NCBI GenBank assembly: GCA_001724275.1
Contig: MEDZ01000003.1
Coordinates: forward strand, 33,230-97,229
Length of the DNA: 64,000 bases
Origin: Gemmatimonadetes bacterium SCN 70-22
GTDB taxonomy: Bacteria; Gemmatimonadota; Gemmatimonadetes; Gemmatimonadales; Gemmatimonadaceae
Reading direction: 5' to 3'
Part shown: positions 1 to 64,000 of the stretch, piece after piece
Numbering within the stretch: the stretch's first letter is position 1
Layout: every line of letters starts with the position of its first letter
Notes under the pieces: model-generated
What the model was told of the DNA's origin: nothing
Seen by the model: only the letters and a program-made list of their open reading frames with translations
The model's database searches: none
Made by a program: the position numbers and the translations under genes

Positions 1-699
1 CCCCTCCCCCCCCTCCGGCCCCCCCCCATAAAACGCCTCCCCCACGCCCCCCGCAATCGCCGCCTGCGTATCCGCATCCCCGCCTAACGACACCGCCAGC
101 CGCACCGCCTCTTCCCACGACGTCGACTCCAGGAACGCGATCAGCGCCTCCGGAACCGACCCCTGGCACGACACGTCGAACCGGTACGACGGGCGGATCT
201 CGGCCACCGTGCGATCGAGGTCGTACCCGAAGCGCCCGCTGATCTCCTCGCGGATCCCCGCCTTCGGCACCCCCGTGCGCGCCAGGTACACCGCCAGCGC
301 CACCGCTTGCGCCCCGCGAATCCCCTCCGGGTGATCGTGCGTGACCATCGCGCTCCTCGCCGCCTCGGCCAGCACCGCGTCGACCGAGTCGAACGCCCAC
401 CCCACCGGCGCCACCCGCATCGCCGAACCGTTCCCCCAGCTGTTGTACGGCGCCGGGTTGGGCGACCAGAGCCACTGGATGAACGACCCGCCGTACCCCG
501 CATCGGGGTGTCGCCGACCGAACTCGCGGTACGCATCCTCGTAGGGCACCCCGGTGAGTATCGCGTGCGCGGTCGCGCAGGTGAGCACCGTGTCGTCGGT
601 GTAGCGGCTGTGCGGGTGCCGCATCCGTATGCGCGTCGACTTCTTGGGGTGGTGCTCATACACCGACCCGATGATGTCACCGGCGATCACGCCGATCAT
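1..699 (-). CDS. ADP-ribosylglycohydrolase family protein (partial, 3' end outside window)
   Basis: Only the first 233 codons are visible; the gene runs off the left edge without a stop. ADP-ribosylglycohydrolases of the DraG/ARH family remove ADP-ribose from proteins or small molecules using two Mg2+ ions. The N-terminus MIGVIAGDIIGSVYEH is typical of the family. The metal motif TDDT is at residues 34-37, NGSAMR at 90-95 and GGDADT at 206-211, so both halves of the active site are present. The ATG at 699-697 is chosen because the family begins almost exactly with this sequence; a GGGAG stretch lies just upstream. The extreme left end is a run of C on the plus strand, where a base-calling slip could disturb the frame. 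The substrate cannot be told from sequence. Confidence 0.9.
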   Translation of the reverse strand, partial: MIGVIAGDIIGSVYEHHPKKSTRIRMRHPHSRYTDDTVLTCATAHAILTGVPYEDAYREFGRRHPDAGYGGSFIQWLWSPNPAPYNSWGNGSAMRVAPVGWAFDSVDAVLAEAARSAMVTHDHPEGIRGAQAVALAVYLARTGVPKAGIREEISGRFGYDLDRTVAEIRPSYRFDVSCQGSVPEALIAFLESTSWEEAVRLAVSLGGDADTQAAIAGGVGEAFYGGGPEGGEG

Positions 700-780
700 G
701 TGGCGCTCCCGGTAAGCCTCACGTTATGCCTGCTCGCACGTACGCCCATCGGGGCTGGCAGTGGCACCTCCGTGCAAGTC

Positions 781-1146
781 TCAACAGCCATAGTGCTTCA
801 GCATCGTCTTCGCGTCCAGAACCTCATCCGTCCAACACAGCGGCTTCCGCCCCTGCCGCCGAAAGGCGATGACGGCGCCAGGACTCCCGGTCTCGGCGAG
901 GTTCTTAGCGACACGGCGGCGGAACGATGCCTCGGCCGCCGCTTCGGTCATGCATCCGACAGTCCATAGCCGGCCATGATACAGGAAGGAGCAAACGAGC
1001 TCCGCAACGACGTACGGGCGCTGCTTCGAGGCCTTTCTCCGGCTCCGCATGATCTGACTGGGGTGTGGATTGAAGTCCCTGAGGTGGTAGTGCTTCTCCG
1101 TCTGGCGATCGTAACTGGGTGCGTGGTCCTCCCTCGACTTCCTCAC
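781..1146 (-). CDS. Small basic protein of unknown function, second gene of a coupled pair
   Basis: A 121-residue protein that I do not recognise. It begins VRKSREDHAPSYD, is rich in Arg and Lys, and ends KTMLKHYGC. The frame stays open further upstream, but a GTG at 1146-1144 is the best start. It has a strong ribosome-binding site (GGGAGGG about 8 bases upstream) and overlaps the stop codon of the preceding gene as GTGA, the arrangement expected for translational coupling. The upstream extension would read a low-complexity out-of-frame copy of the neighbouring gene. No signal peptide or membrane segment is visible. Confidence 0.5.
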   Translation of the reverse strand: MRKSREDHAPSYDRQTEKHYHLRDFNPHPSQIMRSRRKASKQRPYVVAELVCSFLYHGRLWTVGCMTEAAAEASFRRRVAKNLAETGSPGAVIAFRRQGRKPLCWTDEVLDAKTMLKHYGC

Positions 1147-1661
1147 AATCGCGCCCTCCCGCTTCGTGGCAGCCCCGCTGCCCCCAGTTCCTGAAGCGCC
1201 GCCACGATCGCCGTTGCCGACCCCCCCATACTCCAACTCGCACCCCACTGTATCGGCCACGAATAGCCGCTGCCGTCCAGCGCACGCCGTACGGCGCCGT
1301 GCCCAACCAGAAAGCCGCCCGTGCGCCGCGTCACCACTTGTGCGCAGCCGATGCAGATGCCGGACATGTGCCCGATCGACAGCATCCCCCCGAAGCTCAC
1401 CATCAATGCCATGGCGCCGCACGTGGGGCACGACGAGCGCGCGTCTTCCCACCAGTTCCAGACCAGCAGCAGCGCACCAAGCCGCGTCGGCGCTGGTCTA
1501 GCCGGCACCAGGATGCTGGAGAAGTGTTCCGCAAGCGGCCCGCGGTAGCGCGCCATCTCTCGCAGGATGCGCGCACGACTTGGCTGGCGCCGATCGACCG
1601 CCTGCCAGGGATGCAGGACGGACGGCGTGAGGTTCGGGAATTCGTCGGTGAGGTCGCTCAT
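1143..1661 (-). CDS. Hypothetical protein with a CxxC...CxxC zinc-ribbon-like motif
   Basis: A 172-residue protein starting MSDLTDEFPNLTPSV. Two cysteine pairs, CPTC near residue 78 and CIGC near residue 102, are spaced like a zinc ribbon with a hydrophobic Gly/Met-rich stretch between them (MALMVSFGGMLSIGHMSG). The family is not recognised. The N-terminal third is rich in Arg and Pro. The gene overlaps the next small gene by 4 bases (GTGA), so the two are probably made together. The C-terminus has low-complexity Gly/Ala residues. The cysteine pairs and the coupled neighbour argue that it is a real gene rather than a shadow. Confidence 0.55.
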   Translation of the reverse strand: MSDLTDEFPNLTPSVLHPWQAVDRRQPSRARILREMARYRGPLAEHFSSILVPARPAPTRLGALLLVWNWWEDARSSCPTCGAMALMVSFGGMLSIGHMSGICIGCAQVVTRRTGGFLVGHGAVRRALDGSGYSWPIQWGASWSMGGSATAIVAALQELGAAGLPRSGRARL

Positions 1662-2032
1662 GGCCCGTTTCGATGAGGTGAGACCGCCTCATTCGCACAT
1701 GGCTCCGGATGATGCATCCGGCCGGCTGGGCCACCGTCACAGGCGACGGATTGGCGAACGGGTCATCGAGCCGGGGCTCTCGCCGTTCTCTTCATGCTGG
1801 CCACCGAGGCGGAGGCGGCCGAGAACCATTCTAGCGTCGAATGGCGTCTTCGCGCAAGGCGCCGGGGGGTGGGTATCCAACTTTGCCCAGCAGGGAGTAC
1901 TGTCGGAGGGTATCGCCATCTTCCCTCGCATGGTGGACGGAACGTTCACTGGGCGCATATCGTGTTGTCCTCAGTGCCGGATAGAGTCAGTATGATCGCT
2001 TCAAAGCATTAGGTAACCCGCGAGGTCACCAG
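1662..2032. other. Intergenic region, 371 bases, divergent genes on either side
   Basis: No convincing gene is visible here. Short frames on both strands have no recognisable protein and poor composition. It must hold the promoters of the minus-strand pair to the left and the plus-strand nuclease-like gene to the right. AT-richer stretches near 1975-2015 are the likeliest promoter area for the right-hand gene, but I see no clean -35/-10 pair. Confidence 0.4.
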
Positions 2033-2995
2033 ATGAACCACCTCGTTTCTCGCGCGTCACGAGTATCCACCGTGGCGCGCCCGGTCCTCGATGCGCCCCC
2101 GGTGCTCATCACGGAGTTCCGTGTCGAGCTGGATCTCGCGAGTCCCAGTCACCTTCCGGCCGATGCGCTGCCCTCGACGTACACGAGCAAGCCGCTCGTG
2201 CTCATCGAAGGCGCGAGCCTCTTCGGCGAACTCGCCATCGTGAGGCTGCTGCAGAAGGATGGATGGGGCGGCGTTTGGGTCGACACGTTCCACAGCAGCG
2301 CGCAACACCAGCTGTTCTGGGACGACATGCCGCATCGAGCAGCACCGTTCGGTCTGCAACAGGTGCCTCTGGCACGCGGCATCTACGACCGGATCGTTGC
2401 GGCGCGCGGCGGCAGACGGGGCGGGTTCTTCGACGTCCTCGCCTGGCGAGGCGACGAACTCGCCTTCATCGAATACAAGGGGCCGGGCGACAGGCCGAAC
2501 AGGAACGAGCCCGCGTGGCTTGCGGCCGCTTTGTCATGCGGCGTCGCGCCGGCCCAGCTGTTCTGTGTCTCGGCCACGTTCGCGGGAACCGCGCTGCCGC
2601 AAGCTCGCGACAGGCGCAACCGCGTGCCGAAGGCTTCGCCCTCGCGAGGGTCCGCGGATACTGCCGGTACGATCGGAGTCGTACCGACTTTCCCCTCATC
2701 CAGGACACCGACGATGAGCCAGAAAAAGGAACCCGTCCACCGTCGCAAGATCAGTAGCGCACTGCAGGCGACCCACGGCTGGTCGGTTCGTACGAACGTC
2801 GACGGCTACGTGGAAGTCACGCCGCCACGAGGGGCGCGCGATGATGCCTTCGCCGCACAGGTACGGGCGGCCGTCACGGCGCTCGGATACGAACCGCAGG
2901 TCTCGTGGTTCCGGCGATCCGATGGCACGCACTGCGTCCGCGTCCGGACGCCCGAGACCATCGCGCAGATCGACCGGGGACGTCATCGCGTGTGA
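2033..2995 (+). CDS. VRR-NUC-like nuclease-domain protein with an extra C-terminal domain
   Basis: A 320-residue protein. Residues about 125-175 read GFFDVLAWRGDELAFIEYKG followed by PGD and a WLAAAL helix. This matches the core of the VRR-NUC fold (Asp in the DVLAW strand, Glu-x-Lys in FIEYKGPGD, a following helix), the nuclease family of restriction-like enzymes and FAN1. After about residue 195 there is a low-complexity link, then a compact domain starting MSQKKEPVHRRK at about residue 227, with alternating strands and helices and no match I recognise. That second part could be a separately initiated small protein, though no clear ribosome-binding site precedes its Met. A catalytic role is inferred; no experimental partner is implied by the neighbours. 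Confidence 0.55.
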   Translation: MNHLVSRASRVSTVARPVLDAPPVLITEFRVELDLASPSHLPADALPSTYTSKPLVLIEGASLFGELAIVRLLQKDGWGGVWVDTFHSSAQHQLFWDDMPHRAAPFGLQQVPLARGIYDRIVAARGGRRGGFFDVLAWRGDELAFIEYKGPGDRPNRNEPAWLAAALSCGVAPAQLFCVSATFAGTALPQARDRRNRVPKASPSRGSADTAGTIGVVPTFPSSRTPTMSQKKEPVHRRKISSALQATHGWSVRTNVDGYVEVTPPRGARDDAFAAQVRAAVTALGYEPQVSWFRRSDGTHCVRVRTPETIAQIDRGRHRV

Positions 2996-3089
2996 ACCAC
3001 GGGATTGGGTGTTCCATCACGTGGCATCGAGCGTTTCCACTCCATCAGGCGACCGACTTCCGCTCTGCCCTCTCTCTTGCGACAACCAG

Positions 3090-3218
3090 ATGCCCCACCT
3101 CCTGATCGGCTTCGACTCCGCCTGGACACCCACCAACGAAGGCGCCATCGTCGCCGCCCTCCGGCACGACGACGGCACCTTTCCGCACGCCGCCGCCGAT
3201 TCCGGGCTTCCGTCACCA
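3090..3218 (+). pseudogene. N-terminal remnant of a DUF429-type (RNase H-like) gene
   Basis: The frame from the ATG at 3090 reads MPHLLIGFDSAWTPTNEGAI and then VAALRHDDGTF. This looks like the start of DUF429 proteins, predicted RNase H-like nucleases that open with a GFDSAW strand and its acidic residue. The similarity stops after about 45 residues, where the convergent Fic gene ends, so only the front of the gene survives. The same frame continues open across the Fic gene but only as its antisense shadow. It is best read as the leftover of a deletion or of insertion of the Fic gene. Confidence 0.5.
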
Positions 3219-4436
3219 TCAACCGTCTGCAAACAACCGCACGTACGGCTCATACCTGAACCGCCTGTTTCGCGCGAAGCCCGTCACCTCAGTGAGTATC
3301 CCGAGCTGCTCGAACCTGGCAATGAGCGTGTTGGCCGCCGCGAACGAGGTGCCGTTCAACGACGCGACGTCGGCCACGGCAACGATCGGCTTGTTGTACA
3401 GCATCTCCAGTACACGGTGCCCATTGCCCGCGGCGCGACCCAGGTACTCGGTAATGGCCGTCCGGTGTGCTTCGCGCATGAGCAGGATCTGCCGCGCCGT
3501 CGCCGTCGCCTCGGCGCTGACCTCCGCCAAGCCGCGCAGGAAGAATTGCAGCCAGCCCTCCCAATCCCCTGCGTCGCGCACTCGCTGCAGGCGATCGTAG
3601 TATTCGCCGCGATAGCGTCGAAACCAGTGCGAAAGGTAGAGCACCGGCTTGTGCAGGATGCCACCCTCCGTCAGGAGGAAGGTGATCAGCAGTCGTCCCA
3701 CGCGTCCGTTGCCATCGAGAAACGGGTGAATCGTCTCGAACTGCGCATGAGCGAGCCCGATCTTCACCAGCGCCGGCAGCCCGTCGTCTCGATGGAGGAA
3801 GGTCTCGAGGGCTCCCATGGCGCCGGGGACCATGTCCGGCGGCGGCGGGACGAACGTGGCGTCGGCCAGCATCGCTCCCATCGGTCCGATCCAATTCTGG
3901 GAGCTACGCAGCTCGCCTGACGTCAGGTGCCCGCCTCGCACCCCCTGCATCAGTTGCGCGTGAATTTCGCGGATCAGCCGCACCGACACCGGAAGCTCCG
4001 AGAGTCGCTTCAGTCCTCTGTTCATCGCTGTCACGTAGTTCACGACCTCGTCGACATCGCGGGGCCGCTCCCCCGCCCCCACCAGGTTCGCCTCCGCCGC
4101 CAGCAGGTCCTGGAGTGAACTCTGTGTCCCTTCGATCTGGCTCGAAAGCACTGCCTCCTTCCGAACGTACATGAAGACGAACAGGTCGGGATTGGGCAGG
4201 GTGAGCACGGAGCCATCCAGCCGTCCAAGCGCTCGATCCGCGTCCGACAGGAGTGTCCGCAGATCCCCGGTCAGATCGACCGGCGGAACCGGCGGAAGTG
4301 GAGCCGGAACGAAGGCCCGGTAGCCCGCCGGCTGCCGGACGTACACCCCTGCCCGGCTCGATCGCCCGCTCGTCTGGTTCTCCATGTGAAAGGCAGCCCT
4401 CAGTACAAGGTCAAGCGGCGCCTGTGTTATTGCCAC
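3219..4436 (-). CDS. Fic/DOC family protein, class II (N-terminal inhibitory motif)
   Basis: Fic enzymes transfer AMP or another nucleotide moiety from a nucleotide to target proteins. The core HPFLDGNGRVGR is complete at about residues 237-248, including the catalytic His and the anion-binding GNGR. The N-terminal part carries SSQIEG at about 98-103, the [ST]xxxE[GN] inhibitory helix whose Glu blocks ATP binding in class II Fic proteins. A C-terminal winged-helix-like segment follows (VADVASLNGTSFAAANTLIA), as in many free-standing bacterial Fic proteins, and may bind DNA. The reading frame starts at GTG 4436; an ATG 17 codons later is an alternative. An AT-rich stretch upstream (tttatattat, about 4441-4450) could be the -10 region. 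No antitoxin gene sits beside it, consistent with self-inhibition. Length (405) is usual. Confidence 0.9.
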   Translation of the reverse strand: MAITQAPLDLVLRAAFHMENQTSGRSSRAGVYVRQPAGYRAFVPAPLPPVPPVDLTGDLRTLLSDADRALGRLDGSVLTLPNPDLFVFMYVRKEAVLSSQIEGTQSSLQDLLAAEANLVGAGERPRDVDEVVNYVTAMNRGLKRLSELPVSVRLIREIHAQLMQGVRGGHLTSGELRSSQNWIGPMGAMLADATFVPPPPDMVPGAMGALETFLHRDDGLPALVKIGLAHAQFETIHPFLDGNGRVGRLLITFLLTEGGILHKPVLYLSHWFRRYRGEYYDRLQRVRDAGDWEGWLQFFLRGLAEVSAEATATARQILLMREAHRTAITEYLGRAAGNGHRVLEMLYNKPIVAVADVASLNGTSFAAANTLIARFEQLGILTEVTGFARNRRFRYEPYVRLFADG

Positions 4437-4608
4437 ACGATAATATAAACGCGAGACTCCCCCGTGTCGAACCCTGCCTTGAACAAGACACCAACGGCGG
4501 CGACCGACACCTCATCGGCGCCCCGTCACCCCGCAGCCAATCCTTCCGGCCGAGCGGACGCCCGTCTATCGTCTCACCAACGCTGCGTACGCCGCCGCCG
4601 TCGAGCCC

Positions 4609-5604
4609 ATGCCTCCCCCTCCCCGCCCCCCTCGCCCCCCAGGCGTCCAATCCATCCTCGACGAGATCGCCCAGCGCCCCGGCGGCTTCGCCTCCCTCGA
4701 CGCCCTCAACCACCACCTCGCCCGTCGCATGCAGGAGTACAACGCGACGCCGCAGCCCGAGCTGGGCGGGCTCTCCCCAATCCAGGTGCAGCAGCTCCTC
4801 ACCGGCGACTGGGCCACCACCGGCGCGCTGCGCGTGGCCGACGACGCGTCACTCGAGGAGCTGCACCACGTCCCCTTCCTCGCCGACGCCCGCGCGCTGA
4901 TGCGCTACGTCGCCCAGCACGCGCCGGTCAAGCTCACCAGCCTCGGCAACCTCTCGCGCGCCGCAGTGGCGGCGCTGGTGCCGCAGTTGCGCATGGTCGC
5001 CGACGAGGATGATGAAGCGGACGAAGAGGGGAACGCGCCGCTCCCCCCCTTCCCCATCCGCAACGAGGGCGACGCCCTCTGGCTCGGCATCCTGCGGCAC
5101 GTCCTCCTCTTCGCCAAGCTGCTCGCCAGGCGCAAGGGACTCGTCCTCACCAAGCGCGGACAGCAGCTGCTCGACGACGGCCAGGCCGGGGCGCTGTACG
5201 CCCTCCTCTTCCGGACCTTCTTCCGGCAGTTCGACCTGCGCTTCCTGTGCAACGACGACCGGCACCCGCGGCTGCAGCAGACTCTCGCCTGGTCGTTCTA
5301 CCAGCTGGGCCGCGCCGGGAACGAGTGGGCCTCCGCCGAGTCGCTGGCGGCGCGCGCCTGGCTCGACAGCGCACGCGACCCGATGGACGCGCGCGACCGC
5401 GAGTTCGGCGACATGCGCCACTGGGCCTTCCAGCGGCGCGTGTTGCAGCCGCTGGTGATGTTCGGGTTGCTCGAACGGCGACGCGAACCCGGGACCAAGC
5501 GGTGGGAGTATCGCTGGGAGTTCCGTCCGGCGGCACGGTTCGAGCGCGTGCTGCGGTTCGAGTTCCAGGGCGGCGGGAGGGGCGACCTGTTCCTGATGCG
5601 GTAG
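4609..5604 (+). CDS. Hypothetical protein, about 331 residues
   Basis: A well-formed coding frame whose family I do not recognise. After a Pro-rich start (MPPPPRPPRPP) it has a helical N-terminal region with GLSPIQVQQLLTGDW near residue 55, an acidic loop near residue 130 (DEDDEADEE), and a long helical C-terminal half rich in Arg and aromatic residues, ending FQGGGRGDLFLMR. There are no cysteine motifs, signal peptide or membrane segments, so it is probably cytosolic. It stands alone between Fic and an antitoxin remnant. The start is uncertain because the Pro-rich head may be untranslated; no clear ribosome-binding site is visible. Confidence 0.7.
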   Translation: MPPPPRPPRPPGVQSILDEIAQRPGGFASLDALNHHLARRMQEYNATPQPELGGLSPIQVQQLLTGDWATTGALRVADDASLEELHHVPFLADARALMRYVAQHAPVKLTSLGNLSRAAVAALVPQLRMVADEDDEADEEGNAPLPPFPIRNEGDALWLGILRHVLLFAKLLARRKGLVLTKRGQQLLDDGQAGALYALLFRTFFRQFDLRFLCNDDRHPRLQQTLAWSFYQLGRAGNEWASAESLAARAWLDSARDPMDARDREFGDMRHWAFQRRVLQPLVMFGLLERRREPGTKRWEYRWEFRPAARFERVLRFEFQGGGRGDLFLMR

Positions 5605-5917
5605 CGGCGACGAGTGGCGGGCATGATTCACCGCATGAACTCGTCGAAGAGCGGCACCGTGAAGATCGTATCCCAGGTGGCGAGTGTAGCGGAAACTGAT
5701 AATCTCGCTGATCTCGCTATGATTCCGTCTCTTTTCGCCCTCCCCTCGAAGTCGGTCATCAGCGGCACCACGTCGCCAACACCAGGCGGCATGTAGCGAT
5801 GATCACCTCGTCCTGGTCCTTGAGCACCGTTTCGCCTACACGACAAGCCCGACGTGTATAGGAATCCCGATTTCCTGTACACGTCACCCCCGACGCCTAT
5901 AGCAGACGGGCATTTGC
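5605..5917. other. Intergenic region with degenerate coding fragments
   Basis: No intact gene. A minus-strand fragment near 5628-5700 reads TWDTIFTVPLFDEFMR and looks like the tail of a former protein, but it has no proper beginning. Together with the broken antitoxin to the right, it makes this stretch look like a decayed accessory module. Confidence 0.35.
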
Positions 5918-6070
5918 TCAGGCGACCCCCCGCCCCCTCGGCGCATGCAGCGCCTCCGCCACCACCTGCGGATTCCGCGCCGCCACCTTGAGCAGCGCCA
6001 GCGCCGGACCGTCCGGCGTGCGCCGCCCCTGCTCCCAGTTGCGCAGCGTCGCGACGCTCACGCCGATCCT
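5918..6070 (-). pseudogene. C-terminal remnant of an XRE-family (HigA-like) antitoxin
   Basis: Reading leftward from 6070 the frame encodes RIGVSVATLRNWEQGRRTP followed by DGPALALLKVAARNP and a stop at 5920-5918. This is the recognition helix and C-terminal part of small XRE antitoxins that pair with RelE/HigB-type toxins. Immediately upstream in this frame is a TGA. The preceding part (EQGDLTPAQ, typical of the region just before that helix) lies in a different frame, so a deletion or frameshift has broken the gene. No toxin gene is recognisable nearby. The function is presumably lost. Confidence 0.6.
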
Positions 6071-6336
6071 GGGCAGGCGTCAGGTCGCCTTGCTCGCTCT
6101 TCTTGGCTCTCGATGGTGCGCAAGGGGAGTGTACGCCAATGGCGTAGTAGGGTCACCTCGAGCGGCCCACCATCATCCGTCTGTTGCTCGTCGTACCACG
6201 CGTCTGCGAATGGCGTGAACGCTGCGATGCGACCCCCGCGCCCAACGCGCGTCAGGCTTTCCACCCCCCACCTTCCGCCACTTCGCCGCTGCCCCGTCAC
6301 GTCCGCGCATCGACATTCGATGCTGGACATGCCCAC

Positions 6337-7470
6337 ATGACCACCACTTCCCCCACCCCCGCCGAGCAGCCGCTCCTCCAGCGCCTCTCGACCCTCGACC
6401 GCTTCCTCCCCCTCTGGATCTTCGCCGCCATGGGGCTCGGCCTCCTCCTCGGCCGCCTCTACCCCGGCCTCGGCGCCGCCCTCGACCGCGTCCAGCTGGC
6501 CGGCGTCTCGGTCCCCATCGCCGTCGGACTCCTGTGGATGATGTACCCCGTCCTCGCCAAGGTCCGCTACGAAGCCATCGGCGAGCACGCCCGCGACACG
6601 CGCCTCCTCGGCACCTCGCTGGTGCTCAACTGGGTCGTCGGCCCGCTCGTCATGCTGGCCCTGGCGTGGATCTTCCTCCCCGACCTCCCCGCGTATCGCA
6701 ACGGCCTCGTCCTCATCGGCCTCGCCCGCTGCATCGCCATGGTCCTCATCTGGAACGCCCTGGCCTGCGGCTCCGGCGAACTCGCCGCCGTCCTCGTCGC
6801 CCTCAACTCGGTCTTCCAGATCCTCACCTACTCGGTCCTCGGCTGGCTCTTCCTCACCGTCGTCCCGGGGTGGTTCGGCGCCGAGTCTGCGGTGCTCGAC
6901 GTGACCATGGGCCAGATCGCCAAAAGCGTCGGGATCTTCCTCGGGATCCCGCTCGTCGCCGGCTACCTCACCCGCAAGCTCCTCGTCGCCCGCAAGGGGG
7001 CGGCATGGTATGACGGCGTCTTCATCCGCCGGATCGGCCCCACCGCGCTCCTCGGGCTCCTCTACACCATCGTCCTGATGTTCGCCATGCAGGGGCACCG
7101 CATCCTCGAGCTCCCCCTCGACGTGCTGCGCATCGCGCTCCCCCTCCTGGTCTACTTCGTCGTGATGTTCGGCTTCGCCTTCTGGCTCTCGCGCCGCCTC
7201 GGCTTCGACTACCAGAGCACCGCCTCGCTCTCCTTCACCGCCGCCGGCAACAACTTCGAGCTGGCCATCGCCGTCGCCGTCGCCACCTTCGGCATCGGCT
7301 CGGGCGAAGCGCTCGCCGCCGTCGTCGGCCCCCTCATCGAGGTCCCGGCCCTCATCGGGCTCGTCTACCTCTCGCTCTGGGCGGGGCGGCGATGGTTCGG
7401 CTTCGACCCCGCCGCCGCCGCGCCCCGCCGTTCGCCCCCCGACCTGCGCGCCGGGAGAGCCGTCTCGTGA
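6337..7470 (+). CDS. arsB: Arsenite efflux transporter, ACR3 family
   Basis: A 377-residue inner-membrane carrier with about ten hydrophobic segments. It expels arsenite (and often antimonite) using the membrane potential. The diagnostic ACR3 motif LARCIAMVLIWNALACG, with the essential cysteine in transmembrane segment 4, is near residue 130; FTAAGNNFELAIAVAVATFG near residue 305 is the second conserved stretch. The start is the ATG at 6337: the frame remains open upstream, but those residues are low-complexity and do not resemble the family, whose N-terminus matches LSTLDRFLPLWIF. No arsR regulator or arsenate reductase lies next to it, which is unusual for ars loci. The gene name follows the ACR3-type usage; acr3 is equally apt. 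Confidence 0.93.
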   Translation: MTTTSPTPAEQPLLQRLSTLDRFLPLWIFAAMGLGLLLGRLYPGLGAALDRVQLAGVSVPIAVGLLWMMYPVLAKVRYEAIGEHARDTRLLGTSLVLNWVVGPLVMLALAWIFLPDLPAYRNGLVLIGLARCIAMVLIWNALACGSGELAAVLVALNSVFQILTYSVLGWLFLTVVPGWFGAESAVLDVTMGQIAKSVGIFLGIPLVAGYLTRKLLVARKGAAWYDGVFIRRIGPTALLGLLYTIVLMFAMQGHRILELPLDVLRIALPLLVYFVVMFGFAFWLSRRLGFDYQSTASLSFTAAGNNFELAIAVAVATFGIGSGEALAAVVGPLIEVPALIGLVYLSLWAGRRWFGFDPAAAAPRRSPPDLRAGRAVS

Positions 7471-7589
7471 GAGCGCGCGCCGCCAGGCGCCCTGCAACGG
7501 ATCCCGCTCCGGTCACAGGACGCTCGTTCAGGATCGGACGCCTCGAGGCATGCCCGAACGACCCAATGCCGCGGGCGGCACCGCTGTAG

Positions 7590-10353
<2,764 letters not shown>

Positions 10354-10515
10354 CCCCTCCGTGCCTCCGTGCCCCCCCGTGATAAATCCCCGCGTACAGC
10401 CGCCCGCCCCGCAACGAGTCTACCCCACGACCGTCACCCAAACGTCACGTGGCCAGCACCAGCGCGCGGATATTCAACACGGAGGAGACACGGAGGCACG
10501 GAGGGACACGGAGGA
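10354..10515. repeat. Inverted CACGGAGG-type short-repeat clusters flanking a 95-base spacer
   Basis: Two clusters of the same short unit lie in opposite orientation. At about 10355-10380 the plus strand reads CTCCGTGCCTCCGTG and similar. At 10478-10515 it reads CACGGAGG-like units four times, with spacers of 1-4 bases. The left cluster provides the ribosome-binding site of the GxxExxY gene, and the right one ends 2 bases before the stop of kynA. They could fold into a long imperfect hairpin in either transcript. Confidence 0.7.
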
Positions 10516-10516
10516 A

Positions 10517-11419
10517 CTACAGATCCGTCCGCAGCTTCCAGAGCTCCGGAAACAGCACCACATCCAGCATCTTCCGCAGGTACCCCACCCCGCTCGTCCC
10601 CCCCGTCCCCCGCTTGAAGCCGATGATCCGCTCCACCGTCGTCACGTGCCGGAAGCGCCATAGGCGGAATGCATCCTCCAGGTCCGTCAGCTCCTCCCCC
10701 AGCTGGTACAGGTCCCAGTAGCGTGACGGGTCGCGGTACACCGCCAGCCACGCCTGCTCCACCTCGTCGCTCGCCGGGTACGCCTGCGTCCAGTCGCGCT
10801 CCAGGTGGCTGGCCGGCACCGGCAGCCCCCGGCGCGCCAGCAGCCGCAACGCCTCGTCGTACAGCGAGGGCGCCCGCCACGCCGCCTCCACGTGGGCCAG
10901 GAGGTCAAGACGGTGGGCATGCGGCTTGAGCATGGCGGCGTTCTTGTTCCCCAGCATGAACTCGATGCACCGGTACTGCCAGCTCTGGAAGCCGCTGCTG
11001 TTCGAGAGATAGGGGCGGATCGCCGAGTACTCCGGCGGCGTCATCGTCGCCAGCACGTCCCACGCGTGCACCAGCTGCTCCATGATCTTGCTCACCCGCG
11101 CCAGCATCTTGAACGCGCTCCCCAGCTCGTCGCGCGTGATGCAGCTGACGGCCGCCGACAGCTCGTGCAGCATCAGCTTCATCCACAGCTCGCTCGTCTG
11201 GTGCTGGATGATGAACAGCATCTCGTTGTGGTCGGGCGACAACGGATGCTGGGCGGTGAGCACGGTGTCGAGCTTGAGGTAGTCCCCGTAGCTCATGTCC
11301 CGGCTGAAGTCGAGCTTGGCCCCCTCGTCGGCGACGATCTGCTCGCCGGTGGCGGGATGGGTCGTCCCGGGCGTGCCGCTCTCGGGCTCCTGGCCTGCGC
11401 GATGGTGCAATCCGGTCAT
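10517..11419 (-). CDS. kynA: Tryptophan 2,3-dioxygenase
   Basis: Haem enzyme that opens the indole ring of tryptophan to N-formylkynurenine, the first step of tryptophan breakdown. Conserved stretches: [16 protein letters not shown] near residue 40, [19 protein letters not shown] near 60 (with the substrate-interacting His/Tyr region), [18 protein letters not shown] near 140, and the C-terminal [21 protein letters not shown] with the haem-ligand His. The start ATG at 11419-11417 overlaps the kynU stop codon as ATGA. A strong ribosome-binding site (AGAGGGGAG) lies inside the end of kynU. The longer frame would begin inside kynU without support. Length of 300 fits the family. No kynurenine formamidase gene is adjacent. 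Confidence 0.96.
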
Positions 11420-12690
11420 GTGACTGCTCCCCTCTGGTGGAAGCGCGCCTCCTGCCATTCACCGGTGGCCAGCACCTGGCGCAGGTGCTCCACCGCGTCC
11501 CACACATCGACGAAGCGGGTGTACAGCGGGGTGAAGCCGAAGCGCAGGATGTCCGGCGCGCGGAAGTCGCCGATCACCCCGCGCGCGATGAGCGCCTGCA
11601 TGACGGCATAGGCCCCCTCGGCGCGGGCGAACGACACCTGGCTCCCGCGCCGCGAGTCCTCGCGCGGTGTCACCAGCGCCAGCCCGTGCCCCGCGCAGCG
11701 CGACTCCACCAGCGCCATGAAGTGATCCGTCAGCTGCAGCGACTTGGCCCGTAGCGCCACCATCCCCCCCAGCGGCTCGGCGGCCAGCACCGTCTCCACC
11801 CCGCACGCCAGCGCCGTCAGGCTCAGCACCGGTGGCGTCCCGCAGGCAAAGCGCCCGACGCCAGCGGCGGGGCGATACTCCGGCGTGAACTCGAACGGCG
11901 CCGCGTGCCCGAACCACCCCGACAGCGGCTGCCACACCCCCTCACGCGCCATCCGTTGCAGCTGGCGCGGATGCGCCCACAGGAACGCCGGCGCCCCGGG
12001 CCCGCCGTTGAGGTACTTGTAGCCGCACCCTACCGCGAAGTCAGCGTCGGCGCCGGCCAGGTCGACCGGCACCGCCCCCGCCGAGTGGGCCAGGTCCCAG
12101 ATGGCGAGCGCCCCGCACCCGTGCGCCGCCGCGGTCAGCGCCGGCATGTCGTGCATCCGCCCCGTGCGGTAGTTCACGTGCGTCAGCATCAGGATCGCCA
12201 GCCGGTCGTCGAGCCACGCCGCGATCTCGTCCGGCTCCACCAGCTGCAACGTGAAGCCGTGCTGCGCCGCCAGGCTTTGGGCGATGTACAGGTCGGTCGG
12301 GAAGTTGCTCCGCTCCGACACGATGGTCCGCCGCCGCGCGTCGCCAGCGGACGTCACCAGCGCCATCGCGCTCGCCAGCACCTTGTACAGGTTCACCGAC
12401 GTCGAGTCCCCCACCAGCACCTCCCCCGCGCTCGCGCCGATGAGCCGCGCAATCTTGGCCGCGATCCGCTCGGGCAGCGTCACCCACCCCGCCGTGTTCC
12501 AGCTCCGGATCAGCCCCGTCCCCCACTCGTCGGCGATCGCCCCCTGCACCCGCCCCGCCGTGGCGACCGGAAGCGCGCCCAGCGAGTTGCCGTCCAGGTA
12601 GATGACCCCGTCCGGGAGCGTGAAGAGCGCCCGGAGCGGCGCCAGCGGGTCGCGCGCGTCGAGCGCGAGGGCGTCGGAGCGGTCGAGCAT
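11416..12690 (-). CDS. kynU: Kynureninase
   Basis: PLP enzyme that splits kynurenine into anthranilate and alanine, in the same pathway as the coupled downstream kynA. Family marks: [13 protein letters not shown] near residue 30, the active-site region [21 protein letters not shown] near 205, [17 protein letters not shown] near 230 containing the PLP-binding lysine, and [14 protein letters not shown] near 285. The length of 424 residues is normal. It is the first gene of a two-gene operon, and its stop overlaps the kynA start. Upstream lies a 487-base non-coding stretch that must hold the promoter. Confidence 0.96.
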
Positions 12691-13177
12691 GAAGGGGTGG
12701 CGGCCCCGCAGGGGCGATGGGCGGTCAGGGGAACGCGGCCCCTAACATAGCCGTCGGCCGCAGGGGGCGCGATGTCATTGGCCGTTGCGCCACGGCACCT
12801 CGCCGGCACCCTGACCTGCGCCGCCCGCGCCGTGCACCTGGGGCGCACGAGGAGGGCGTCCTGCAGGTGGTTGAGGTAGGCGTGGAGCGTGTCCTTCCCG
12901 AAGGGACAGATATCTAGGATTTGTCCCTCCACGAATTACGAGACGAACGGGGCGCATGCCGAATCGTCGAACAGGATGGGAAGCGTCCCTTGCACCTCGG
13001 ATCGCCTCTCCAAGGAGCCCGCAGTACCAGCGGCCCAGGACACCGGCACGAGCGTGGTTTGCGCAGGAAGAGGCGCGAGTGCCAAGCTGACTCGGGGCGG
13101 TCGAGGGCGAGGCGGTCACCGTTGCGGCGCTGGCCCACCCCGGGGCCTGCGTCCGGGCAGACGCGCGCCCGCGCCCG
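12691..13177. other. Intergenic region between kynU and mgtA, 487 bases
   Basis: No supported gene. A minus-strand frame (about 12720-12932) begins MEGQILDICPFGKDTLHAYL but degenerates into low-complexity Arg/Ala and has no recognisable family; its opening may be a fragment of an older gene. The region must contain the kynU promoter and the end of the mgtA transcript. I see no strong terminator hairpin with a T-run. Confidence 0.35.
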
Positions 13178-15799
13178 TCACAGCCAGCTCCCGAAGCGCC
13201 GGATGTACCACCCCTTCGTCAGCTGCACGAGCCCCGCATAGGCCAGCAGGATGAGTGCCAGCCACGCGAAGTAGATCGGAGGGAGCGCCTGCAATCCAAG
13301 CCTGGTCCCGAACGGCGTGTACGGGATCAGCACCCCCGTGGCGATGATCGCGCTCGTGAGCGCCAGCACCGGCCACGCGGCACGGCTCTGGACGAACGGG
13401 ACCTTGGCGGTGCGGATCATGTGGACGATGAGCGTCTGCGTAGCGAGCGACTCCACGAACCATCCCGTCTGGAAGAGTGACTGGTGCGCGCTGGCGTTCG
13501 CCCCGAAGACGAACCACATCAGCGCGAAGGTGAGCAGGTCGAAGACGGAGCTCGTGGGGCCGATGTACGCCATGAACCGCCCGATGTCGTCGGCGCGCCA
13601 TTTCCGGGGGATCGTCAGGTACTCCGGATCCATCGCGTCCCACGGGATCGACGTCTGCGACAGGTCGTAGAGCAGGTTCACCGTCAGCAGCTGGATCGGG
13701 AGCATCGGCAGGAACGGGAGGAAGGCGCTCGCCACCAGCACGCTGAGGACGTTCCCGAAGTTCGAACTCGCCGTCATCTTGATGTACTTGATGGTGTTGC
13801 CGAAGGTCTTGCGACCCTCGAGCACCCCCTCCTCGAGCACCATCAGGCTCTTCTCGAGCAGGATGATGTCGGCCGACTCCTTGGCGATGTCGACCGCCGA
13901 GTCGACGGAGATCCCCACGTCGGCCTCGCGCAGGGCGCCGGCGTCGTTGATCCCGTCGCCCATGAAGCCCACGGTGTGCCCGAGCGCGCGCAGCGCCCGG
14001 ACGATACGCACCTTGTCGTCAGGCGTGAGCTTGGCGAAGACGATCCCGCGGTCGGCCACCGTGCCTAACGCCTGCTCGTCGAGCCCGGCCAGGTCGGGGC
14101 CGAGAACGATGGCGCCGGCATCGAGCCCCACGTCGTGGCAGGTCTTCCGCGTCACCACGTCGTTGTCGCCGGTCAGGATCTTCACCGCGACGCCGTGCTG
14201 CGCCAGCGCCCGCAGCGCCGGCGCCGCCGAGTCCTTCGGCGGGTCGAGGAAGCCCATGAAGCCGGCCAGCACCAGCTCGCACTCGTCGCGCACCGCGTAG
14301 GGGCCGTGCGTCGGCTCGAAGTCGCGATAGGCGACCGCCACCACGCGGAAGCCGTCGGCGTTCAGCTCCGTCACCAGCTCCCGCGCATCCTCCAGGCGCT
14401 CCGCGTCGAGAGCGACGACCTTCTCCTCGTCGTGCACCTGCTGGCACAACGAGAGCACTTCCTCGACCGCCCCCTTGCAGATCAGCTGGTGGTGCCGGCG
14501 CTCGTGGTCGACCACCACCGACATGCGCCGGCGCGCGAAGTCGAAGGGGATCTCGTCGATCTTCCCGTATGCCTTGTCGATCGCCAGCTCGCGATGCAGG
14601 TCGCCGTGCTCCAGGATCGCGACGTCGAGGAGGTTCTTGAGCCCCGTCTGGTAGAACGAGTTGAGGTAGGCGAGCGCCAGTACCCAGTCGTCCTCCTCGC
14701 CGACCACGTTGAGGTGACGCTCGAGGACGATCTTGTCCTGCGTGAGCGTCCCCGTCTTGTCGGTGCAGAGGACGTCCATCGCCCCGAAGTTCTGGATGGA
14801 GTGCAGGCGCTTCACGATCGTCTTGTGCCGCGCCATCGCGACGGCGCCCTTGGCGAGGTTGGTCGTGACGATCATCGGAAGCATCTCGGGGGTGAGCCCG
14901 ACCGCGATGGCGAGGCCGAAGAGGAGCGACTCGAGCCAGTTCCCCTTCGTGATCACGTTCAGGAGGAATACGATCGGGACCATCACCAGGATGAACCGGA
15001 TGAAGAGCCAGCTCACCTTGTTGACGCCCACGTCGAATGCCGTCGGGGCGCGCTCCCCTTCCAGCCCCTTCGCCAGGCGGCCCACCATCGTCGCGCTCCC
15101 CGTGGCGAGGACGACGGCGGTGGCTGTGCCGCTGACGACGCTCGATCCCATGTAGCAGATCGTCGGGAGATCGGTGGCGGCCATCGCACTCGCCGATGGC
15201 TCCGCGCGATCGGCCTTCTCCACCGGCACCGCCTCACCGGTCAGCGCGGCCTGGCTGACGAAGACATCCTTGGCCACGAGCAGGCGGACGTCGGCGGGGA
15301 TCATGTCGCCGGCCGACAGGTACACGATGTCGCCCGGCACCAGCTCGTGCATGGCGATCTCGCGCCGGCGCACCGCCGGCGCGTTCCCCGCGATGTATTC
15401 GTCGCCCGCGCGCTCGACGGTGGCATTCGTGCACACCAACGCGCGCAGCGCCTCGGCCGCCGAGTGCGACCGGTACTCCTGCACGAAGCGGAGGATGGTG
15501 CTCAGCGTAACCATCAGGGCGATGACGACGACCGCCCGCATGTCCCCGGTGATCCCCGAGACGACGGCCAGCGTCGTCACCAGCAGGTTGAACGGACTGA
15601 CGAAGGCGCGGCGGAGTTGGACGTACCACGGAGGCGTCTTCTCGTGGGCGACCTCGTTGGCGCCGAACCGGGCACGGCGCGACTCCGCTTCTTCGTCAGT
15701 GATCCCCGACCGCGTGGTCTGCAGCTCGGCGAGCACCGCCTCGGCGTCGAGGCAGGCAAGGCGAGCGAGGGGCGAGTGGGCGACGTCGACGTTTGCCAT
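13178..15799 (-). CDS. mgtA: Magnesium-importing P-type ATPase (P3B, MgtA/MgtB type)
   Basis: An 873-residue P-type ATPase of the inner membrane that imports Mg2+ at the cost of ATP. The phosphorylated Asp is in DKTGT at residues 347-351. The actuator-domain TGEA is at 187-190, the transmembrane motif GLTPEMLPMIV at about 301-311, and the hinge MGDGIND in the second cytosolic loop. The C-terminal membrane block contains LPMLPIQLLTVNLLYDLSQ and IPWDAMDPE, distinctive for MgtA/MgtB rather than Ca2+ pumps. The start MANVDVAHS at 15799 fits the family's short cytosolic head; the open frame upstream is Arg-rich and unlike any ATPase. A GTG one codon earlier is possible. A leader with several hairpins precedes it. 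No MgtC or CorA neighbour. Confidence 0.93.
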   Translation of the reverse strand: MANVDVAHSPLARLACLDAEAVLAELQTTRSGITDEEAESRRARFGANEVAHEKTPPWYVQLRRAFVSPFNLLVTTLAVVSGITGDMRAVVVIALMVTLSTILRFVQEYRSHSAAEALRALVCTNATVERAGDEYIAGNAPAVRRREIAMHELVPGDIVYLSAGDMIPADVRLLVAKDVFVSQAALTGEAVPVEKADRAEPSASAMAATDLPTICYMGSSVVSGTATAVVLATGSATMVGRLAKGLEGERAPTAFDVGVNKVSWLFIRFILVMVPIVFLLNVITKGNWLESLLFGLAIAVGLTPEMLPMIVTTNLAKGAVAMARHKTIVKRLHSIQNFGAMDVLCTDKTGTLTQDKIVLERHLNVVGEEDDWVLALAYLNSFYQTGLKNLLDVAILEHGDLHRELAIDKAYGKIDEIPFDFARRRMSVVVDHERRHHQLICKGAVEEVLSLCQQVHDEEKVVALDAERLEDARELVTELNADGFRVVAVAYRDFEPTHGPYAVRDECELVLAGFMGFLDPPKDSAAPALRALAQHGVAVKILTGDNDVVTRKTCHDVGLDAGAIVLGPDLAGLDEQALGTVADRGIVFAKLTPDDKVRIVRALRALGHTVGFMGDGINDAGALREADVGISVDSAVDIAKESADIILLEKSLMVLEEGVLEGRKTFGNTIKYIKMTASSNFGNVLSVLVASAFLPFLPMLPIQLLTVNLLYDLSQTSIPWDAMDPEYLTIPRKWRADDIGRFMAYIGPTSSVFDLLTFALMWFVFGANASAHQSLFQTGWFVESLATQTLIVHMIRTAKVPFVQSRAAWPVLALTSAIIATGVLIPYTPFGTRLGLQALPPIYFAWLALILLAYAGLVQLTKGWYIRRFGSWL

Positions 15800-16130
15800 C
15801 ACGTGGCAATCTCGTCGCGCGACCTTGCCCCTCGATGAAGCGGGTAGGGGCAGGGCGCGGTCTGCCGTGCCCCTCCCGCGTCTGCCGCCCGCGCCGGCGC
15901 TGGCCGCTCGCATCGAATCCCGCCTCGTGCTTCGGACACCGCACTCGAGCGCCCCGAGTCTGCAGGAGACTCGGAGCGGCTTGGAGGTGTTTCCACACGG
16001 TAGGTGGCTACCCCTTGATCGGCACGCGACGACTACCGCGCTTCGCCGAAGGCGACTCAGGGTGATGGAGACGGCACGCGGACCACCAATCCGCATTCCC
16101 TGGATACCGCCCTCGGTTTGCCCCTCGACG
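15800..16130 (-). promoter_or_regulatory. Long hairpin-rich leader region of mgtA
   Basis: About 330 non-coding bases separate the tRNA-Phe terminator from mgtA. Read on the minus strand it contains several perfect small hairpins: GGTAG/CTACC around 16003-16016, an AGACTCGG/CCGAGTCT 8-base stem at about 15953-15973, and CGCCTTCGGCGAAGCG near 16040-16055. mgtA leaders in other bacteria sense Mg2+ in different ways. This one does not match the M-box consensus that I know, so a regulatory role is inference. Confidence 0.35.
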
Positions 16131-16166
16131 AACGAAAAGCGCCACTGGCGTCAAGCCTGTGGCGCT
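16131..16166 (-). terminator. Intrinsic terminator downstream of tRNA-Phe
   Basis: On the minus strand AGCGCCAC and GTGGCGCT form an 8-base stem around a 13-base loop, followed by TTTTCGTT. It lies about 40 bases past the 3' end of the tRNA and closes that transcript before the mgtA leader. Confidence 0.8.
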
Positions 16167-16206
16167 TCTTGTAAGTTGTTATGAACGAAAGACTTATGCC
16201 AGCAAA

Positions 16207-16279
<73 letters not shown>

Positions 16280-16324
16280 GCACCGCCCGGAGCCCCTTCC
16301 AAGGCCCCGAGCTAGCCTCCCAAT

Positions 16325-19300
16325 CTACTCCCCACCGCCGGCAACAGGAACCCCTGCCCCCACCTGACCCAGCTCCCGCTCCTTCCACAACGACCAGACC
16401 GCCGGGATCACCACCAGCGTCAGCACCGTGCTCGAGATCATCCCCCCCACCATCGGCGCGGCGATCCGCTTCATCACGCTCGCCCCCGCCCCATCTCCCC
16501 ACAGGATCGGAACCAGCCCCGCCATGATCGCCGTGACCGTCATCATCTTGGGACGCACACGCTCCACGGCCCCCTCCACCACCACGTCCCACAGCTCCTG
16601 GCGCGTCACCACCGCACCGCGCGCGCGCCGGGCAGCCCAGGCGTGGTCCAGGTAGATCAGCATCACCACCCCCGTCTCCGCCGCCACCCCGGCCAGCGCG
16701 ATGAAGCCGATGGCCACCGCCACCGACCAGTTGTAGCCCAGCGCCCACACGAACCAGATACCGCCCACCACGGCGAACGGGAGCGAGCACATCACGATCA
16801 GCGTCTCCCCCACGCTGCGGAAGTTGAAGTACAGCAGGAGGAAGATGATGGCCAGCGTGGCCGGGATCACGACCTGCATCGTGCCCCGCGCGCGCTCCAT
16901 GTACTCGTACTGCCCGCTCCACACGATGCTGTACCCGGGGGGGAGCGTCACCATGTCGCGCACCATCTGCTGCGCCTCGTGCACGTAGCTCCCGATGTCA
17001 CGCCCCACCACGTCCACGTACACCCACGCGGTCGGCATCGCCCCTTCCGTGCGCACCACCATCGGCCCCGCCACCTGCTTGATCGTGGCCAGCTGCCCCA
17101 ACGGCACCTGCGCCGCCGGAGCGGTCATTGCGCCTGGCGGGCTCGCCATCCCCGCTCCCGGCAACGCCCGCCCTCCCGCGCTCGCCGTCATCACCCCGCC
17201 CCCCTCCACCCCTCCCCCCGCACCGATCCCCTGGTTCACCGGGACCAGCACCGACGCCAGGCGCTCGGGCGTGTCCCGCAACTCCTGCGGATAGCGCACC
17301 CGCACACCATAGCGCTCGCGCCCCTCCACGGTCTGTGTGATCGTCATCCCCCCGATGGCCGTCGCGATGACGGTCTGGATGTCCGCCACGTTGACCCCGT
17401 GCCGCGCCGCCGCCTCCCGGTCGATGTCGATGTCGAGGTAGTAGCCCGACACGGCCCGCTCGGCGAACGCACTCCGCGTCCCCGGTATCATCTGCACCCC
17501 CTGCTCCACCTCCTTCCCCAACCGCTCCAGCGTTGCCAGGTCGGGGCCGAAGATCTTGACCCCCACCGGCGTGCGAATCCCGGTGGCCAGCATGTCGTTG
17601 CGCCCCTTGATGGGCATCGTCCACGCATTCGTCACCCCCGGCAGGCGCACCGCCGAGTCCATCGCCGCAATCAGGCGATCGGACGTCATCCCCGCCCGCC
17701 ACTCCCGCTCGGGCCTGAGCGTGATCGTCGTCTCGAACATGTCGAGCCCCGCCGGATCGGTCGCCGTGTTCGCCCGCCCCGCCTTCCCCCACACGTGCGC
17801 GACCTCGGGGAACGACTTCAGGATCGCATCCTGCTGCCGCAACAGCTCGCGCGCCCGCGCGATCGGGAGCCCCGGGAGCGTCGTCGGCATGAAGAGGATC
17901 GTCTCTTCATCCAGCGGCGGCATGAACTCGCTTCCCATCCGCGTCCACGGAATCCACGTGACGATCACGGCGAGCACCCCGGCCAGGATGACGGGGCCGC
18001 GGTGTCGCAGCACCACGTCGATCACGGGACGATACAGCCGGATCAGGAGGCGATTGAGCGGGTTGGCACGCTCGCGATAGATCCGCCCGCGAATCAAGAG
18101 CCCCATGGCCACGGGGACGAGCGTCACCGACAACAGCGAAGCCGCCGCCATGGCGAACGTCTTGGTGAAGGCGAGCGGCTTGAACAGGCGCCCTTCCTGC
18201 CCCTCCAGCGTGAACACCGGGAGGAACGACACGGTGATGATGAGGAGCGAGAAGAAGAGCGCCGGCCCCACCTCCTGCGCGCTCTCCACCACGATGCGCC
18301 AGCGCTCGGCGGTGGTGAGGTGGCGCGTCGAGAAGAAGCGGCCGCCCGCCCCGTCGGCGTCCGGCCGCGCCGCATGCTCGAGATGCTTGTGCATGTTCTC
18401 GATCATCACGATGGCGGCGTCGATCATGGCGCCGATGGCGATGGCGATCCCGCCCAGCGACATGATGTCCGCCCCCACCCCCACCATGCGCATCGCGAGG
18501 AAGGCGATCAGGATCCCGATCGGGAGCGTCAGGATCGCCACCAGCGCCGACTGCGCGTGCAGCAGGAAGATGACGCACACCAGCGCCACGATGAGCGACT
18601 CCTCGAGCAGCTTCCACGTCAGGGTGTCGATGGCGTGCTCGATGAGCGCGCTCCGGTCGTAGACCGGTCGCACGACGACGCCGGGCGGCAGCCCCGACTG
18701 CACCTCCGCCAGCTTGGCCTTCACCCGCTCGATCGTCGTCAGGGCGTTCTCGCCGAATCGCATCACGACGATGCCGCCCACGGCGTCGCCTCGCCCATCC
18801 AGCTCCGCGATCCCGCGACGAATCGCGGGGCCCACCGACACGCGCCCCAGCTCCGCCACGCGAATCGGCGTCCCCGACGCCGTCGCCCCGACCACCACGT
18901 TCTCGATGTCGGCGAGCGACTTGAGGTAGCCGAGCCCGCGCACCATGTACTCGCGCTCGGACAGCTCCATCGTCATCGCCCCCACGTCGCTGTTGGCCGC
19001 CTGCAGCGCGCTCATCACGCGCGTGACGGGAATGCCGTAGGCCAGGAGCTTGGTCGGGTCGATGTCCACCTGATACTGCTTCTCGAAGCCGCCGATGCTC
19101 GCTACTTCGGCCACGCCGGGGACGGCCGTGAGGGCATAGCGGAGGTACCAATCCTGCACGCCGCGCAGCTGCGCCAGGTTCAGGCGGCCGCTGGTGTCCT
19201 CCAGGGCATACTGGTACACCCAGCCAAGCCCCGTGGCGTCGGGGCCTAACGACGGCGTGACGCTGGGCGGGAGCTTCCCCTGGATCCCGTTGAGGTACTC

Positions 19301-19633
19301 CAGCACGCGGCTGCGCGCCCAGTACAGGTCGGTGCCGTCCTCGAAGATGATGTAGACGAAGGAGACGCCGAAGAACGAATAGCCGCGAACCGTCTGCGCC
19401 CCGGGAACCTTGAGCATCTCCGCGGCGATGGGATACGTGACCTGGTCCTCGACGATCCGCGGTGCCTGCTCGTTGTAGTCCGCCTGCACGATCACCTGCA
19501 CGTCGCTCAGGTCGGGGAGCGCCTCCAGCGGCGTGCGACGCAGCGCCTGCACTCCGGCGATGGCCAGGCCGACGGTGAAGATCGTGACGATGAGGACGTT
19601 CGCGGTCGACCAGCTGATGATGCGCTTGAGCAT
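16325..19633 (-). CDS. cusA: Heavy-metal RND efflux pump, Cu(I)/Ag(I) type (CusA)
   Basis: A 1102-residue inner-membrane proton-driven pump of the HME-RND family. It starts MLKRIISWSTANVLIVTIF, has the 12-segment layout with two large periplasmic loops, and carries IGAMIDAAIVMIENMHKHLE in TM4. That variant (GAMxDAAIVMIEN) marks monovalent Cu/Ag pumps, whereas divalent-metal CzcA pumps differ there. DLSDVQVIVQADYNEQAP near residue 40 and GSEFMPPLDEETILFMPTT near 570 are also conserved. An unusual Gly/Ala/Met-rich insertion of about 35 residues sits in the second periplasmic loop (about 17110-17240). The ATG at 19633 follows GGAGGGACCC and is 10 bases after the cusB stop; the frame open further upstream is only the cusB shadow. 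Last gene of the cusCBA operon. Confidence 0.95.
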   Translation of the reverse strand: MLKRIISWSTANVLIVTIFTVGLAIAGVQALRRTPLEALPDLSDVQVIVQADYNEQAPRIVEDQVTYPIAAEMLKVPGAQTVRGYSFFGVSFVYIIFEDGTDLYWARSRVLEYLNGIQGKLPPSVTPSLGPDATGLGWVYQYALEDTSGRLNLAQLRGVQDWYLRYALTAVPGVAEVASIGGFEKQYQVDIDPTKLLAYGIPVTRVMSALQAANSDVGAMTMELSEREYMVRGLGYLKSLADIENVVVGATASGTPIRVAELGRVSVGPAIRRGIAELDGRGDAVGGIVVMRFGENALTTIERVKAKLAEVQSGLPPGVVVRPVYDRSALIEHAIDTLTWKLLEESLIVALVCVIFLLHAQSALVAILTLPIGILIAFLAMRMVGVGADIMSLGGIAIAIGAMIDAAIVMIENMHKHLEHAARPDADGAGGRFFSTRHLTTAERWRIVVESAQEVGPALFFSLLIITVSFLPVFTLEGQEGRLFKPLAFTKTFAMAAASLLSVTLVPVAMGLLIRGRIYRERANPLNRLLIRLYRPVIDVVLRHRGPVILAGVLAVIVTWIPWTRMGSEFMPPLDEETILFMPTTLPGLPIARARELLRQQDAILKSFPEVAHVWGKAGRANTATDPAGLDMFETTITLRPEREWRAGMTSDRLIAAMDSAVRLPGVTNAWTMPIKGRNDMLATGIRTPVGVKIFGPDLATLERLGKEVEQGVQMIPGTRSAFAERAVSGYYLDIDIDREAAARHGVNVADIQTVIATAIGGMTITQTVEGRERYGVRVRYPQELRDTPERLASVLVPVNQGIGAGGGVEGGGVMTASAGGRALPGAGMASPPGAMTAPAAQVPLGQLATIKQVAGPMVVRTEGAMPTAWVYVDVVGRDIGSYVHEAQQMVRDMVTLPPGYSIVWSGQYEYMERARGTMQVVIPATLAIIFLLLYFNFRSVGETLIVMCSLPFAVVGGIWFVWALGYNWSVAVAIGFIALAGVAAETGVVMLIYLDHAWAARRARGAVVTRQELWDVVVEGAVERVRPKMMTVTAIMAGLVPILWGDGAGASVMKRIAAPMVGGMISSTVLTLVVIPAVWSLWKERELGQVGAGVPVAGGGE

Positions 19634-19643
19634 GGGTCCCTCC

Positions 19644-21014
19644 CTACTGCCGGTGCCCGGAGTGATCCATCGCCGGCATCTCGTGGCCCGCATGCGACGT
19701 ATCGGCGCCCTTCGCCCTTGGCGGCGCCCCGCCCCCCGGCGTCCCCCGCGACGGCGTCTCCCGCATGGGAAGCGGCACGGGCGGCGTCTGCAGCTCCATC
19801 CCCGGCATGTTCCCCATGCCGCCCAACGCCTTGCCCAGGTTCGACTCGGCGTCCACCAGGAACGTCGCCGAGGCCACCACCGTGTCGCCGGCCGCGATCC
19901 CGCGCAGGATCTCGATGCGCTCGTCGTTGGCGCTCCCGATCGCCACCTCGCGCGGGACCAGCATCCCCGACGCCTCGCGCACGAAGACCACGTGGCGCTC
20001 GCCGGTCGAGAGCACGGCATCCCGCGGCACCGTCAGCACCTGGGGGCGCGTCGCCCCCACGATGCGAACCGTCGCGTACATCCCGGGCTTGAGCCGGGCG
20101 TCCGCGTTCGCCAGCACCACGCGCACGCGCGCCGTGCGCGTTTCCGGGCTGATGGTCGGATACACGAAGGTGATCCGCCCCATGCGATGCTCCCCGGGAA
20201 GGGCGGGGAAGTCGGCGTGCACCGTCAACCCGACGCGAACGTCTGCCAGGTCCTGTTCGAACACCTCCCCCTCCACCCACACCTCGCGAAGGTCGGCCAC
20301 GCGATACAGGGCATCGCCGGCCATGACCTTCTGCCCCGCCACCACGTTCTTCTCGATCACGTAGCCGCTGGTCGGCGCGTACAGGGTGATCGACTTGCGC
20401 ACCTGGCCGGACCGCTCGATCTCCCGAATCTCCGCGTCCGGCACGTCCCAGTACGCGAGGCGCCGCCGCGCCGACTCGAGCAGCTCGTCGGCATTGTTGC
20501 GCGCCCCCGCCGCGGCATCCGACAGCTTGCCCTGCAGCGACTTCGCCAGCAGCAACTCCTCCTGCGCCTGAACCAGCATCGGAGAGTACAGCGCGAACAA
20601 CGGCTCCCCTGCGGCAATCGGTTGCCCGGTGGCATTCACCAGGAGGCGCTCGACCCACCCGTCGACCTTGAGGCTGATGGCACTCAGCCGCGTCTCGTCG
20701 TACGTCACCTGCCCCACGGTGCGGATGTCGTGCCCGAACGGGCCCACGTCCGCGACGGCGTAGGTCACGCCGATTCGCCGTTCCTGCTCCGGCGTGAGCA
20801 TGACGGGCTGTGCCGCTCCCCCCGACGCCGCCATGGCACCGTGATCGTGTCCCCCCGCCGCCGGTGTCGGGGCGCTGGTCCCGCGGGTCGCGAAGTAGAC
20901 GCCCGCGAGCGTCGCCAGCACGATCCCTCCGTAGATCGCCCCCCTGGCCACGGGGCGCGGGCCACTCGAACGCGCCCCCGCCGCATGCAAGGCGCGATTG
21001 GTCTCGCCGGTCAT
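19644..21014 (-). CDS. cusB: Efflux RND transporter periplasmic adaptor subunit (CusB-like)
   Basis: A 456-residue membrane-fusion protein linking CusA to the outer-membrane channel. After a short cytosolic head there is one N-terminal anchor (GAIYGGIVLATLAGVYFAT). Then follow a His/Met-containing segment (GGHDHGAMAASGG), the lipoyl and hairpin domain (VGQVTYDETRLSAISLKVDG, LYSPMLVQAQEELL), and beta-barrel region APTSGYVIEKNVVAGQKVM. The tail is rich in His and Met (HAGHEMPAMDHSGHRQ), suggesting Cu/Ag binding. The ATG at 21014-21012 overlaps the stop of the upstream channel gene as ATGA. Its own stop is 10 bases before cusA, so the three genes are translated as a unit. Confidence 0.94.
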   Translation of the reverse strand: MTGETNRALHAAGARSSGPRPVARGAIYGGIVLATLAGVYFATRGTSAPTPAAGGHDHGAMAASGGAAQPVMLTPEQERRIGVTYAVADVGPFGHDIRTVGQVTYDETRLSAISLKVDGWVERLLVNATGQPIAAGEPLFALYSPMLVQAQEELLLAKSLQGKLSDAAAGARNNADELLESARRRLAYWDVPDAEIREIERSGQVRKSITLYAPTSGYVIEKNVVAGQKVMAGDALYRVADLREVWVEGEVFEQDLADVRVGLTVHADFPALPGEHRMGRITFVYPTISPETRTARVRVVLANADARLKPGMYATVRIVGATRPQVLTVPRDAVLSTGERHVVFVREASGMLVPREVAIGSANDERIEILRGIAAGDTVVASATFLVDAESNLGKALGGMGNMPGMELQTPPVPLPMRETPSRGTPGGGAPPRAKGADTSHAGHEMPAMDHSGHRQ

Positions 21015-22375
21015 CGTGCACCTCCTGGTGCGGGCGCATCGCCGGGGCGACGCACGTTCGGGTTCGGCCCCGTGTCGTCGGGGGCGACGGTGTCGGGATC
21101 GAGGAGCTCGCGGGCGCTGAGCATCTCCAGCTCGGCCCACGCCTTCCCCTGCTCGGACTCGAGCGTGACCAGCTCCTGGCGGTAACGGTTCACGCTCATG
21201 CGGCTGTCGAGGAGCGTCATGAAGTCCACGCTCCCCACGCGATAGGCAGCGAGCGCCGAGGCCACGGCCGCTTCCGCTTGCGGGAGGATCTCGGTGCGAT
21301 AGAGCGCGGCGAGACGCCGCGCGCGCTGCAGCGCGGCATGTGCCTCGCCCATGCGCCCCCGCGTCTCCGCGCGCATCGCGGCAAGATCCGCCGCCGCCAT
21401 CTGGCGCATGGCGGCCGCCTCGCTGCGCATCTCCAGTTGGCGCGAGCGCGCGAAGACCGGGATGGAGGCGCCGATCATGAGGCTCGCCATGTGCTCGCGC
21501 CCGCCCCCGCCCATCCCGTCCAGCGCTGAGGCGCGCTGCGTGCCGTACTGGATCCCCACTTGCAGGTCGGGGATGAGCTCGCGCCGGGCCAGCGTCTCGC
21601 TCGCCTCGGCCGCGCGCACCTCCTCGACCCCTGCGCGCACCATGGGGCGCTGCCGGGTGGCGATCGAGTCCAGCCAGTCACGCGAGGGGACGGCCTCGGG
21701 AAATCGCGGCAGCTCCACACGACCCACCGGCGTCGCGGCGTCACGGTCCAGGAGCGCGTTGAGCCTGGCGGCCATGCTCACGCGCATGGCCAGCATGCGC
21801 AGCGTGTCCTCCGCCATTCGCGCAATCTCCACGTGGGCCCGCAGGACATCCGCCTGGCGTCCCTCCCCCACGCGATACATCGCCTCGGCCGTGCTGGCGA
21901 CATCCTGCAGCAACCGCAGCGTCTCGCGCGCGACGTCCAGGCTCCGGTCGGTGGCCGCCAGGTCGTAGTACGCCATGGCGACCTGGCTCCGGACGTCCCA
22001 CGCGGCGTCCTCCGACCTCGCGCTGGCGGCCGATGCCTGCGCCGCCGCCGCGCGCCCTGCAAGGGAGAGTTTGCCTCCCGTGGGGATCATCTGCATCAGC
22101 TGCAGCTGCGTCATCCCCACCAGGGGCATCGGCGCCAGCCCGGGCAGGGTGCGGTTCATGAAGCCGAGCTGCAGCTCCGGGTCCGGTGGCCGGCGCGCCC
22201 CGGCCACGCGCGACGCCGCCGCGCGTGCCAGCGCCTGGGCCGCCGCCACACGCGGGTTCGCCAGGCCGGCGGCGCGATAATAGTCGCCGAGTCGCTCCCC
22301 AGTCGGCGTTTGCGCCTACGCGGGGAGCGCGCGAATGGTGGCGACCAGGCAGGCCGCCCAAACATGTCGGTACAT
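21011..22375 (-). CDS. Outer-membrane efflux channel, TolC/CusC family, interrupted by an in-frame amber codon
   Basis: The channel partner of CusA/CusB. The mature part shows repeated OEP domain features: AYYDLAATDRSLDVARETLRLLQDV, QADVLRAHVEIARM, and the C-terminal helix DFMTLLDSRMSVNRYRQELV. Read from the ATG at 22375 the frame gives a signal-peptide-like start MYRHVWAACLVATIRALPA, then TAG at 22318-22316. It continues in the same frame with AQTPTGERLGDYYRAAGLAN into the rest of the protein. The amber codon replaces what is probably Gln at the cleavage site. After it the first usable start is GTG at 22249, which would give a 412-residue product with no export signal. Either the gene is damaged, the stop is read through, or the base is a sequencing error. 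Ends with an ATGA overlap to cusB. Confidence 0.85.
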
Positions 22376-22483
22376 GAAATCCTGTCCTCTCGAGATCGTG
22401 CAGGGCGGAATGCCGGCACGCGGAACGAATGGCGCGCGCGCCCACGACTCAGCGTGGGCAACGGGCAGACGTTTGCGAGGAGG

Positions 22484-22858
22484 TCAGGCTCGCGGTGGGG
22501 GGAGCTCCGGGGCGCGAATGCTCGTCGGTGGCCGCACGAGGTGCGGCGCGACTATTCCCGGATCGCCCTGGTCGGGAAGCGACACCCACGCCGAGGAGGG
22601 GAGCGCGGCGAGTGGGGCGCAGGCAAGCATCGAGGTGCACGACCGCGCCGCGTCCCGGTCGGGACAGTCGTCGCGGTGGCGATCCTGCGGCGCGCCGTGC
22701 GCGGCCATGTGCGTCGTCTCCGACATCGGCGCAGCGCCTGCGGCCGCGACGTCCGCCATTCCCATGCACACGACCTCGCTCGCCTGCACCGACTGCAACA
22801 GCAGCAGGGCAGCGAACACGCACGCGGCGAGTCGGCGAAGGATCGGCATGGGTTTCAT
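22484..22858 (-). CDS. Small exported Cys/His-containing protein heading the cus operon
   Basis: A 124-residue protein with a clear signal peptide (MKPMPILRRLAACVFAALLLLQSVQA). The mature part is Cys-, His-, Met- and Asp-containing: VVCMGMADVAAAG, MSETTHMAAHGAPQDRHRDD, CPDRDAARSCTSMLACAP. Such small periplasmic proteins are common at the front of copper clusters, where they are thought to bind metal; here that is inference from composition and context. It lies about 110 bases upstream of the channel gene on the same strand, so it is probably the first gene of the operon. Longer in-frame starts would run through the promoter region and lack a signal peptide. Confidence 0.65.
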   Translation of the reverse strand: MKPMPILRRLAACVFAALLLLQSVQASEVVCMGMADVAAAGAAPMSETTHMAAHGAPQDRHRDDCPDRDAARSCTSMLACAPLAALPSSAWVSLPDQGDPGIVAPHLVRPPTSIRAPELPPPRA

Positions 22859-23032
22859 CGGGCGACGCCTGTAACGTAGCAGGTGCGGCGCGGCGGCTCC
22901 AGCCGTCACATGACGATGCGTGCGCGGATCGCGAAACGGATGCGGATCGTGGCCAGGCGCTGCAGGAATTTCCCTGACGCACCCACCCTCGTACACTGCC
23001 CAGACCGGCGTCGCGACACCATTCTCCAGCGG

Positions 23033-23869
23033 ATGACGATCCTCACCTTCACCCTCCTCCTGGCCCTCGGCTCCGTTGCCGCCGGCATGCTCGGCGCGCT
23101 CACCGGCCTCGGCGGAGGCGTCGTCATCGTCCCCCTCCTCACCCTCGCCTTCGGCGTCGACCTCCGCTACGCCATCGGCGCCTCCCTCGTCGCCGTTATC
23201 GCGACCTCGTCCGCTTCGGCCGCCGCCTACGTCCGCGATGGCTACGCCAACGTCCGCGTCGGCATGCTCCTCGAGGTCGCCACTACCGTTGGCGCCCTCC
23301 TCGGCGCCTTCGTCGCCGGGTGGATCTCCCCCTCCACCATCGCCGTCATCTTCGGCGTCGTCCTCCTCTTCTCCGCCCTCCACTCCACGCACGCCGCGCC
23401 CGAGATCCAGGAGGACTGCCCGCCGACGTCGCTGGGCGCTCGCCTCCGCCTCAACTCCACCTACCCCACGGAGCAAGGCGAGCGCCCCTACTGCGTCCAG
23501 AACGTCCCTCTCGGCTTCTCCCTCATGCTCGGTGCTGGCGTCCTATCGGGGCTCCTCGGCATCGGCTCCGGCGCCTTCAAGGTCCTCGCCATGGACCGCG
23601 CCATGCGCCTCCCGTTCAAGGTCTCCACCACCACCAGCAACTTCATGATCGGGGTCACCGCCGCGGCCAGCGCCGGTGTCTACCTGCAGCGCGGCTACCT
23701 CGACCCCGGCATCACCATGCCCGTCATGCTCGGCGTCCTGGTCGGCGCCACCCTCGGTGCCCGCCTCCTCGTGCGCGTCCAGGCCCGCATCCTTCGCAAG
23801 GTCTTCAGCCTCGTCATCGTCGCCCTCGCCCTGCAGATGCTCTACAAGGGGATAACCGGAGGCCTCTGA
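23033..23869 (+). CDS. TauE/SafE family membrane transporter
   Basis: A 278-residue inner-membrane protein with about eight hydrophobic segments in two related halves. The first contains AAGMLGALTGLGGGVVIVPLL and the second SGLLGIGSGAFKVLAMDRAM, the repeated Gly-rich signature of the family. TauE/SafE proteins export sulfite, sulfoacetate or other organic anions; the substrate here is unknown. The ATG at 23033 gives the expected N-terminus; upstream residues are Arg-rich and unlike it. The DUF1634 gene begins directly after the stop codon, a common partnership. The gene diverges from the cus operon. Confidence 0.9.
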   Translation: MTILTFTLLLALGSVAAGMLGALTGLGGGVVIVPLLTLAFGVDLRYAIGASLVAVIATSSASAAAYVRDGYANVRVGMLLEVATTVGALLGAFVAGWISPSTIAVIFGVVLLFSALHSTHAAPEIQEDCPPTSLGARLRLNSTYPTEQGERPYCVQNVPLGFSLMLGAGVLSGLLGIGSGAFKVLAMDRAMRLPFKVSTTTSNFMIGVTAAASAGVYLQRGYLDPGITMPVMLGVLVGATLGARLLVRVQARILRKVFSLVIVALALQMLYKGITGGL

Positions 23870-24259
23870 GTGACGACTCCCCCCACACGCCTCAGCGACG
23901 AGCGCATCGACCAGTTCATCGGGCGCGTCCTGCAAGCCGGCGTCGTCATCGCCGGCGCGATCGTCGCCGTCGCCGCGCTCTTCTACCTCGCGCGCTACGG
24001 CGCCGCCACCCCCGCCTTCGGCACCTTCCGCGGCGAGCCCGCCAACCTGCGCACCGTGGCTGGCATCGTGCGGGGCGCCGCATCGTTGCACCCGCGCGCC
24101 TGGATCCAGTTCGGGCTCCTCATCCTCCTCCTCACCCCCATCGCCCGCGTCGTACTTCTCCTCGGCGCCTTCGCCATCCAGCGCGACAGGCTCTACGTGG
24201 CCATCGCCTCCGTGGTCGTGCTCCTCCTCATCCTGAGTCTCGCAGGACTCACGCCCTGA
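23870..24259 (+). CDS. DUF1634 family membrane protein
   Basis: A 129-residue protein with three hydrophobic segments: GVVIAGAIVAVAALFYLARY, WIQFGLLILLLTPIARVVLLLGAFA and YVAIASVVVLLLILSLAGL. DUF1634 proteins are often encoded right behind TauE/SafE transporters and may be accessory subunits. The GTG start is contiguous with the TauE stop codon (TGAGTG), so translation is probably coupled. No known enzyme motif. Confidence 0.88.
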   Translation: MTTPPTRLSDERIDQFIGRVLQAGVVIAGAIVAVAALFYLARYGAATPAFGTFRGEPANLRTVAGIVRGAASLHPRAWIQFGLLILLLTPIARVVLLLGAFAIQRDRLYVAIASVVVLLLILSLAGLTP

Positions 24260-24299
24260 CTCGGCGTGGCGAGCCAGCCGCACCGGGTGGTTTCGGGAC

Positions 24300-24376
24300 C
24301 TGATCTCGGGGGTGAACCCGGCGACGATCCTGCAGCCCATCCCCCTGCAGGCGATCCCCCTGAAGCCGATCCCGTA
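24300..24376 (+). repeat. Short degenerate direct repeat between convergent genes
   Basis: About 10-15 base units of the form CGATCC(CCCTGCAG) recur four times between 24325 and 24376 with small changes, in the gap between the DUF1634 and histidine kinase genes. Function unknown; too irregular to be a CRISPR. Confidence 0.4.
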
Positions 24377-24432
24377 ACCGATCGCTCCCGAGCTCCGGTG
24401 CGCAATCTCGACGCGGACCCGCGCCGCCGTCG

Positions 24433-26718
24433 TTAGGCTCCTGACCCCTCCGCCTCGGGCGCGTCCAGCACCTCCCGAACCTTCTGCGCGAGAGTCGCCG
24501 GCACGTACGGCTTCTGCAGGAAGTTGCGCCCCACTTCCAGCACCCCCTGGTGCACGATGGCGTTGCGCGTGTACCCCGAGGCGAACAGCACGCGCGTCCG
24601 CGGGCGCTCCTCTGCCAGCCTGGCCGCCAGCTCCTTCCCTCCCATCCGCGGCATCACGACGTCGGTCACCACCACGTGGATCTCCCCCCCGTACCCCCGC
24701 GCCACCTCCAGCGCCTGCACACCATCTCCCGCTTCCAGCACGGTGAAGCCGTGCGCACGCAACGCACGCGCGGCAATCGCCCGCACCGACGCATCATCCT
24801 CCACCAGCAGCACGGTCTCGTCCCCGCGCACCTGTCCCATCGTCGCTGCCGGTGCCGCCTCGCCGGGGACGCCATGTGCCCGCGGCAGGTACACCTTGAA
24901 CGTGGCCCCCTGGCCCGGCTCCGAGTACGCCCAGATGTGCCCGCCCGCCTGCCGCACGATCCCGTAGCACGTCGCCAGCCCGAGCCCCGTCCCCATCCCG
25001 CTCGGCTTCGTCGTGAAGAACGGCTCGAAGATCATCGGCAACAGCGCCGGGTCGATCCCCGATCCGTTGTCGCTCACCGCCAGCATCACGTAGTCCCCGG
25101 GCGCCACGTCGGCATGCGTCGCGGCGTACCCTTCATCCAACGTCACCTTCGCCGTCTCGATCGTCACCGTCCCGCCCCCGGGAAGCGCATCGCGTGCATT
25201 CACGGCGAGGTTCACCAGCACCTGCTCCATCTGGGCCGGGTCCACCTTCACGGGCCAGAGCTCCGGCTCCAGCTCGGTCACGAGCTCCACGTGCTCCCCG
25301 ATCAGCCGGCGCAGCATGCGGTCGGTCTGCGTCGTCAGCGCATTCAGGTCCACCACGCGCGGCTCGATCACCTGCCGCCGCGCAAAGGCCAGCAGCTGGC
25401 GGGTCAGTTCCGCCGCCCGCGCCCCGGCCCGCGTCACCGCCGTCAGGTCTTCATCGGCGTGCAACGGGTCCTGGCGCGCGAACGCCGCATGGCTCAGGAT
25501 CACCGTCAGGAGGTTGTTGAAGTCGTGCGCCACCCCGCCCGCCAGCCGCCCGATGCTCTCCATGCGCTGCGATTGCAGCAGCTGCGCCTCCAGCGTGTGG
25601 CGCGTCGTCTCGTCGGTTGCCACTCCCGCGATCCGCACCACCTCCCCCGCCGCGTTGCGCACGGGAAAGCTCCGGTCCGAGATCCAGCGCATCGCGCCAT
25701 CGGGGCGCACCACGCGGTATTCGGCGCGGAAGGTCGTCCGGTCGCGCTCGAAGGCCTCCACCACCCGCGAGCGGTCGTCGGGATGGATCGCGTCCAGCCA
25801 GATGCGGGGGTTGCGGCGCAGCTCATCGGGCGATCGCCCCCAGATCGTCTCGAAGCCTCGGCTCACGAAGTCCACCTGGCTCGATTCGGGGCGCGCGATG
25901 TAGAACACGGCGTCGACGTTCTCGGACAGCTCGCGGAACAGATCCTCGCTCTCGTGCAACGCCATCAGCATCCGGCGACGCTCGGTCACGTCGGTCATCA
26001 GCGACACGCGTCCCACCGGCCGCTCGCCGTCGAACAAGACCTGCGACACGATCTCGCCCCACACCAGCGTCCCGTCAGCGCGCGTCGCCCGCACGTCGAA
26101 CATGAATGTCCCCCCCGACGCCCGCCCCTCCTCCACCCGCCGGAACAGCGCCTCCTGATCGTCCACATGCACCACCCGCGTCCATCCATCGCCCTGCAAC
26201 TCCTCCGCCGAGCGTCCCAGCATTCGCTGCGCCGCCGGGTTGGAGTACACGACGTTCCCGTCGACGTCGGTCAGGAAGATGCCTAACGGCGCCGCCTCGC
26301 TCATCCCGCGAAAGCGCAACTCGCTCGCCCGCAGCGCCCGCTCGGCTGCCACCTGCTCCGTCCGCTCCTCCACGAAGAACGCCACCCCCCGCTCTCCCCG
26401 CACCTCGATCGGCAGCCAGCTCGCGATCCAGTGCCGCTCCACCCCGGGCTGCGCCCGCGTCTCCCCGCTCACCGGGATGCGATGGATCCCCTCGCTCGAC
26501 GTCAGCGCCCGGCGCAGGATCGGATCGGCCGTCGGCGCCAGCTCCGGAATGACCTCGCGCATGGTCCGCCCGATATGCTCGGCCGCCGCCACCCCGTTCA
26601 TCTCCGCGAGCGCACGGTTGATCCGCACGTAGCGCAGCGACGAGTCGAAGACCGCCATCCCGATCGGTGAGGCCTCGAACAGCGCATCCAGGTACGTCTC
26701 ACCGGCCGGCGAACTCAT
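24433..26718 (-). CDS. Hybrid sensor histidine kinase with three PAS domains and a C-terminal receiver
   Basis: A 761-residue soluble sensor kinase. PAS 1 covers about residues 10-125, PAS 2 about 140-250 (FLTDVDGNVVYSNPAAQRML) and PAS 3 about 265-375 with a PAC end (VVRIAGVATDETTRHTLE). The HisKA box GGVAHDFNNLLTVILSH follows near 395, then the ATPase N box VNARDAL, G1 box DNGSGIDP and G2 box GTGLGLATCYGIV. The receiver at about 640-755 has the phospho-acceptor Asp in VVVTDVVMPRMGG. There is no membrane segment, so it senses cytosolic or internal signals. The ATG at 26718 is preceded by a GGGGGG ribosome-binding site at good distance; the longer GTG start at 26760 has none. No separate response regulator is adjacent. 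Confidence 0.92.
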   Translation of the reverse strand: MSSPAGETYLDALFEASPIGMAVFDSSLRYVRINRALAEMNGVAAAEHIGRTMREVIPELAPTADPILRRALTSSEGIHRIPVSGETRAQPGVERHWIASWLPIEVRGERGVAFFVEERTEQVAAERALRASELRFRGMSEAAPLGIFLTDVDGNVVYSNPAAQRMLGRSAEELQGDGWTRVVHVDDQEALFRRVEEGRASGGTFMFDVRATRADGTLVWGEIVSQVLFDGERPVGRVSLMTDVTERRRMLMALHESEDLFRELSENVDAVFYIARPESSQVDFVSRGFETIWGRSPDELRRNPRIWLDAIHPDDRSRVVEAFERDRTTFRAEYRVVRPDGAMRWISDRSFPVRNAAGEVVRIAGVATDETTRHTLEAQLLQSQRMESIGRLAGGVAHDFNNLLTVILSHAAFARQDPLHADEDLTAVTRAGARAAELTRQLLAFARRQVIEPRVVDLNALTTQTDRMLRRLIGEHVELVTELEPELWPVKVDPAQMEQVLVNLAVNARDALPGGGTVTIETAKVTLDEGYAATHADVAPGDYVMLAVSDNGSGIDPALLPMIFEPFFTTKPSGMGTGLGLATCYGIVRQAGGHIWAYSEPGQGATFKVYLPRAHGVPGEAAPAATMGQVRGDETVLLVEDDASVRAIAARALRAHGFTVLEAGDGVQALEVARGYGGEIHVVVTDVVMPRMGGKELAARLAEERPRTRVLFASGYTRNAIVHQGVLEVGRNFLQKPYVPATLAQKVREVLDAPEAEGSGA

Positions 26719-26848
26719 TGCCCCCCAAATGTCATGGTTTCGCGATCGCCCAAACTCCACCGTGTTTGGGCGCGTACTGGCACTTCCCCCACCCTCCCCC
26801 GTTATATCACCATATCATATCGGCGTCCACATGCCGCCGAGCGCCCTC

Positions 26849-28231
26849 ATGCGAACCATGCCTGTGCGACACATCCCGGTTTCGTCCCTCCTCGCCGCGA
26901 TGGCCCTCGCCGTCCCCCTCGCGGCCCAGGCGCCGTCCTCGCGCCTTCGCGTCCCGGTCACGGTGGACACCCTCCCCAACGGGCTGACCCTCATCGTCCA
27001 CGAGGACCATTCGGTCCCGACGGTGGCCACCAACGTCTGGTTCCACGTGGGCTCTGGTGACGAAAAGCCGGGCCGCACCGGTTTCGCCCACCTGTTCGAG
27101 CACCTGATGTTCATGGGGTCACAGCACGCCCCATACCCCCAGTTCGACCGCCTCCTCGAGTCGGCGGGCGCCAGCAACAACGGCACCACCAACAACGACC
27201 GGACCTCGTACTACGAGTGGGGCCCCTCCAACGCCACCCCGCTCATGCTCTGGCTCGAGGCCGATCGCATGGGATGGCTCCTCCCAACGATGGACAGCGC
27301 CAAGGTCGACGCCCAGCGCGAGGTCGTGAAGAACGAGCGCCGCCAGGGCGTCGATAACCAGCCCTACGGCATCGCCGAGGACCTCCTCGCCCCCGCCCTC
27401 TACCCTGCCGGGCACCCCTACTCCTGGCCGGTCATCGGCTCCATGGCCGACCTCTCGGCCGCGTCGCTGGACGACGTCAAGGACTTCTTCCGCCGCTACT
27501 ACGCCCCGAACAACGCCGTCATCGTAGTGGCCGGTGCCGTCCGAGCCGACTCGGTCCGCCGCGCCGTCCGCCAGGCCTTCGCCGACATCCCGCGCGGCCC
27601 CGCCATCACCCGTCCCGCCCCCCGCGCCTTCGCCCCGCGCGACACGGCCATGGTCGCGGAAGACCAGGTGCAACTGCCGCGCCTCTACCTGGCGTGGCAC
27701 GCCGTCCCGCAATACCACGCCGACGACGCCGCGCTCAACGTCACCCGTTACCTCCTCACCGGCGCCCGCAACAGCCGCCTCACCAGCGCCCTCGTGTACG
27801 ACCAGGAGCTGGCCAAGGACGTCTACGCGTCCAACGATTCCAAGAAGCTCGACGGCGACTTCGGCATCATCGCCACCGCCCGCCCGGGCATCGCGCTCGA
27901 TGCCATCAGGAATGCCATCGACCGGGAGCTCCGGCGCCTCGCGGCCGACGGACCCACCCCCCGCGAGCTGGAGCAGGCGCGCAACGCCATCGAGTCGGGC
28001 TTCCTCAATCGCCTGGAATTCGTGAACGCCAAGGCCGAGCAGCTCAACGAGTACTATTACTTCACCGGAACCCCCGACTACTTCCAGCGCGACCTCGACC
28101 GTCATCGCGCGGTCACGACCGACGATATCAAGCGCGTCGTGTCGCACTACCTCGTCGCCCCGCGCGTCATGCTCAGCATCGTTCCCAAGGGACGGAAGGA
28201 ACTCGCCGCTACCCGGGAGGGCGTGCAATGA
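26849..28231 (+). CDS. M16 family metallopeptidase, zinc-binding (active) subunit
   Basis: A 460-residue secreted zinc protease of the insulinase/processing-peptidase family. A signal peptide (MRTMPVRHIPVSSLLAAMAL, ending AQA) precedes it. The inverted zinc motif is HLFEH in GFAHLFEHLMFMGS near residue 70, with the distal Glu in KNERRQGVDNQPYG. Both M16 halves are present. The frame is open from 26729 and Met codons at 26831 and 26858 are alternatives; 26849 gives the cleanest signal peptide. An AT-rich promoter-like stretch (ttatatcaccatatcatat) sits at about 26803-26821. The stop overlaps the start of the second subunit (ATGA), so the two are made together, as in M16 heterodimers. Confidence 0.93.
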   Translation: MRTMPVRHIPVSSLLAAMALAVPLAAQAPSSRLRVPVTVDTLPNGLTLIVHEDHSVPTVATNVWFHVGSGDEKPGRTGFAHLFEHLMFMGSQHAPYPQFDRLLESAGASNNGTTNNDRTSYYEWGPSNATPLMLWLEADRMGWLLPTMDSAKVDAQREVVKNERRQGVDNQPYGIAEDLLAPALYPAGHPYSWPVIGSMADLSAASLDDVKDFFRRYYAPNNAVIVVAGAVRADSVRRAVRQAFADIPRGPAITRPAPRAFAPRDTAMVAEDQVQLPRLYLAWHAVPQYHADDAALNVTRYLLTGARNSRLTSALVYDQELAKDVYASNDSKKLDGDFGIIATARPGIALDAIRNAIDRELRRLAADGPTPRELEQARNAIESGFLNRLEFVNAKAEQLNEYYYFTGTPDYFQRDLDRHRAVTTDDIKRVVSHYLVAPRVMLSIVPKGRKELAATREGVQ

Positions 28232-29688
28232 GCCGCCTCGTCCTCACCCCAGCGGCCGGAGTCGTCGCGGCCCTCCTCGGCATCGCCGTTGCCGCTCGCC
28301 CGGCCATCGGCCAGGACTTCGTGCGGGAGCGCCCGCCCACGCTGGGCGCCCCGGCCCCGCTCACCGTCCCGGCGGTCCACGCCAGCCGCCTCGCCAACGG
28401 CATCGGCGTCACGGTCGTCGAGCAGCGCGAGCTCCCGCTGGTGCAGGTCATCGCCTCGTTCGACGGCGGCTCGCGCCTCGACGGTGCCACCCCTGGCATC
28501 GCCGCCTTCACCGCCAACCTCCTCGACGAGGGTGCCGGCGCGCGCGACGCGGCCACCCTCCAGTCCGAGCTCGCCTACCTGGGGGCCTCGCTCCAGACCG
28601 GCGCCGACTGGGACCGTCTCTTCGTCTCGCTCAAGGTTCCGGTACGCTCGTTAGGTCCCGCGCTCGACCTGCTCGCCGACGTCATCCGCCGCCCCACCTT
28701 CAGCGCCGCCGAGGTGCGGCGCCAGCGCGACCTCCGGCTCGCCGCCCTCCTCCAGCAGCGCGACCAGCCCAACGCCCTCGCCGACCTCGCCTTCAACGCG
28801 ATCGTCTTCCCCGCCGGCCACCCCTACCACCACAGTGCCGGCGGCGACTCCGCCTCGGTCGCGGCCTTCGACAGCGCCGCCGCGCGCGCCTTCTACCGCC
28901 GCGCCATCGCGCCGGCCAATGCCCGCTTCGTCGTCGTGGGCGACATCGCCGAGGCCGAGCTGCGTGCGCAGCTGCAACCACGCTTCGGCGACTGGCGCGC
29001 GGAGGCGCCGGTGGCGACTGCGCCCCCCGTCACCGTTGCCCCCCTCCACCAGGCCAGGACCCGCGTCTTCCTCGTCGACAAGCCCGCCGCCGCGCAGTCG
29101 GTCATCCATATCGGCTGGCCCGGCGTCGACCGCCTCTCGCCCGACTACGCGCCGCTCATGGTCATGAACACCCTCCTCGGCGGCTCCTTCACGTCGCGGC
29201 TCAACATGAACCTGCGCGAGGACAAGGGCTACACCTACGGCGCCAGCTCGCGCTTCACCTTCCGCCGCGCCCCGGGACCCTTCGTCGCCTCGGCGGCCGT
29301 GCGGACCAACGTCACGGATTCCTCGCTGGTCGAGTTCTTCCGGGAGCTGCGCGGCGTCCGCGATCACCTCGTCCCCAACGACGAACTGCAGCGCGCCAAG
29401 GCCTACGTCGAGCTCGCACTCCCCGGCTCCCTCGAGAGCACGACGCAGGTGGCCAGCACCGTGTCCCAGCTCGCCCTCTTCGGCCTCCCCCTCTCGGCCC
29501 TCGCCGACTACGCCCGCAAGGTGCGCGCGGTCTCGGCCGCCGATGTCCAGCGCGTGGCCCGCCGCTACCTCACGCCTGATCAGGCCACCGTGGTCGTGGT
29601 CGGCGACATCACCAGGGTCCGTCCCTCGGTCGAGGCCCTGGCCCTCGGCGAGATCACGGTGCTGGACGTGAAGGACGTCGCGAGATAG
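28228..29688 (+). CDS. M16 family protein, subunit without the zinc motif
   Basis: A 486-residue partner of the preceding protease. It has a signal peptide (VVAALLGIAVAARPAIGQ). At the position of HxxEH it has FTANLLDEGAG, so it cannot bind zinc. The C-terminal half keeps the typical LGGSFTSRLNMNLREDKGYTY and adjacent RRAPGPF region that helps bind substrate. In M16B pairs such subunits form the closed chamber with the active one. The ATG at 28228 overlaps the previous stop codon (ATGA). The much longer frame starting at 27694 is a shadow of the first subunit. Confidence 0.93.
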   Translation: MSRLVLTPAAGVVAALLGIAVAARPAIGQDFVRERPPTLGAPAPLTVPAVHASRLANGIGVTVVEQRELPLVQVIASFDGGSRLDGATPGIAAFTANLLDEGAGARDAATLQSELAYLGASLQTGADWDRLFVSLKVPVRSLGPALDLLADVIRRPTFSAAEVRRQRDLRLAALLQQRDQPNALADLAFNAIVFPAGHPYHHSAGGDSASVAAFDSAAARAFYRRAIAPANARFVVVGDIAEAELRAQLQPRFGDWRAEAPVATAPPVTVAPLHQARTRVFLVDKPAAAQSVIHIGWPGVDRLSPDYAPLMVMNTLLGGSFTSRLNMNLREDKGYTYGASSRFTFRRAPGPFVASAAVRTNVTDSSLVEFFRELRGVRDHLVPNDELQRAKAYVELALPGSLESTTQVASTVSQLALFGLPLSALADYARKVRAVSAADVQRVARRYLTPDQATVVVVGDITRVRPSVEALALGEITVLDVKDVAR

Positions 29689-29748
29689 CCGCGGCCTTGC
29701 CCAGCGGGAACGCCGGGGCGCGACCGCGGCTGGGGCGTGCGCCCGGCG

Positions 29749-30150
29749 CTACGGCGCCGGCCGCGTCCCGTGGTCCGCGGTGATGATCGACTTCAGCCCG
29801 CCCCGCACGTTGAAGTCTCCCACCACCCGCATCCACCGCGGCGACGCCGCGACCACGAGATCGTCGAGGATCCGGTTCACCACCCGCTCGTAGAAGATCC
29901 CGTCGTTGCGGAAACTCCAGAGGTAGAGCTTCAGGCTCTTCAGCTCCAGGCAGACCTGGTCCGGGACGTAGCTGATGTTGATCGTCGCGAAGTCCGGCGC
30001 TCCGCCCTTGAGGAGCGCGAGTTCCGCCGCATCCGTCTCGATCCCACCGATCGGACAGAGCGACGTGAACTCGGGCGTCGTCATGAAGATCTCGTAGTTC
30101 CGTCCCGGATAGGGGTTCGGAAACGTCTCGAGCAATTCAGGCTGCGGCAT
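29749..30150 (-). CDS. queF: NADPH-dependent 7-cyano-7-deazaguanine reductase (QueF)
   Basis: Reduces the nitrile preQ0 to the amine preQ1 in queuosine synthesis. The start MPQPELLETFPNPYPGRNYE fits short (unimodular) QueF. The catalytic cysteine is in PEFTSLCPIGG near residue 37 and the proton-donor Asp in GAPDFATINISYVPD near residue 58. The substrate-binding Glu and NADPH part is LELKSLKLYLWSFRNDGIFY. Compared with the canonical SLCPxTGQPDFA there are about 14 extra residues (ETDAAELALLKGG) between Cys and Asp. The length of 133 residues is slightly short. The ATG at 30150 is preferred to upstream Arg-rich codons. The gene is convergent with the M16 pair. Confidence 0.94.
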   Translation of the reverse strand: MPQPELLETFPNPYPGRNYEIFMTTPEFTSLCPIGGIETDAAELALLKGGAPDFATINISYVPDQVCLELKSLKLYLWSFRNDGIFYERVVNRILDDLVVAASPRWMRVVGDFNVRGGLKSIITADHGTRPAP

Positions 30151-30451
30151 GAGGCGAAAGCTGGCACCCCGCCGATCTCCGGGGTAGGGCCGGGGTACTA
30201 CGACGAGTGCATGCCGACACGCCCTGGCGCACACGACGGACGTGACCGGATGTGCGTTCTCTCATCGGTGGTGTATCGACGAGCGTAGGCGTGCGATGTC
30301 GTGCCGCCGGCGTCCCCCCGGTTCGTGACCCCGCGCGAATTGCACCCGTCAAGAACTATGGACAGGTCCGGAACCCGACCGTACCTTGGTTTTCAGGTTG
30401 GCGCGCTTCGCGCCGGCCGCTGCCGACGCGAGAACGGCGCGACGGCACTCG
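30151..30451 (+). ncRNA. Candidate small RNA upstream of a plus-strand terminator
   Basis: The 377-base gap between queF and the rhomboid gene holds no gene I can support. On the plus strand at about 30340-30450 there are small hairpins such as GGCGCGCTTCGCGCC (30399-30413), leading into a strong intrinsic terminator at 30452-30484. No plus-strand protein gene precedes that terminator. It therefore probably ends a non-coding transcript that starts somewhere in this gap. The family is not recognised: the SRP RNA motif GGAAGCAGCC and the tmRNA and 6S features I know are absent. Confidence 0.3.
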
Positions 30452-30484
30452 CCCCCCGGTACAACCGGGGGGCTCTTCTTTTCC
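30452..30484 (+). terminator. Strong intrinsic terminator, plus strand
   Basis: CCCCCCGGT and ACCGGGGGG form a perfect 9-base stem with an ACA loop, followed by CTCTTCTTTTCC on the plus strand. On the minus strand no T-run follows, so it works in the plus direction, toward the convergent rhomboid gene. Confidence 0.75.
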
Positions 30485-30527
30485 ATGCCATGAAGGTCTC
30501 GTGCGCGCGCGCCGGTCTCGGTGCCCG

Positions 30528-31436
30528 CTACGCCCCGTCGCGCAACTCCCGCGACATCTCCTCGAGCAACCGCTTCTCGTCGCTCGTCAGGCTCTCCATC
30601 CCCTGCTGCGAGATCTTGTCCAGCACCAGGTCGATGTCGCTCATTCGCGTCCCTCCCTTCGGGCTCACCGGGGGGACCTGCGACGCAGGGCGCCGCGAAA
30701 CGACCGCGTTGCTGCGCGCGATGATCGCGTCGATCTCGTTCCCCTTCTCGCGGGCTCGCGGCATGGAGCGCGGAATGGCACGCGGCGTCTCGTCGGGCAG
30801 GTCGGGAAGCTGCGAGACGCGCTGCTTGAAGCGATCCAGCCCCGCACTCCCCGACGCGGTGCGGAGGTACAACCACCCCGCAGCCAGCCCCCCCAGGTGT
30901 GCGAGGTAGGCGACCCCGCCGTGGCTCTCGGCCATCCCGCCCATCAGGTTCACCACCACCATCAGCGCCACCATCCACTTCACCTTCAGCGGCAGGACGC
31001 CGAACAGGAACACCTCGTCGTCGGGCCACCGCGTCGCGTACGCCAGCGTCACCCCGAGCACGGCGGCCGACGCGCCGATCAGGAGCGACTCGCGCGCGAA
31101 CAGGAGGTGGAAGAACCACCCCCCCAGCCCGCACAGGAGGTAATAGCGCGTGAACTCCCCCGCGCTCCACGCATGCTCCACGCGCGGCCCGAAGAGGTAC
31201 AGCGTGTACATGTTCAGGGCCAGGTGCCAGAACCCCCCGTGCACGAACATGTACGTCACGATCGTCCACCACGAGCGCGACACCCCGTCGGCCTGGAAGC
31301 CGAGCGCCGGCAGCATGTTGTGCGCGCCAACGACCGTCAACTGCAGGAAGTAGATCGCGACGTTGATCGCGATCAACCACTGCACCGCCCTCGTTAGGCG
31401 GGGATACTCGATCTCGTCGGTGTACGGGACGTCCAT
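30528..31436 (-). CDS. Rhomboid family intramembrane serine protease
   Basis: A 302-residue membrane protein with six or seven hydrophobic segments. It has HGGFWHLALNMYTLYLFG near residue 66, the catalytic Ser in LLIGASAAVLGV near 125, and the catalytic His in AYLAHLGGLAAG near 180. The fold cuts substrates within the membrane. The Ser motif reads GASA instead of GxSG, a frequent bacterial variant. A soluble C-terminal tail (about 210-302) ends in an amphipathic region, DKISQQGMESLTSDEKRLLE, that recurs behind rhomboids in related genomes. The start MDVPYTDEIEYPRL at 31436 looks right. The neighbours do not suggest a substrate. Confidence 0.9.
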   Translation of the reverse strand: MDVPYTDEIEYPRLTRAVQWLIAINVAIYFLQLTVVGAHNMLPALGFQADGVSRSWWTIVTYMFVHGGFWHLALNMYTLYLFGPRVEHAWSAGEFTRYYLLCGLGGWFFHLLFARESLLIGASAAVLGVTLAYATRWPDDEVFLFGVLPLKVKWMVALMVVVNLMGGMAESHGGVAYLAHLGGLAAGWLYLRTASGSAGLDRFKQRVSQLPDLPDETPRAIPRSMPRAREKGNEIDAIIARSNAVVSRRPASQVPPVSPKGGTRMSDIDLVLDKISQQGMESLTSDEKRLLEEMSRELRDGA

Positions 31437-31540
31437 CGGCTCCGGCGCGGCGAACGGGTGACTCTCCTGCTATATCTATCGCGGAGCCCGGGCAACTGTT
31501 CCGCCCGCGTGCTCCCACCGGCGTCTCCGCCGGCCTTCCT

Positions 31541-32200
31541 TCAGCGAATCGTCGCCGGACCGCTCAGCCTGTACGCCACCCGAACGTCCGGGTGCAGCCC
31601 CATGGCGTGCTCGACCAGCACGCTCCAACGCCGGTCCATCATCCCCCGCTCGGTCGCCGGGCCAGGATGCATCACGATGCGCGCCGCAGGGCTCGCCGCG
31701 TGCGTCTTCTCGACGATCCGCAAATAATCGGCGTCACTCGCCTCGTCGGTCCCGGCAATGGCCACCGCATGTGCGCTCCCCACACGCGCCGCGGCCCGAA
31801 TGGTCTCCATGGCCCGCTCCAGCACGGCGTCCGTCAGCGACGCCTCGAGCGACACCTGCACCATCTGTACATACGGATGAAGCCCGGCAATCGCTTCAGG
31901 GCGCTGCCCATCGGTGTCCACCATCACCGGCGTCTTCAGCGCCATCACCTCCAGCGCCCCCTCCAGGAACGGTCCGTTCCCCAGGGCATCCCGCCCCGAG
32001 ATGCACACCGAGTGCACTGGCGACCGGCTCAGTCCCCGTGCCACCTCGCGTGCCAGCACCTCCGCGGTGTACATCGTCGCCGTCTCCGCCGGACCGGCAA
32101 AGCGGATGAACAGCTGGCGCCGCCCGGCCCATACCCCTTGGCGCTGGATCGCGATCGGTACCCCCGCGAGCGCGGCGGCCTGAACTCCCCTGGTCCCCAT
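31541..32200 (-). CDS. QueE/radical-SAM-like protein without the iron-sulfur cysteines
   Basis: A 219-residue protein whose order of segments follows 7-carboxy-7-deazaguanine synthase (QueE) and related small radical SAM enzymes. GVPIAIQRQGVWAGRRQLFI stands where QueE has its G-pocket and LRLxGCNLRCxWCD loop. VHSVCISGRDALGNGPFLE matches the VxITGGEPL strand, VMVDTDGQRPEAI the VETNGT strand, and VQMVQVSLE the substrate strand; LHPDVRVAYRLSG resembles the tail. The CxxxCxxC motif is absent and only one Cys occurs in the whole protein, so no [4Fe-4S] cluster and no radical chemistry are expected. It directly follows ddl (stop TAA touches ATG), and queF is two genes further on. Could be a structural pseudoenzyme or only a distant fold relative. 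Confidence 0.55.
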   Translation of the reverse strand: MGTRGVQAAALAGVPIAIQRQGVWAGRRQLFIRFAGPAETATMYTAEVLAREVARGLSRSPVHSVCISGRDALGNGPFLEGALEVMALKTPVMVDTDGQRPEAIAGLHPYVQMVQVSLEASLTDAVLERAMETIRAAARVGSAHAVAIAGTDEASDADYLRIVEKTHAASPAARIVMHPGPATERGMMDRRWSVLVEHAMGLHPDVRVAYRLSGPATIR

Positions 32201-33208
32201 TTACCTCGAATCCCTGGTCGAGTATGCCAACTGCACGATGCGGTCGCACAGCTCGGGAAACGACATCCCGGCCGCCGCCGCCGCCTGCGGAATTAGGCTC
32301 GTTTCCGTCATCCCCGGCAAGGTGTTCGCCTCCAGGCAGTAGAAATCGCCCGCGGGCGTCATCCGGAAGTCGATCCGCGCGCACCCCCGCAGCTTGAGCG
32401 CCGCGTAGGCGCGCTGCGCCAGGCGCTGCACCTCGGCCGTCTGCTCCGCCGTCAACTCCGCGGGAAAGATCTCCACCGCCATCCCGGGCGTGTACTTGCA
32501 CTCGTAGTCGTACAGCTCCTTCACCGGGATGATCTCCCCCACCGGCAGCGCGTCCCCCCCGAGAATGCCGACCGTCAACTCCCGCCCCGGAACGAACGCC
32601 TCGATCATCACTTCGTCGTCGTGCCGGAACGCTTCGGCAATCGCCTCCTGCAGCAGCTCCGGCGTTCGCACCAGCGTGAGCCCCACCGTCGACCCCTGCT
32701 TGCTCGGCTTGACGACCACCGGGAACCCCAGCTCGCGCCCCACCTCATCCGCCGTCGCCGGCGCCATCAGCCACCCAGCAGTCGGGACCCCGGCACGCTC
32801 GAACAGGTGCTTCGAGAGATCCTTGTCCATCGCCAGCGCGCTCGCCAGGTGCCCGCTCCCGGTATAGGGAATCCCGGTCAGGTCCAGCAGCGCCTGGATC
32901 GTCCCATCCTCCCCGGTCCCCCCATGAAGCGCCAGGACGATCACTTCGGAGTCGCCGAGATGGTCGAGCGTCTTCGGGAGCGCACGATTCATCCGCGCCA
33001 GCGCCTGCACGTCGGGCGGGACGGTCTTCACCACCCTCCCTCCTTCCAGCAGCGCCCGCTCGTCCCCCGCCGTCAGCACCCCCCGGGCCGTATCCACCGC
33101 GACCACGTCGTATCCGCGCGTGCGCAGCGCCTGCGCGACGCGCAGCCCGGACGCCAGCGACACGTCACGCTCGGACGAAGTCCCCCCCATGAGCACCGTG
33201 ATTCTCAT
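32201..33208 (-). CDS. ddl: D-alanine--D-alanine ligase
   Basis: ATP-grasp enzyme that makes D-Ala-D-Ala for peptidoglycan. The N-terminal MRITVLMGGTSSERDVSLASG is classic. LHGGTGEDGTIQALLD near residue 95, PYTGSGHLASALAMDKDLSK near 113, VVKPSKQGSTVGLTLV near 165, and the C-terminal EANTLPGMTETSLIPQ with metal ligands are all intact. The length of 335 is usual. The stop abuts the start of the QueE-like gene. Four copies of the heptamer CTCCCGT lie just upstream of the start. Confidence 0.97.
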   Translation of the reverse strand: MRITVLMGGTSSERDVSLASGLRVAQALRTRGYDVVAVDTARGVLTAGDERALLEGGRVVKTVPPDVQALARMNRALPKTLDHLGDSEVIVLALHGGTGEDGTIQALLDLTGIPYTGSGHLASALAMDKDLSKHLFERAGVPTAGWLMAPATADEVGRELGFPVVVKPSKQGSTVGLTLVRTPELLQEAIAEAFRHDDEVMIEAFVPGRELTVGILGGDALPVGEIIPVKELYDYECKYTPGMAVEIFPAELTAEQTAEVQRLAQRAYAALKLRGCARIDFRMTPAGDFYCLEANTLPGMTETSLIPQAAAAAGMSFPELCDRIVQLAYSTRDSR

Positions 33209-33216
33209 CGCCCCGA

Positions 33217-33244
33217 CTCCCGTCTCCCGTCTCCCGTCTCCCGT
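33217..33244 (+). repeat. Tandem heptamer array, four perfect copies of CTCCCGT
   Basis: Twenty-eight bases of exact CTCCCGT repeats in the 46-base gap between the end of the cystathionine beta-synthase gene and the start of ddl. The same four-copy array is present in the coding sequence of mutS at 35355-35382, in the same orientation. Confidence 0.9.
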
Positions 33245-33254
33245 CGCATGCCCC

Positions 33255-34676
33255 TCATCTCGCCATCAGGAACTGCAGCAGGTCTCCCCGGGTCACGATC
33301 GCTTGCACCTGGCCGTGAGACTGCACGAGGACGGCCGGATTGGCCTTCGAGAGGAGCTTGGCCACGTTGTCGGCCGGCGTGTTCACGTCGATGATCGGGA
33401 ACGGCGCGTCCATCACGTCACCCACGGAGGCATCGAGCAGTTTGGGGTTCTCCAGCGCCTTCGCGGTGAGCGTGTGCTCGGTGACCGACCCCACGCACAC
33501 GGCGCCGTCCATCACCGGGAGCTGCGACACATCGTGCAGCGTCATCAGCCGCAACGCCTGGCGCACCGGGGCCCCCGGCGCGGTGCTCACCATCACCGGC
33601 ACCCCGCCCGGCTTCACGTTGATCACCTGGGCGATCGTCGCCTTGTCCGCCTCCAGCAGTTGGTTCTCGCGCATCCACTCGTCGCTGTACAGCTTCGAGA
33701 GGTAGCGCTCGCCCGTGTCGCACAGGAACGTCACCACCAGGGCCTCGGGGTCGTTGATCCGGCGCGCCACGTTCAGCGCCACGTGCGCGATCAACCCGGC
33801 CGATCCCCCCACGAAGAGCCCCTCCTCGCGCGTGAGCCGGCGCGCCATCGCGAACGCGTCCTTGTCGCCCACCGTCTGGAACTCGTCGATGACCCCCATG
33901 TCGAGCGTCCCGGGAACCTTGTCCTGCCCGATCCCCTCCACCTTGTACGGCGCCCCGTCGACCTTGCTGGCCCCGTGGCTCCGCCAGTACTCGGCCAGGA
34001 TCGACCCCTGTGGGTCGCCGGCAATCACCTGGATCTTCGGGTTCTTCGACTTCAGGTAGCGCCCCACGCCCGTGAGCGTCCCCCCCGTCCCCGCGGCGGC
34101 CACGAAGTGCGTGATCCGCCCCTCCGTCTGCTCCCACAGCTCCGGCCCCGTCGTCGCCTCGTGCGCCGCCGGGTTCGCGTCGTTGTAGAACTGGTTGGCC
34201 AGTACCGCGTTAGGCGTCTCGGCGGCGATCCGCCGGGCCATCATCACGTAGTTGTCCGGGTGGTCCGCCGGCACCGCGGTCGGCGTGATGATCACCTCGG
34301 CTCCGAACGCCTTGAGGAGCCGCACCTTCTCCTGCGACATCTTGTCGGGCATCGTGAAGATGCAGCGGTACCCCTTGAGCGCCGCCGCGATGGCCAGGCC
34401 GATCCCCGTGTTCCCGCTCGTCCCCTCCACGATCACCCCGCCCGGCTTGAGCCGCCCGTCGCGCTCCGCCTCCTCGATGATCGGGAGGCCGATGCGATCC
34501 TTCACCGATCCGCCGGGATTGAAGAACTCCGCCTTCCCGTAGACCGGCGTGCGGATCCCCCGCGTGACGCGCGTCAGCCGGATGAGCGGCGTCCACCCGA
34601 CCGTCTCCAGCACCGACTCGAACGGCTGCCGGTTGCGGGGAACGCGGGAGGTGAGCTGGGCAAGGGTCTCGGTCAT
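33255..34676 (-). CDS. cbs: Cystathionine beta-synthase, PLP enzyme with C-terminal CBS pair
   Basis: A 473-residue beta-replacement enzyme that condenses serine (or O-acetylserine) with homocysteine or sulfide. The PLP lysine is in NPGGSVKDRIGL near residue 55, the phosphate loop is EGTSGNTGIGLA near 85, and AAAGTGGTLTGVGRYLK is near 190. The C-terminal CBS-domain pair (about 345-470) contains HDVSQLPVMDGAVCVGSVTE and IVTRGDLLQFL, which in homologues regulates activity. This architecture favours cystathionine beta-synthase over plain cysteine synthase. The ATG at 34676 fits the family; the long frame upstream is Gly-rich noise. Confidence 0.92.
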   Translation of the reverse strand: MTETLAQLTSRVPRNRQPFESVLETVGWTPLIRLTRVTRGIRTPVYGKAEFFNPGGSVKDRIGLPIIEEAERDGRLKPGGVIVEGTSGNTGIGLAIAAALKGYRCIFTMPDKMSQEKVRLLKAFGAEVIITPTAVPADHPDNYVMMARRIAAETPNAVLANQFYNDANPAAHEATTGPELWEQTEGRITHFVAAAGTGGTLTGVGRYLKSKNPKIQVIAGDPQGSILAEYWRSHGASKVDGAPYKVEGIGQDKVPGTLDMGVIDEFQTVGDKDAFAMARRLTREEGLFVGGSAGLIAHVALNVARRINDPEALVVTFLCDTGERYLSKLYSDEWMRENQLLEADKATIAQVINVKPGGVPVMVSTAPGAPVRQALRLMTLHDVSQLPVMDGAVCVGSVTEHTLTAKALENPKLLDASVGDVMDAPFPIIDVNTPADNVAKLLSKANPAVLVQSHGQVQAIVTRGDLLQFLMAR

Positions 34677-34708
34677 GTCGCTGGCGCTGAAAAGGTCGTG
34701 AGGGGTGC

Positions 34709-35170
34709 CTAACGCTTCGGAACGATGGCCGGCGCGTCGCCGGGCATGGGAGCCCCGCCCGGCACGCGGAACTTGACCGGGAAGAGGATCGCGAACGGGA
34801 TCGCCTTCCCATCCTTCATCGCCGGCCGGAAGACGAGCTCCCTCGCCCCGGCCAGGGCCGACGAGTCGAACGCCGCCAATGCCGCGTGCTCCTCGATGCG
34901 CGTCGATTCCGGGACGGGGCGCCCGAATTCGTCCAGGTACAGGCGCAGCGTCACGTTGTCCTGGATCCCCTGGAGATACGGGCCAGGCGGATACCGGAAC
35001 GGCAGCGAGTCGCCGGCGAACACGGGAAGCGAGTCCGGCGTGACCGCCCCCGCTCGCTCCCTCCCCGCTCCCCCCTGGCACCCCGCCACCACCGCGGCCG
35101 AAGACCCCAGCGCCACGACCCGCATCCACGCCATGCGGACGGACCCGTTCACGAAGGACATGCCGCGCAA
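34709..35170 (-). CDS. Lipoprotein with a TonB C-terminal-like domain
   Basis: A 153-residue protein. The lipobox VVAGC at about residue 31 follows a hydrophobic signal segment (MRVVALGSSAAVVAGC), so it is probably anchored in a membrane. The rest matches the TonB C-terminal fold: VTLRLYLDEFGRPVPESTRI near residue 75 and the helix and strand ARELVFRPAMKDGKAIPFAI near 115. Only this C-terminal domain is present; there is no Pro-rich periplasmic spacer and no ExbB/ExbD neighbours. Many such single-domain proteins exist with unknown partners. Starts at Met 1, 4, 13 and 16 are all possible. It lies 14 bases behind mutS. Confidence 0.8.
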   Translation of the reverse strand: MRGMSFVNGSVRMAWMRVVALGSSAAVVAGCQGGAGRERAGAVTPDSLPVFAGDSLPFRYPPGPYLQGIQDNVTLRLYLDEFGRPVPESTRIEEHAALAAFDSSALAGARELVFRPAMKDGKAIPFAILFPVKFRVPGGAPMPGDAPAIVPKR

Positions 35171-35184
35171 TCTACCCGCCCCCG

Positions 35185-37851
35185 CTACCCCTCGCGCGCC
35201 AGGCGCGCCAGTTCGTCCAGCACGCGCAGCGCCTCGAGCGGCGTCATCTGGTTCGCGTCGAGCGCCTTGAGGCGAGTCACGGCAGCATGCGGCTCAGGCG
35301 CGAACAGGGACAGCTGTGGCGCCCCCGGCGTCGCGCGCCCCCCGCGTGTCGCCACTCCCGTCTCCCGTCTCCCGTCTCCCGTCTCGCGCATCAGCCCTTC
35401 CGCGAGTTGCTCTCCTTCCAGGAGCGCCAACACCTCCCTCGCTCGCCCAATCACTGCCTCCGGCAGCCCCGCCAGGCGCCCCACCTCGATCCCGTACGAC
35501 CGGTCCGCCCCTCCGGGCTGTAGCCGGTGCAGGAACAGCACCTGCTCCCCCACCTCGCGCACCGCGACGTTAAAGTTGCGTACCGCATCTAATTCGTCGC
35601 TCAGCTGGGTCAGCTCGTGGTAGTGCGTCGCGAACACCGTCTTCGCCCCCGTCCGGTCGTGCAGGTGCTCGCTCACCGCCCACGCGATCGACACGCCGTC
35701 GTACGTCGACGTCCCGCGCCCGATCTCGTCCAGCAGGACCAGGCTGCGTCGGGTCGCCGTGTGCAGGATGGCGCTCGTCTCCGCCATCTCCACCATGAAC
35801 GTCGATTGGCCCCGCACCAGGTTGTCGCTCGCCCCGACGCGCGTGAAGATCCGGTCCACGATCCCGATGCGCGCCCGGCTGGCGGGCACGAACGACCCCA
35901 CCTGCGCAATCAACACGATCAGCCCGATCTGCCGCAGGATCGTCGACTTCCCCGCCATGTTGGGGCCGGTCAGGATGATCATCCGCGCCCCCTCCGTCAG
36001 CTGCACATCGTTGGGGATGAACTTGTCGCGCGGCATCATCCGCTCCACCACCGGGTGCCGCCCGCCGACGATCTCCAGGTCGAACTCCTCGGTGATCTCC
36101 GGGCGCACGTAGCGCTCCGTCGCCGCCACCTCGGCCAGCGTCCCCAGCACGTCCAGCTGCGCCACCAGCGCGGCCGTGTCTTGCAGCCGGCGGATCGCCC
36201 CCCCGACGCGCGCGCGCAATCCCTCGAACAGCTCGCGCTCCCGCGCCTCGATCCGCTCCGTCGCCGTCAGCACCTTCTCCTCGTACTCCTTCAGCGCCGG
36301 CGTCACGTATCGCTCGGCGCCGGTGAGCGTCTGCCGCCGCTGGTAGTCGTCGGGAATCAGGTGCCGGTTGGCATTCGTGATCTCGATGTAATAGCCGAAC
36401 ACCCGGTTGTAGCCGACCTTCAGCGAGGCGATCCCCGTCCGCGCCCGCTCCGCCGCCTGGATGTTGGCGATCGCATCGCGCCCCCCGTCCCGCAGCGCCC
36501 GCAGCTCGTCCAGCGGCGCATCGACCCCGGCCCGGATCGCATCCTCCTCCCCGATCGCCGTCGGCGGGCGCTCCACCAGCGTCGCGGTGATCGCCTCGGC
36601 CAGGTCGGCACACGCATCCCACCGCGCCGCAATGACGCCTAACGCACCGTAGTCGCCCAGGTGTGCGGTCGCCGCGGCAACCCGGGGCAGCTGTGCCAGC
36701 GAGCTCCCCAGCGCCCCCAGCTCGCGCGGCGTCGCCCGCGCCGCCGCCACCTTGCTCGCCAGGCGCTCCACGTCGCGCACGCCGTCCAGCGCGTCCCGCA
36801 GCGCGCCGCGCGCCACCCCGTCGTGCACCAGCGCTCCCACCGCGTCCAGGCGCGACTCGATCGCCCCCCGGTCCAGCAACGGCGCCAGCAGCCACTGCCG
36901 CAACAGCCGCGCCCCCATCGGCGTCTGCGTCCGGTCGAACACCCCCAGCAGCGTCCCCGCCCGCTCCGCCGAGGCCCGCCCGTTGGGATGGTCGCTCTCC
37001 CCGCGCAGCGACTCCACCAGCTCCAGGTTGCGGCGGGTCATCTCGTCCAGCGGCATCACGCCGCCGGCCCGCTCGAGCGTGGGGCGCGTGAGGTGCGGAA
37101 TCCCCGCCGGCTGCAATTCGCGCACGTAGCGCAGCAGCGCCCCGCCTGCCCCCACCGCTGCCCCCGCATCGGTCCCCACCCCCAGCCCCTCCAGCGAGTG
37201 CACCCCGAAGTGCCGCGCCAGCTCGTCGCGCGCCACCGCCGGATCGAACTCCCACCCGTCGCGCTCGGTCACCAGCGCGCCGTCCGCGTGCAGCTCCGCC
37301 GCCGCCCCCACCAGCGAGGTCCCTCTCGCCACCAGCACCTCGCTCGGCGCGAACCGCGCCAGCGCCGCCCCCGCATCCGCGGCCGGGGCCAGCACCAGGT
37401 GGAACGCCCCGGTCGACACGTCCGCCGCCGCGATCCCGAACGTCTCACCCTCCCGGTGCACGGCACACAGGAAGTTGTTCCGCGTCACGTCCAGCAGGTC
37501 GTCGGCGAATGCCGCGCCCGGCGTGATCGTCTCCACGACCTCGCGCCGCACGATCCCCTTCGCCAGCTTCGGGTCCTCGACCTGCTCGCAGATCGCCACC
37601 CGGAACCCCTGCTGCACCAGGCGGCGCAGGTAGTCGTTCACCGCCTTCACCGGGACCCCCGCCAGCGGCACGTCCGACGCCCCGCCGTTGTTGCGGCTCG
37701 TCAGCGTCAACCCCAGCACCCGCGACGCCACCTCGGCGTCCTCGAAGAACATCTCGTAGAAGTCGCCCATCCGGAACAGCAGGATCGCCTCCTGGTGGCG
37801 CGCCTTGATGTCCCGGTACTGCTGCATGAGCGGCGTCCCGTCGCGGCTCAT
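35185..37851 (-). CDS. mutS: DNA mismatch repair protein MutS
   Basis: Recognises mismatches and starts their repair. Domain I carries RMGDFYEMFFEDA with the mismatch-binding Phe-x-Glu. The ATPase domain carries GPNMAGKST (Walker A), LLDEIGRGTSTYDG (Walker B/signature) and ATHYHELTQL (His switch). The length is 888. Between the ATPase and the C-terminal helical domain is an insertion encoded by a four-copy CTCCCGT array, giving the linker RETGDGRRETGV. The ATG at 37851 overlaps the stop of the SPOR gene (ATGA). The longer frame upstream is a shadow. The beta-clamp-binding QLSLFAP motif is present near residue 840. Confidence 0.97.
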   Translation of the reverse strand: MSRDGTPLMQQYRDIKARHQEAILLFRMGDFYEMFFEDAEVASRVLGLTLTSRNNGGASDVPLAGVPVKAVNDYLRRLVQQGFRVAICEQVEDPKLAKGIVRREVVETITPGAAFADDLLDVTRNNFLCAVHREGETFGIAAADVSTGAFHLVLAPAADAGAALARFAPSEVLVARGTSLVGAAAELHADGALVTERDGWEFDPAVARDELARHFGVHSLEGLGVGTDAGAAVGAGGALLRYVRELQPAGIPHLTRPTLERAGGVMPLDEMTRRNLELVESLRGESDHPNGRASAERAGTLLGVFDRTQTPMGARLLRQWLLAPLLDRGAIESRLDAVGALVHDGVARGALRDALDGVRDVERLASKVAAARATPRELGALGSSLAQLPRVAAATAHLGDYGALGVIAARWDACADLAEAITATLVERPPTAIGEEDAIRAGVDAPLDELRALRDGGRDAIANIQAAERARTGIASLKVGYNRVFGYYIEITNANRHLIPDDYQRRQTLTGAERYVTPALKEYEEKVLTATERIEARERELFEGLRARVGGAIRRLQDTAALVAQLDVLGTLAEVAATERYVRPEITEEFDLEIVGGRHPVVERMMPRDKFIPNDVQLTEGARMIILTGPNMAGKSTILRQIGLIVLIAQVGSFVPASRARIGIVDRIFTRVGASDNLVRGQSTFMVEMAETSAILHTATRRSLVLLDEIGRGTSTYDGVSIAWAVSEHLHDRTGAKTVFATHYHELTQLSDELDAVRNFNVAVREVGEQVLFLHRLQPGGADRSYGIEVGRLAGLPEAVIGRAREVLALLEGEQLAEGLMRETGDGRRETGVATRGGRATPGAPQLSLFAPEPHAAVTRLKALDANQMTPLEALRVLDELARLAREG
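35355..35382 (+). repeat. Tandem CTCCCGT array within mutS
   Basis: Four perfect 7-base units in the coding sequence of mutS, identical to the array at 33217-33244. Because 28 is not a multiple of three, a gain or loss of one unit shifts the mutS frame near its C-terminus. Confidence 0.9.
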
Positions 37852-38822
37852 TTCTTCTCCGCCTCCACGACGATCCCGTTCACGCGCGACGCCTTCATCC
37901 GTCCCTGCGCCGCCACCGCCGCTTCGCGCGTCGCGTATCGCCCCACCCGCACCCGGAACGGCGCCTTCTCCCCCCACACGCGCACGTCGTAGCCGCGCTG
38001 CTTGAGCACCGCCGCCAGCGCTTCGGCATCTCGCTGCTTGGGAAACGCCGCCACCTGCACGCTGTACTCCGTGGCCGGCCGTGCGGCACCCGGCGCCACG
38101 CCATCGCGTGGAGCGGCACGTCCCGCGTCGCGCCCCTCCACCCCTCCCGCCCCGGGCGCCGACGGCCGCTGCACGTCACGCCCGCCACGCCCGGGCATCG
38201 CCACCGCGGTCGATTCCTCCTTCGCGCGCGCCGCCGCCCCAGCCAGCGCGCTCGGCGTGCACCGTTGCAGGTAGTACTCGATCTGGTTCAGCTGCTCCAC
38301 GTCTTCCGCCGAAACCCGGCTGCGCGCCTCCGCCAGCGAGGCGCACCCCCGGCCAAGGTCACCGTCCTCGACGGCCAGTCGCCCGGCCCAGAATGCCGCC
38401 TTTCCCGCCACCCCCCCGGTGGGATGCTCGCGCACCAGGCGCTCGAAATTGCGCCGCGCCCCGATCCGGTCCCCGCGCGCCAGCTTGAGCTGCGCCACCA
38501 TCATCGTCGCGTCCTCGGCCCGCGCCGATAGCGGGTACTCCACGCTCACGCGCAGGTAGTCGCGCTCCGCCTCCGCGGCGCTGCTGGAGGCATAGGCGCG
38601 CGCGAACAGCGCCTCGGCGTATTCGGACGTCCCTTCCGTCGCCGCGGCCAGCAGCGAATCCGCCAGCTGCCGCGCGCCCGACCGGTTCCCCGCGTTCACC
38701 AGGCGCTGCACGCGCGCCAGCGTCGAGTCGCCCCCCTGGGCGACGACCGGTTGCGCCGCGCCCGCCATGAGCGCGACACCCACGAGGACGGCAACGGCAA
38801 GCAAGCGGAATCGAGGCATCAT
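37848..38822 (-). CDS. SPOR-domain protein with tetratricopeptide-like front
   Basis: A 324-residue exported protein. The signal peptide is FRLLAVAVLVGVALMAGAAQ, ending VVAQ. A helical repeat region (about 30-170) contains TPR-like pairs such as FARAYASSSAAEAERDYLRV. An Ala/Gly/Arg-rich linker follows. The C-terminal SPOR domain (about 245-320: EYSVQVAAFPKQRDAEALAAV and YDVRVWGEKAPFRVRVGRY) binds denuded peptidoglycan strands at division sites. It fits in size and layout with cell-envelope division proteins. The start is the first of two Met at 38822, 14 bases after the holA stop. The end overlaps mutS (ATGA). Its frame extends further upstream only as a holA shadow. Confidence 0.85.
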   Translation of the reverse strand: MMPRFRLLAVAVLVGVALMAGAAQPVVAQGGDSTLARVQRLVNAGNRSGARQLADSLLAAATEGTSEYAEALFARAYASSSAAEAERDYLRVSVEYPLSARAEDATMMVAQLKLARGDRIGARRNFERLVREHPTGGVAGKAAFWAGRLAVEDGDLGRGCASLAEARSRVSAEDVEQLNQIEYYLQRCTPSALAGAAARAKEESTAVAMPGRGGRDVQRPSAPGAGGVEGRDAGRAAPRDGVAPGAARPATEYSVQVAAFPKQRDAEALAAVLKQRGYDVRVWGEKAPFRVRVGRYATREAAVAAQGRMKASRVNGIVVEAEKK

Positions 38823-38836
38823 GGTCGCATTGATCG

Positions 38837-39889
38837 TTAGGCGGCGTGGTGCCGCGCGGGGACGCACAGGGTGCAGACCAGCGAGGCCAGCATCTGTTCG
38901 TCCGAGGAGAGGCGCGTGTCCTTCGCCGCACGGTCCGCCGCCAGCAGCGCCGCGAGCGCCTGGTCGATGCTCGCCGAATCCCAGCGCGAGACGTTGCGCG
39001 CCCAGCACTTCGTCGCCTCTCCCCACGGACGCATCGGATATGCCCCCGTCTCCTTCAACAGCCCGAAGAACTCGGCCTCCAGCCGCTGCGCCGGCAGCCC
39101 TCGGTCGCGCGCCAGGCGGCCCCACCCGATCGCCATCGTCTGCGCCGTCAGCGCCATGATGATCGGCACCAGGCCGGATTTCGGCAGCAGCAACACGTGC
39201 TCCACCAGCGACAGCGCGGCATCCACGTCACGCTCGGCCACCCGGTCCAGGAAATCGCCCAGCGATTCCCCCTGCCGCACACCCACCACCTCGCGGACGG
39301 CGACCTCGTCGATCGCCCCGCCCTGCGTGTAGCTGGCCAGCTTGTCCAGCTCGGACGCCAGTTGCGCCGTGTCGGGGCCGACGTGCTCCACGAGGAGCTC
39401 GGCCGCGCGCTCGCTCGACGTCACGCCGTGCACCTCGCGGGCTTGCTCCAGCACCCACTCCACTACCTCGCGATCGCGCATCGCCGGGAACGCGAGCGCC
39501 ACCCCCGCGCGCTCCAGCTCCTTGTCCGCCTTCGCTCCCGCCGTCGCGATCAGCACCAGGACGGTGGTACTCGATGGCCGCGTCAGGTATCGGTCGAGCC
39601 CCGCGCGCACGTCCTTCTTGAGCGCACCGACATCGCGCACCACCACGACCCGCCGCTCCGCCATCATCGGTGGCGTGTTCACCGCCGACTCGAGCTGCTC
39701 CGCCGAGACGTCGGCCCCCCGCAGCAGGTCGAAGTTGAAGTCGCGCGTCGCGGGATCCACGGCTCCGGCCATCAGCTGCCGCACCGTCCCTTCCTTCCGG
39801 TATTCATCGTCCCCGTGGAAGTAGTAGGCGGGCGCGAAGGTCTGGTTGTGGATGGCCTTCCGCAGGTCGCGGAGCGCTTGGGCACTCAT
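38837..39889 (-). CDS. holA: DNA polymerase III, delta subunit
   Basis: A 350-residue clamp-loader subunit that opens the beta clamp. The N-terminal AAA-like part has FAPAYYFHGDDEYRKEGTVR and RRVVVVRDVGALKKDVRAGL near residue 80; domain II has SSERAAELLVEHVGPDTAQL and ASELDKLASY near 165; the C-terminal collar has PKSGLVPIIMALTAQT. MSAQALRDLRKAIHNQTF at 39889 is the natural start; upstream codons are a Gly-rich run. It is followed closely by the SPOR gene and then mutS, forming a probable operon. Confidence 0.93.
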   Translation of the reverse strand: MSAQALRDLRKAIHNQTFAPAYYFHGDDEYRKEGTVRQLMAGAVDPATRDFNFDLLRGADVSAEQLESAVNTPPMMAERRVVVVRDVGALKKDVRAGLDRYLTRPSSTTVLVLIATAGAKADKELERAGVALAFPAMRDREVVEWVLEQAREVHGVTSSERAAELLVEHVGPDTAQLASELDKLASYTQGGAIDEVAVREVVGVRQGESLGDFLDRVAERDVDAALSLVEHVLLLPKSGLVPIIMALTAQTMAIGWGRLARDRGLPAQRLEAEFFGLLKETGAYPMRPWGEATKCWARNVSRWDSASIDQALAALLAADRAAKDTRLSSDEQMLASLVCTLCVPARHHAA

Positions 39890-39961
39890 GGTGGCCCAAT
39901 ATAGCGCGCCCTCCCCCTCCCTCCCGTTGCCGCCGGCCACGAACCCGGCACGCACGTGTAC

Positions 39962-40540
39962 TCAGCGCGTCGGCGACTCGGGCTGGTAGTTCACCGCGCG
40001 CACGGGCGCCGATTCCGCCGCGTCGGCGTAGCGCAGCTGCGCCTCCTCCATCATCAGGAGCGCCGGCCACACCGCCATTCCGGTCGACACGGACGCGACG
40101 AACGCCGGAGGCGCCACGGGGAGCGGACCCCGCACCTCCTGCTCGGCCGTGACCGGACGGATGACGACGCCTGGGAGCCGGGCGATCTGCCCCGTGTCCG
40201 GACGCTCCATCAGCGCCACGGCCATGAGTCCGATCGCCACCAGTCCGAGCGACATGGAAACGAATCCGCTCATGCCGGGACCGCGGAAGAGAGGGGCCGG
40301 GGCCGCGAGCCGCTGGCGCTCCGTCTCGAGGCGCCGCGCGAGCCGCCGCGAAAACTCTTCCGATGGCTGGATGCTGGGCAGGTTGTTCCGAACCAGGAGC
40401 AGGCTTCGCCGCACATCCGAATCGAGTCGCGCGCACGCCCGACACTCGCTGCGATGGTGCTCCATCGCCACGACGTCCACCCCCGGAAGGGTGTCGTCCA
40501 CGAAAGCGAGATGTTTGCGGCGGAACGTCCTGCAGTCCAT
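39962..40540 (-). CDS. Anti-sigma factor with zinc-finger (zf-HC2-like) domain
   Basis: A 192-residue protein. The N-terminal part has an HxxxCxxC zinc motif (HHRSECRACAR near residue 29) typical of ZAS anti-sigma domains, which hold ECF sigma factors inactive. A single membrane segment follows (MSGFVSMSLGLVAIGLMAVALM, about 90-110). The C-terminal part (about 110-192) would then be periplasmic. It is downstream of the ECF sigma gene on the same strand, separated by about 200 bases that include a terminator-like hairpin. The ATG at 40540 gives MDCRTFRRKHLAFVDD; the frame upstream continues into a sigma shadow. Confidence 0.85.
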   Translation of the reverse strand: MDCRTFRRKHLAFVDDTLPGVDVVAMEHHRSECRACARLDSDVRRSLLLVRNNLPSIQPSEEFSRRLARRLETERQRLAAPAPLFRGPGMSGFVSMSLGLVAIGLMAVALMERPDTGQIARLPGVVIRPVTAEQEVRGPLPVAPPAFVASVSTGMAVWPALLMMEEAQLRYADAAESAPVRAVNYQPESPTR

Positions 40541-40655
40541 GACGCGCGGAACCTCGAGGGCTGGAGGCGAAGGAGGGTACCCATCCCTCCCGATCGGGTT
40601 CCCATTTTGCACACGGTGGACACCGAATGCCAGAGCCCGCTCCTGGGAGGAGGAC

Positions 40656-40687
40656 GAGAAACCCCCCACGGAGTTTCCGTGGGGGGT
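40656..40687 (-). terminator. Intrinsic terminator or attenuator between ECF sigma and anti-sigma genes
   Basis: On the minus strand CCCCCCACGGA and TCCGTGGGGGG, in the form CCCCCCACGGAAACTCCGTGGGGGG, make a stem of about 11 bases with a short loop, followed by TTTCTCGTC. It lies 53 bases after the sigma stop and would lower read-through into the anti-sigma gene. Confidence 0.7.
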
Positions 40688-40739
40688 CGCTTCCCCGCTG
40701 TTCGGCCCGCCGTGGGACGGCTCCGTCCCACTCCCCTGG

Positions 40740-41378
40740 CTAGAGCAGCCCAGGCGCGATGATGGCCGCGAACGCGTTGCGTGCCCGGTTGAGCCGCGAC
40801 TTGACCGTCCCGAGGTTGCACTCGGTGATCTCGGCGATCTCCTCGTACGACTTCCCCTCGAGCTCCCGGAGAATGAATACCTGCCGATGATGCTCGGGAA
40901 GCTGCTCCACAGACTGTTCGACCAGGTCTCGGAGGTGCCGCTTGCGATACAAGTCGTCCGGACGCGATCCGGGATCCTCGAACTGCAGCGGCCGGTCCTC
41001 GTCCTGCCAGTTCTTCCTGATGGCCTGGAACAGCACCAGCGGGTTCCGCGACCGGTTCCGTAGCTCATTCTTTGCCAGGTTGGAGGCGATCGTGTAGATC
41101 CAGGTCGAGAACTTCTTCGACCGATCGAAGCGATGGAGGTGACGGTACACGCGGATGAAGACCTCCTGCACCAGGTCCTCGGCTCGTTCGCGGTCACCGA
41201 TCGTGCGATAGATGAAGTTCAGGAGGCGTGTCTGGTAGCGGTCCACCAGTTCCGGAAATGCCCGCTCCTCGCCCGCCAGGAACGCGCTGACCACCTCGCC
41301 GTCGTCCACCTGCCGAAGCCGCTCCCGGACGGAAGCGCCGGCAGGGAGGTGCGCCGATTGAAGTGCCGCGTCAGCCAT
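40740..41378 (-). CDS. RNA polymerase sigma-70 factor, ECF subfamily
   Basis: A 212-residue regulator with sigma domains 2 and 4 only. Region 2 reads DRYQTRLLNFIYRTIGDRER and AEDLVQEVFIRVYRHLHRF near residue 45-85 and FSTWIYTIASNLAKNELRNR after it. Region 4 has LPEHHRQVFILRELEGKSYE and EIAEITECNLGTVKSRLNRA near 160-200, the helix-turn-helix. It is RpoE-like. The anti-sigma gene downstream is its likely partner. The ATG at 41378 gives MADAALQSAHLPAG; there is a 268-base non-coding gap upstream in which no clear autoregulatory promoter is seen. Confidence 0.94.
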   Translation of the reverse strand: MADAALQSAHLPAGASVRERLRQVDDGEVVSAFLAGEERAFPELVDRYQTRLLNFIYRTIGDRERAEDLVQEVFIRVYRHLHRFDRSKKFSTWIYTIASNLAKNELRNRSRNPLVLFQAIRKNWQDEDRPLQFEDPGSRPDDLYRKRHLRDLVEQSVEQLPEHHRQVFILRELEGKSYEEIAEITECNLGTVKSRLNRARNAFAAIIAPGLL

Positions 41379-41646
41379 GGTGGGTGTCCTCGCTGGTCTC
41401 GCTGGGTGGATCGTACTACGCCGAAGGTGGCAGCCCCACGCCCGTGTTCCACTGTCCTGCAGGGCAGACCCCGTGCCGCACCATCCCGCCAGGCCGGCAT
41501 TGGAATAACTACCACAGAATCAACTACTTACCGTGTCCCATGTCACCTTGCCCCTCGGCACGGCATCCCGATCCGTCCACTCCGGGTGACAGGGGACTGT
41601 TCCCCAATTCTGGACAGTTTCCGTCTCCCCTCACCCCTACCTCCTC

Positions 41647-42201
41647 TCAGCGCCCCAGTCGGTAGCCCGCCGCGAACAGGATGGCCACGAGCGTCTTGCC
41701 GTCCACGATCTCTCCCCGCTCGATCATGGCCAGCACCTCGGACAGCGGGAAGTTCACCACCTCGATGAACTCGTCGGCCTCCCGCTGGCTCTCACCCATC
41801 GAGAGCCCGGTCGCCATGAACAGGTGGATCCGCTCGTCCGTGAACCCTGGGGTCGTATAGATCGTCGTCAGCGGTTCGACACGCTCAGCGGTGCAACCGG
41901 TTTCCTCCTTGAGTTCCCGAATCGCGCACTCGAGCGGCGACTCCCCCGCATCCAGGCGCCCCGCCGGGATCTCGTACAGGTAGCGCTCGGCCGCGTATCG
42001 GTACTGCCGCACCAGAAGGAGCTGCGGATCGTCCCCGCCCGGGTCGCTGGCGAACGGGATGACTGCCGACGCCCCCGAGTGCCGGATCATTTCCAGCTCC
42101 CCTTCCGTGCCATCGGGGAAGCGCACTCGGTCTATCTCGAGGTTCAGCACGCGACCCGAATACACGCGGGCGGACGCCAGCCGCGGTGACGAACTGTCCA
42201 T
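41647..42201 (-). CDS. Nudix hydrolase, ADP-ribose pyrophosphatase type
   Basis: A 184-residue protein. The Nudix box is perfect: GRLDAGESPLECAIRELKEE then TGC (Gx5Ex7REUxEExGU), near residue 90. The segment before it (LLLVRQYRYAAERYLYEIPA) and PGFTDERIHLFMAT after it are the marks of ADP-ribose pyrophosphatases, which hydrolyse ADP-ribose to AMP and ribose 5-phosphate. The start is MDSSSPRLASARVYSG at 42201; the longer frame upstream is an M16 shadow. It follows 37 bases behind the second M16 pair. Confidence 0.9.
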   Translation of the reverse strand: MDSSSPRLASARVYSGRVLNLEIDRVRFPDGTEGELEMIRHSGASAVIPFASDPGGDDPQLLLVRQYRYAAERYLYEIPAGRLDAGESPLECAIRELKEETGCTAERVEPLTTIYTTPGFTDERIHLFMATGLSMGESQREADEFIEVVNFPLSEVLAMIERGEIVDGKTLVAILFAAGYRLGR

Positions 42202-42238
42202 AGTTGGTAAGAAACTGGTACTAATTAGCGACCGGCCA

Positions 42239-43609
42239 TCATTCGGAGGTGGGGCGCCCCAGGGCATCGTATTCCCGCACTGCCCCCACTCCCAAGGCGG
42301 CCAACGAATCCCGTACTCCCTTCGCGTCGCCCACCGCGACGACCTGCAGTCGCGCCGGTTCCAGGTGCGCTTGCGCGACGCGAAGCACGTCATCGGCCGA
42401 GACCGCGGCGATCCGCTCGCGATACGTGTCGTAGTAGTCGTCCGGCAGCCCGAAGCCTTCGCGCATGGCCAGGGCATCGGCAATCGCCGCCGTCGTCTCG
42501 AACCGGATCGGGAAGACCCCCGTGAGATAGTCCACCGCCAGCGACAATTCGCTCGCGCTGACGCGCTCGGCGCGTATCCGGTCGATCTCGTCGAGGATCT
42601 CGCGCACCGCAGCCGCCGTGACGTCACTCCGCACTGCGGTCGACGCCTCGAACGCGCTCGCGCGCCGGCGCCAGTCGAAGGAGGTGAACGCCCCGTAGGT
42701 GTACGCGTTCCGCTCGCGCAGGTTGAGGTTGATGCGCGAGTTGAACAGCCCTCCCAGGATCGCGTTCATGACCGACAGCGCGTGGAAGTCCGGGTGCGTT
42801 CGCGGCACCGACAGGTGCCCGATGCGCAGCTCCGACTGCGGCGCGTCGGCCTTGGCCACCAGGTGCACGCCACGCTCCGCATGGGCCGCCCCCACCACGA
42901 TCTCCGGTGCCGTCCCTCCCTCCACCTGCCACCCCCCGAACGCCTGCTCCGCCAGCTGCACGACCAGCCCGGGGTCCACGTCTCCCGTCACGATGAGCCG
43001 GCTCCGCCGGGGCACGATGAACCTCGCGTGGTGGGCCGCCAGTGACGCGCGCGTGAGCCCACCCACCGTTGCCTCGTCTCCTCCCTCCGCGCATGCGTAC
43101 CGGCTTTCGGGGGCGAACGTGAAGCGCGCGAACATGTCGTCCGCCAGGCCGCGCGGCTCCGTTCGCTGCTGCAGCAGCTCGGCCAGTCGCTCCTGCCGCA
43201 GGCGCTCCACCTCGCTCTCGGGAAATGCCGGCTCCGATGCCACCTCGGCCAGCAGCTGCAATGCGTCCCCGAGCCGGGGCGACAGCACCGTGGTACTGCA
43301 CTCCGCATACGTCCAGGTCACCCCGGTCGCCAGTTCCCCTCCCAGGCGCTCGAACGCATCGGTGAGCGCGACGGCGTCCCGCCGCTTCGTTCCCTCCGCG
43401 AGCGCATCCGCCGTCAATGCCGCCGCCCCCGCGCCCCCCACGTCGTCGCACTCCCCCCCGGCGTCGGCCATGAAGAGGGCCGTGGCCACCGGTAGCCGTT
43501 CGAGGCGCGCCACGTGCACGGTCAACCCGTTGCCCAGCACGTGCCGCTCGGTATCGGGAAAGCGGTACGGGCGCCGAGCCCCGGCAACCGGTCGCGTTGC
43601 TCCTGCCAT
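42239..43609 (-). CDS. M16 family protein, subunit without the zinc motif (second pair)
   Basis: A 456-residue M16 protein without the HxxEH motif; the corresponding place reads AALTADALAEG. The C-terminal ILGGLFNSRINLNLRERNAY, then TYGAFTSFDWRR, is the conserved substrate-side region. The ATG at 43609 has an excellent ribosome-binding site (GGGGGAGGAG, 5 bases away), so it is preferred over the GTG at 43615, which would have none and would overlap the preceding stop as GTGA. No signal peptide is visible, unlike in the first pair, so it may be cytosolic. Confidence 0.9.
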   Translation of the reverse strand: MAGATRPVAGARRPYRFPDTERHVLGNGLTVHVARLERLPVATALFMADAGGECDDVGGAGAAALTADALAEGTKRRDAVALTDAFERLGGELATGVTWTYAECSTTVLSPRLGDALQLLAEVASEPAFPESEVERLRQERLAELLQQRTEPRGLADDMFARFTFAPESRYACAEGGDEATVGGLTRASLAAHHARFIVPRRSRLIVTGDVDPGLVVQLAEQAFGGWQVEGGTAPEIVVGAAHAERGVHLVAKADAPQSELRIGHLSVPRTHPDFHALSVMNAILGGLFNSRINLNLRERNAYTYGAFTSFDWRRRASAFEASTAVRSDVTAAAVREILDEIDRIRAERVSASELSLAVDYLTGVFPIRFETTAAIADALAMREGFGLPDDYYDTYRERIAAVSADDVLRVAQAHLEPARLQVVAVGDAKGVRDSLAALGVGAVREYDALGRPTSE

Positions 43610-43611
43610 GC

Positions 43612-44949
43612 TCACTCCTCCCCCTGCACGGTCGCTGCGACGACGGCGTCGCCCCCCACTGCACCCATCCCACCATCCTGCGGCACGTACAGCAAGGAGG
43701 CGCGATTCTCCCGCACCAGTCGCTCTCGCACGAACCGGTTCACGTCATCCACCGTCACCCGCCTGTATCGCTCCATCTGCGTGTTGATGAGCGTGGCGTC
43801 GCCGAAATACGTAGTGAATTGAGACAATTTATCGGCCCGTGACTGGGCTGACTGAAGGGATGTCACCAGGTCCGTGCTGATCAAGGCGATGGCCCGCTGC
43901 ACCTCGTCTTCCCCTACTCCGCCCTCGCACATCGCATCCAGGCACTCGCCGACTGCACGCTCCAGCGCCTCGCCCGAAGCCTCCGGCCGGGCCGTCGCAT
44001 CGACGATGAGCAGGTCGCTCCCCTTGGCCAGGTCGAAGGTGAACGCCACCGCCTCCGTCGCCAGCTGTCGCTCGCGGACCAGCCGCCGGTACAGGCGGCT
44101 CCCACGGCTCATTCCGAGGACAGCGCCGGCCACCGAGCCCGCATAGTACTCGTCGCTGCCGAACACCGGCGCCCGCATCGCCAGGAAGAGGCGCGGAATC
44201 ATCACGTCGTCCGGCACCACCTCTCGCCGCCACTCGCCGAACGTCGGGGGGAGGGTCATCTCCGGGAGCGGGGGGCGTCCGCTCCCCCGCGGAATGTCGC
44301 CAAAGTGCTCCTCGACCAATCGGCGCGCCTCCTCCACCGTCACATCCCCGACGATCGACAGCACCGCGTTGTCGGGAGTGTAGAACGTCCGGAAGAAGTC
44401 GGCCACGTCTTCCAGCGTCGCCGCGCTCAGGTGCTCCATCGACCCGATGAGCGAGTGATGGAATGGGTGCTCGGCGGGAAATGCCAGCGCCGGCAGCTTC
44501 TCCCACCACGTCCCGTAGGGCTGGTTGTCCACCGACCAGCGGCGCTCGTTCTTCACCACGTCGCGCTGCGTGTCCAGCTTCTCCTGCGTCATCGCCGGCA
44601 GCAGCCGCGCCATCCGGTCGGCCTCGAGCCACAGCGCCAGCGAGAGCTGGTTCGAGGGCACGGTCTCGTAGTAGTTGGTGCGCTCCAGCCACGTCGACCC
44701 GTTCAACGTCCCGCCGGCTCGCTGGATGAGCTCGAAGTGCTCGTTCGCCGCGACATGCTGCGACCCCTGAAAGAGCATGTGCTCGAACAGGTGCGCGAAT
44801 CCCGTGCGGTCCGCACGCTCATTCGCGCTCCCCACGTGATACCAGAGGTTCACGGCCACCACCGGAGTGGTGTGATCCTCCGATATCGTCACCCGTAGCC
44901 CGTTGTCCAGCGCGAACGATTCGATCGGCAGTTGCATCTGCACTCTCAT
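43612..44949 (-). CDS. M16 family metallopeptidase, zinc-binding subunit (second pair)
   Basis: A 445-residue zinc protease with HLFEH in GFAHLFEHMLFQGSQH near residue 55 and the distal Glu in VVKNERRWSVDNQPYG. Both M16 halves are present. No signal peptide is visible in the favoured start, so it may act in the cytosol. The frame starts at a TTG (44955); the ATG at 44949 and another at 44937 are alternatives. The stop overlaps the second subunit's frame, and the pair is translationally coupled. Gene order is the same as in the pair at 26849-29688: active subunit first. Confidence 0.93.
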   Translation of the reverse strand: MRVQMQLPIESFALDNGLRVTISEDHTTPVVAVNLWYHVGSANERADRTGFAHLFEHMLFQGSQHVAANEHFELIQRAGGTLNGSTWLERTNYYETVPSNQLSLALWLEADRMARLLPAMTQEKLDTQRDVVKNERRWSVDNQPYGTWWEKLPALAFPAEHPFHHSLIGSMEHLSAATLEDVADFFRTFYTPDNAVLSIVGDVTVEEARRLVEEHFGDIPRGSGRPPLPEMTLPPTFGEWRREVVPDDVMIPRLFLAMRAPVFGSDEYYAGSVAGAVLGMSRGSRLYRRLVRERQLATEAVAFTFDLAKGSDLLIVDATARPEASGEALERAVGECLDAMCEGGVGEDEVQRAIALISTDLVTSLQSAQSRADKLSQFTTYFGDATLINTQMERYRRVTVDDVNRFVRERLVRENRASLLYVPQDGGMGAVGGDAVVAATVQGEE

Positions 44950-44966
44950 CTCCAACTGGTCAGTGG

Positions 44967-45647
44967 TCAGCGCGGCGATCCCCGCCCGCCTATGGGAATC
45001 GTCAGTCCGTAGAGCGCCACGGGGTTGAATCGATCCACCTCCCCGGTCGAGAGATCCTCGTTCGGCGTCAGCACCTGGTTGAGCATCACGTAGGCGCGCA
45101 GGCGCGAGAACACGGGGCCGAGGTCGCGCAGGACCTTCTCCCCGACGTGCACCTGGAGCGCCGCCTCCCCCACGAAATCACGACCATATAGCGCTCGGTT
45201 CCTGGCGCCCCCCCCTCCGTAGGCGTACGTGAGGTAGAGCGGGAACTGAAGGTCCACCCACCCCCCAGTGCGCTCCCTCGCGATTCCGGGAAAGACATTC
45301 CCGATGAACAGCACGGGCGTGTTCGCGTTGCGCGGACTTGCCCCCGACGTCCCGTACGGCGTCACGCTTGCCCCGACGATCAGGGTCCACCACTTCGACG
45401 ACGTCGGGACGATCGTGGCGAAGCGCAGGTTGAATCCGCTCGTGGACGGATACCCGTTCGGCGCCGAGAGGAAATCCGCGCTCATCATCCCCGGCTGCAG
45501 CAGGAGCTCCGGGGTCCTGTCCTGGGCTGCCGCAGGCGCCGACGTGAGCACGACCCCGGCGAGCACCGACGCGAGCCCCGACGCGAACCCCGAGGCGAGC
45601 ATCGTCCGGATCCGCATCGATCGCAGGCTGTCGTGGAAGAACGTCAC
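44967..45647 (-). CDS. Exported hypothetical protein (possible outer-membrane beta-barrel)
   Basis: A 226-residue protein with a long signal region (MRIRTMLASGFASGLASVLA and on to APAAAQ). The mature part has alternating hydrophobic strands (SGFNLRFATIVPTSSKWWTL, GWVDLQFPLYLTYAYGGGG, AYVMLNQVLTPN, and a terminal ALYGLTIPIGG), a pattern like a small beta-barrel of the outer membrane. No family is recognised. The GTG at 45647 is the frame start; an ATG at 45617 that would trim the front is also plausible. It sits between YdcF and the M16 pair on the same strand. Confidence 0.65.
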   Translation of the reverse strand: MTFFHDSLRSMRIRTMLASGFASGLASVLAGVVLTSAPAAAQDRTPELLLQPGMMSADFLSAPNGYPSTSGFNLRFATIVPTSSKWWTLIVGASVTPYGTSGASPRNANTPVLFIGNVFPGIARERTGGWVDLQFPLYLTYAYGGGGARNRALYGRDFVGEAALQVHVGEKVLRDLGPVFSRLRAYVMLNQVLTPNEDLSTGEVDRFNPVALYGLTIPIGGRGSPR

Positions 45648-45648
45648 C

Positions 45649-46269
45649 CTACAATACCGAAGCGGGAGCGAGGACCAGCAGGGCCGTGAGCGGCACCTTC
45701 ACCGACTCGGACAGGATGTACGTGATCGACTCCACGCGGTTCGCCGAGATGGGGCTCGTCTTGGTGGGCGACGGTACCGCCCGGAGATCGTACCGCCACG
45801 ACAGGATCTGCAACCGCAGCATGTGAAAGGGGTCGCTCACCAGGATCACCTCACCGAGGTGCCGGGCCGACACCAGACGTGCAACCCCGCCAAGCGATTC
45901 CGCGGTGCTCCGCCCTTCGTTCTCCAACAGGAGCGCGCTGTCGGGAACCCCTCGCCGAAGCATGTAGACCCGTCCGACGGCCGCCTCGCTCGTCGTGTCG
46001 CCGGTCCCCATGCCGCCCGTCAGGATCAGGTGCGGCGCCATTCCCCTCTGCCACAGCTCCAGGGCATGGTCGAGTCGAGCCTTCAGGACGGGAGATGGCC
46101 GTCCCATGTACTGGGCGGCACCGAGCACGACGATCGCGTCCGCAGGCCTGGCTCCGTCGTGCGTCCCCCACAAGAGCACGCCGCTGAGCGAGACGAGCCA
46201 CGCCACCGTCAGCAGGCGGAAACCGCCAAGCGCAAGCCGCCGCGCCGACCAGGTAGAGGGAGCCATCAT
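45649..46269 (-). CDS. YdcF family protein (DUF218)
   Basis: A 206-residue protein of the SanA/YdcF family. One N-terminal membrane segment (FRLLTVAWLVSLSGVLLWGT) precedes the DUF218 domain. Its core is DAIVVLGAAQYMGRPSPVLK near residue 45, HLILTGGMGTGD near 80, ENEGRSTAESLGGVARL near 115 and VILVSDPFHMLR near 140. Members are linked to envelope integrity and vancomycin tolerance in E. coli, but the reaction is unknown. The stop is followed one base later by the GTG of the exported hypothetical gene. Confidence 0.88.
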   Translation of the reverse strand: MMAPSTWSARRLALGGFRLLTVAWLVSLSGVLLWGTHDGARPADAIVVLGAAQYMGRPSPVLKARLDHALELWQRGMAPHLILTGGMGTGDTTSEAAVGRVYMLRRGVPDSALLLENEGRSTAESLGGVARLVSARHLGEVILVSDPFHMLRLQILSWRYDLRAVPSPTKTSPISANRVESITYILSESVKVPLTALLVLAPASVL

Positions 46270-46383
46270 GCGAACAATAAGGCCCCACCAACTTGCGTGC
46301 CTAGCCCTCTTCGGCCGCGCTCATCGCCCGCCCTCTCCCCCCCTCTCCCGCCACGTCCCCCGCGCCCTCACACCTCGCCCCCC

Positions 46384-47007
46384 TTAACGTGCCAAGCTCA
46401 GGAGCGAGAGCCAGAACACGTCGAACGCCACGCGTGCATTCCGATTGGGCTGGCGTGCCGCCCATAACACCAGTCCGTCGCGAAAGGCCAATTCGCACGA
46501 CGCCAGCATGGCGGGAGGGAGTCTTGGGGAGAGGTCGAGGAGCTGGAACACGCGCGCAACCGTCTTCTCCCCCGCAGCCTGCCGATGCAGAGCCGACTCC
46601 TCGAGCGCCTGCCGAGCCGCGTCACCCCGTTCCTGCGTGAACTCGATGAGCACGCGCAGCTCTCCGTTCTCGATCTCCCCGCCCAGCCAGCGCCAGTAGT
46701 CCTCCATGACGGTCGCCGCCGTGCTCTGCGACAAGGCCTCCCCCTCCCGTCGAAGCACGCGGTCCGTCAGCCAGCGAATGGTCGCGGCCAGCAGCGCTTC
46801 CTTGCCGTGGTAGTGATACAACACGAGGGCCTTGGACACCGACGCTTCGGCCGCGATCGACTGAAGCGAGACCGCTCCCCCTCCCTCGTGCTGCGCGCAC
46901 CGAAGGGTGGCGGCGAGTAGTCGCTCTCGAGCCTCGGTCGCGCGCGCATCACTGCGTCGAGCGCGCGAATTCGAGGGGCCGGAGCGACTGGAAGCGCTAT
47001 GGGACAT
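46384..47007 (-). CDS. TetR family transcriptional regulator
   Basis: A 207-residue repressor. The N-terminal helix-turn-helix is ARERLLAATLRCAQHEGGGA and SLQSIAAEASVSKALVLYHY near residues 25-65; the C-terminal part is the all-helical ligand domain. The start is taken at ATG 47007 (MSHSASSRSGPSNSRARR), 14 bases after the stop of the beta-CASP nuclease gene. A GTG upstream would overlap that gene. The effector and targets are unknown. Confidence 0.85.
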   Translation of the reverse strand: MSHSASSRSGPSNSRARRSDARATEARERLLAATLRCAQHEGGGAVSLQSIAAEASVSKALVLYHYHGKEALLAATIRWLTDRVLRREGEALSQSTAATVMEDYWRWLGGEIENGELRVLIEFTQERGDAARQALEESALHRQAAGEKTVARVFQLLDLSPRLPPAMLASCELAFRDGLVLWAARQPNRNARVAFDVFWLSLLSLAR

Positions 47008-47020
47008 GGTTCGTCGCCTA

Positions 47021-48403
47021 TCAAACGACGGCCCGCTCACCCGGCCCCGGGATCCGCACCTGGAACCCGTCTCCGATCAGCGTGTCCGCCAAGGCCTGCT
47101 GGGCCTGCGCTTCGCCGTGCACGAGAAACACGCGTTCCGGTCCGGGCCCGGGGCCTCGCACATGATGGAGCCACCCGCGAAGGTCACGCCGGTCGCCGTG
47201 CGCACTGTACCCGTTGATTACCTCTACCCGGGCGCGCAGCGGCAACTCGTCGCCAAACACCTTGATGATCGGAGACTTTTCCAGGATGCGCCGCCCCAGC
47301 GTGTGCTCCGCCATGAAGCCAACGATCAGGATGGTGTTGCGCGGATCGCTCGCCCCATTCGCGAGATGGTGCAGGATGCGCCCGGACTCGGCCATCCCCG
47401 ATGCGGCGATGATGACCATCGGGCCTCGCATCGTGTTCAACCGCTTCGACTCTTCCGTGTCGCGGGTGTACCGTACCAGGTCGAACCGGAACAGGTGCGC
47501 CACCCCGTTCACCAGGTGTTCCGTGGTATCGAACGAATCCGGGTGCATCTCGAAGACCGACGTGGCGTCGGTCGCCAGCGGCGAGTCGATGAAGATCGGA
47601 ATGCTCGGAATCTGCTTCTTGCGCGCTAGCGCATGGAGGTCGTAGACCAGTTCCTGGGTGCGCCCCACCGCGAACGCCGGGATCAGGAGCTTTCCTCCGC
47701 GCTCCGCCGTGGCGCGCACGATCTCCGCCAGCCGGGCCTGTGCATCCTCGAAGGGCGGATGATCCCGGTTGCCATAGGTGGACTCCATGATCACCACGTC
47801 TGCGCCCACCGGCGGGTCCGGGTCGCGAATGATCGGCAGCCCGGAGCGCCCGATGTCTCCCGAGAAGACCAGGCGCCGCGGCTTCCCCTCGTCTTCGTAC
47901 TCGAGGATGACCGAGGCGGACCCCAGGATGTGCCCGGCCTCCACGAACGTGACGTGGAACCCCGGCAGGACCTCGACGCGCTTCTTGAACGGAACCGAGA
48001 CCATGTTCTCCACCGTCCGGGCAGCATCCCGCATGGTGTAGAGCGGTTCCGCGTGCTCCTTGTTGCGACGCTGTAGGTAGTCGGCATCCTTCTCCTGGAT
48101 GTGCGCCGCGTCCGCGAGCATGATCGCACAGAGGTCCCGCGTGGCCGGGGTCGACCAGATCGTGTTGGCGTACCCCTCCTTCGCCAGGAGGGGGAGGCGG
48201 CCGGAGTGGTCGATGTGCGCGTGCGACAGGATCACCGCGTCGAGCTCGTCAACCCGGAGTGGGAGGTGGCGGTTCTTGGCGTTGGTCTCTGATCGCCGCC
48301 CCTGGAAAAGGCCAAAGTCCAGCGCCAGCGTCCTGCCGGCATGGCGCAGGATGTGGCAAGACCCGGTCACCTCGCGCGCTGCGCCCGCGAACTCGATCTC
48401 CAC
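47021..48403 (-). CDS. MBL-fold beta-CASP RNA nuclease
   Basis: A 460-residue zinc hydrolase of the beta-CASP group, which process RNA. The metallo-beta-lactamase motifs are [16 protein letters not shown] near residue 60, [14 protein letters not shown] near 155 and [12 protein letters not shown] near 180. The beta-CASP part has [15 protein letters not shown] and [12 protein letters not shown] near 335, and the final [14 protein letters not shown] contains the last zinc ligand. The KH domains seen in archaeal homologues are absent. It is divergent from upp with 101 bases between, and followed by a TetR gene. Confidence 0.92.
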
Positions 48404-48504
48404 CAGACCGTCCTCGTTCTCAGGTTTGCCGACACCTCGGCCGACGCGTCGCGCGCGAATGCCGGGTATTCTGCCGAGGCCGCGAAATTAGTAGCTTGGC
48501 GCGC

Positions 48505-49152
48505 ATGCACACCACCCCTTCCGAGCCTTCGCTGACAGTCGTCAGGCATCCATTGGTGCAGCACAAGCTCACGCTGCTGCGCGATCGACGCACGCCCAAG
48601 AAGATCTTCAAGGAGCTGGTCGACGAGATCGCCATGCTGATGGCCTACGAGGTCACCACAGCGCTTCCGCTCGAGGAGATCGTGGTGCAGACACCGCTGG
48701 AGCAGGCGACCGGATGGCAGGTCAGCGGCAAGAAGCTCACCCTGGTCCCCATTCTCCGGGCCGGGCTCGGGATGGTCGAGGGAATCTTGCGCCTCGTCCC
48801 CTCCGCACGCGTGGGCCACATTGGGTTGTATCGGGATCACGACACGCTCGAACCGGTGGACTACTATTTCAAGGTCCCCGGCGACGCCGCCGAGCGTGAC
48901 TTCTTCCTCCTCGATCCGATGCTCGCGACTGGTGGGAGTGCCGTCTCCGCCATCGATTCGCTCAAGCGCACGGGGGCCGTTCGCATCCGCTTTCTCTGCT
49001 TGGTGGCCGCCCCAGAGGGGGTCTCGCGCGTGCATCGGGCCCACCCCGACGTCCCCATCTATTGCGCGGCGCTCGATCGGGAGCTCAACACCCACGGCTA
49101 CATCCTCCCGGGACTGGGTGACGCGGGCGATCGCCTGTTCGGCACGCGCTGA
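48505..49152 (+). CDS. upp: Uracil phosphoribosyltransferase
   Basis: A 215-residue salvage enzyme: uracil plus PRPP gives UMP. The PRPP loop is [18 protein letters not shown] near residue 130; [18 protein letters not shown] near 75 and the uracil-binding end [20 protein letters not shown] near 190 are intact. The ATG at 48505 gives [19 protein letters not shown]. Upstream in-frame codons are a shadow of the MBL gene's promoter region. Confidence 0.97.
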
Positions 49153-49316
49153 TCAGCACCACACGGCAACCTCGCGCCCGCACGCTACCGCGTTGCTCGG
49201 TTACACAATCTGGCCTCGCGACTGGATAAATCGTCTCTTGTTCGCAATCACGTGCATCACTACATTGCGCCCGATTCCGGGATCCTCCGCGCCGATCACC
49301 CGCGACTTGGTCGTTG

Positions 49317-50255
49317 ATGCTCATCAATTTGCTGCCGGACTTCTTCGCAGTCCTGAACAGCACCGATCGAGTCGCCGCTTACCAGCAGTATTTCGAGTCG
49401 CACCGCGCGAGGCTCTCTGCCTACTGGCACAACTACGTCTTCGATCCCGACAGCGAGCACTTTCTTGACGTCGTGCGGATGGCGGTCCACGCGGATCGAT
49501 CCGACCTGCGCGCCATGCTCGAGCGCACCGACGTCGTCTCGCTGGCGCGCGAAACCGAGGCCCGCTGCGCGGACCTGTTAGGCACCGACGTCGACCTCGA
49601 CGTCGTCCTGATGGTCGGAGTGGGCGGCGCGAACGCGGGCGAGCTGGTCGTTGCAGGTCGCGGCATGGCCTTCGTGTGCCTCGAGCACTTCACCGGCATC
49701 GCCAATCCCGATACCCAGGGTCTTGGCCTCGATCCCGAGCTCATTCCCCTGTGGCTCGCGCACGAGATCGCCCATGCGGTACGCTACACCTCGCCGACCA
49801 GCCGCAGCGAGATGCGCCAGGTCATCGACGAGGCGGACGGCTACTACTCCTACTGGGAGACCGGGCGCCGTGCCTCGGTGCGTGAGCTCCTCGTCAACGA
49901 GGGGCTGGCCATCAACGCCTCGCGCCTGGTCAGCCCAGGGCACGCGGCGTGGGAATATTACGGCTACGGCCGGCGACAGTACGCGCGCATCCGGGAGCTG
50001 GAGTCCCACATCTCGCGTGCCGTCGCCCAGGAACTCGACCATCACGCACTCGGCCTCCGCCTGCGCTACCTCATGGGCGGCACCAGCGATGACGCCCGCA
50101 CGATCGATCGTGTCGTGATCCCCGAGCGTTCCGGCTACTACATCGGCGCCCGAATGGTGGAGGCAGCCATCGAGCAGCGTGGCATCGCGTGGGCAATTCG
50201 CGCAAGCGCCGCCGAGCTCCTCGACATCGCACGCGCTACCGCAGCGTCGGCATAG
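49317..50255 (+). CDS. Putative Zn-dependent protease (DUF2268-like)
   Basis: A 312-residue protein. AHEIAHAVRY near residue 154 supplies an HExxH zinc motif, and LLVNEGLAINASRLV about 45 residues later supplies the distal Glu in the order of DUF2268-type gluzincins. The surrounding GIANPDTQGLGLDPELIPLW matches that family. There is no signal peptide, so it is probably cytosolic. The ATG at 49317 follows a TTG at 49314 that the open frame could also use. The gene converges on mnmE, with only 4 bases between the stops. Confidence 0.75.
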   Translation: MLINLLPDFFAVLNSTDRVAAYQQYFESHRARLSAYWHNYVFDPDSEHFLDVVRMAVHADRSDLRAMLERTDVVSLARETEARCADLLGTDVDLDVVLMVGVGGANAGELVVAGRGMAFVCLEHFTGIANPDTQGLGLDPELIPLWLAHEIAHAVRYTSPTSRSEMRQVIDEADGYYSYWETGRRASVRELLVNEGLAINASRLVSPGHAAWEYYGYGRRQYARIRELESHISRAVAQELDHHALGLRLRYLMGGTSDDARTIDRVVIPERSGYYIGARMVEAAIEQRGIAWAIRASAAELLDIARATAASA

Positions 50256-50259
50256 TCCG

Positions 50260-51651
50260 TCACTTCCCCACGCAGAACGATCGGAACACGCGGTCGAGCA
50301 CGTCCTCGACGTCCACGCTCCCGATCAGTTCGTCCAGGGCGTGCGTGGCGCCACGCACGTGCACCGCGGCTACCGGGGCCGGGACCTTCCCCCCTTCCCA
50401 CGCGGACAGGAACCCCTCGAGCTCCTCCAGCGCCTTCGCCAGCGCATCCCGGTGACGCCCGCGGGTCACGATCGGAAGGTCCACGCTCAGGCTCCCCACC
50501 GATCGCTCCAGTTCTCCCACGATCGTGCGTACCAGCACATCGAGCCCTTTGCGTGTCATCGCACTCACCGCCACGTAGGGGTCGCTCCGCGTCTCCCCCT
50601 CCCCCTCCGTCTCCCCCTCGTCACCCCCCGCAGCACGATCCCCGCCACGGTCTCCCTTCGTCAGTACCGCGATTCGCACCCCTTGCCCGAGGTGCTCCAC
50701 CCGTCCCATCGCCTCCTCGAGCTCTCCCGGCGACTCCGCGCAGACCAGCAGGACGTGAGCGGCGCCAATGTGACGCTCGCTCACCTCGATCCCCAATCGC
50801 TCCACCACGTCCGTCGTCTCTCGCAATCCCGCCGTGTCGATGAGCCGCAGCGGCCATCCCTCCGCCTCGACACGCGCCTCGATGGCATCGCGCGTCGTTC
50901 CGGGGACTTCGGTCACGATGGCTCTCGTCTCACCAAGGAGCGCGTTGAACAGCGACGATTTCCCTGCATTCGGCGGCCCCGCGATCACCACCACAGCACC
51001 CTCGCGCGCCACCTCGCCCAGGGGGACCGTGGCCAGGAGGCTGCGTAGCGATACCTGCACCTCACGTGCTGCCCGTATCACCTCTGCGCGCGCAATGGGA
51101 CCGTCATCCTCCTCGGGAAAGTCGATGTCGTAGGCGAGCAATGCCTCGACGTGCAGTACACGATCTCGCAGCTTCGACAATGCCTGCGACAACCCCCCGT
51201 CGAGCTGGCGAAGCGCGGCCCGGCGATGCGCATTGGTCCGGGCATCGACCAGGTCTGCCACCGCCTCGGCCTGCACCAGGTCCATCTTCCCATTCAGGAC
51301 CGCCCGCTGGGTGAACTCGCCAGGCTCGGCTCCGCGTGCCCCCAGGAATCCCAGCACCTCGAGGATCGCGCTCGACACCGCGACGCCACCGTGGCAGGCA
51401 ATCTCCACCATCGGCTCGCCACTGTACGACTGCGGCGCATCGAAGCGCGTGACGAGCGCGCGATCGATCACGCTCGCATCCCGTGGATCGATGATCGTGC
51501 ACAGCGAGACCCGACGAGCCTCCTGTGGCCACGGATTCACGACCTGCCGCGCCAACGCATGCGCAGCACCCCCGCTCAGGCGCACGATCGCGATCGCGCC
51601 ACGCCCGGCGGGGGTGCTGACGGCCGCGATGGTGTCATCGCGAAGCAGCAT
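50260..51651 (-). CDS. mnmE: tRNA modification GTPase MnmE
   Basis: With MnmG it installs carboxymethylaminomethyl groups on U34 of tRNA. The N-terminal part binds a folate (DDTIAAVSTPAGRGAIAIVR). The G domain has GPPNAGKSSLFNALLG near residue 220, GTTRDAIEA, DTAGLRET and the NKxD position TKGD. The C-terminal CxGK reads CVGK. A Gly/Glu-rich insertion of about 20 residues (AAGGDEGETEGEGETRS) lies in the G domain after TKGDRGG. Last gene of the rpmH-rnpA-yidD-yidC-mnmE series. Confidence 0.97.
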   Translation of the reverse strand: MLLRDDTIAAVSTPAGRGAIAIVRLSGGAAHALARQVVNPWPQEARRVSLCTIIDPRDASVIDRALVTRFDAPQSYSGEPMVEIACHGGVAVSSAILEVLGFLGARGAEPGEFTQRAVLNGKMDLVQAEAVADLVDARTNAHRRAALRQLDGGLSQALSKLRDRVLHVEALLAYDIDFPEEDDGPIARAEVIRAAREVQVSLRSLLATVPLGEVAREGAVVVIAGPPNAGKSSLFNALLGETRAIVTEVPGTTRDAIEARVEAEGWPLRLIDTAGLRETTDVVERLGIEVSERHIGAAHVLLVCAESPGELEEAMGRVEHLGQGVRIAVLTKGDRGGDRAAGGDEGETEGEGETRSDPYVAVSAMTRKGLDVLVRTIVGELERSVGSLSVDLPIVTRGRHRDALAKALEELEGFLSAWEGGKVPAPVAAVHVRGATHALDELIGSVDVEDVLDRVFRSFCVGK

Positions 51652-51689
51652 CGTCGTCTCGCACGGTATCGAGACCCGACACCGGTTGC

Positions 51690-53381
51690 CTACGTCTTCT
51701 TTCCTCCACCGCTCTTGCCTCGCTCATTGGCGATCAGCCATTGCTGTGGAATCGCCGCCACGTTCTGGATGGCGTAGTACAGGTTGAGTCCCGAGGCGAA
51801 GTTGGCGAACAGGAACGTCATCATCACCGGGAAGATGTACAGCATCATCTTCGCCTGCGGATTGGGCGGTGCGTTCCGCATCCCCACCCACGAGAGAACG
51901 AACATCGAGATCCCCATCAGGAGCGGTACGATGTAGTAGGGATCCTTGATCGAGATATCCGCCAGCCAGAGGAAGGGGACGCCACGGAACTCGATCGTGT
52001 TCTGGAATACGAAGAACAGCGCGAACAGAACCGGCATCGGGAGCAGGAGCGGGAGGCACCCGGCAAAGGTGCTGAAGGGGCTCATGTCGTGCTCCTTGTA
52101 CACCCGCATCATCTCCGCCTGCATCTTCTGCGGATCCGCCTTGTACCGCTTCTGGATGTCGTTCAGCTCCGGCTGGATGCGCTGCATCTTCATGGAGCTG
52201 CGCATCGCCCCGTGGTTCAGCGGCCACAGGATGAGGCGCACCGCGACGCCGAAGATCACCAGCAGCCACCCGTAATCCAGCTTCAGCGTCGCCTTCATCC
52301 ACAACAGGATGCGCATGACGAGCGTCGCGAACGGCTGCACGACCCCCTGGAGCCACCCACCGTAGGGGTTCGAATTCACGAACTCGCGCCCCATCGACTC
52401 CAGCCGCGTGTACTGCTGGGGCCCGGTGAACAGGTCGAAACGGAACGTTCCGTTGTTCAATCGCGCAACTATCGTCCCGGTCGCGGTGGTCGCCGTGCGC
52501 GTCACGCGCGCCCCGCCCACCGCAACTCCCTCCGCGAAGCTGTCGTCACCCTCCGGCGCGAGGACGCCGACGATGAAGTACTTGGATTTCGCCGCCGCCC
52601 AGGTGAGGGGCCCCGGGACGAGCTGTCGCTCTCCCGGATCCAGGCTCTTGAATGGAATCCCCTCGGCATTCCGCGTCCGCGGCTTCATCGCGAACGCGAA
52701 GTGATTCTGGTCGTCAGCAGAATCCACCTCGAACGACCGGAACGTGCTCGGCAGATCGATCAACACGAAGCGGGCCGGATTTCCCGCCGCATCGTTCCCC
52801 ACGACGCCCTCCACCCGCGACACGAACGAGTCCGCAACGATCGTGTACTTGAGCTCGATCGATCGTCCTCCCGCCATTCCCCGATACGCGAGGACTGTCG
52901 CGCCATTGGCCGCACTCGACCGCTCGACCTCGAACGCCACCTTGTCGAGCGACAGCGTATCACCCGCTCCCAGCACCCGATAGGAAATCAGTGGCCGCTT
53001 TCCAGAGCTGATGCTGACCGACTGATGCACCTTGTCGAGCGCCCTGAATCCCGGAAGGTTCACTTCCAAGGGCGCGGCACCAACGCTGGAAAACACGTAC
53101 TTGGCCGAGTCGCTGGACACGATCGTGGTCTCTGCGCGCGCTACCCGTGACGTGTCGGCGCCACTCGTCCCGCCAGTCACGGATGGTGCCGCCACCGCTG
53201 CCTGAGCACTGTCAGTCGCCCGTGCGGGTGCTCCTGCTGCAGTGGGAGCTGCGCCCGATGCCCCCTTCGCCTTTGCTCCACTGGCCGGGACATCGCGCGG
53301 AACGGCCGTCGGGAACAGCTTCGGCGTGATGATGATGACGATGGCGACCAGCGCCAACGCAAGGATCGTTCGTTTGTCCAT
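51690..53381 (-). CDS. yidC: Membrane protein insertase YidC
   Basis: Inserts and folds proteins in the inner membrane. At 563 residues it is the Gram-negative long form: an N-terminal membrane segment (ILALALVAIVIIITPKLF), a long periplasmic domain (about 85-340), and five C-terminal segments. The latter contain YGWLLVIFGVAVRLILWPLN with the hydrophilic-groove Arg, and MQRIQPELNDIQKRYKADPQ. An Ala/Pro-rich linker follows the first segment. The C-terminus is basic (NERGKSGGGKKT). Between yidD and mnmE on the same strand, as in most bacteria. Confidence 0.97.
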   Translation of the reverse strand: MDKRTILALALVAIVIIITPKLFPTAVPRDVPASGAKAKGASGAAPTAAGAPARATDSAQAAVAAPSVTGGTSGADTSRVARAETTIVSSDSAKYVFSSVGAAPLEVNLPGFRALDKVHQSVSISSGKRPLISYRVLGAGDTLSLDKVAFEVERSSAANGATVLAYRGMAGGRSIELKYTIVADSFVSRVEGVVGNDAAGNPARFVLIDLPSTFRSFEVDSADDQNHFAFAMKPRTRNAEGIPFKSLDPGERQLVPGPLTWAAAKSKYFIVGVLAPEGDDSFAEGVAVGGARVTRTATTATGTIVARLNNGTFRFDLFTGPQQYTRLESMGREFVNSNPYGGWLQGVVQPFATLVMRILLWMKATLKLDYGWLLVIFGVAVRLILWPLNHGAMRSSMKMQRIQPELNDIQKRYKADPQKMQAEMMRVYKEHDMSPFSTFAGCLPLLLPMPVLFALFFVFQNTIEFRGVPFLWLADISIKDPYYIVPLLMGISMFVLSWVGMRNAPPNPQAKMMLYIFPVMMTFLFANFASGLNLYYAIQNVAAIPQQWLIANERGKSGGGKKT

Positions 53382-53395
53382 CGCAGCGAACGGGG

Positions 53396-53605
53396 TCAGG
53401 GCACAGGGTCAAAGCCGCCAGGGTGCAGCGGATGGCAACGAGCAATCCGGCGGGCGGCTAGGTATGAACCACGAACGGCGCCATGGCGTTGCAGCGCCTC
53501 GATCGCGTACTGCGAGCAACTCGGGTAGAAGCGACAGACCGCCGGCAAGAGCGGACCAAGGAACATCTGATATGCGCGCACCAGTAGCACGAGGACGTGT
53601 CGCAT
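53396..53605 (-). CDS. yidD: Membrane protein insertion efficiency factor YidD
   Basis: A 69-residue protein that helps Yid[21 protein letters not shown] then the conserved [15 protein letters not shown] with its cysteines, and the ending [14 protein letters not shown], are diagnostic. The ATG at 53605 is 8 bases after the rnpA stop; the longer frame upstream is out of family. Located between rnpA and yidC. Confidence 0.95.
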
Positions 53606-53613
53606 GCGATTTC

Positions 53614-53943
53614 CTAGGCTCCCGAACCTTCCGCGCGATCGAGCCGCCGGCAGACTCGTTCCACCTCCTGCCGTAGCCCCTCGAACGACAACCCGTAGGC
53701 TGCACGCTGCGCCCACACCACCATGTCCAACGGAGGTCGTCCAGGGAGCACCAGTTCGCGTACGAGCTCCCGAAGGCGTCGTTTCAAGCGATTTCGTTCC
53801 ACTGCGGTTCGACCATACCGTGGCACCACGATCCCGACTCGCATGCGTGCGCGAGGGGAAGTGCTCGTCCGAACCAGTAGGGCGTTCGTTCGGTGAGCCT
53901 TCCCCTCTCCTCGAATGCGCTCGAGATCCGCACGCCGCGTGAT
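53614..53943 (-). CDS. rnpA: Ribonuclease P protein component, no canonical start codon visible
   Basis: Protein subunit of RNase P, which trims the 5' end of tRNA precursors. The core [20 protein letters not shown] is intact. The only ATG in frame (53844) would remove the first third of the usual protein. Reading further upstream, the same frame continues with [20 protein letters not shown] and [14 protein letters not shown], which matches the family N-terminus well. Yet between the in-frame TGA inside the rpmH tail and 53844 there is no ATG, GTG or TTG. Candidates are ATC at 53943 (giving 109 residues, a normal length), ATT at 53916 or CTG at 53877. The given start at 53943 is therefore a guess. 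It lies between rpmH and yidD. Confidence 0.8.
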
Positions 53944-53974
53944 ACGCGCGGCCGGCGGGAACCGATGTCGTTGG

Positions 53975-54139
53975 CTACGCGGCGGCGTACTTGGACGGCA
54001 GCTTGACGGTCAACTGCTTGCGCCCCTTCTTGCGGCGACGGCTCAGGACCTCGCGCCCCCAGCGCGTCTCCATGCGCGCACGAAATCCATGCGTGCGAAC
54101 GCGGCGCTTGTTGCGCGGACGGTACGTCGGCTTACCCAT
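53975..54139 (-). CDS. rpmH: 50S ribosomal protein L34
   Basis: A 54-residue basic ribosomal protein: [20 protein letters not shown], then the signature [20 protein letters not shown], ending KLPSKYAAA. It is too short for many ORF finders. First gene of the minus-strand series to mnmE, with a near-consensus promoter upstream. Confidence 0.97.
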
Positions 54140-54198
54140 GACTATTGCTCCGAAAGCCTGCTGAAATTTCTGCTGAAAATCTGTCCGGAAGAAGGCGA

Positions 54199-54227
54199 AG
54201 AATAGAGCCTTACGTATTGCATGTCAA
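54199..54227 (-). promoter_or_regulatory. Promoter of the rpmH-rnpA operon
   Basis: On the minus strand TTGACA (54227-54222), a 17-base spacer and TATTCT (54204-54199). This is close to the sigma-70 consensus and stands about 60 bases before rpmH. Confidence 0.8.
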
Positions 54228-54258
54228 CGGGTTAGGTGTTGCTCGCATTCGCGAGGAA

Positions 54259-54287
54259 TTGACTTTTCCACACCCCGTACCTACGTT
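54259..54287 (+). promoter_or_regulatory. Probable dnaA promoter
   Basis: TTGACT (54259-54264), 17 bases, TACGTT (54282-54287), about 28 bases before the dnaA ATG. The spacer contains TTTTCCACA, a near DnaA box, so autoregulation is possible. Confidence 0.6.
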
Positions 54288-54314
54288 CGGCCCCCCGCCT
54301 TTTTCCACATCGAA

Positions 54315-55700
54315 ATGGACCTGACGGCCCCCGACGCCTGGCAACGCCTCATCGAGCTCGTTCGCCGAGACGTGTCGGAACAAACGTTCCGAACATGGCT
54401 CGAACCGGCTGTGCCAATTGAGTTTACCGGCGATCGACTCGTGGTACGCGTCGCAGACCAGTTCGCCGCGGACTGGAATGACTCCAAGTTCTCAACCCTC
54501 CTTCGCGCCCTCGCCCCCGTCGCGCTCGGTCATCCTTGCGACGTCGTGTTCCGCCCGGATGAAGAGCGGCAGCAGCGCCCACAAATCGACCTCTTCTCCG
54601 AAGCTCGCCCGGCGCAGGGACGAAGCGCTTCGTCCGCTACCGTAGCACCCCCCAAACCAATCCTCAGCGCCCGTTACACCTTCGACCAGTTCGTCATCGG
54701 CAAGTCCAACGAGGTGGCGGCCGCTGCTGCTTATGCAGTCTCTCAAGCGCCCGGCAAGGTCTACAACCCGCTTTTCATCTATGGCACCACGGGCGTCGGC
54801 AAGACACATCTGATGCAAGCCATCGCCCACGAGCTGCTCGAAAGGACACCAACGCTCCGCGTCTCCAACCTCGGCGCCGAGCAGTTTACCAACGAGTACG
54901 TAAACGCCATCCAGACCCGGACGACCAACGACTTCCGCCGACGCTTCCGTGAGACTGATCTCCTCCTGATCGACGACGTTCACTTCCTCAAGGGCAAGGA
55001 AGCAACCCAGGAAGAGTTCTTCCACACTTTCAATACCCTCTACGAGAACGGCCGCCAGATCATCATGACCTCGGACAGGCCCCCGTCCGAGATACCCGGC
55101 ATCGAAGCACGTCTCGTTACCCGCTTTCAATGGGGAATGGTCGCCGACATCGAGCTCCCCGACCTGGAGCTTCGCATAGCGATTCTTCGCAAGAAGGCAG
55201 AGGTCGACCAGCTCCAGCGCACGATCCCTGATGAAGTGATTCGATTTCTCGCCGAGCACATTCGCTCCAGCGTTCGTGAGCTCGAAGGCGCTGTGATTCG
55301 TCTCTTGGCTTATTCCTCCCTCAAACGGAAGGACATCACGATCGCTCTCGCCCAGGAAGCGCTCCGTGACAAGCTTCGGCGCGATGAAAACGGAACCCTT
55401 TCCGAACTCCCCGCCATTACTCCCGAGCGCATTCAGGAAATCGTTGCCTCCGAGTGGGGCGTTACCAGCGAAGGCCTACGGTCCAAGACCCGTACCAAGA
55501 CGCTCACGATTCCGCGGCAAGCTGCCATGTACCTGTGCCGCGAACTCCTTGGCCTCCAGCTAGTCGAAATCGGTCACCGATTCGGCAACCGCGATCACTC
55601 CACGGTTATCCACAGTCTGGAGCGTGCTGACGATCTTCTAACGTCCGATTCCACATTCCAGGACCGCCTTCTTCGCGCCAAACGACGACTTACCTCGTGA
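54315..55700 (+). CDS. dnaA: Chromosomal replication initiator DnaA
   Basis: A 461-residue AAA+ initiator. Domain I is MDLTAPDAWQRLIELVRRDV with the conserved Trp of EQTFRTWLEPA. Domain III starts YTFDQFVIGKSNEVAAAAA and carries Walker A GTTGVGKTHLMQAIAHELL and Walker B LLLIDDVHFLKGKEATQEEF. RLVTRFQWGMVADIELPD matches the signature region, and domain IV ends with GHRFGNRDHSTVIHSLERA, the DNA-binding helix. Start MDLTAPDAW. It diverges from rpmH and is followed by the oriC candidate and dnaN. Confidence 0.98.
   Translation: MDLTAPDAWQRLIELVRRDVSEQTFRTWLEPAVPIEFTGDRLVVRVADQFAADWNDSKFSTLLRALAPVALGHPCDVVFRPDEERQQRPQIDLFSEARPAQGRSASSATVAPPKPILSARYTFDQFVIGKSNEVAAAAAYAVSQAPGKVYNPLFIYGTTGVGKTHLMQAIAHELLERTPTLRVSNLGAEQFTNEYVNAIQTRTTNDFRRRFRETDLLLIDDVHFLKGKEATQEEFFHTFNTLYENGRQIIMTSDRPPSEIPGIEARLVTRFQWGMVADIELPDLELRIAILRKKAEVDQLQRTIPDEVIRFLAEHIRSSVRELEGAVIRLLAYSSLKRKDITIALAQEALRDKLRRDENGTLSELPAITPERIQEIVASEWGVTSEGLRSKTRTKTLTIPRQAAMYLCRELLGLQLVEIGHRFGNRDHSTVIHSLERADDLLTSDSTFQDRLLRAKRRLTS
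55606..55614 (+). promoter_or_regulatory. Perfect DnaA box in the 3' part of dnaA
   Basis: TTATCCACA, the consensus DnaA box, formed by the codons of the conserved TVIHS motif of domain IV. It may contribute to origin or autoregulation, or be a by-product of codon use. Confidence 0.5.
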
Positions 55701-55877
55701 ATCCCCAAGCCTCCACACCTTTCCACCTCAAAACACCCTCACCCAAAGCACACCATCGTGCGCAATATCAAGTACTTCCACCGACAATCCACATTTCCAC
55801 GCCTGTACTGATACTGCTGTATTCTTTTACTTTCTAGATATACTACAGACCATCTCCGGTCCCACTTCAACCCACCT
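55701..55877. other. Probable replication origin (oriC) between dnaA and dnaN
   Basis: A 177-base non-coding gap, clearly AT-richer than its surroundings. It has several TTTCCAC-like sequences (for example 55726, 55769, 55793) related to DnaA boxes, then a TA-rich stretch (tattcttttactttctagatatactac, about 55823-55849) suited to unwinding. The plus strand changes from C-rich to G-rich across this point. No exact TTATCCACA lies within the gap itself, so the boundaries are approximate. Confidence 0.6.
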
Positions 55878-56984
55878 ATGCGCCTCACAATCAGCCGCGA
55901 GAAGCTCCAGGAAGCTCTGACTGCCGTTGCCGCGGCAGTACCGGCAAAGACTACGCTTCCTGTACTTGGGAATCTTCTACTCGAGACCACTGATCGTGGA
56001 CTGCGGCTTTCTGGGACCGATCTGGATATTGGTGTCAGTACCGAGGTGCTAGCCGACGTGGAATCCCCTGGCGCCATCACGGTTCCGGCGAAGAAGCTCG
56101 TAGAAATCGTGCGAGAGTTGCCACCTGCTCCTGTGAAGCTAGGAGCCGCCGGCGAGCAGCGGGTTACACTCGAGTGTGGTCGCGCGCGATTCAAGCTTCT
56201 AGGATTGCCACGAGATGAGTTCCCGGCATTTCCTACAGTGGACTTTTCCAAGTCCTGGCGTGTGAAGTCGGGTGACGTACAAGGATTGATAGGTCACACG
56301 GTGTTCGCTGTGTCCACAGAGGAAAGCCGTCCGATTCTCAATGGTGTCTTGTGGGAGATTCGGGATGAGCAGATGCGAATGGTGGCCACGAATGGCCATC
56401 GCTTGGCGAAGATGGAAGTTCCGTATACAGGAGGACATGGCGGGGATTTCATCATTCCCCCGAAAGCGCTCGAGCAGGTTCGGCGTCTTTTTCCGTCAGA
56501 TGAGGAGCTCGAGGTTGCACGGGGTGAGAACCATGTGGCATTCCGTTCTCCCTTCACCGCGGTTTTCACGCGTCTGATAGAAGGTCCGTATCCTAACTAC
56601 GACCAGGTCATTCCTCGGGACAACAACAGGGTTGCCATCATCGACAAGGTGGCTTTGCAGAGTGCCCTGAAGCGAATGGCTGTGGTTGCATCGGACCAGA
56701 CTCACCGTGTGAAGCTGTCGTTCAACGCGGCATTGCTGAAATTCTCGGTTGCAACACCCGACTTGGGAGAAGGGCAGGACGAACTGCCGATCCGCTACGA
56801 CGGAGATCCGATCGATATCGGATTCAATGGGATGTATCTGCTCGAAATACTGCGATACATGCCCACGGAGGAGATTCGGTTCACTTTCCGCGAGCCAGAG
56901 CGAGCGGCGACTATCGAACCCGAAAACTGGCAACAGCCCGGGAAGTACCTGTGCCTGGTGATGCCCCTGCGTCTCGTAGACTAG
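55878..56984 (+). CDS. dnaN: DNA polymerase III, beta sliding clamp
   Basis: A 368-residue clamp that tethers polymerase III to DNA. It starts MRLTISREKLQEALTAVAAA; TLPVLGNLLLETTDRGLRLS near residue 35, DGHRLA-like NGHRLAKMEVPY near 175, and the terminal YLCLVMPLRLVD are typical. Its base composition is noticeably less GC-rich than that of genes to the left. The stop is 7 bases from that of the convergent lipoprotein gene. Confidence 0.97.
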   Translation: MRLTISREKLQEALTAVAAAVPAKTTLPVLGNLLLETTDRGLRLSGTDLDIGVSTEVLADVESPGAITVPAKKLVEIVRELPPAPVKLGAAGEQRVTLECGRARFKLLGLPRDEFPAFPTVDFSKSWRVKSGDVQGLIGHTVFAVSTEESRPILNGVLWEIRDEQMRMVATNGHRLAKMEVPYTGGHGGDFIIPPKALEQVRRLFPSDEELEVARGENHVAFRSPFTAVFTRLIEGPYPNYDQVIPRDNNRVAIIDKVALQSALKRMAVVASDQTHRVKLSFNAALLKFSVATPDLGEGQDELPIRYDGDPIDIGFNGMYLLEILRYMPTEEIRFTFREPERAATIEPENWQQPGKYLCLVMPLRLVD

Positions 56985-56991
56985 GACGTAT

Positions 56992-57933
56992 TCAGGGGTT
57001 CGACTGTCGGCGCGTCATGCGGATGTAGCTTTGCTGGCGGAAAAGTTGCGCGCGCTGGTCACTCTGAGCTTCGATCCTCCCCATCAAGTCGAGCTGAAGC
57101 TCCAGGGGGAGAGAACTCGTCGACGTCGTATCGATGGACACCGTGGCGTTTCCGCGAAAATCGGTGTGGACACGCATCGGCAGCGTGATTGAGGAATCGG
57201 AATCTGCAACACCGCTGATGATGAGGTGACCAACACTGCTGGCACTTGGTGTGATGGCAGTACGGTACGCAGTCAGAACTCCGGCCGTGCAGGTGCGATA
57301 CTCCAAGGAGTCTGCGGTGGGGCTAGTCGGGAGACCCAAACGTGGACTCGCTGCAAGTTGCCGTAGGTAGATGGCGGCGAGTAAGTCGGAGAGAAGTGTT
57401 GGCAGGGCGGTACACGAAGTCTGAAGCGCTCCTGCCAATCGGGTCTCCCCTCGAGAGCTCCAAGTCAGGGTTGCTGCTGCGGTGGCTGGCAACGTGTCGC
57501 GAGCAAGCAGTTCTGGCGGAAGCGAACGACCCTGCGGGAGCATGTATCCGGAATCAGACGTCAGCTCGAGGAGGATGACCTGGTCCTGAGGACGTGGTCT
57601 GAATCGAGCTCGAACGATCTCGCGAACGGTAAAGGAGTCCGTGACTCCTGACGCCGGCGTATCCTGAGTGGTGACGACAGTGGCGCTGAGGATGTACTCC
57701 GTGCTGTCGGGGAGCAGCGATTCACTGCGCTTTTCGGGGAGCGAAATCGGAGCAGGAGGGAGGAGTTCGGGGGGAGCCTTGGTAGGGCGTGGATGTGTGG
57801 TGGGAGATGGTGTGCACGCAGTCGCCGTTGTGGCGAAAACGAGGGCCAGAACGGAATTCGATATCCGATGGGATCGGAGCGCTCCGGTTCTCGAGTGGTC
57901 GGGACGGTTGAGAGAGGGGTGCGTCAGATACAT
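56992..57933 (-). CDS. Hypothetical lipoprotein whose start codon lies in the rnpB 3' end
   Basis: A 313-residue protein with a lipobox (LVFATTATAC near residue 40) after a basic front, so probably membrane-anchored. The body is rich in Ser, Thr, Leu and Pro with no family I recognise. The only in-frame start is ATG 57933, which falls in the last bases of the RNase P RNA gene on the same strand (GGCCAGC ATG). No alternative ATG, GTG or TTG occurs before the signal segment. It could be co-transcribed with rnpB, or have a promoter inside it. Confidence 0.7.
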   Translation of the reverse strand: MYLTHPSLNRPDHSRTGALRSHRISNSVLALVFATTATACTPSPTTHPRPTKAPPELLPPAPISLPEKRSESLLPDSTEYILSATVVTTQDTPASGVTDSFTVREIVRARFRPRPQDQVILLELTSDSGYMLPQGRSLPPELLARDTLPATAAATLTWSSRGETRLAGALQTSCTALPTLLSDLLAAIYLRQLAASPRLGLPTSPTADSLEYRTCTAGVLTAYRTAITPSASSVGHLIISGVADSDSSITLPMRVHTDFRGNATVSIDTTSTSSLPLELQLDLMGRIEAQSDQRAQLFRQQSYIRMTRRQSNP

Positions 57934-58308
57934 GCTGGCCTGTAAGCCGGGTTCTGTCGGATCCTGGGATCCGGATGATCATTCCTCTCGGCGTGATGTC
58001 ACCAGCACGCTCTAGCAGCCAACCCGCGGCGTCTTGGTCGAGAAGGACTGTCTCTCGCCGCCTATTTGGCCTTGCTCCAGCTGGGGTTTACCGTGCCGCC
58101 AACGTTACCGCTGGCGCGGTGGGCTCTTACCCCACCTTTTCACCCTTACCGGTTTCGAAAAACCGGCGGTTTGTTTTCTGTGGCACTATCCGTCACAGCC
58201 GCGAGGCCGTGCCCAGGAGTTACCTGGCAGCTTGTCCAAGGAGCCCGGACTTTCCTCGGCGAGTAGTACCCTTGACGGCACTCCCGACGCGATCATCCGA
58301 CCAGCATG
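57931..58308 (-). ncRNA. rnpB: RNase P RNA, bacterial type A
   Basis: The catalytic RNA that removes 5' leaders from tRNA precursors. Read on the minus strand it starts near ATGCTGGTCGGATGATCGCG and has GAGGAAAGTCCGGGCTCC (P4/CR-I) early. In the middle are GGGTGAAAAGGTGGGGTAAG and AGCCCACCG. It ends with AGAGGAATGATCATC, ACAGAACCCGGCTTACAGG and CCAGCAT, which pairs with the 5' end. About 378 bases, as usual. Its protein partner rnpA is 4 kb away. The ends are estimated from the terminal P1 pairing. Confidence 0.95.
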
Positions 58309-58322
58309 TACCTGACTCCCGA

Positions 58323-58328
58323 AATATA
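58323..58328 (-). promoter_or_regulatory. -10 element of the rnpB promoter
   Basis: TATATT on the minus strand about 15 bases before the RNA 5' end. TTCGTC, 16 bases further upstream, is a weak -35. Confidence 0.5.
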
Positions 58329-58456
58329 GTGCCTCTGTGTTCGTGACGAATTGCGTGAAATCACGATTTCATGGGGGCCGGGAGAGATGTCCGGGGTGAC
58401 ATCAGGGTGACGGAGCTTCGTAGTATGCGCTCCGATCCCAACGAGGTAGCAGATCG

Positions 58457-59392
58457 ATGAATTCCCGAGACTGCCGAACGCTCGCGATGGTGGCGCAAGC
58501 CACTGGTGGTAAGGTGCGTCAAGCTGTGAATGGAGCTGGTGTCACGCACGTGGCCACAGTGCTCACGCCGGATGAACGACTGCGGGTGGATGCGGCTGGA
58601 CTCGGGCTGATCCAGGCATATCACCGAGAATCGGTCGAGGACGTCTGGCGGGACCTACGGAATCGGCACGTGGCAGCCCTCATCGTCTCGACGGCAATGT
58701 GCCGTGGGGTGAGCGTGACCAACATGGCGCGCATGGTACGCGAGTTTCCGCGCGTCCCCACGGTCGCACTCCTCTCGGGCCTCGATCAGAGCACGGTGCG
58801 AACGGTGCTATCACTGGGCCACTGCGGGGTACGGACGTTGATCGATGTCCGCGAACCAACGGGGTGGCGTGAGCTCCGGAACGTGCTCCTGAACGAACGA
58901 GCGTCAACAGTGCCGCGGATGGCGGAATCGGGCTTGGCACTCGATCTGGAGCAGACGCCTCCGGGCACTCGGCGATTCTTCGAACTGCTCTTTACAGTTG
59001 GTCGGGAGACGCCGACCATCCGGGAGTTCGCGGCGAGGATGGGGGTGATTCCGGGGACGCTGATGAGCCGGTTCTTTCGCGCACGCCTACCTGCGCCCAA
59101 GCGTCTTCTCGCACATGCCCGGCTTACTTGCGCTGCGCACCTGTTCGAGAACCCTGGAGTGACCATTGCCAGCGTAGCCAATCAACTGGACTACTCGTCA
59201 CCGCAGAGCTTCAGCCGGCATGTCCGCGCCATGCTGCATCTTTCGGCGACGGACTTTCGCGCGCGGTACGACGGTGCGGGAATGCTGGAATACTTTCGGG
59301 AAGAGTTGGTCCTGCCGCATCTGGTGCGGTGGCGCACGTTCGACCCCTTCGGGCAGCCACGCGTGTGGCTGCATGGGGGGGGCGAGCGATAG
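58457..59392 (+). CDS. AraC-family regulator with an N-terminal receiver-like region
   Basis: A 311-residue protein. The C-terminal two helix-turn-helix units of AraC type are at about 190-285 (TIREFAARMGVIPGTLMSRF and TIASVANQLDYSSPQSFSRH). The N-terminal region (about 35-140: VDAAGLGLIQAYHRESVEDV, then ALIVSTAMCRGVSV and VPTVALLSGL) has alternating strands and helices like a receiver domain. No clear phospho-Asp pocket is visible, so the signal is unknown. It is a stand-alone gene divergent from rnpB. The C-terminal 40 residues extend beyond the second helix-turn-helix. Confidence 0.8.
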   Translation: MNSRDCRTLAMVAQATGGKVRQAVNGAGVTHVATVLTPDERLRVDAAGLGLIQAYHRESVEDVWRDLRNRHVAALIVSTAMCRGVSVTNMARMVREFPRVPTVALLSGLDQSTVRTVLSLGHCGVRTLIDVREPTGWRELRNVLLNERASTVPRMAESGLALDLEQTPPGTRRFFELLFTVGRETPTIREFAARMGVIPGTLMSRFFRARLPAPKRLLAHARLTCAAHLFENPGVTIASVANQLDYSSPQSFSRHVRAMLHLSATDFRARYDGAGMLEYFREELVLPHLVRWRTFDPFGQPRVWLHGGGER

Positions 59393-59402
59393 GATACCCA
59401 GC

Positions 59403-59431
59403 CCGAGCGGAGCGCTGACTTCCGCGCTCGG
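59403..59431. terminator. Probable bidirectional terminator between convergent genes
   Basis: CCGAGCGGA and TCCGCGCTCGG form a stem with one bulge between the AraC-type gene and pyrE. The T-runs on both sides are weak. Confidence 0.45.
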
Positions 59432-59992
59432 TTATGGCTGGGGCAGTAGGGGCAGGATCTCACCCGCCGTCGCCAGCGAGATGACCGAGAGTCCTGCCGC
59501 TTCTATGGCTTCCCTCCCCCCTTCCTCGCGGTCAACGAGCGCGAGGACGCCGAGTATGTTGGCACCCTGGCCACGGAGGACCTCGACGGCCTTCAGAGCG
59601 GACCCCCCGGTCGTGATGACGTCTTCGATGACTACGACACGGTCGGCGGGGCGGAAGGGACCCTCGATTTGCCGCCCTGCGCCGTGCCCCTTGGGCTCCT
59701 TCCGGACGGTGAACGCCCTGACCGGGCTGGATGTTTGTGCGCTTGCGTAGGCGATGGCGTAGGAAATAGGGTCCGCGCCGAGCGTAAGGCCACCGACGGC
59801 GTCAACCGATCCGAAAGCATCGCGGATGGAAGCAAGACCCAGGGGACCGACGAGCGCGAGCCCTTCTGGGCTCATGGTGGTGAGCCGGGCGTCGATGTAT
59901 AGCGACGATGTGCGGCCAGAAGAGAGGACAAAGTGCCCTCTGCGCGCGCTACGGTCGGCGAGTAGGGTTACCAGCTTGTGTCGGGTGTCCAT
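59432..59992 (-). CDS. pyrE: Orotate phosphoribosyltransferase
   Basis: A 186-residue enzyme of pyrimidine synthesis: orotate plus PRPP gives OMP. The PRPP loop is VVVIEDVITTGGSALKAVEV near residue 115; FVLSSGRTSSLYIDARLT near 20 and the substrate-proximal VRKEPKGHGAGRQIEG near 97 are present. It follows 6 bases behind the Ser/Thr kinase gene, on the same strand. Confidence 0.95.
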   Translation of the reverse strand: MDTRHKLVTLLADRSARRGHFVLSSGRTSSLYIDARLTTMSPEGLALVGPLGLASIRDAFGSVDAVGGLTLGADPISYAIAYASAQTSSPVRAFTVRKEPKGHGAGRQIEGPFRPADRVVVIEDVITTGGSALKAVEVLRGQGANILGVLALVDREEGGREAIEAAGLSVISLATAGEILPLLPQP

Positions 59993-59998
59993 GTAGCG

Positions 59999-60904
59999 CT
60001 AGCGCCGGAAGAGCCCTCGAACCTTGGACAGGAGGCCCGCATCCTCGGTTGGCGCCGTGACCACGAGAAGGGCATCGTGGAGTTCCTTGGCGAAGGTGAG
60101 GATGTCGGGATATCGGTCTGTGGGCTGCCGGGAGAGCCCCCTCATGACGATGGCTTCCACCTGCGCGCCGAAATCGAGATTCGGGCGAGCCTTGTTTATG
60201 GGGATGGGTGGCTGGGACAGAAGCTGGGTGAACATCTCCCGGGGGCTCTTCGCCAGATACGGATGGGCCCCGGTGAGGAGGAAGTAGGCAATGGTCGCGA
60301 GCGAGTACTGGTCCGCGGCGGGGGTCACGAGCTCGCCCGAAAGTGCCTCGGGGGCCACGTACATGAGGGTGCCGACGAAGTACCCTGCCCGGGTAAGGCG
60401 CTCGTCCTGTCGGGTGTCCGTTGCGGCTGCGATCCCGAAATCCAGGAGCTTGGTGGCGCCGGAAACGGGATCGTACATGGCGTTGTCGGGTTTCAGATCC
60501 CGGTGGACAATGCCGGAGTCATGAGCCGCCTTGACGGCCTCGCCGATGCTCAGGATGATCCGAGCAACCTCCGCACGCGGAAGCGGGGCGTGCTCCTTGG
60601 CATATCGCTCGAGGAGCTCTCCCGGCGCCCACTCGATGACGAGGTAGTGAAGGCCATCCGCCACCCCTGTCTCGATGGTGCGAATGACGTTGGGGTGAAT
60701 GACTCGCTTCCCGAACTCGGCTTCGCGGTTGAATCGAGCGACCGCGGTCTTCTCCAGTCGCAACTTGTCACGGAGCACCTTGAAGGCTACTTGGCCGTTG
60801 GTGGGATGCTCTGCGCGGTAGACAACCGAAGTGCCGCCCTCGCCTACGAGGGTCTTGAGCGTGTAGCCGGCGATGGTTCGCCCGACAAGATTCTCTTTGG
60901 ACAC
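59999..60904 (-). CDS. Serine/threonine protein kinase (Hanks type), soluble
   Basis: A 301-residue kinase domain with no membrane segment. Gly loop GEGGTSVVYRAEH near residue 20, the ATP-lysine in VAFKVLRDKL, catalytic loop IVHRDLKPDNAMYD near 132, LLDFGIAAATD (DFG) and APEALSG are all intact, so it should be active. The C-terminus is a short basic tail (SKVRGLFRR). A GTG start (VSKENLVGRTIAGYTL) at 60904 fits; the open frame extends upstream without support. It is upstream of pyrE, 6 bases apart, suggesting co-expression. Divergent from the GWxTD gene. Confidence 0.92.
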   Translation of the reverse strand: MSKENLVGRTIAGYTLKTLVGEGGTSVVYRAEHPTNGQVAFKVLRDKLRLEKTAVARFNREAEFGKRVIHPNVIRTIETGVADGLHYLVIEWAPGELLERYAKEHAPLPRAEVARIILSIGEAVKAAHDSGIVHRDLKPDNAMYDPVSGATKLLDFGIAAATDTRQDERLTRAGYFVGTLMYVAPEALSGELVTPAADQYSLATIAYFLLTGAHPYLAKSPREMFTQLLSQPPIPINKARPNLDFGAQVEAIVMRGLSRQPTDRYPDILTFAKELHDALLVVTAPTEDAGLLSKVRGLFRR

Positions 60905-61021
60905 GGCGCCGAACCTAATGGCCGCCGAGAGGGGCAGCAAGCAATATCTGGGATTTGGCCAGGGACGTATCTTCCACTCCTCACCCGCGGGTTGATCCAT
61001 CCCGCAGCAGGTCCCGGCACC

Positions 61022-62422
61022 ATGCACCGACGTCGTATGCACCAAGTCACGATATCGCTCGTAGCCCTTCTCACGTTGTCGGCGTGCGCCTCGGGCGGTG
61101 GGACGCGCACGGCTCCACAGGGCCCGGGAGCCACCCCCCCCGGAGCCGCGGTGAGCACCCGGCGAATCCCGGTTCAACCGGATGTCGTCGCGCTCTATCG
61201 CCGGCTCGGATTGCTTGCCGAGGGGGGAGAGACCCCGTTCGTGGGGTCATTGAGCTTCCTGGCTGGTGCCACTCCTGATTCCAGCGTCGTGGTCCTGACT
61301 GTCTCGCTGGCGAACCGCGCCCTGAAGTTTGCGCGGGAGGGTGACCAGTATCGCGCCTCCTACAATGTTGGGCTGGAAGTCAAACGTGGGGCGGATGTCG
61401 TCCGCGACGTGAACTCGAAGGAGTCGGTGCGCGTGCTGGCGTTCCGCGAGACGCAACGCAGCGACGAAAGCGTACTCTTCCGGCAGATCGTAACGCTGGC
61501 ACCTGGCATGTACGATATCCGCCTCGTCGTGCGCGACGATTCGGCCAGCCGAGGGAGCGCGATCGAGGCGACGGTAGGCGTGCCGCGATTTGTGGATGGT
61601 TCGGTGTCGTCGCCGGTGCCGATCTATGAGGCAGCCCCGAGGGAGTCGCTCGATTCGTTACCTCGATTCGTGGCGACGCCACGCGCCACGGTGGTATTTG
61701 GCCGGGATACGATCCTCCCGGTCTATGTGGAAGGCTATGGCAGCGCCGGGGCTTTTCCACTGCGAATGTCGGTGCGGGCGGAGGGGGCAACTGGGACCCT
61801 CTGGAGTGATTCGATTTCACTGCCGCGGCGCGGGAATCTGTTTGCCGGGGTGTTCAATGTGCCTATCGCTCGGCTCGGCGTTGGCGTCATGACGATCGGA
61901 ATCTCGCACCTGGGGAGCGCGGATACGCTGCGAGCGCCACTGTTCGTGGCGTTCGGCGAAGACCTTCCGGTGGCCACGTTCAACGAGATGTTGGACTACC
62001 TCCGATACTTCGTCTCCATGAGTCGCCTGAATGCGATGCGGAATGCTGCTCCGGACGCCCGCGCGGCCTTGTGGGCGGCGTTCCTGCGCGAAACCGACCC
62101 GGTGCCGCAAACCCCCCAAAATGAGGGATTGCGTGATTATTTCGCGCGAATCGCGCAGGCGAATGCACGGTTCCGTGAGGAAGGGGCAGCCGGTTGGCTG
62201 ACGGACCGTGGACGGGCGTTTGTGGCCCTTGGTCCGCCCGACCAGATCATCGAGCCGAACCTGGCCGACCTGAACCAGCGTGGGAGGTCGCAGGTCTGGG
62301 AGTACCGGCAGCACCGCCTGCAGATCGTGTTCATCGACCAGACGGGATTTGGTCGATGGCGGATGACGATGAGTTCGGAGACGGAATTCGAATCCGTGGT
62401 GCGGCGGGTCCTTCCGCAGTGA
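61022..62422 (+). CDS. GWxTD domain lipoprotein
   Basis: A 466-residue exported protein. After MHRRRMHQVTISLVALLTLS comes a lipobox LSAC. The name motif is GWLTDRGRAFVALGPPDQII near residue 395; the domain continues with QVWEYRQHRLQIVFIDQTGF. GWxTD proteins are known mainly from Acidobacteria, Gemmatimonadota and Bacteroidota, and their function is not established. A middle region (about 60-290) is beta-rich. The ATG at 61022 is chosen, with a second at 61037. A terminator hairpin follows the gene. Confidence 0.9.
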   Translation: MHRRRMHQVTISLVALLTLSACASGGGTRTAPQGPGATPPGAAVSTRRIPVQPDVVALYRRLGLLAEGGETPFVGSLSFLAGATPDSSVVVLTVSLANRALKFAREGDQYRASYNVGLEVKRGADVVRDVNSKESVRVLAFRETQRSDESVLFRQIVTLAPGMYDIRLVVRDDSASRGSAIEATVGVPRFVDGSVSSPVPIYEAAPRESLDSLPRFVATPRATVVFGRDTILPVYVEGYGSAGAFPLRMSVRAEGATGTLWSDSISLPRRGNLFAGVFNVPIARLGVGVMTIGISHLGSADTLRAPLFVAFGEDLPVATFNEMLDYLRYFVSMSRLNAMRNAAPDARAALWAAFLRETDPVPQTPQNEGLRDYFARIAQANARFREEGAAGWLTDRGRAFVALGPPDQIIEPNLADLNQRGRSQVWEYRQHRLQIVFIDQTGFGRWRMTMSSETEFESVVRRVLPQ

Positions 62423-62456
62423 GCCGGAGACGAGTGATGGAAGGAAGTGAGCTTGC

Positions 62457-62488
62457 AGACCGCCTGTCGCGTTCGACAGGCGGTCTTG
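62457..62488 (+). terminator. Intrinsic terminator after the GWxTD gene
   Basis: AGACCGCCTGTCG and CGACAGGCGGTCT form a perfect 13-base stem with a CGTT loop. The T-tract is short (TCTTGTC). Confidence 0.7.
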
Positions 62489-62607
62489 TCGTCCCGGGTT
62501 CTCTCATGCCGAGAGGATTGTCACTAGAGTTGTCCATCAACCCCGGCCAGTCGGCGATGCTACCGCTGCTACCGGGACTCGATTCGCCCCCTCACTGAGC
62601 AGCTGCT

Positions 62608-64000
62608 GTGCCTCCAGTCTCTTCAGCCTCACCTCCGTCCTCGCCGACGTTGTTCCTGGTCGACGGCTACGCGTTGATCTACCGGGCGTTCTTCGCGCTG
62701 CTCTCACGCCCCCTGACTACCGCGCGCGGTGAGAACACATCGGCTGCGTGGGGAGTGGTGAACTTCCTGCAGCGGCTCATGACCAAGCATCGCCCCGACT
62801 ATATCGGGTGGGTGCATGATTCCGGGCTGTCCTTTCGGCATGAGAAGTACCCCGCGTACAAGGCGACGCGGGAGAAGCTCACCGAGGAACTGCAGGCAGA
62901 CTTCGACACGGGCGTCGAGCGGATCACCCAGCTTCTGGCGGCGTTCCGGGTTCCGATACTCGCGGTAGATGGGTTCGAGGCCGATGATGTGATTGGGACC
63001 CTGGCTGCGCAGGGGGTGGAGCGGGGGCTGAACGTCGTCATCGTCTCGGGCGACAAGGATTTCCAGCAGTTGGTGCGTCCGGGTGTCTGGCTCCTCAACC
63101 CTGGACGAGGAGGGCCGGCGTCCGTGGACGAGCAGTGGGTTGGCATGGAGAACGCGGGCGAGCGGCTTGGCGTCGCGCCGGCGTTCGTGACCGACTTCCT
63201 GGCCCTGGTCGGGGATTCGTCCGATAACGTTCCCGGGGTGCCCGGGATCGGAGAGAAGACCGCCAAGGAGCTGGTCGACGAGTACGGCAATCTGGAGTCG
63301 ATCCTCGATCACGCCTCCGAGGTGAGGAAGAAGCGGCCGCGGGAGGCACTCTTGGCGCACCCGGAGCAGGCGCGGCTGTCGAAGGATTTAGTAACTATTC
63401 GAGACAATGTTCCGATCGCGCTCGAACTCGAATCACTGGAGCGGCAGCAGCCGGATGCCACGCAGCTGCGGCAGTTGTACACGGAGCTCGAATTCACTTC
63501 GCTGATCCGGGACCTGGAAAGTCAGGAGCCGATCGAGCGCGAGCCGCGGCAGGATACGCGGTATACCGTGGTCGACACGCCGGCTGGGGTGGAAGCGTTG
63601 GTGAAGCGCATTCGGGAGGTGGGGCGATTCGCGTTCGATACGGAAACGGTCGCGGAGCCGGGAAGCCCGTCCAAGATCGACCCGCTGCGCGCATCCCTGG
63701 TCTCCATCTCGGTGGCGCTCGATGCCGGGGAGGCATACTACCTCCCGCTGGCTCACCGATCATGGGAGTCGGCGCAGGGGAGTCTGTCGCTGGGTGGTGG
63801 AGCGGGAGTGCACGGCGGGAGTGGTGGGGCGAATCGCGGTCCGGGGGGCGACAGCATTGCCGCGCGGGCACTCGCCGCGGGGGCCACCCCGGTGCGGAAT
63901 CTCCCGCCCCTGTCGAGCGATGCGATGCAGCCGCTGCGTGACGTTCTGGCGGATCCAGCGATTGCGAAGATCGGCCAGAACATGAAGTTCGACATCCTCG
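62608..64000 (+). CDS. polA: DNA polymerase I (partial, 3' end outside window)
   Basis: The first 464 codons are visible. The 5'-nuclease (FEN) domain starts LFLVDGYALIYRAFFAL near residue 20 and includes VDGFEADDVIGTLA, VIVSGDKDFQQLV and ALVGDSSDNVPGVPGIGEKT. From about residue 310 the 3'-5' exonuclease-like domain follows, with the DTE motif in RFAFDTETVAEPGSPS near residue 350, so proofreading residues may be kept. A Gly/Ala-rich insertion (GGGAGVHGGSGGANRGPGGD) sits in this domain. The GTG at 62608 is the favoured start. The polymerase domain is outside the window. Confidence 0.95.
   Translation, partial: MPPVSSASPPSSPTLFLVDGYALIYRAFFALLSRPLTTARGENTSAAWGVVNFLQRLMTKHRPDYIGWVHDSGLSFRHEKYPAYKATREKLTEELQADFDTGVERITQLLAAFRVPILAVDGFEADDVIGTLAAQGVERGLNVVIVSGDKDFQQLVRPGVWLLNPGRGGPASVDEQWVGMENAGERLGVAPAFVTDFLALVGDSSDNVPGVPGIGEKTAKELVDEYGNLESILDHASEVRKKRPREALLAHPEQARLSKDLVTIRDNVPIALELESLERQQPDATQLRQLYTELEFTSLIRDLESQEPIEREPRQDTRYTVVDTPAGVEALVKRIREVGRFAFDTETVAEPGSPSKIDPLRASLVSISVALDAGEAYYLPLAHRSWESAQGSLSLGGGAGVHGGSGGANRGPGGDSIAARALAAGATPVRNLPPLSSDAMQPLRDVLADPAIAKIGQNMKFDIL

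Follow-up and report, generated by a model that had tools for sequence, protein, structure and literature searches.

Does an in-frame amber codon near the start of a channel gene in a Gemmatimonadaceae genome mark a gene that has been lost, a wrong base in the assembly, or a codon that the cell reads through? The gene lies in the window, the whole 64,000-nt stretch that was analysed, which is a part of contig 3 of a genome of 84 contigs and 4.70 Mb; the relatives used for comparison were Gemmatimonadaceae. The features at the start of the locus are as follows.

21011-22375, minus strand: cusC/TolC-type outer membrane channel gene, broken by TAG (Pfam OEP; counterpart in congener G001)
22319-22375, minus strand: 19-codon signal-peptide-like leader, MYRHVWAACLVATIRALPA; intact relatives have signal peptides at the equivalent place
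22316-22318, minus strand: in-frame TAG, cusC codon 20, in the signal-peptide region, without counterpart in the relatives read there

The cusC frame starts at ATG 22375-22373, reaches TAG 22318-22316 after 19 codons and continues as AQTPTGERLGDYY..., with 434 open codons up to TGA 21013-21011. The sequence-only reading had placed an amber codon inside an otherwise intact TolC/CusC-type frame, and re-reading of the sequence reproduced both the coordinates and the reading exactly. Translated across the TAG, the frame matched Pfam OEP with an E value of 9.6e-35 and was 70% identical to cusC of congener G001. A putative ribosome site (GAGAGGACAGG), graded plausible, is located 5' of ATG 22375. 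The hydrophobic core of the leader had a Kyte-Doolittle 10-residue maximum of 2.30, compared to 1.99 to 2.55 in four intact relatives. The TAG takes position -2 of an A-x-A cleavage site followed by Q (the window reads PA, stop, AQ), and Gln as the lost residue is only a guess, because this position is little constrained. A leader frameshift or a start in another frame was rejected, as the ORF translations of the other two frames gave nothing signal-peptide-like.

The gene is the first of an operon with the order cusC-cusB-cusA, in which the two partner genes were as follows.

19644-21014, minus strand: cusB-type membrane fusion protein; ATGA overlap with cusC, AGGAGG at 21026-21021, TAG terminator
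16325-19633, minus strand: cusA-type RND pump (TIGR00914, CusA/CzcA), intact, TAG terminator

Partner genes that are intact and coupled had been proposed, and this description holds, with cusB joined to cusC by the ATGA overlap and cusA intact downstream. The pump scored 1147.1 bits against TIGR00914, above the curated cut-off of 701.45. The adaptor matched PF16576 with an E value of 1.7e-80; the CusB-specific NCBI model PRK09783 also matched it, but under the cut-off. From these matches, the operon is predicted to encode a heavy-metal RND efflux system of the CusA/CzcA type, for Cu/Ag or another metal. It resembles known CusCBA/CzcCBA-type operons in the set of channel, adaptor and pump, in the overlapping or closely spaced genes and in a pump belonging to TIGR00914, but differs from them in its interrupted channel gene. 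No intact exported OEP-family channel was found within the window operon: the OEP domains are present, and the TAG is in the signal-peptide region. The ribosome site of cusB, AGGAGG, lies six bases ahead of its ATG, so cusB need not rely wholly on the translation of cusC.

Matches to cusC at E <= 1e-30 were detected in 56 of the 148 Gemmatimonadaceae genomes. The fetched orthologues that reach the N-terminal region had a hydrophobic leader and an open frame, the leader commonly ending in A-x-A followed by AQ, and none of them carried a stop at the position of the window TAG. This agrees with the sequence-only reading, against which orthologues starting at GTG 22249 without a signal peptide would have counted: relatives are open at the site, have signal peptides and do not start at this GTG. 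Stops were flagged within other relatives and, where located, they fell at query positions 426-443, which is the normal C terminus, or beyond the aligned part; a pattern of internal stops across relatives was dropped, the located ones being C-terminal ends. The search of congener G002 (74% complete) gave no cusC match and was uninformative. Judged from these sequences, the TAG is private to the window genome among the relatives looked at, one genome representing the species. The 27-base leader sequence was also searched for in viral contigs, with no hit.

The part of cusC past GTG 22249 gave a Ka/Ks of 0.27 and a Ks of 0.74 against the nearest congener, G001, which falls between the Ka/Ks of cusB (0.33) and of cusA (0.14), and relative-rate counts with four outgroups showed no consistent excess in the window lineage (e.g., 33 vs. 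28 and 23 vs. 32); with the synonymous divergence high, all these values are rough estimates. They suggest that selection acted on cusC during almost the whole period after the divergence from G001. A Ka/Ks of 0.27 together with no excess of changes argues against a long decay, so the lesion would either have arisen lately or not exist in the true genome. These estimates would fit a young mutation, a wrong base call and a gene that is still used equally well, and they cannot tell the three apart.

The genome contains a second set of the same genes on contig C5, in which all frames are open.

C5, L093 10200-10814, minus strand: small ORF preceding the C5 cusC
C5, 8601-10004: cusC with signal peptide, frame open
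C5, 7129-8604: cusB, frame open
C5, 3754-7122: cusA, frame open

The pumps of the two sets are about 78-80% identical and the channels 62% identical. Overall, 37 OEP-domain matches were found in the genome, corresponding to about 19 genes with two domains each, and no internal stops occurred within the matched parts; none were seen in the RND pump matches either. The use of another channel had been listed among the possible explanations, and the C5 set does supply a second channel gene that is intact and accompanied by its own pump. With this second set and the other OEP genes, the loss of one channel would plausibly be tolerated.

We consider it probable that the base is real and that cusC has undergone a recent loss-of-function nonsense mutation in a redundant channel copy. 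A single-base substitution would recently have created the TAG in the window copy of the CusC-type channel gene. Translation would halt after 19 signal-peptide residues, and this copy would yield no exported channel. Both cusB and cusA could still be expressed, since cusB has a strong ribosome site of its own and cusA starts separately. The cusA-cusB pump would have to borrow a different channel in the outer membrane; the C5 cusC product is the simplest candidate and may be able to substitute. A private stop with the rest of the frame conserved is what a young nonsense pseudogene presents, and the window cusC shares with young bacterial pseudogenes the lone in-frame stop, the intact remaining frame, the signature of selection and the intact orthologues in relatives. 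No tested feature sets it apart from them; in this case, the second set makes the loss tolerable. Among bacterial genomes, an interruption of this kind is nothing out of the ordinary.

The alternative that survives best is an intact gene in which the TAG arose as a consensus error, from sequencing, polishing or a mixture of strains; we regard this as rather unlikely. Apart from the TAG, cusC does look functional, with a good ribosome site, a signal-peptide core, a conserved frame and a normal rate of change. Against an error, substitution errors seldom occur in consensus sequence, and this assembly is not visibly error-rich, as its OEP-domain and RND pump matches are free of internal stops.

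Read-through of the TAG by a near-cognate tRNA, at a low or regulated level and giving a little full-length channel, is improbable. The purifying selection on the frame downstream of the TAG is what it would predict, and a survey of in-frame stops provides its best general support: it argues that such stops are common in bacterial genes, reports that many of these genes retain low dN/dS and takes this to favour read-through (PMC7918605). A very young mutation would produce the same Ka/Ks, and the survey values too are what a recent mutation predicts. The decoding apparatus of the genome also stands against read-through. Genes for tRNA were located with Rfam RF00005, and their anticodons were read by ARAGORN. 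Forty-seven genes were above the Rfam cut-off, ARAGORN read 47 at the corresponding loci, and every anticodon was a sense one; CUA, UCA or UUA was not among them. A search for an amber suppressor had been suggested from the sequence, and the 47 tRNA genes contained none. The RF1 gene, prfA, is encoded (481.6 bits, exceeding the cut-off), and TAG terminates both cusB and cusA, so that neither the loss of RF1 nor the avoidance of TAG expected under reassignment was found. In a crude composition-based list, 12 of the 32 gene-like frames of the window, about a third, end in TAG. Nothing suggests stop-codon reassignment or amber suppression in this genome. The TAG is shared by no relative read at the site and hence is not a conserved device, as conserved programmed read-through would require. 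A lineage-specific variant, in which the amber codon acts as an expression brake and near-cognate read-through gives a little exported channel, is more improbable still.

The remaining alternative, that the true start is GTG 22249, is almost certainly wrong: this is the first usual start codon past the TAG, with no earlier in-frame ATG, GTG or TTG in the sequence that follows the TAG, but the orthologues have signal peptides and conserved mature residues (LGDYY..NPR) that such a start would lose, and an outer membrane channel without export would not function. Signal-bearing orthologues, no suppressor tRNA, TAG in use as a stop codon within the operon and a second channel leave a fresh mutation or a base error. 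The explanations listed in the sequence-only reading were sound as a list; these two stand, and read-through has become unlikely.

The interrupted cusC has little significance past annotation. If real, it would mean that a metal-efflux system present in duplicate is losing the channel of one copy, and would offer a natural setting in which to ask whether channels are shared by RND pumps of different operons. It also calls for caution, as a lone in-frame stop in an assembly should not be taken for evidence of recoding.

Two further genes and a tRNA gene border the operon.

22484-22858, minus strand: small secreted-looking protein bearing Cys, Met and His, tail APELPPPRA; found 5' of cusC in many relatives
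16207-16279, minus strand: tRNA-Phe (GAA), just 3' of cusA (last base of its stop codon, 16325)
13178-16096, minus strand: magnesium-type P-type ATPase, adjoining the operon

The small protein gave no match in a Pfam search. Proteins with its conserved C-terminal tail, APE(L/P)PPPRA, lie upstream of cusC in many Gemmatimonadaceae and in most fetched relatives, a count biased by a search made with the tail motif itself. It could be a small, undescribed component of these operons that binds metal or has a regulatory role. The P-type ATPase matched TIGR01524 with 1245 bits; its listed start adds about 110 unmatched N-terminal residues, so the actual start codon probably lies more internally.
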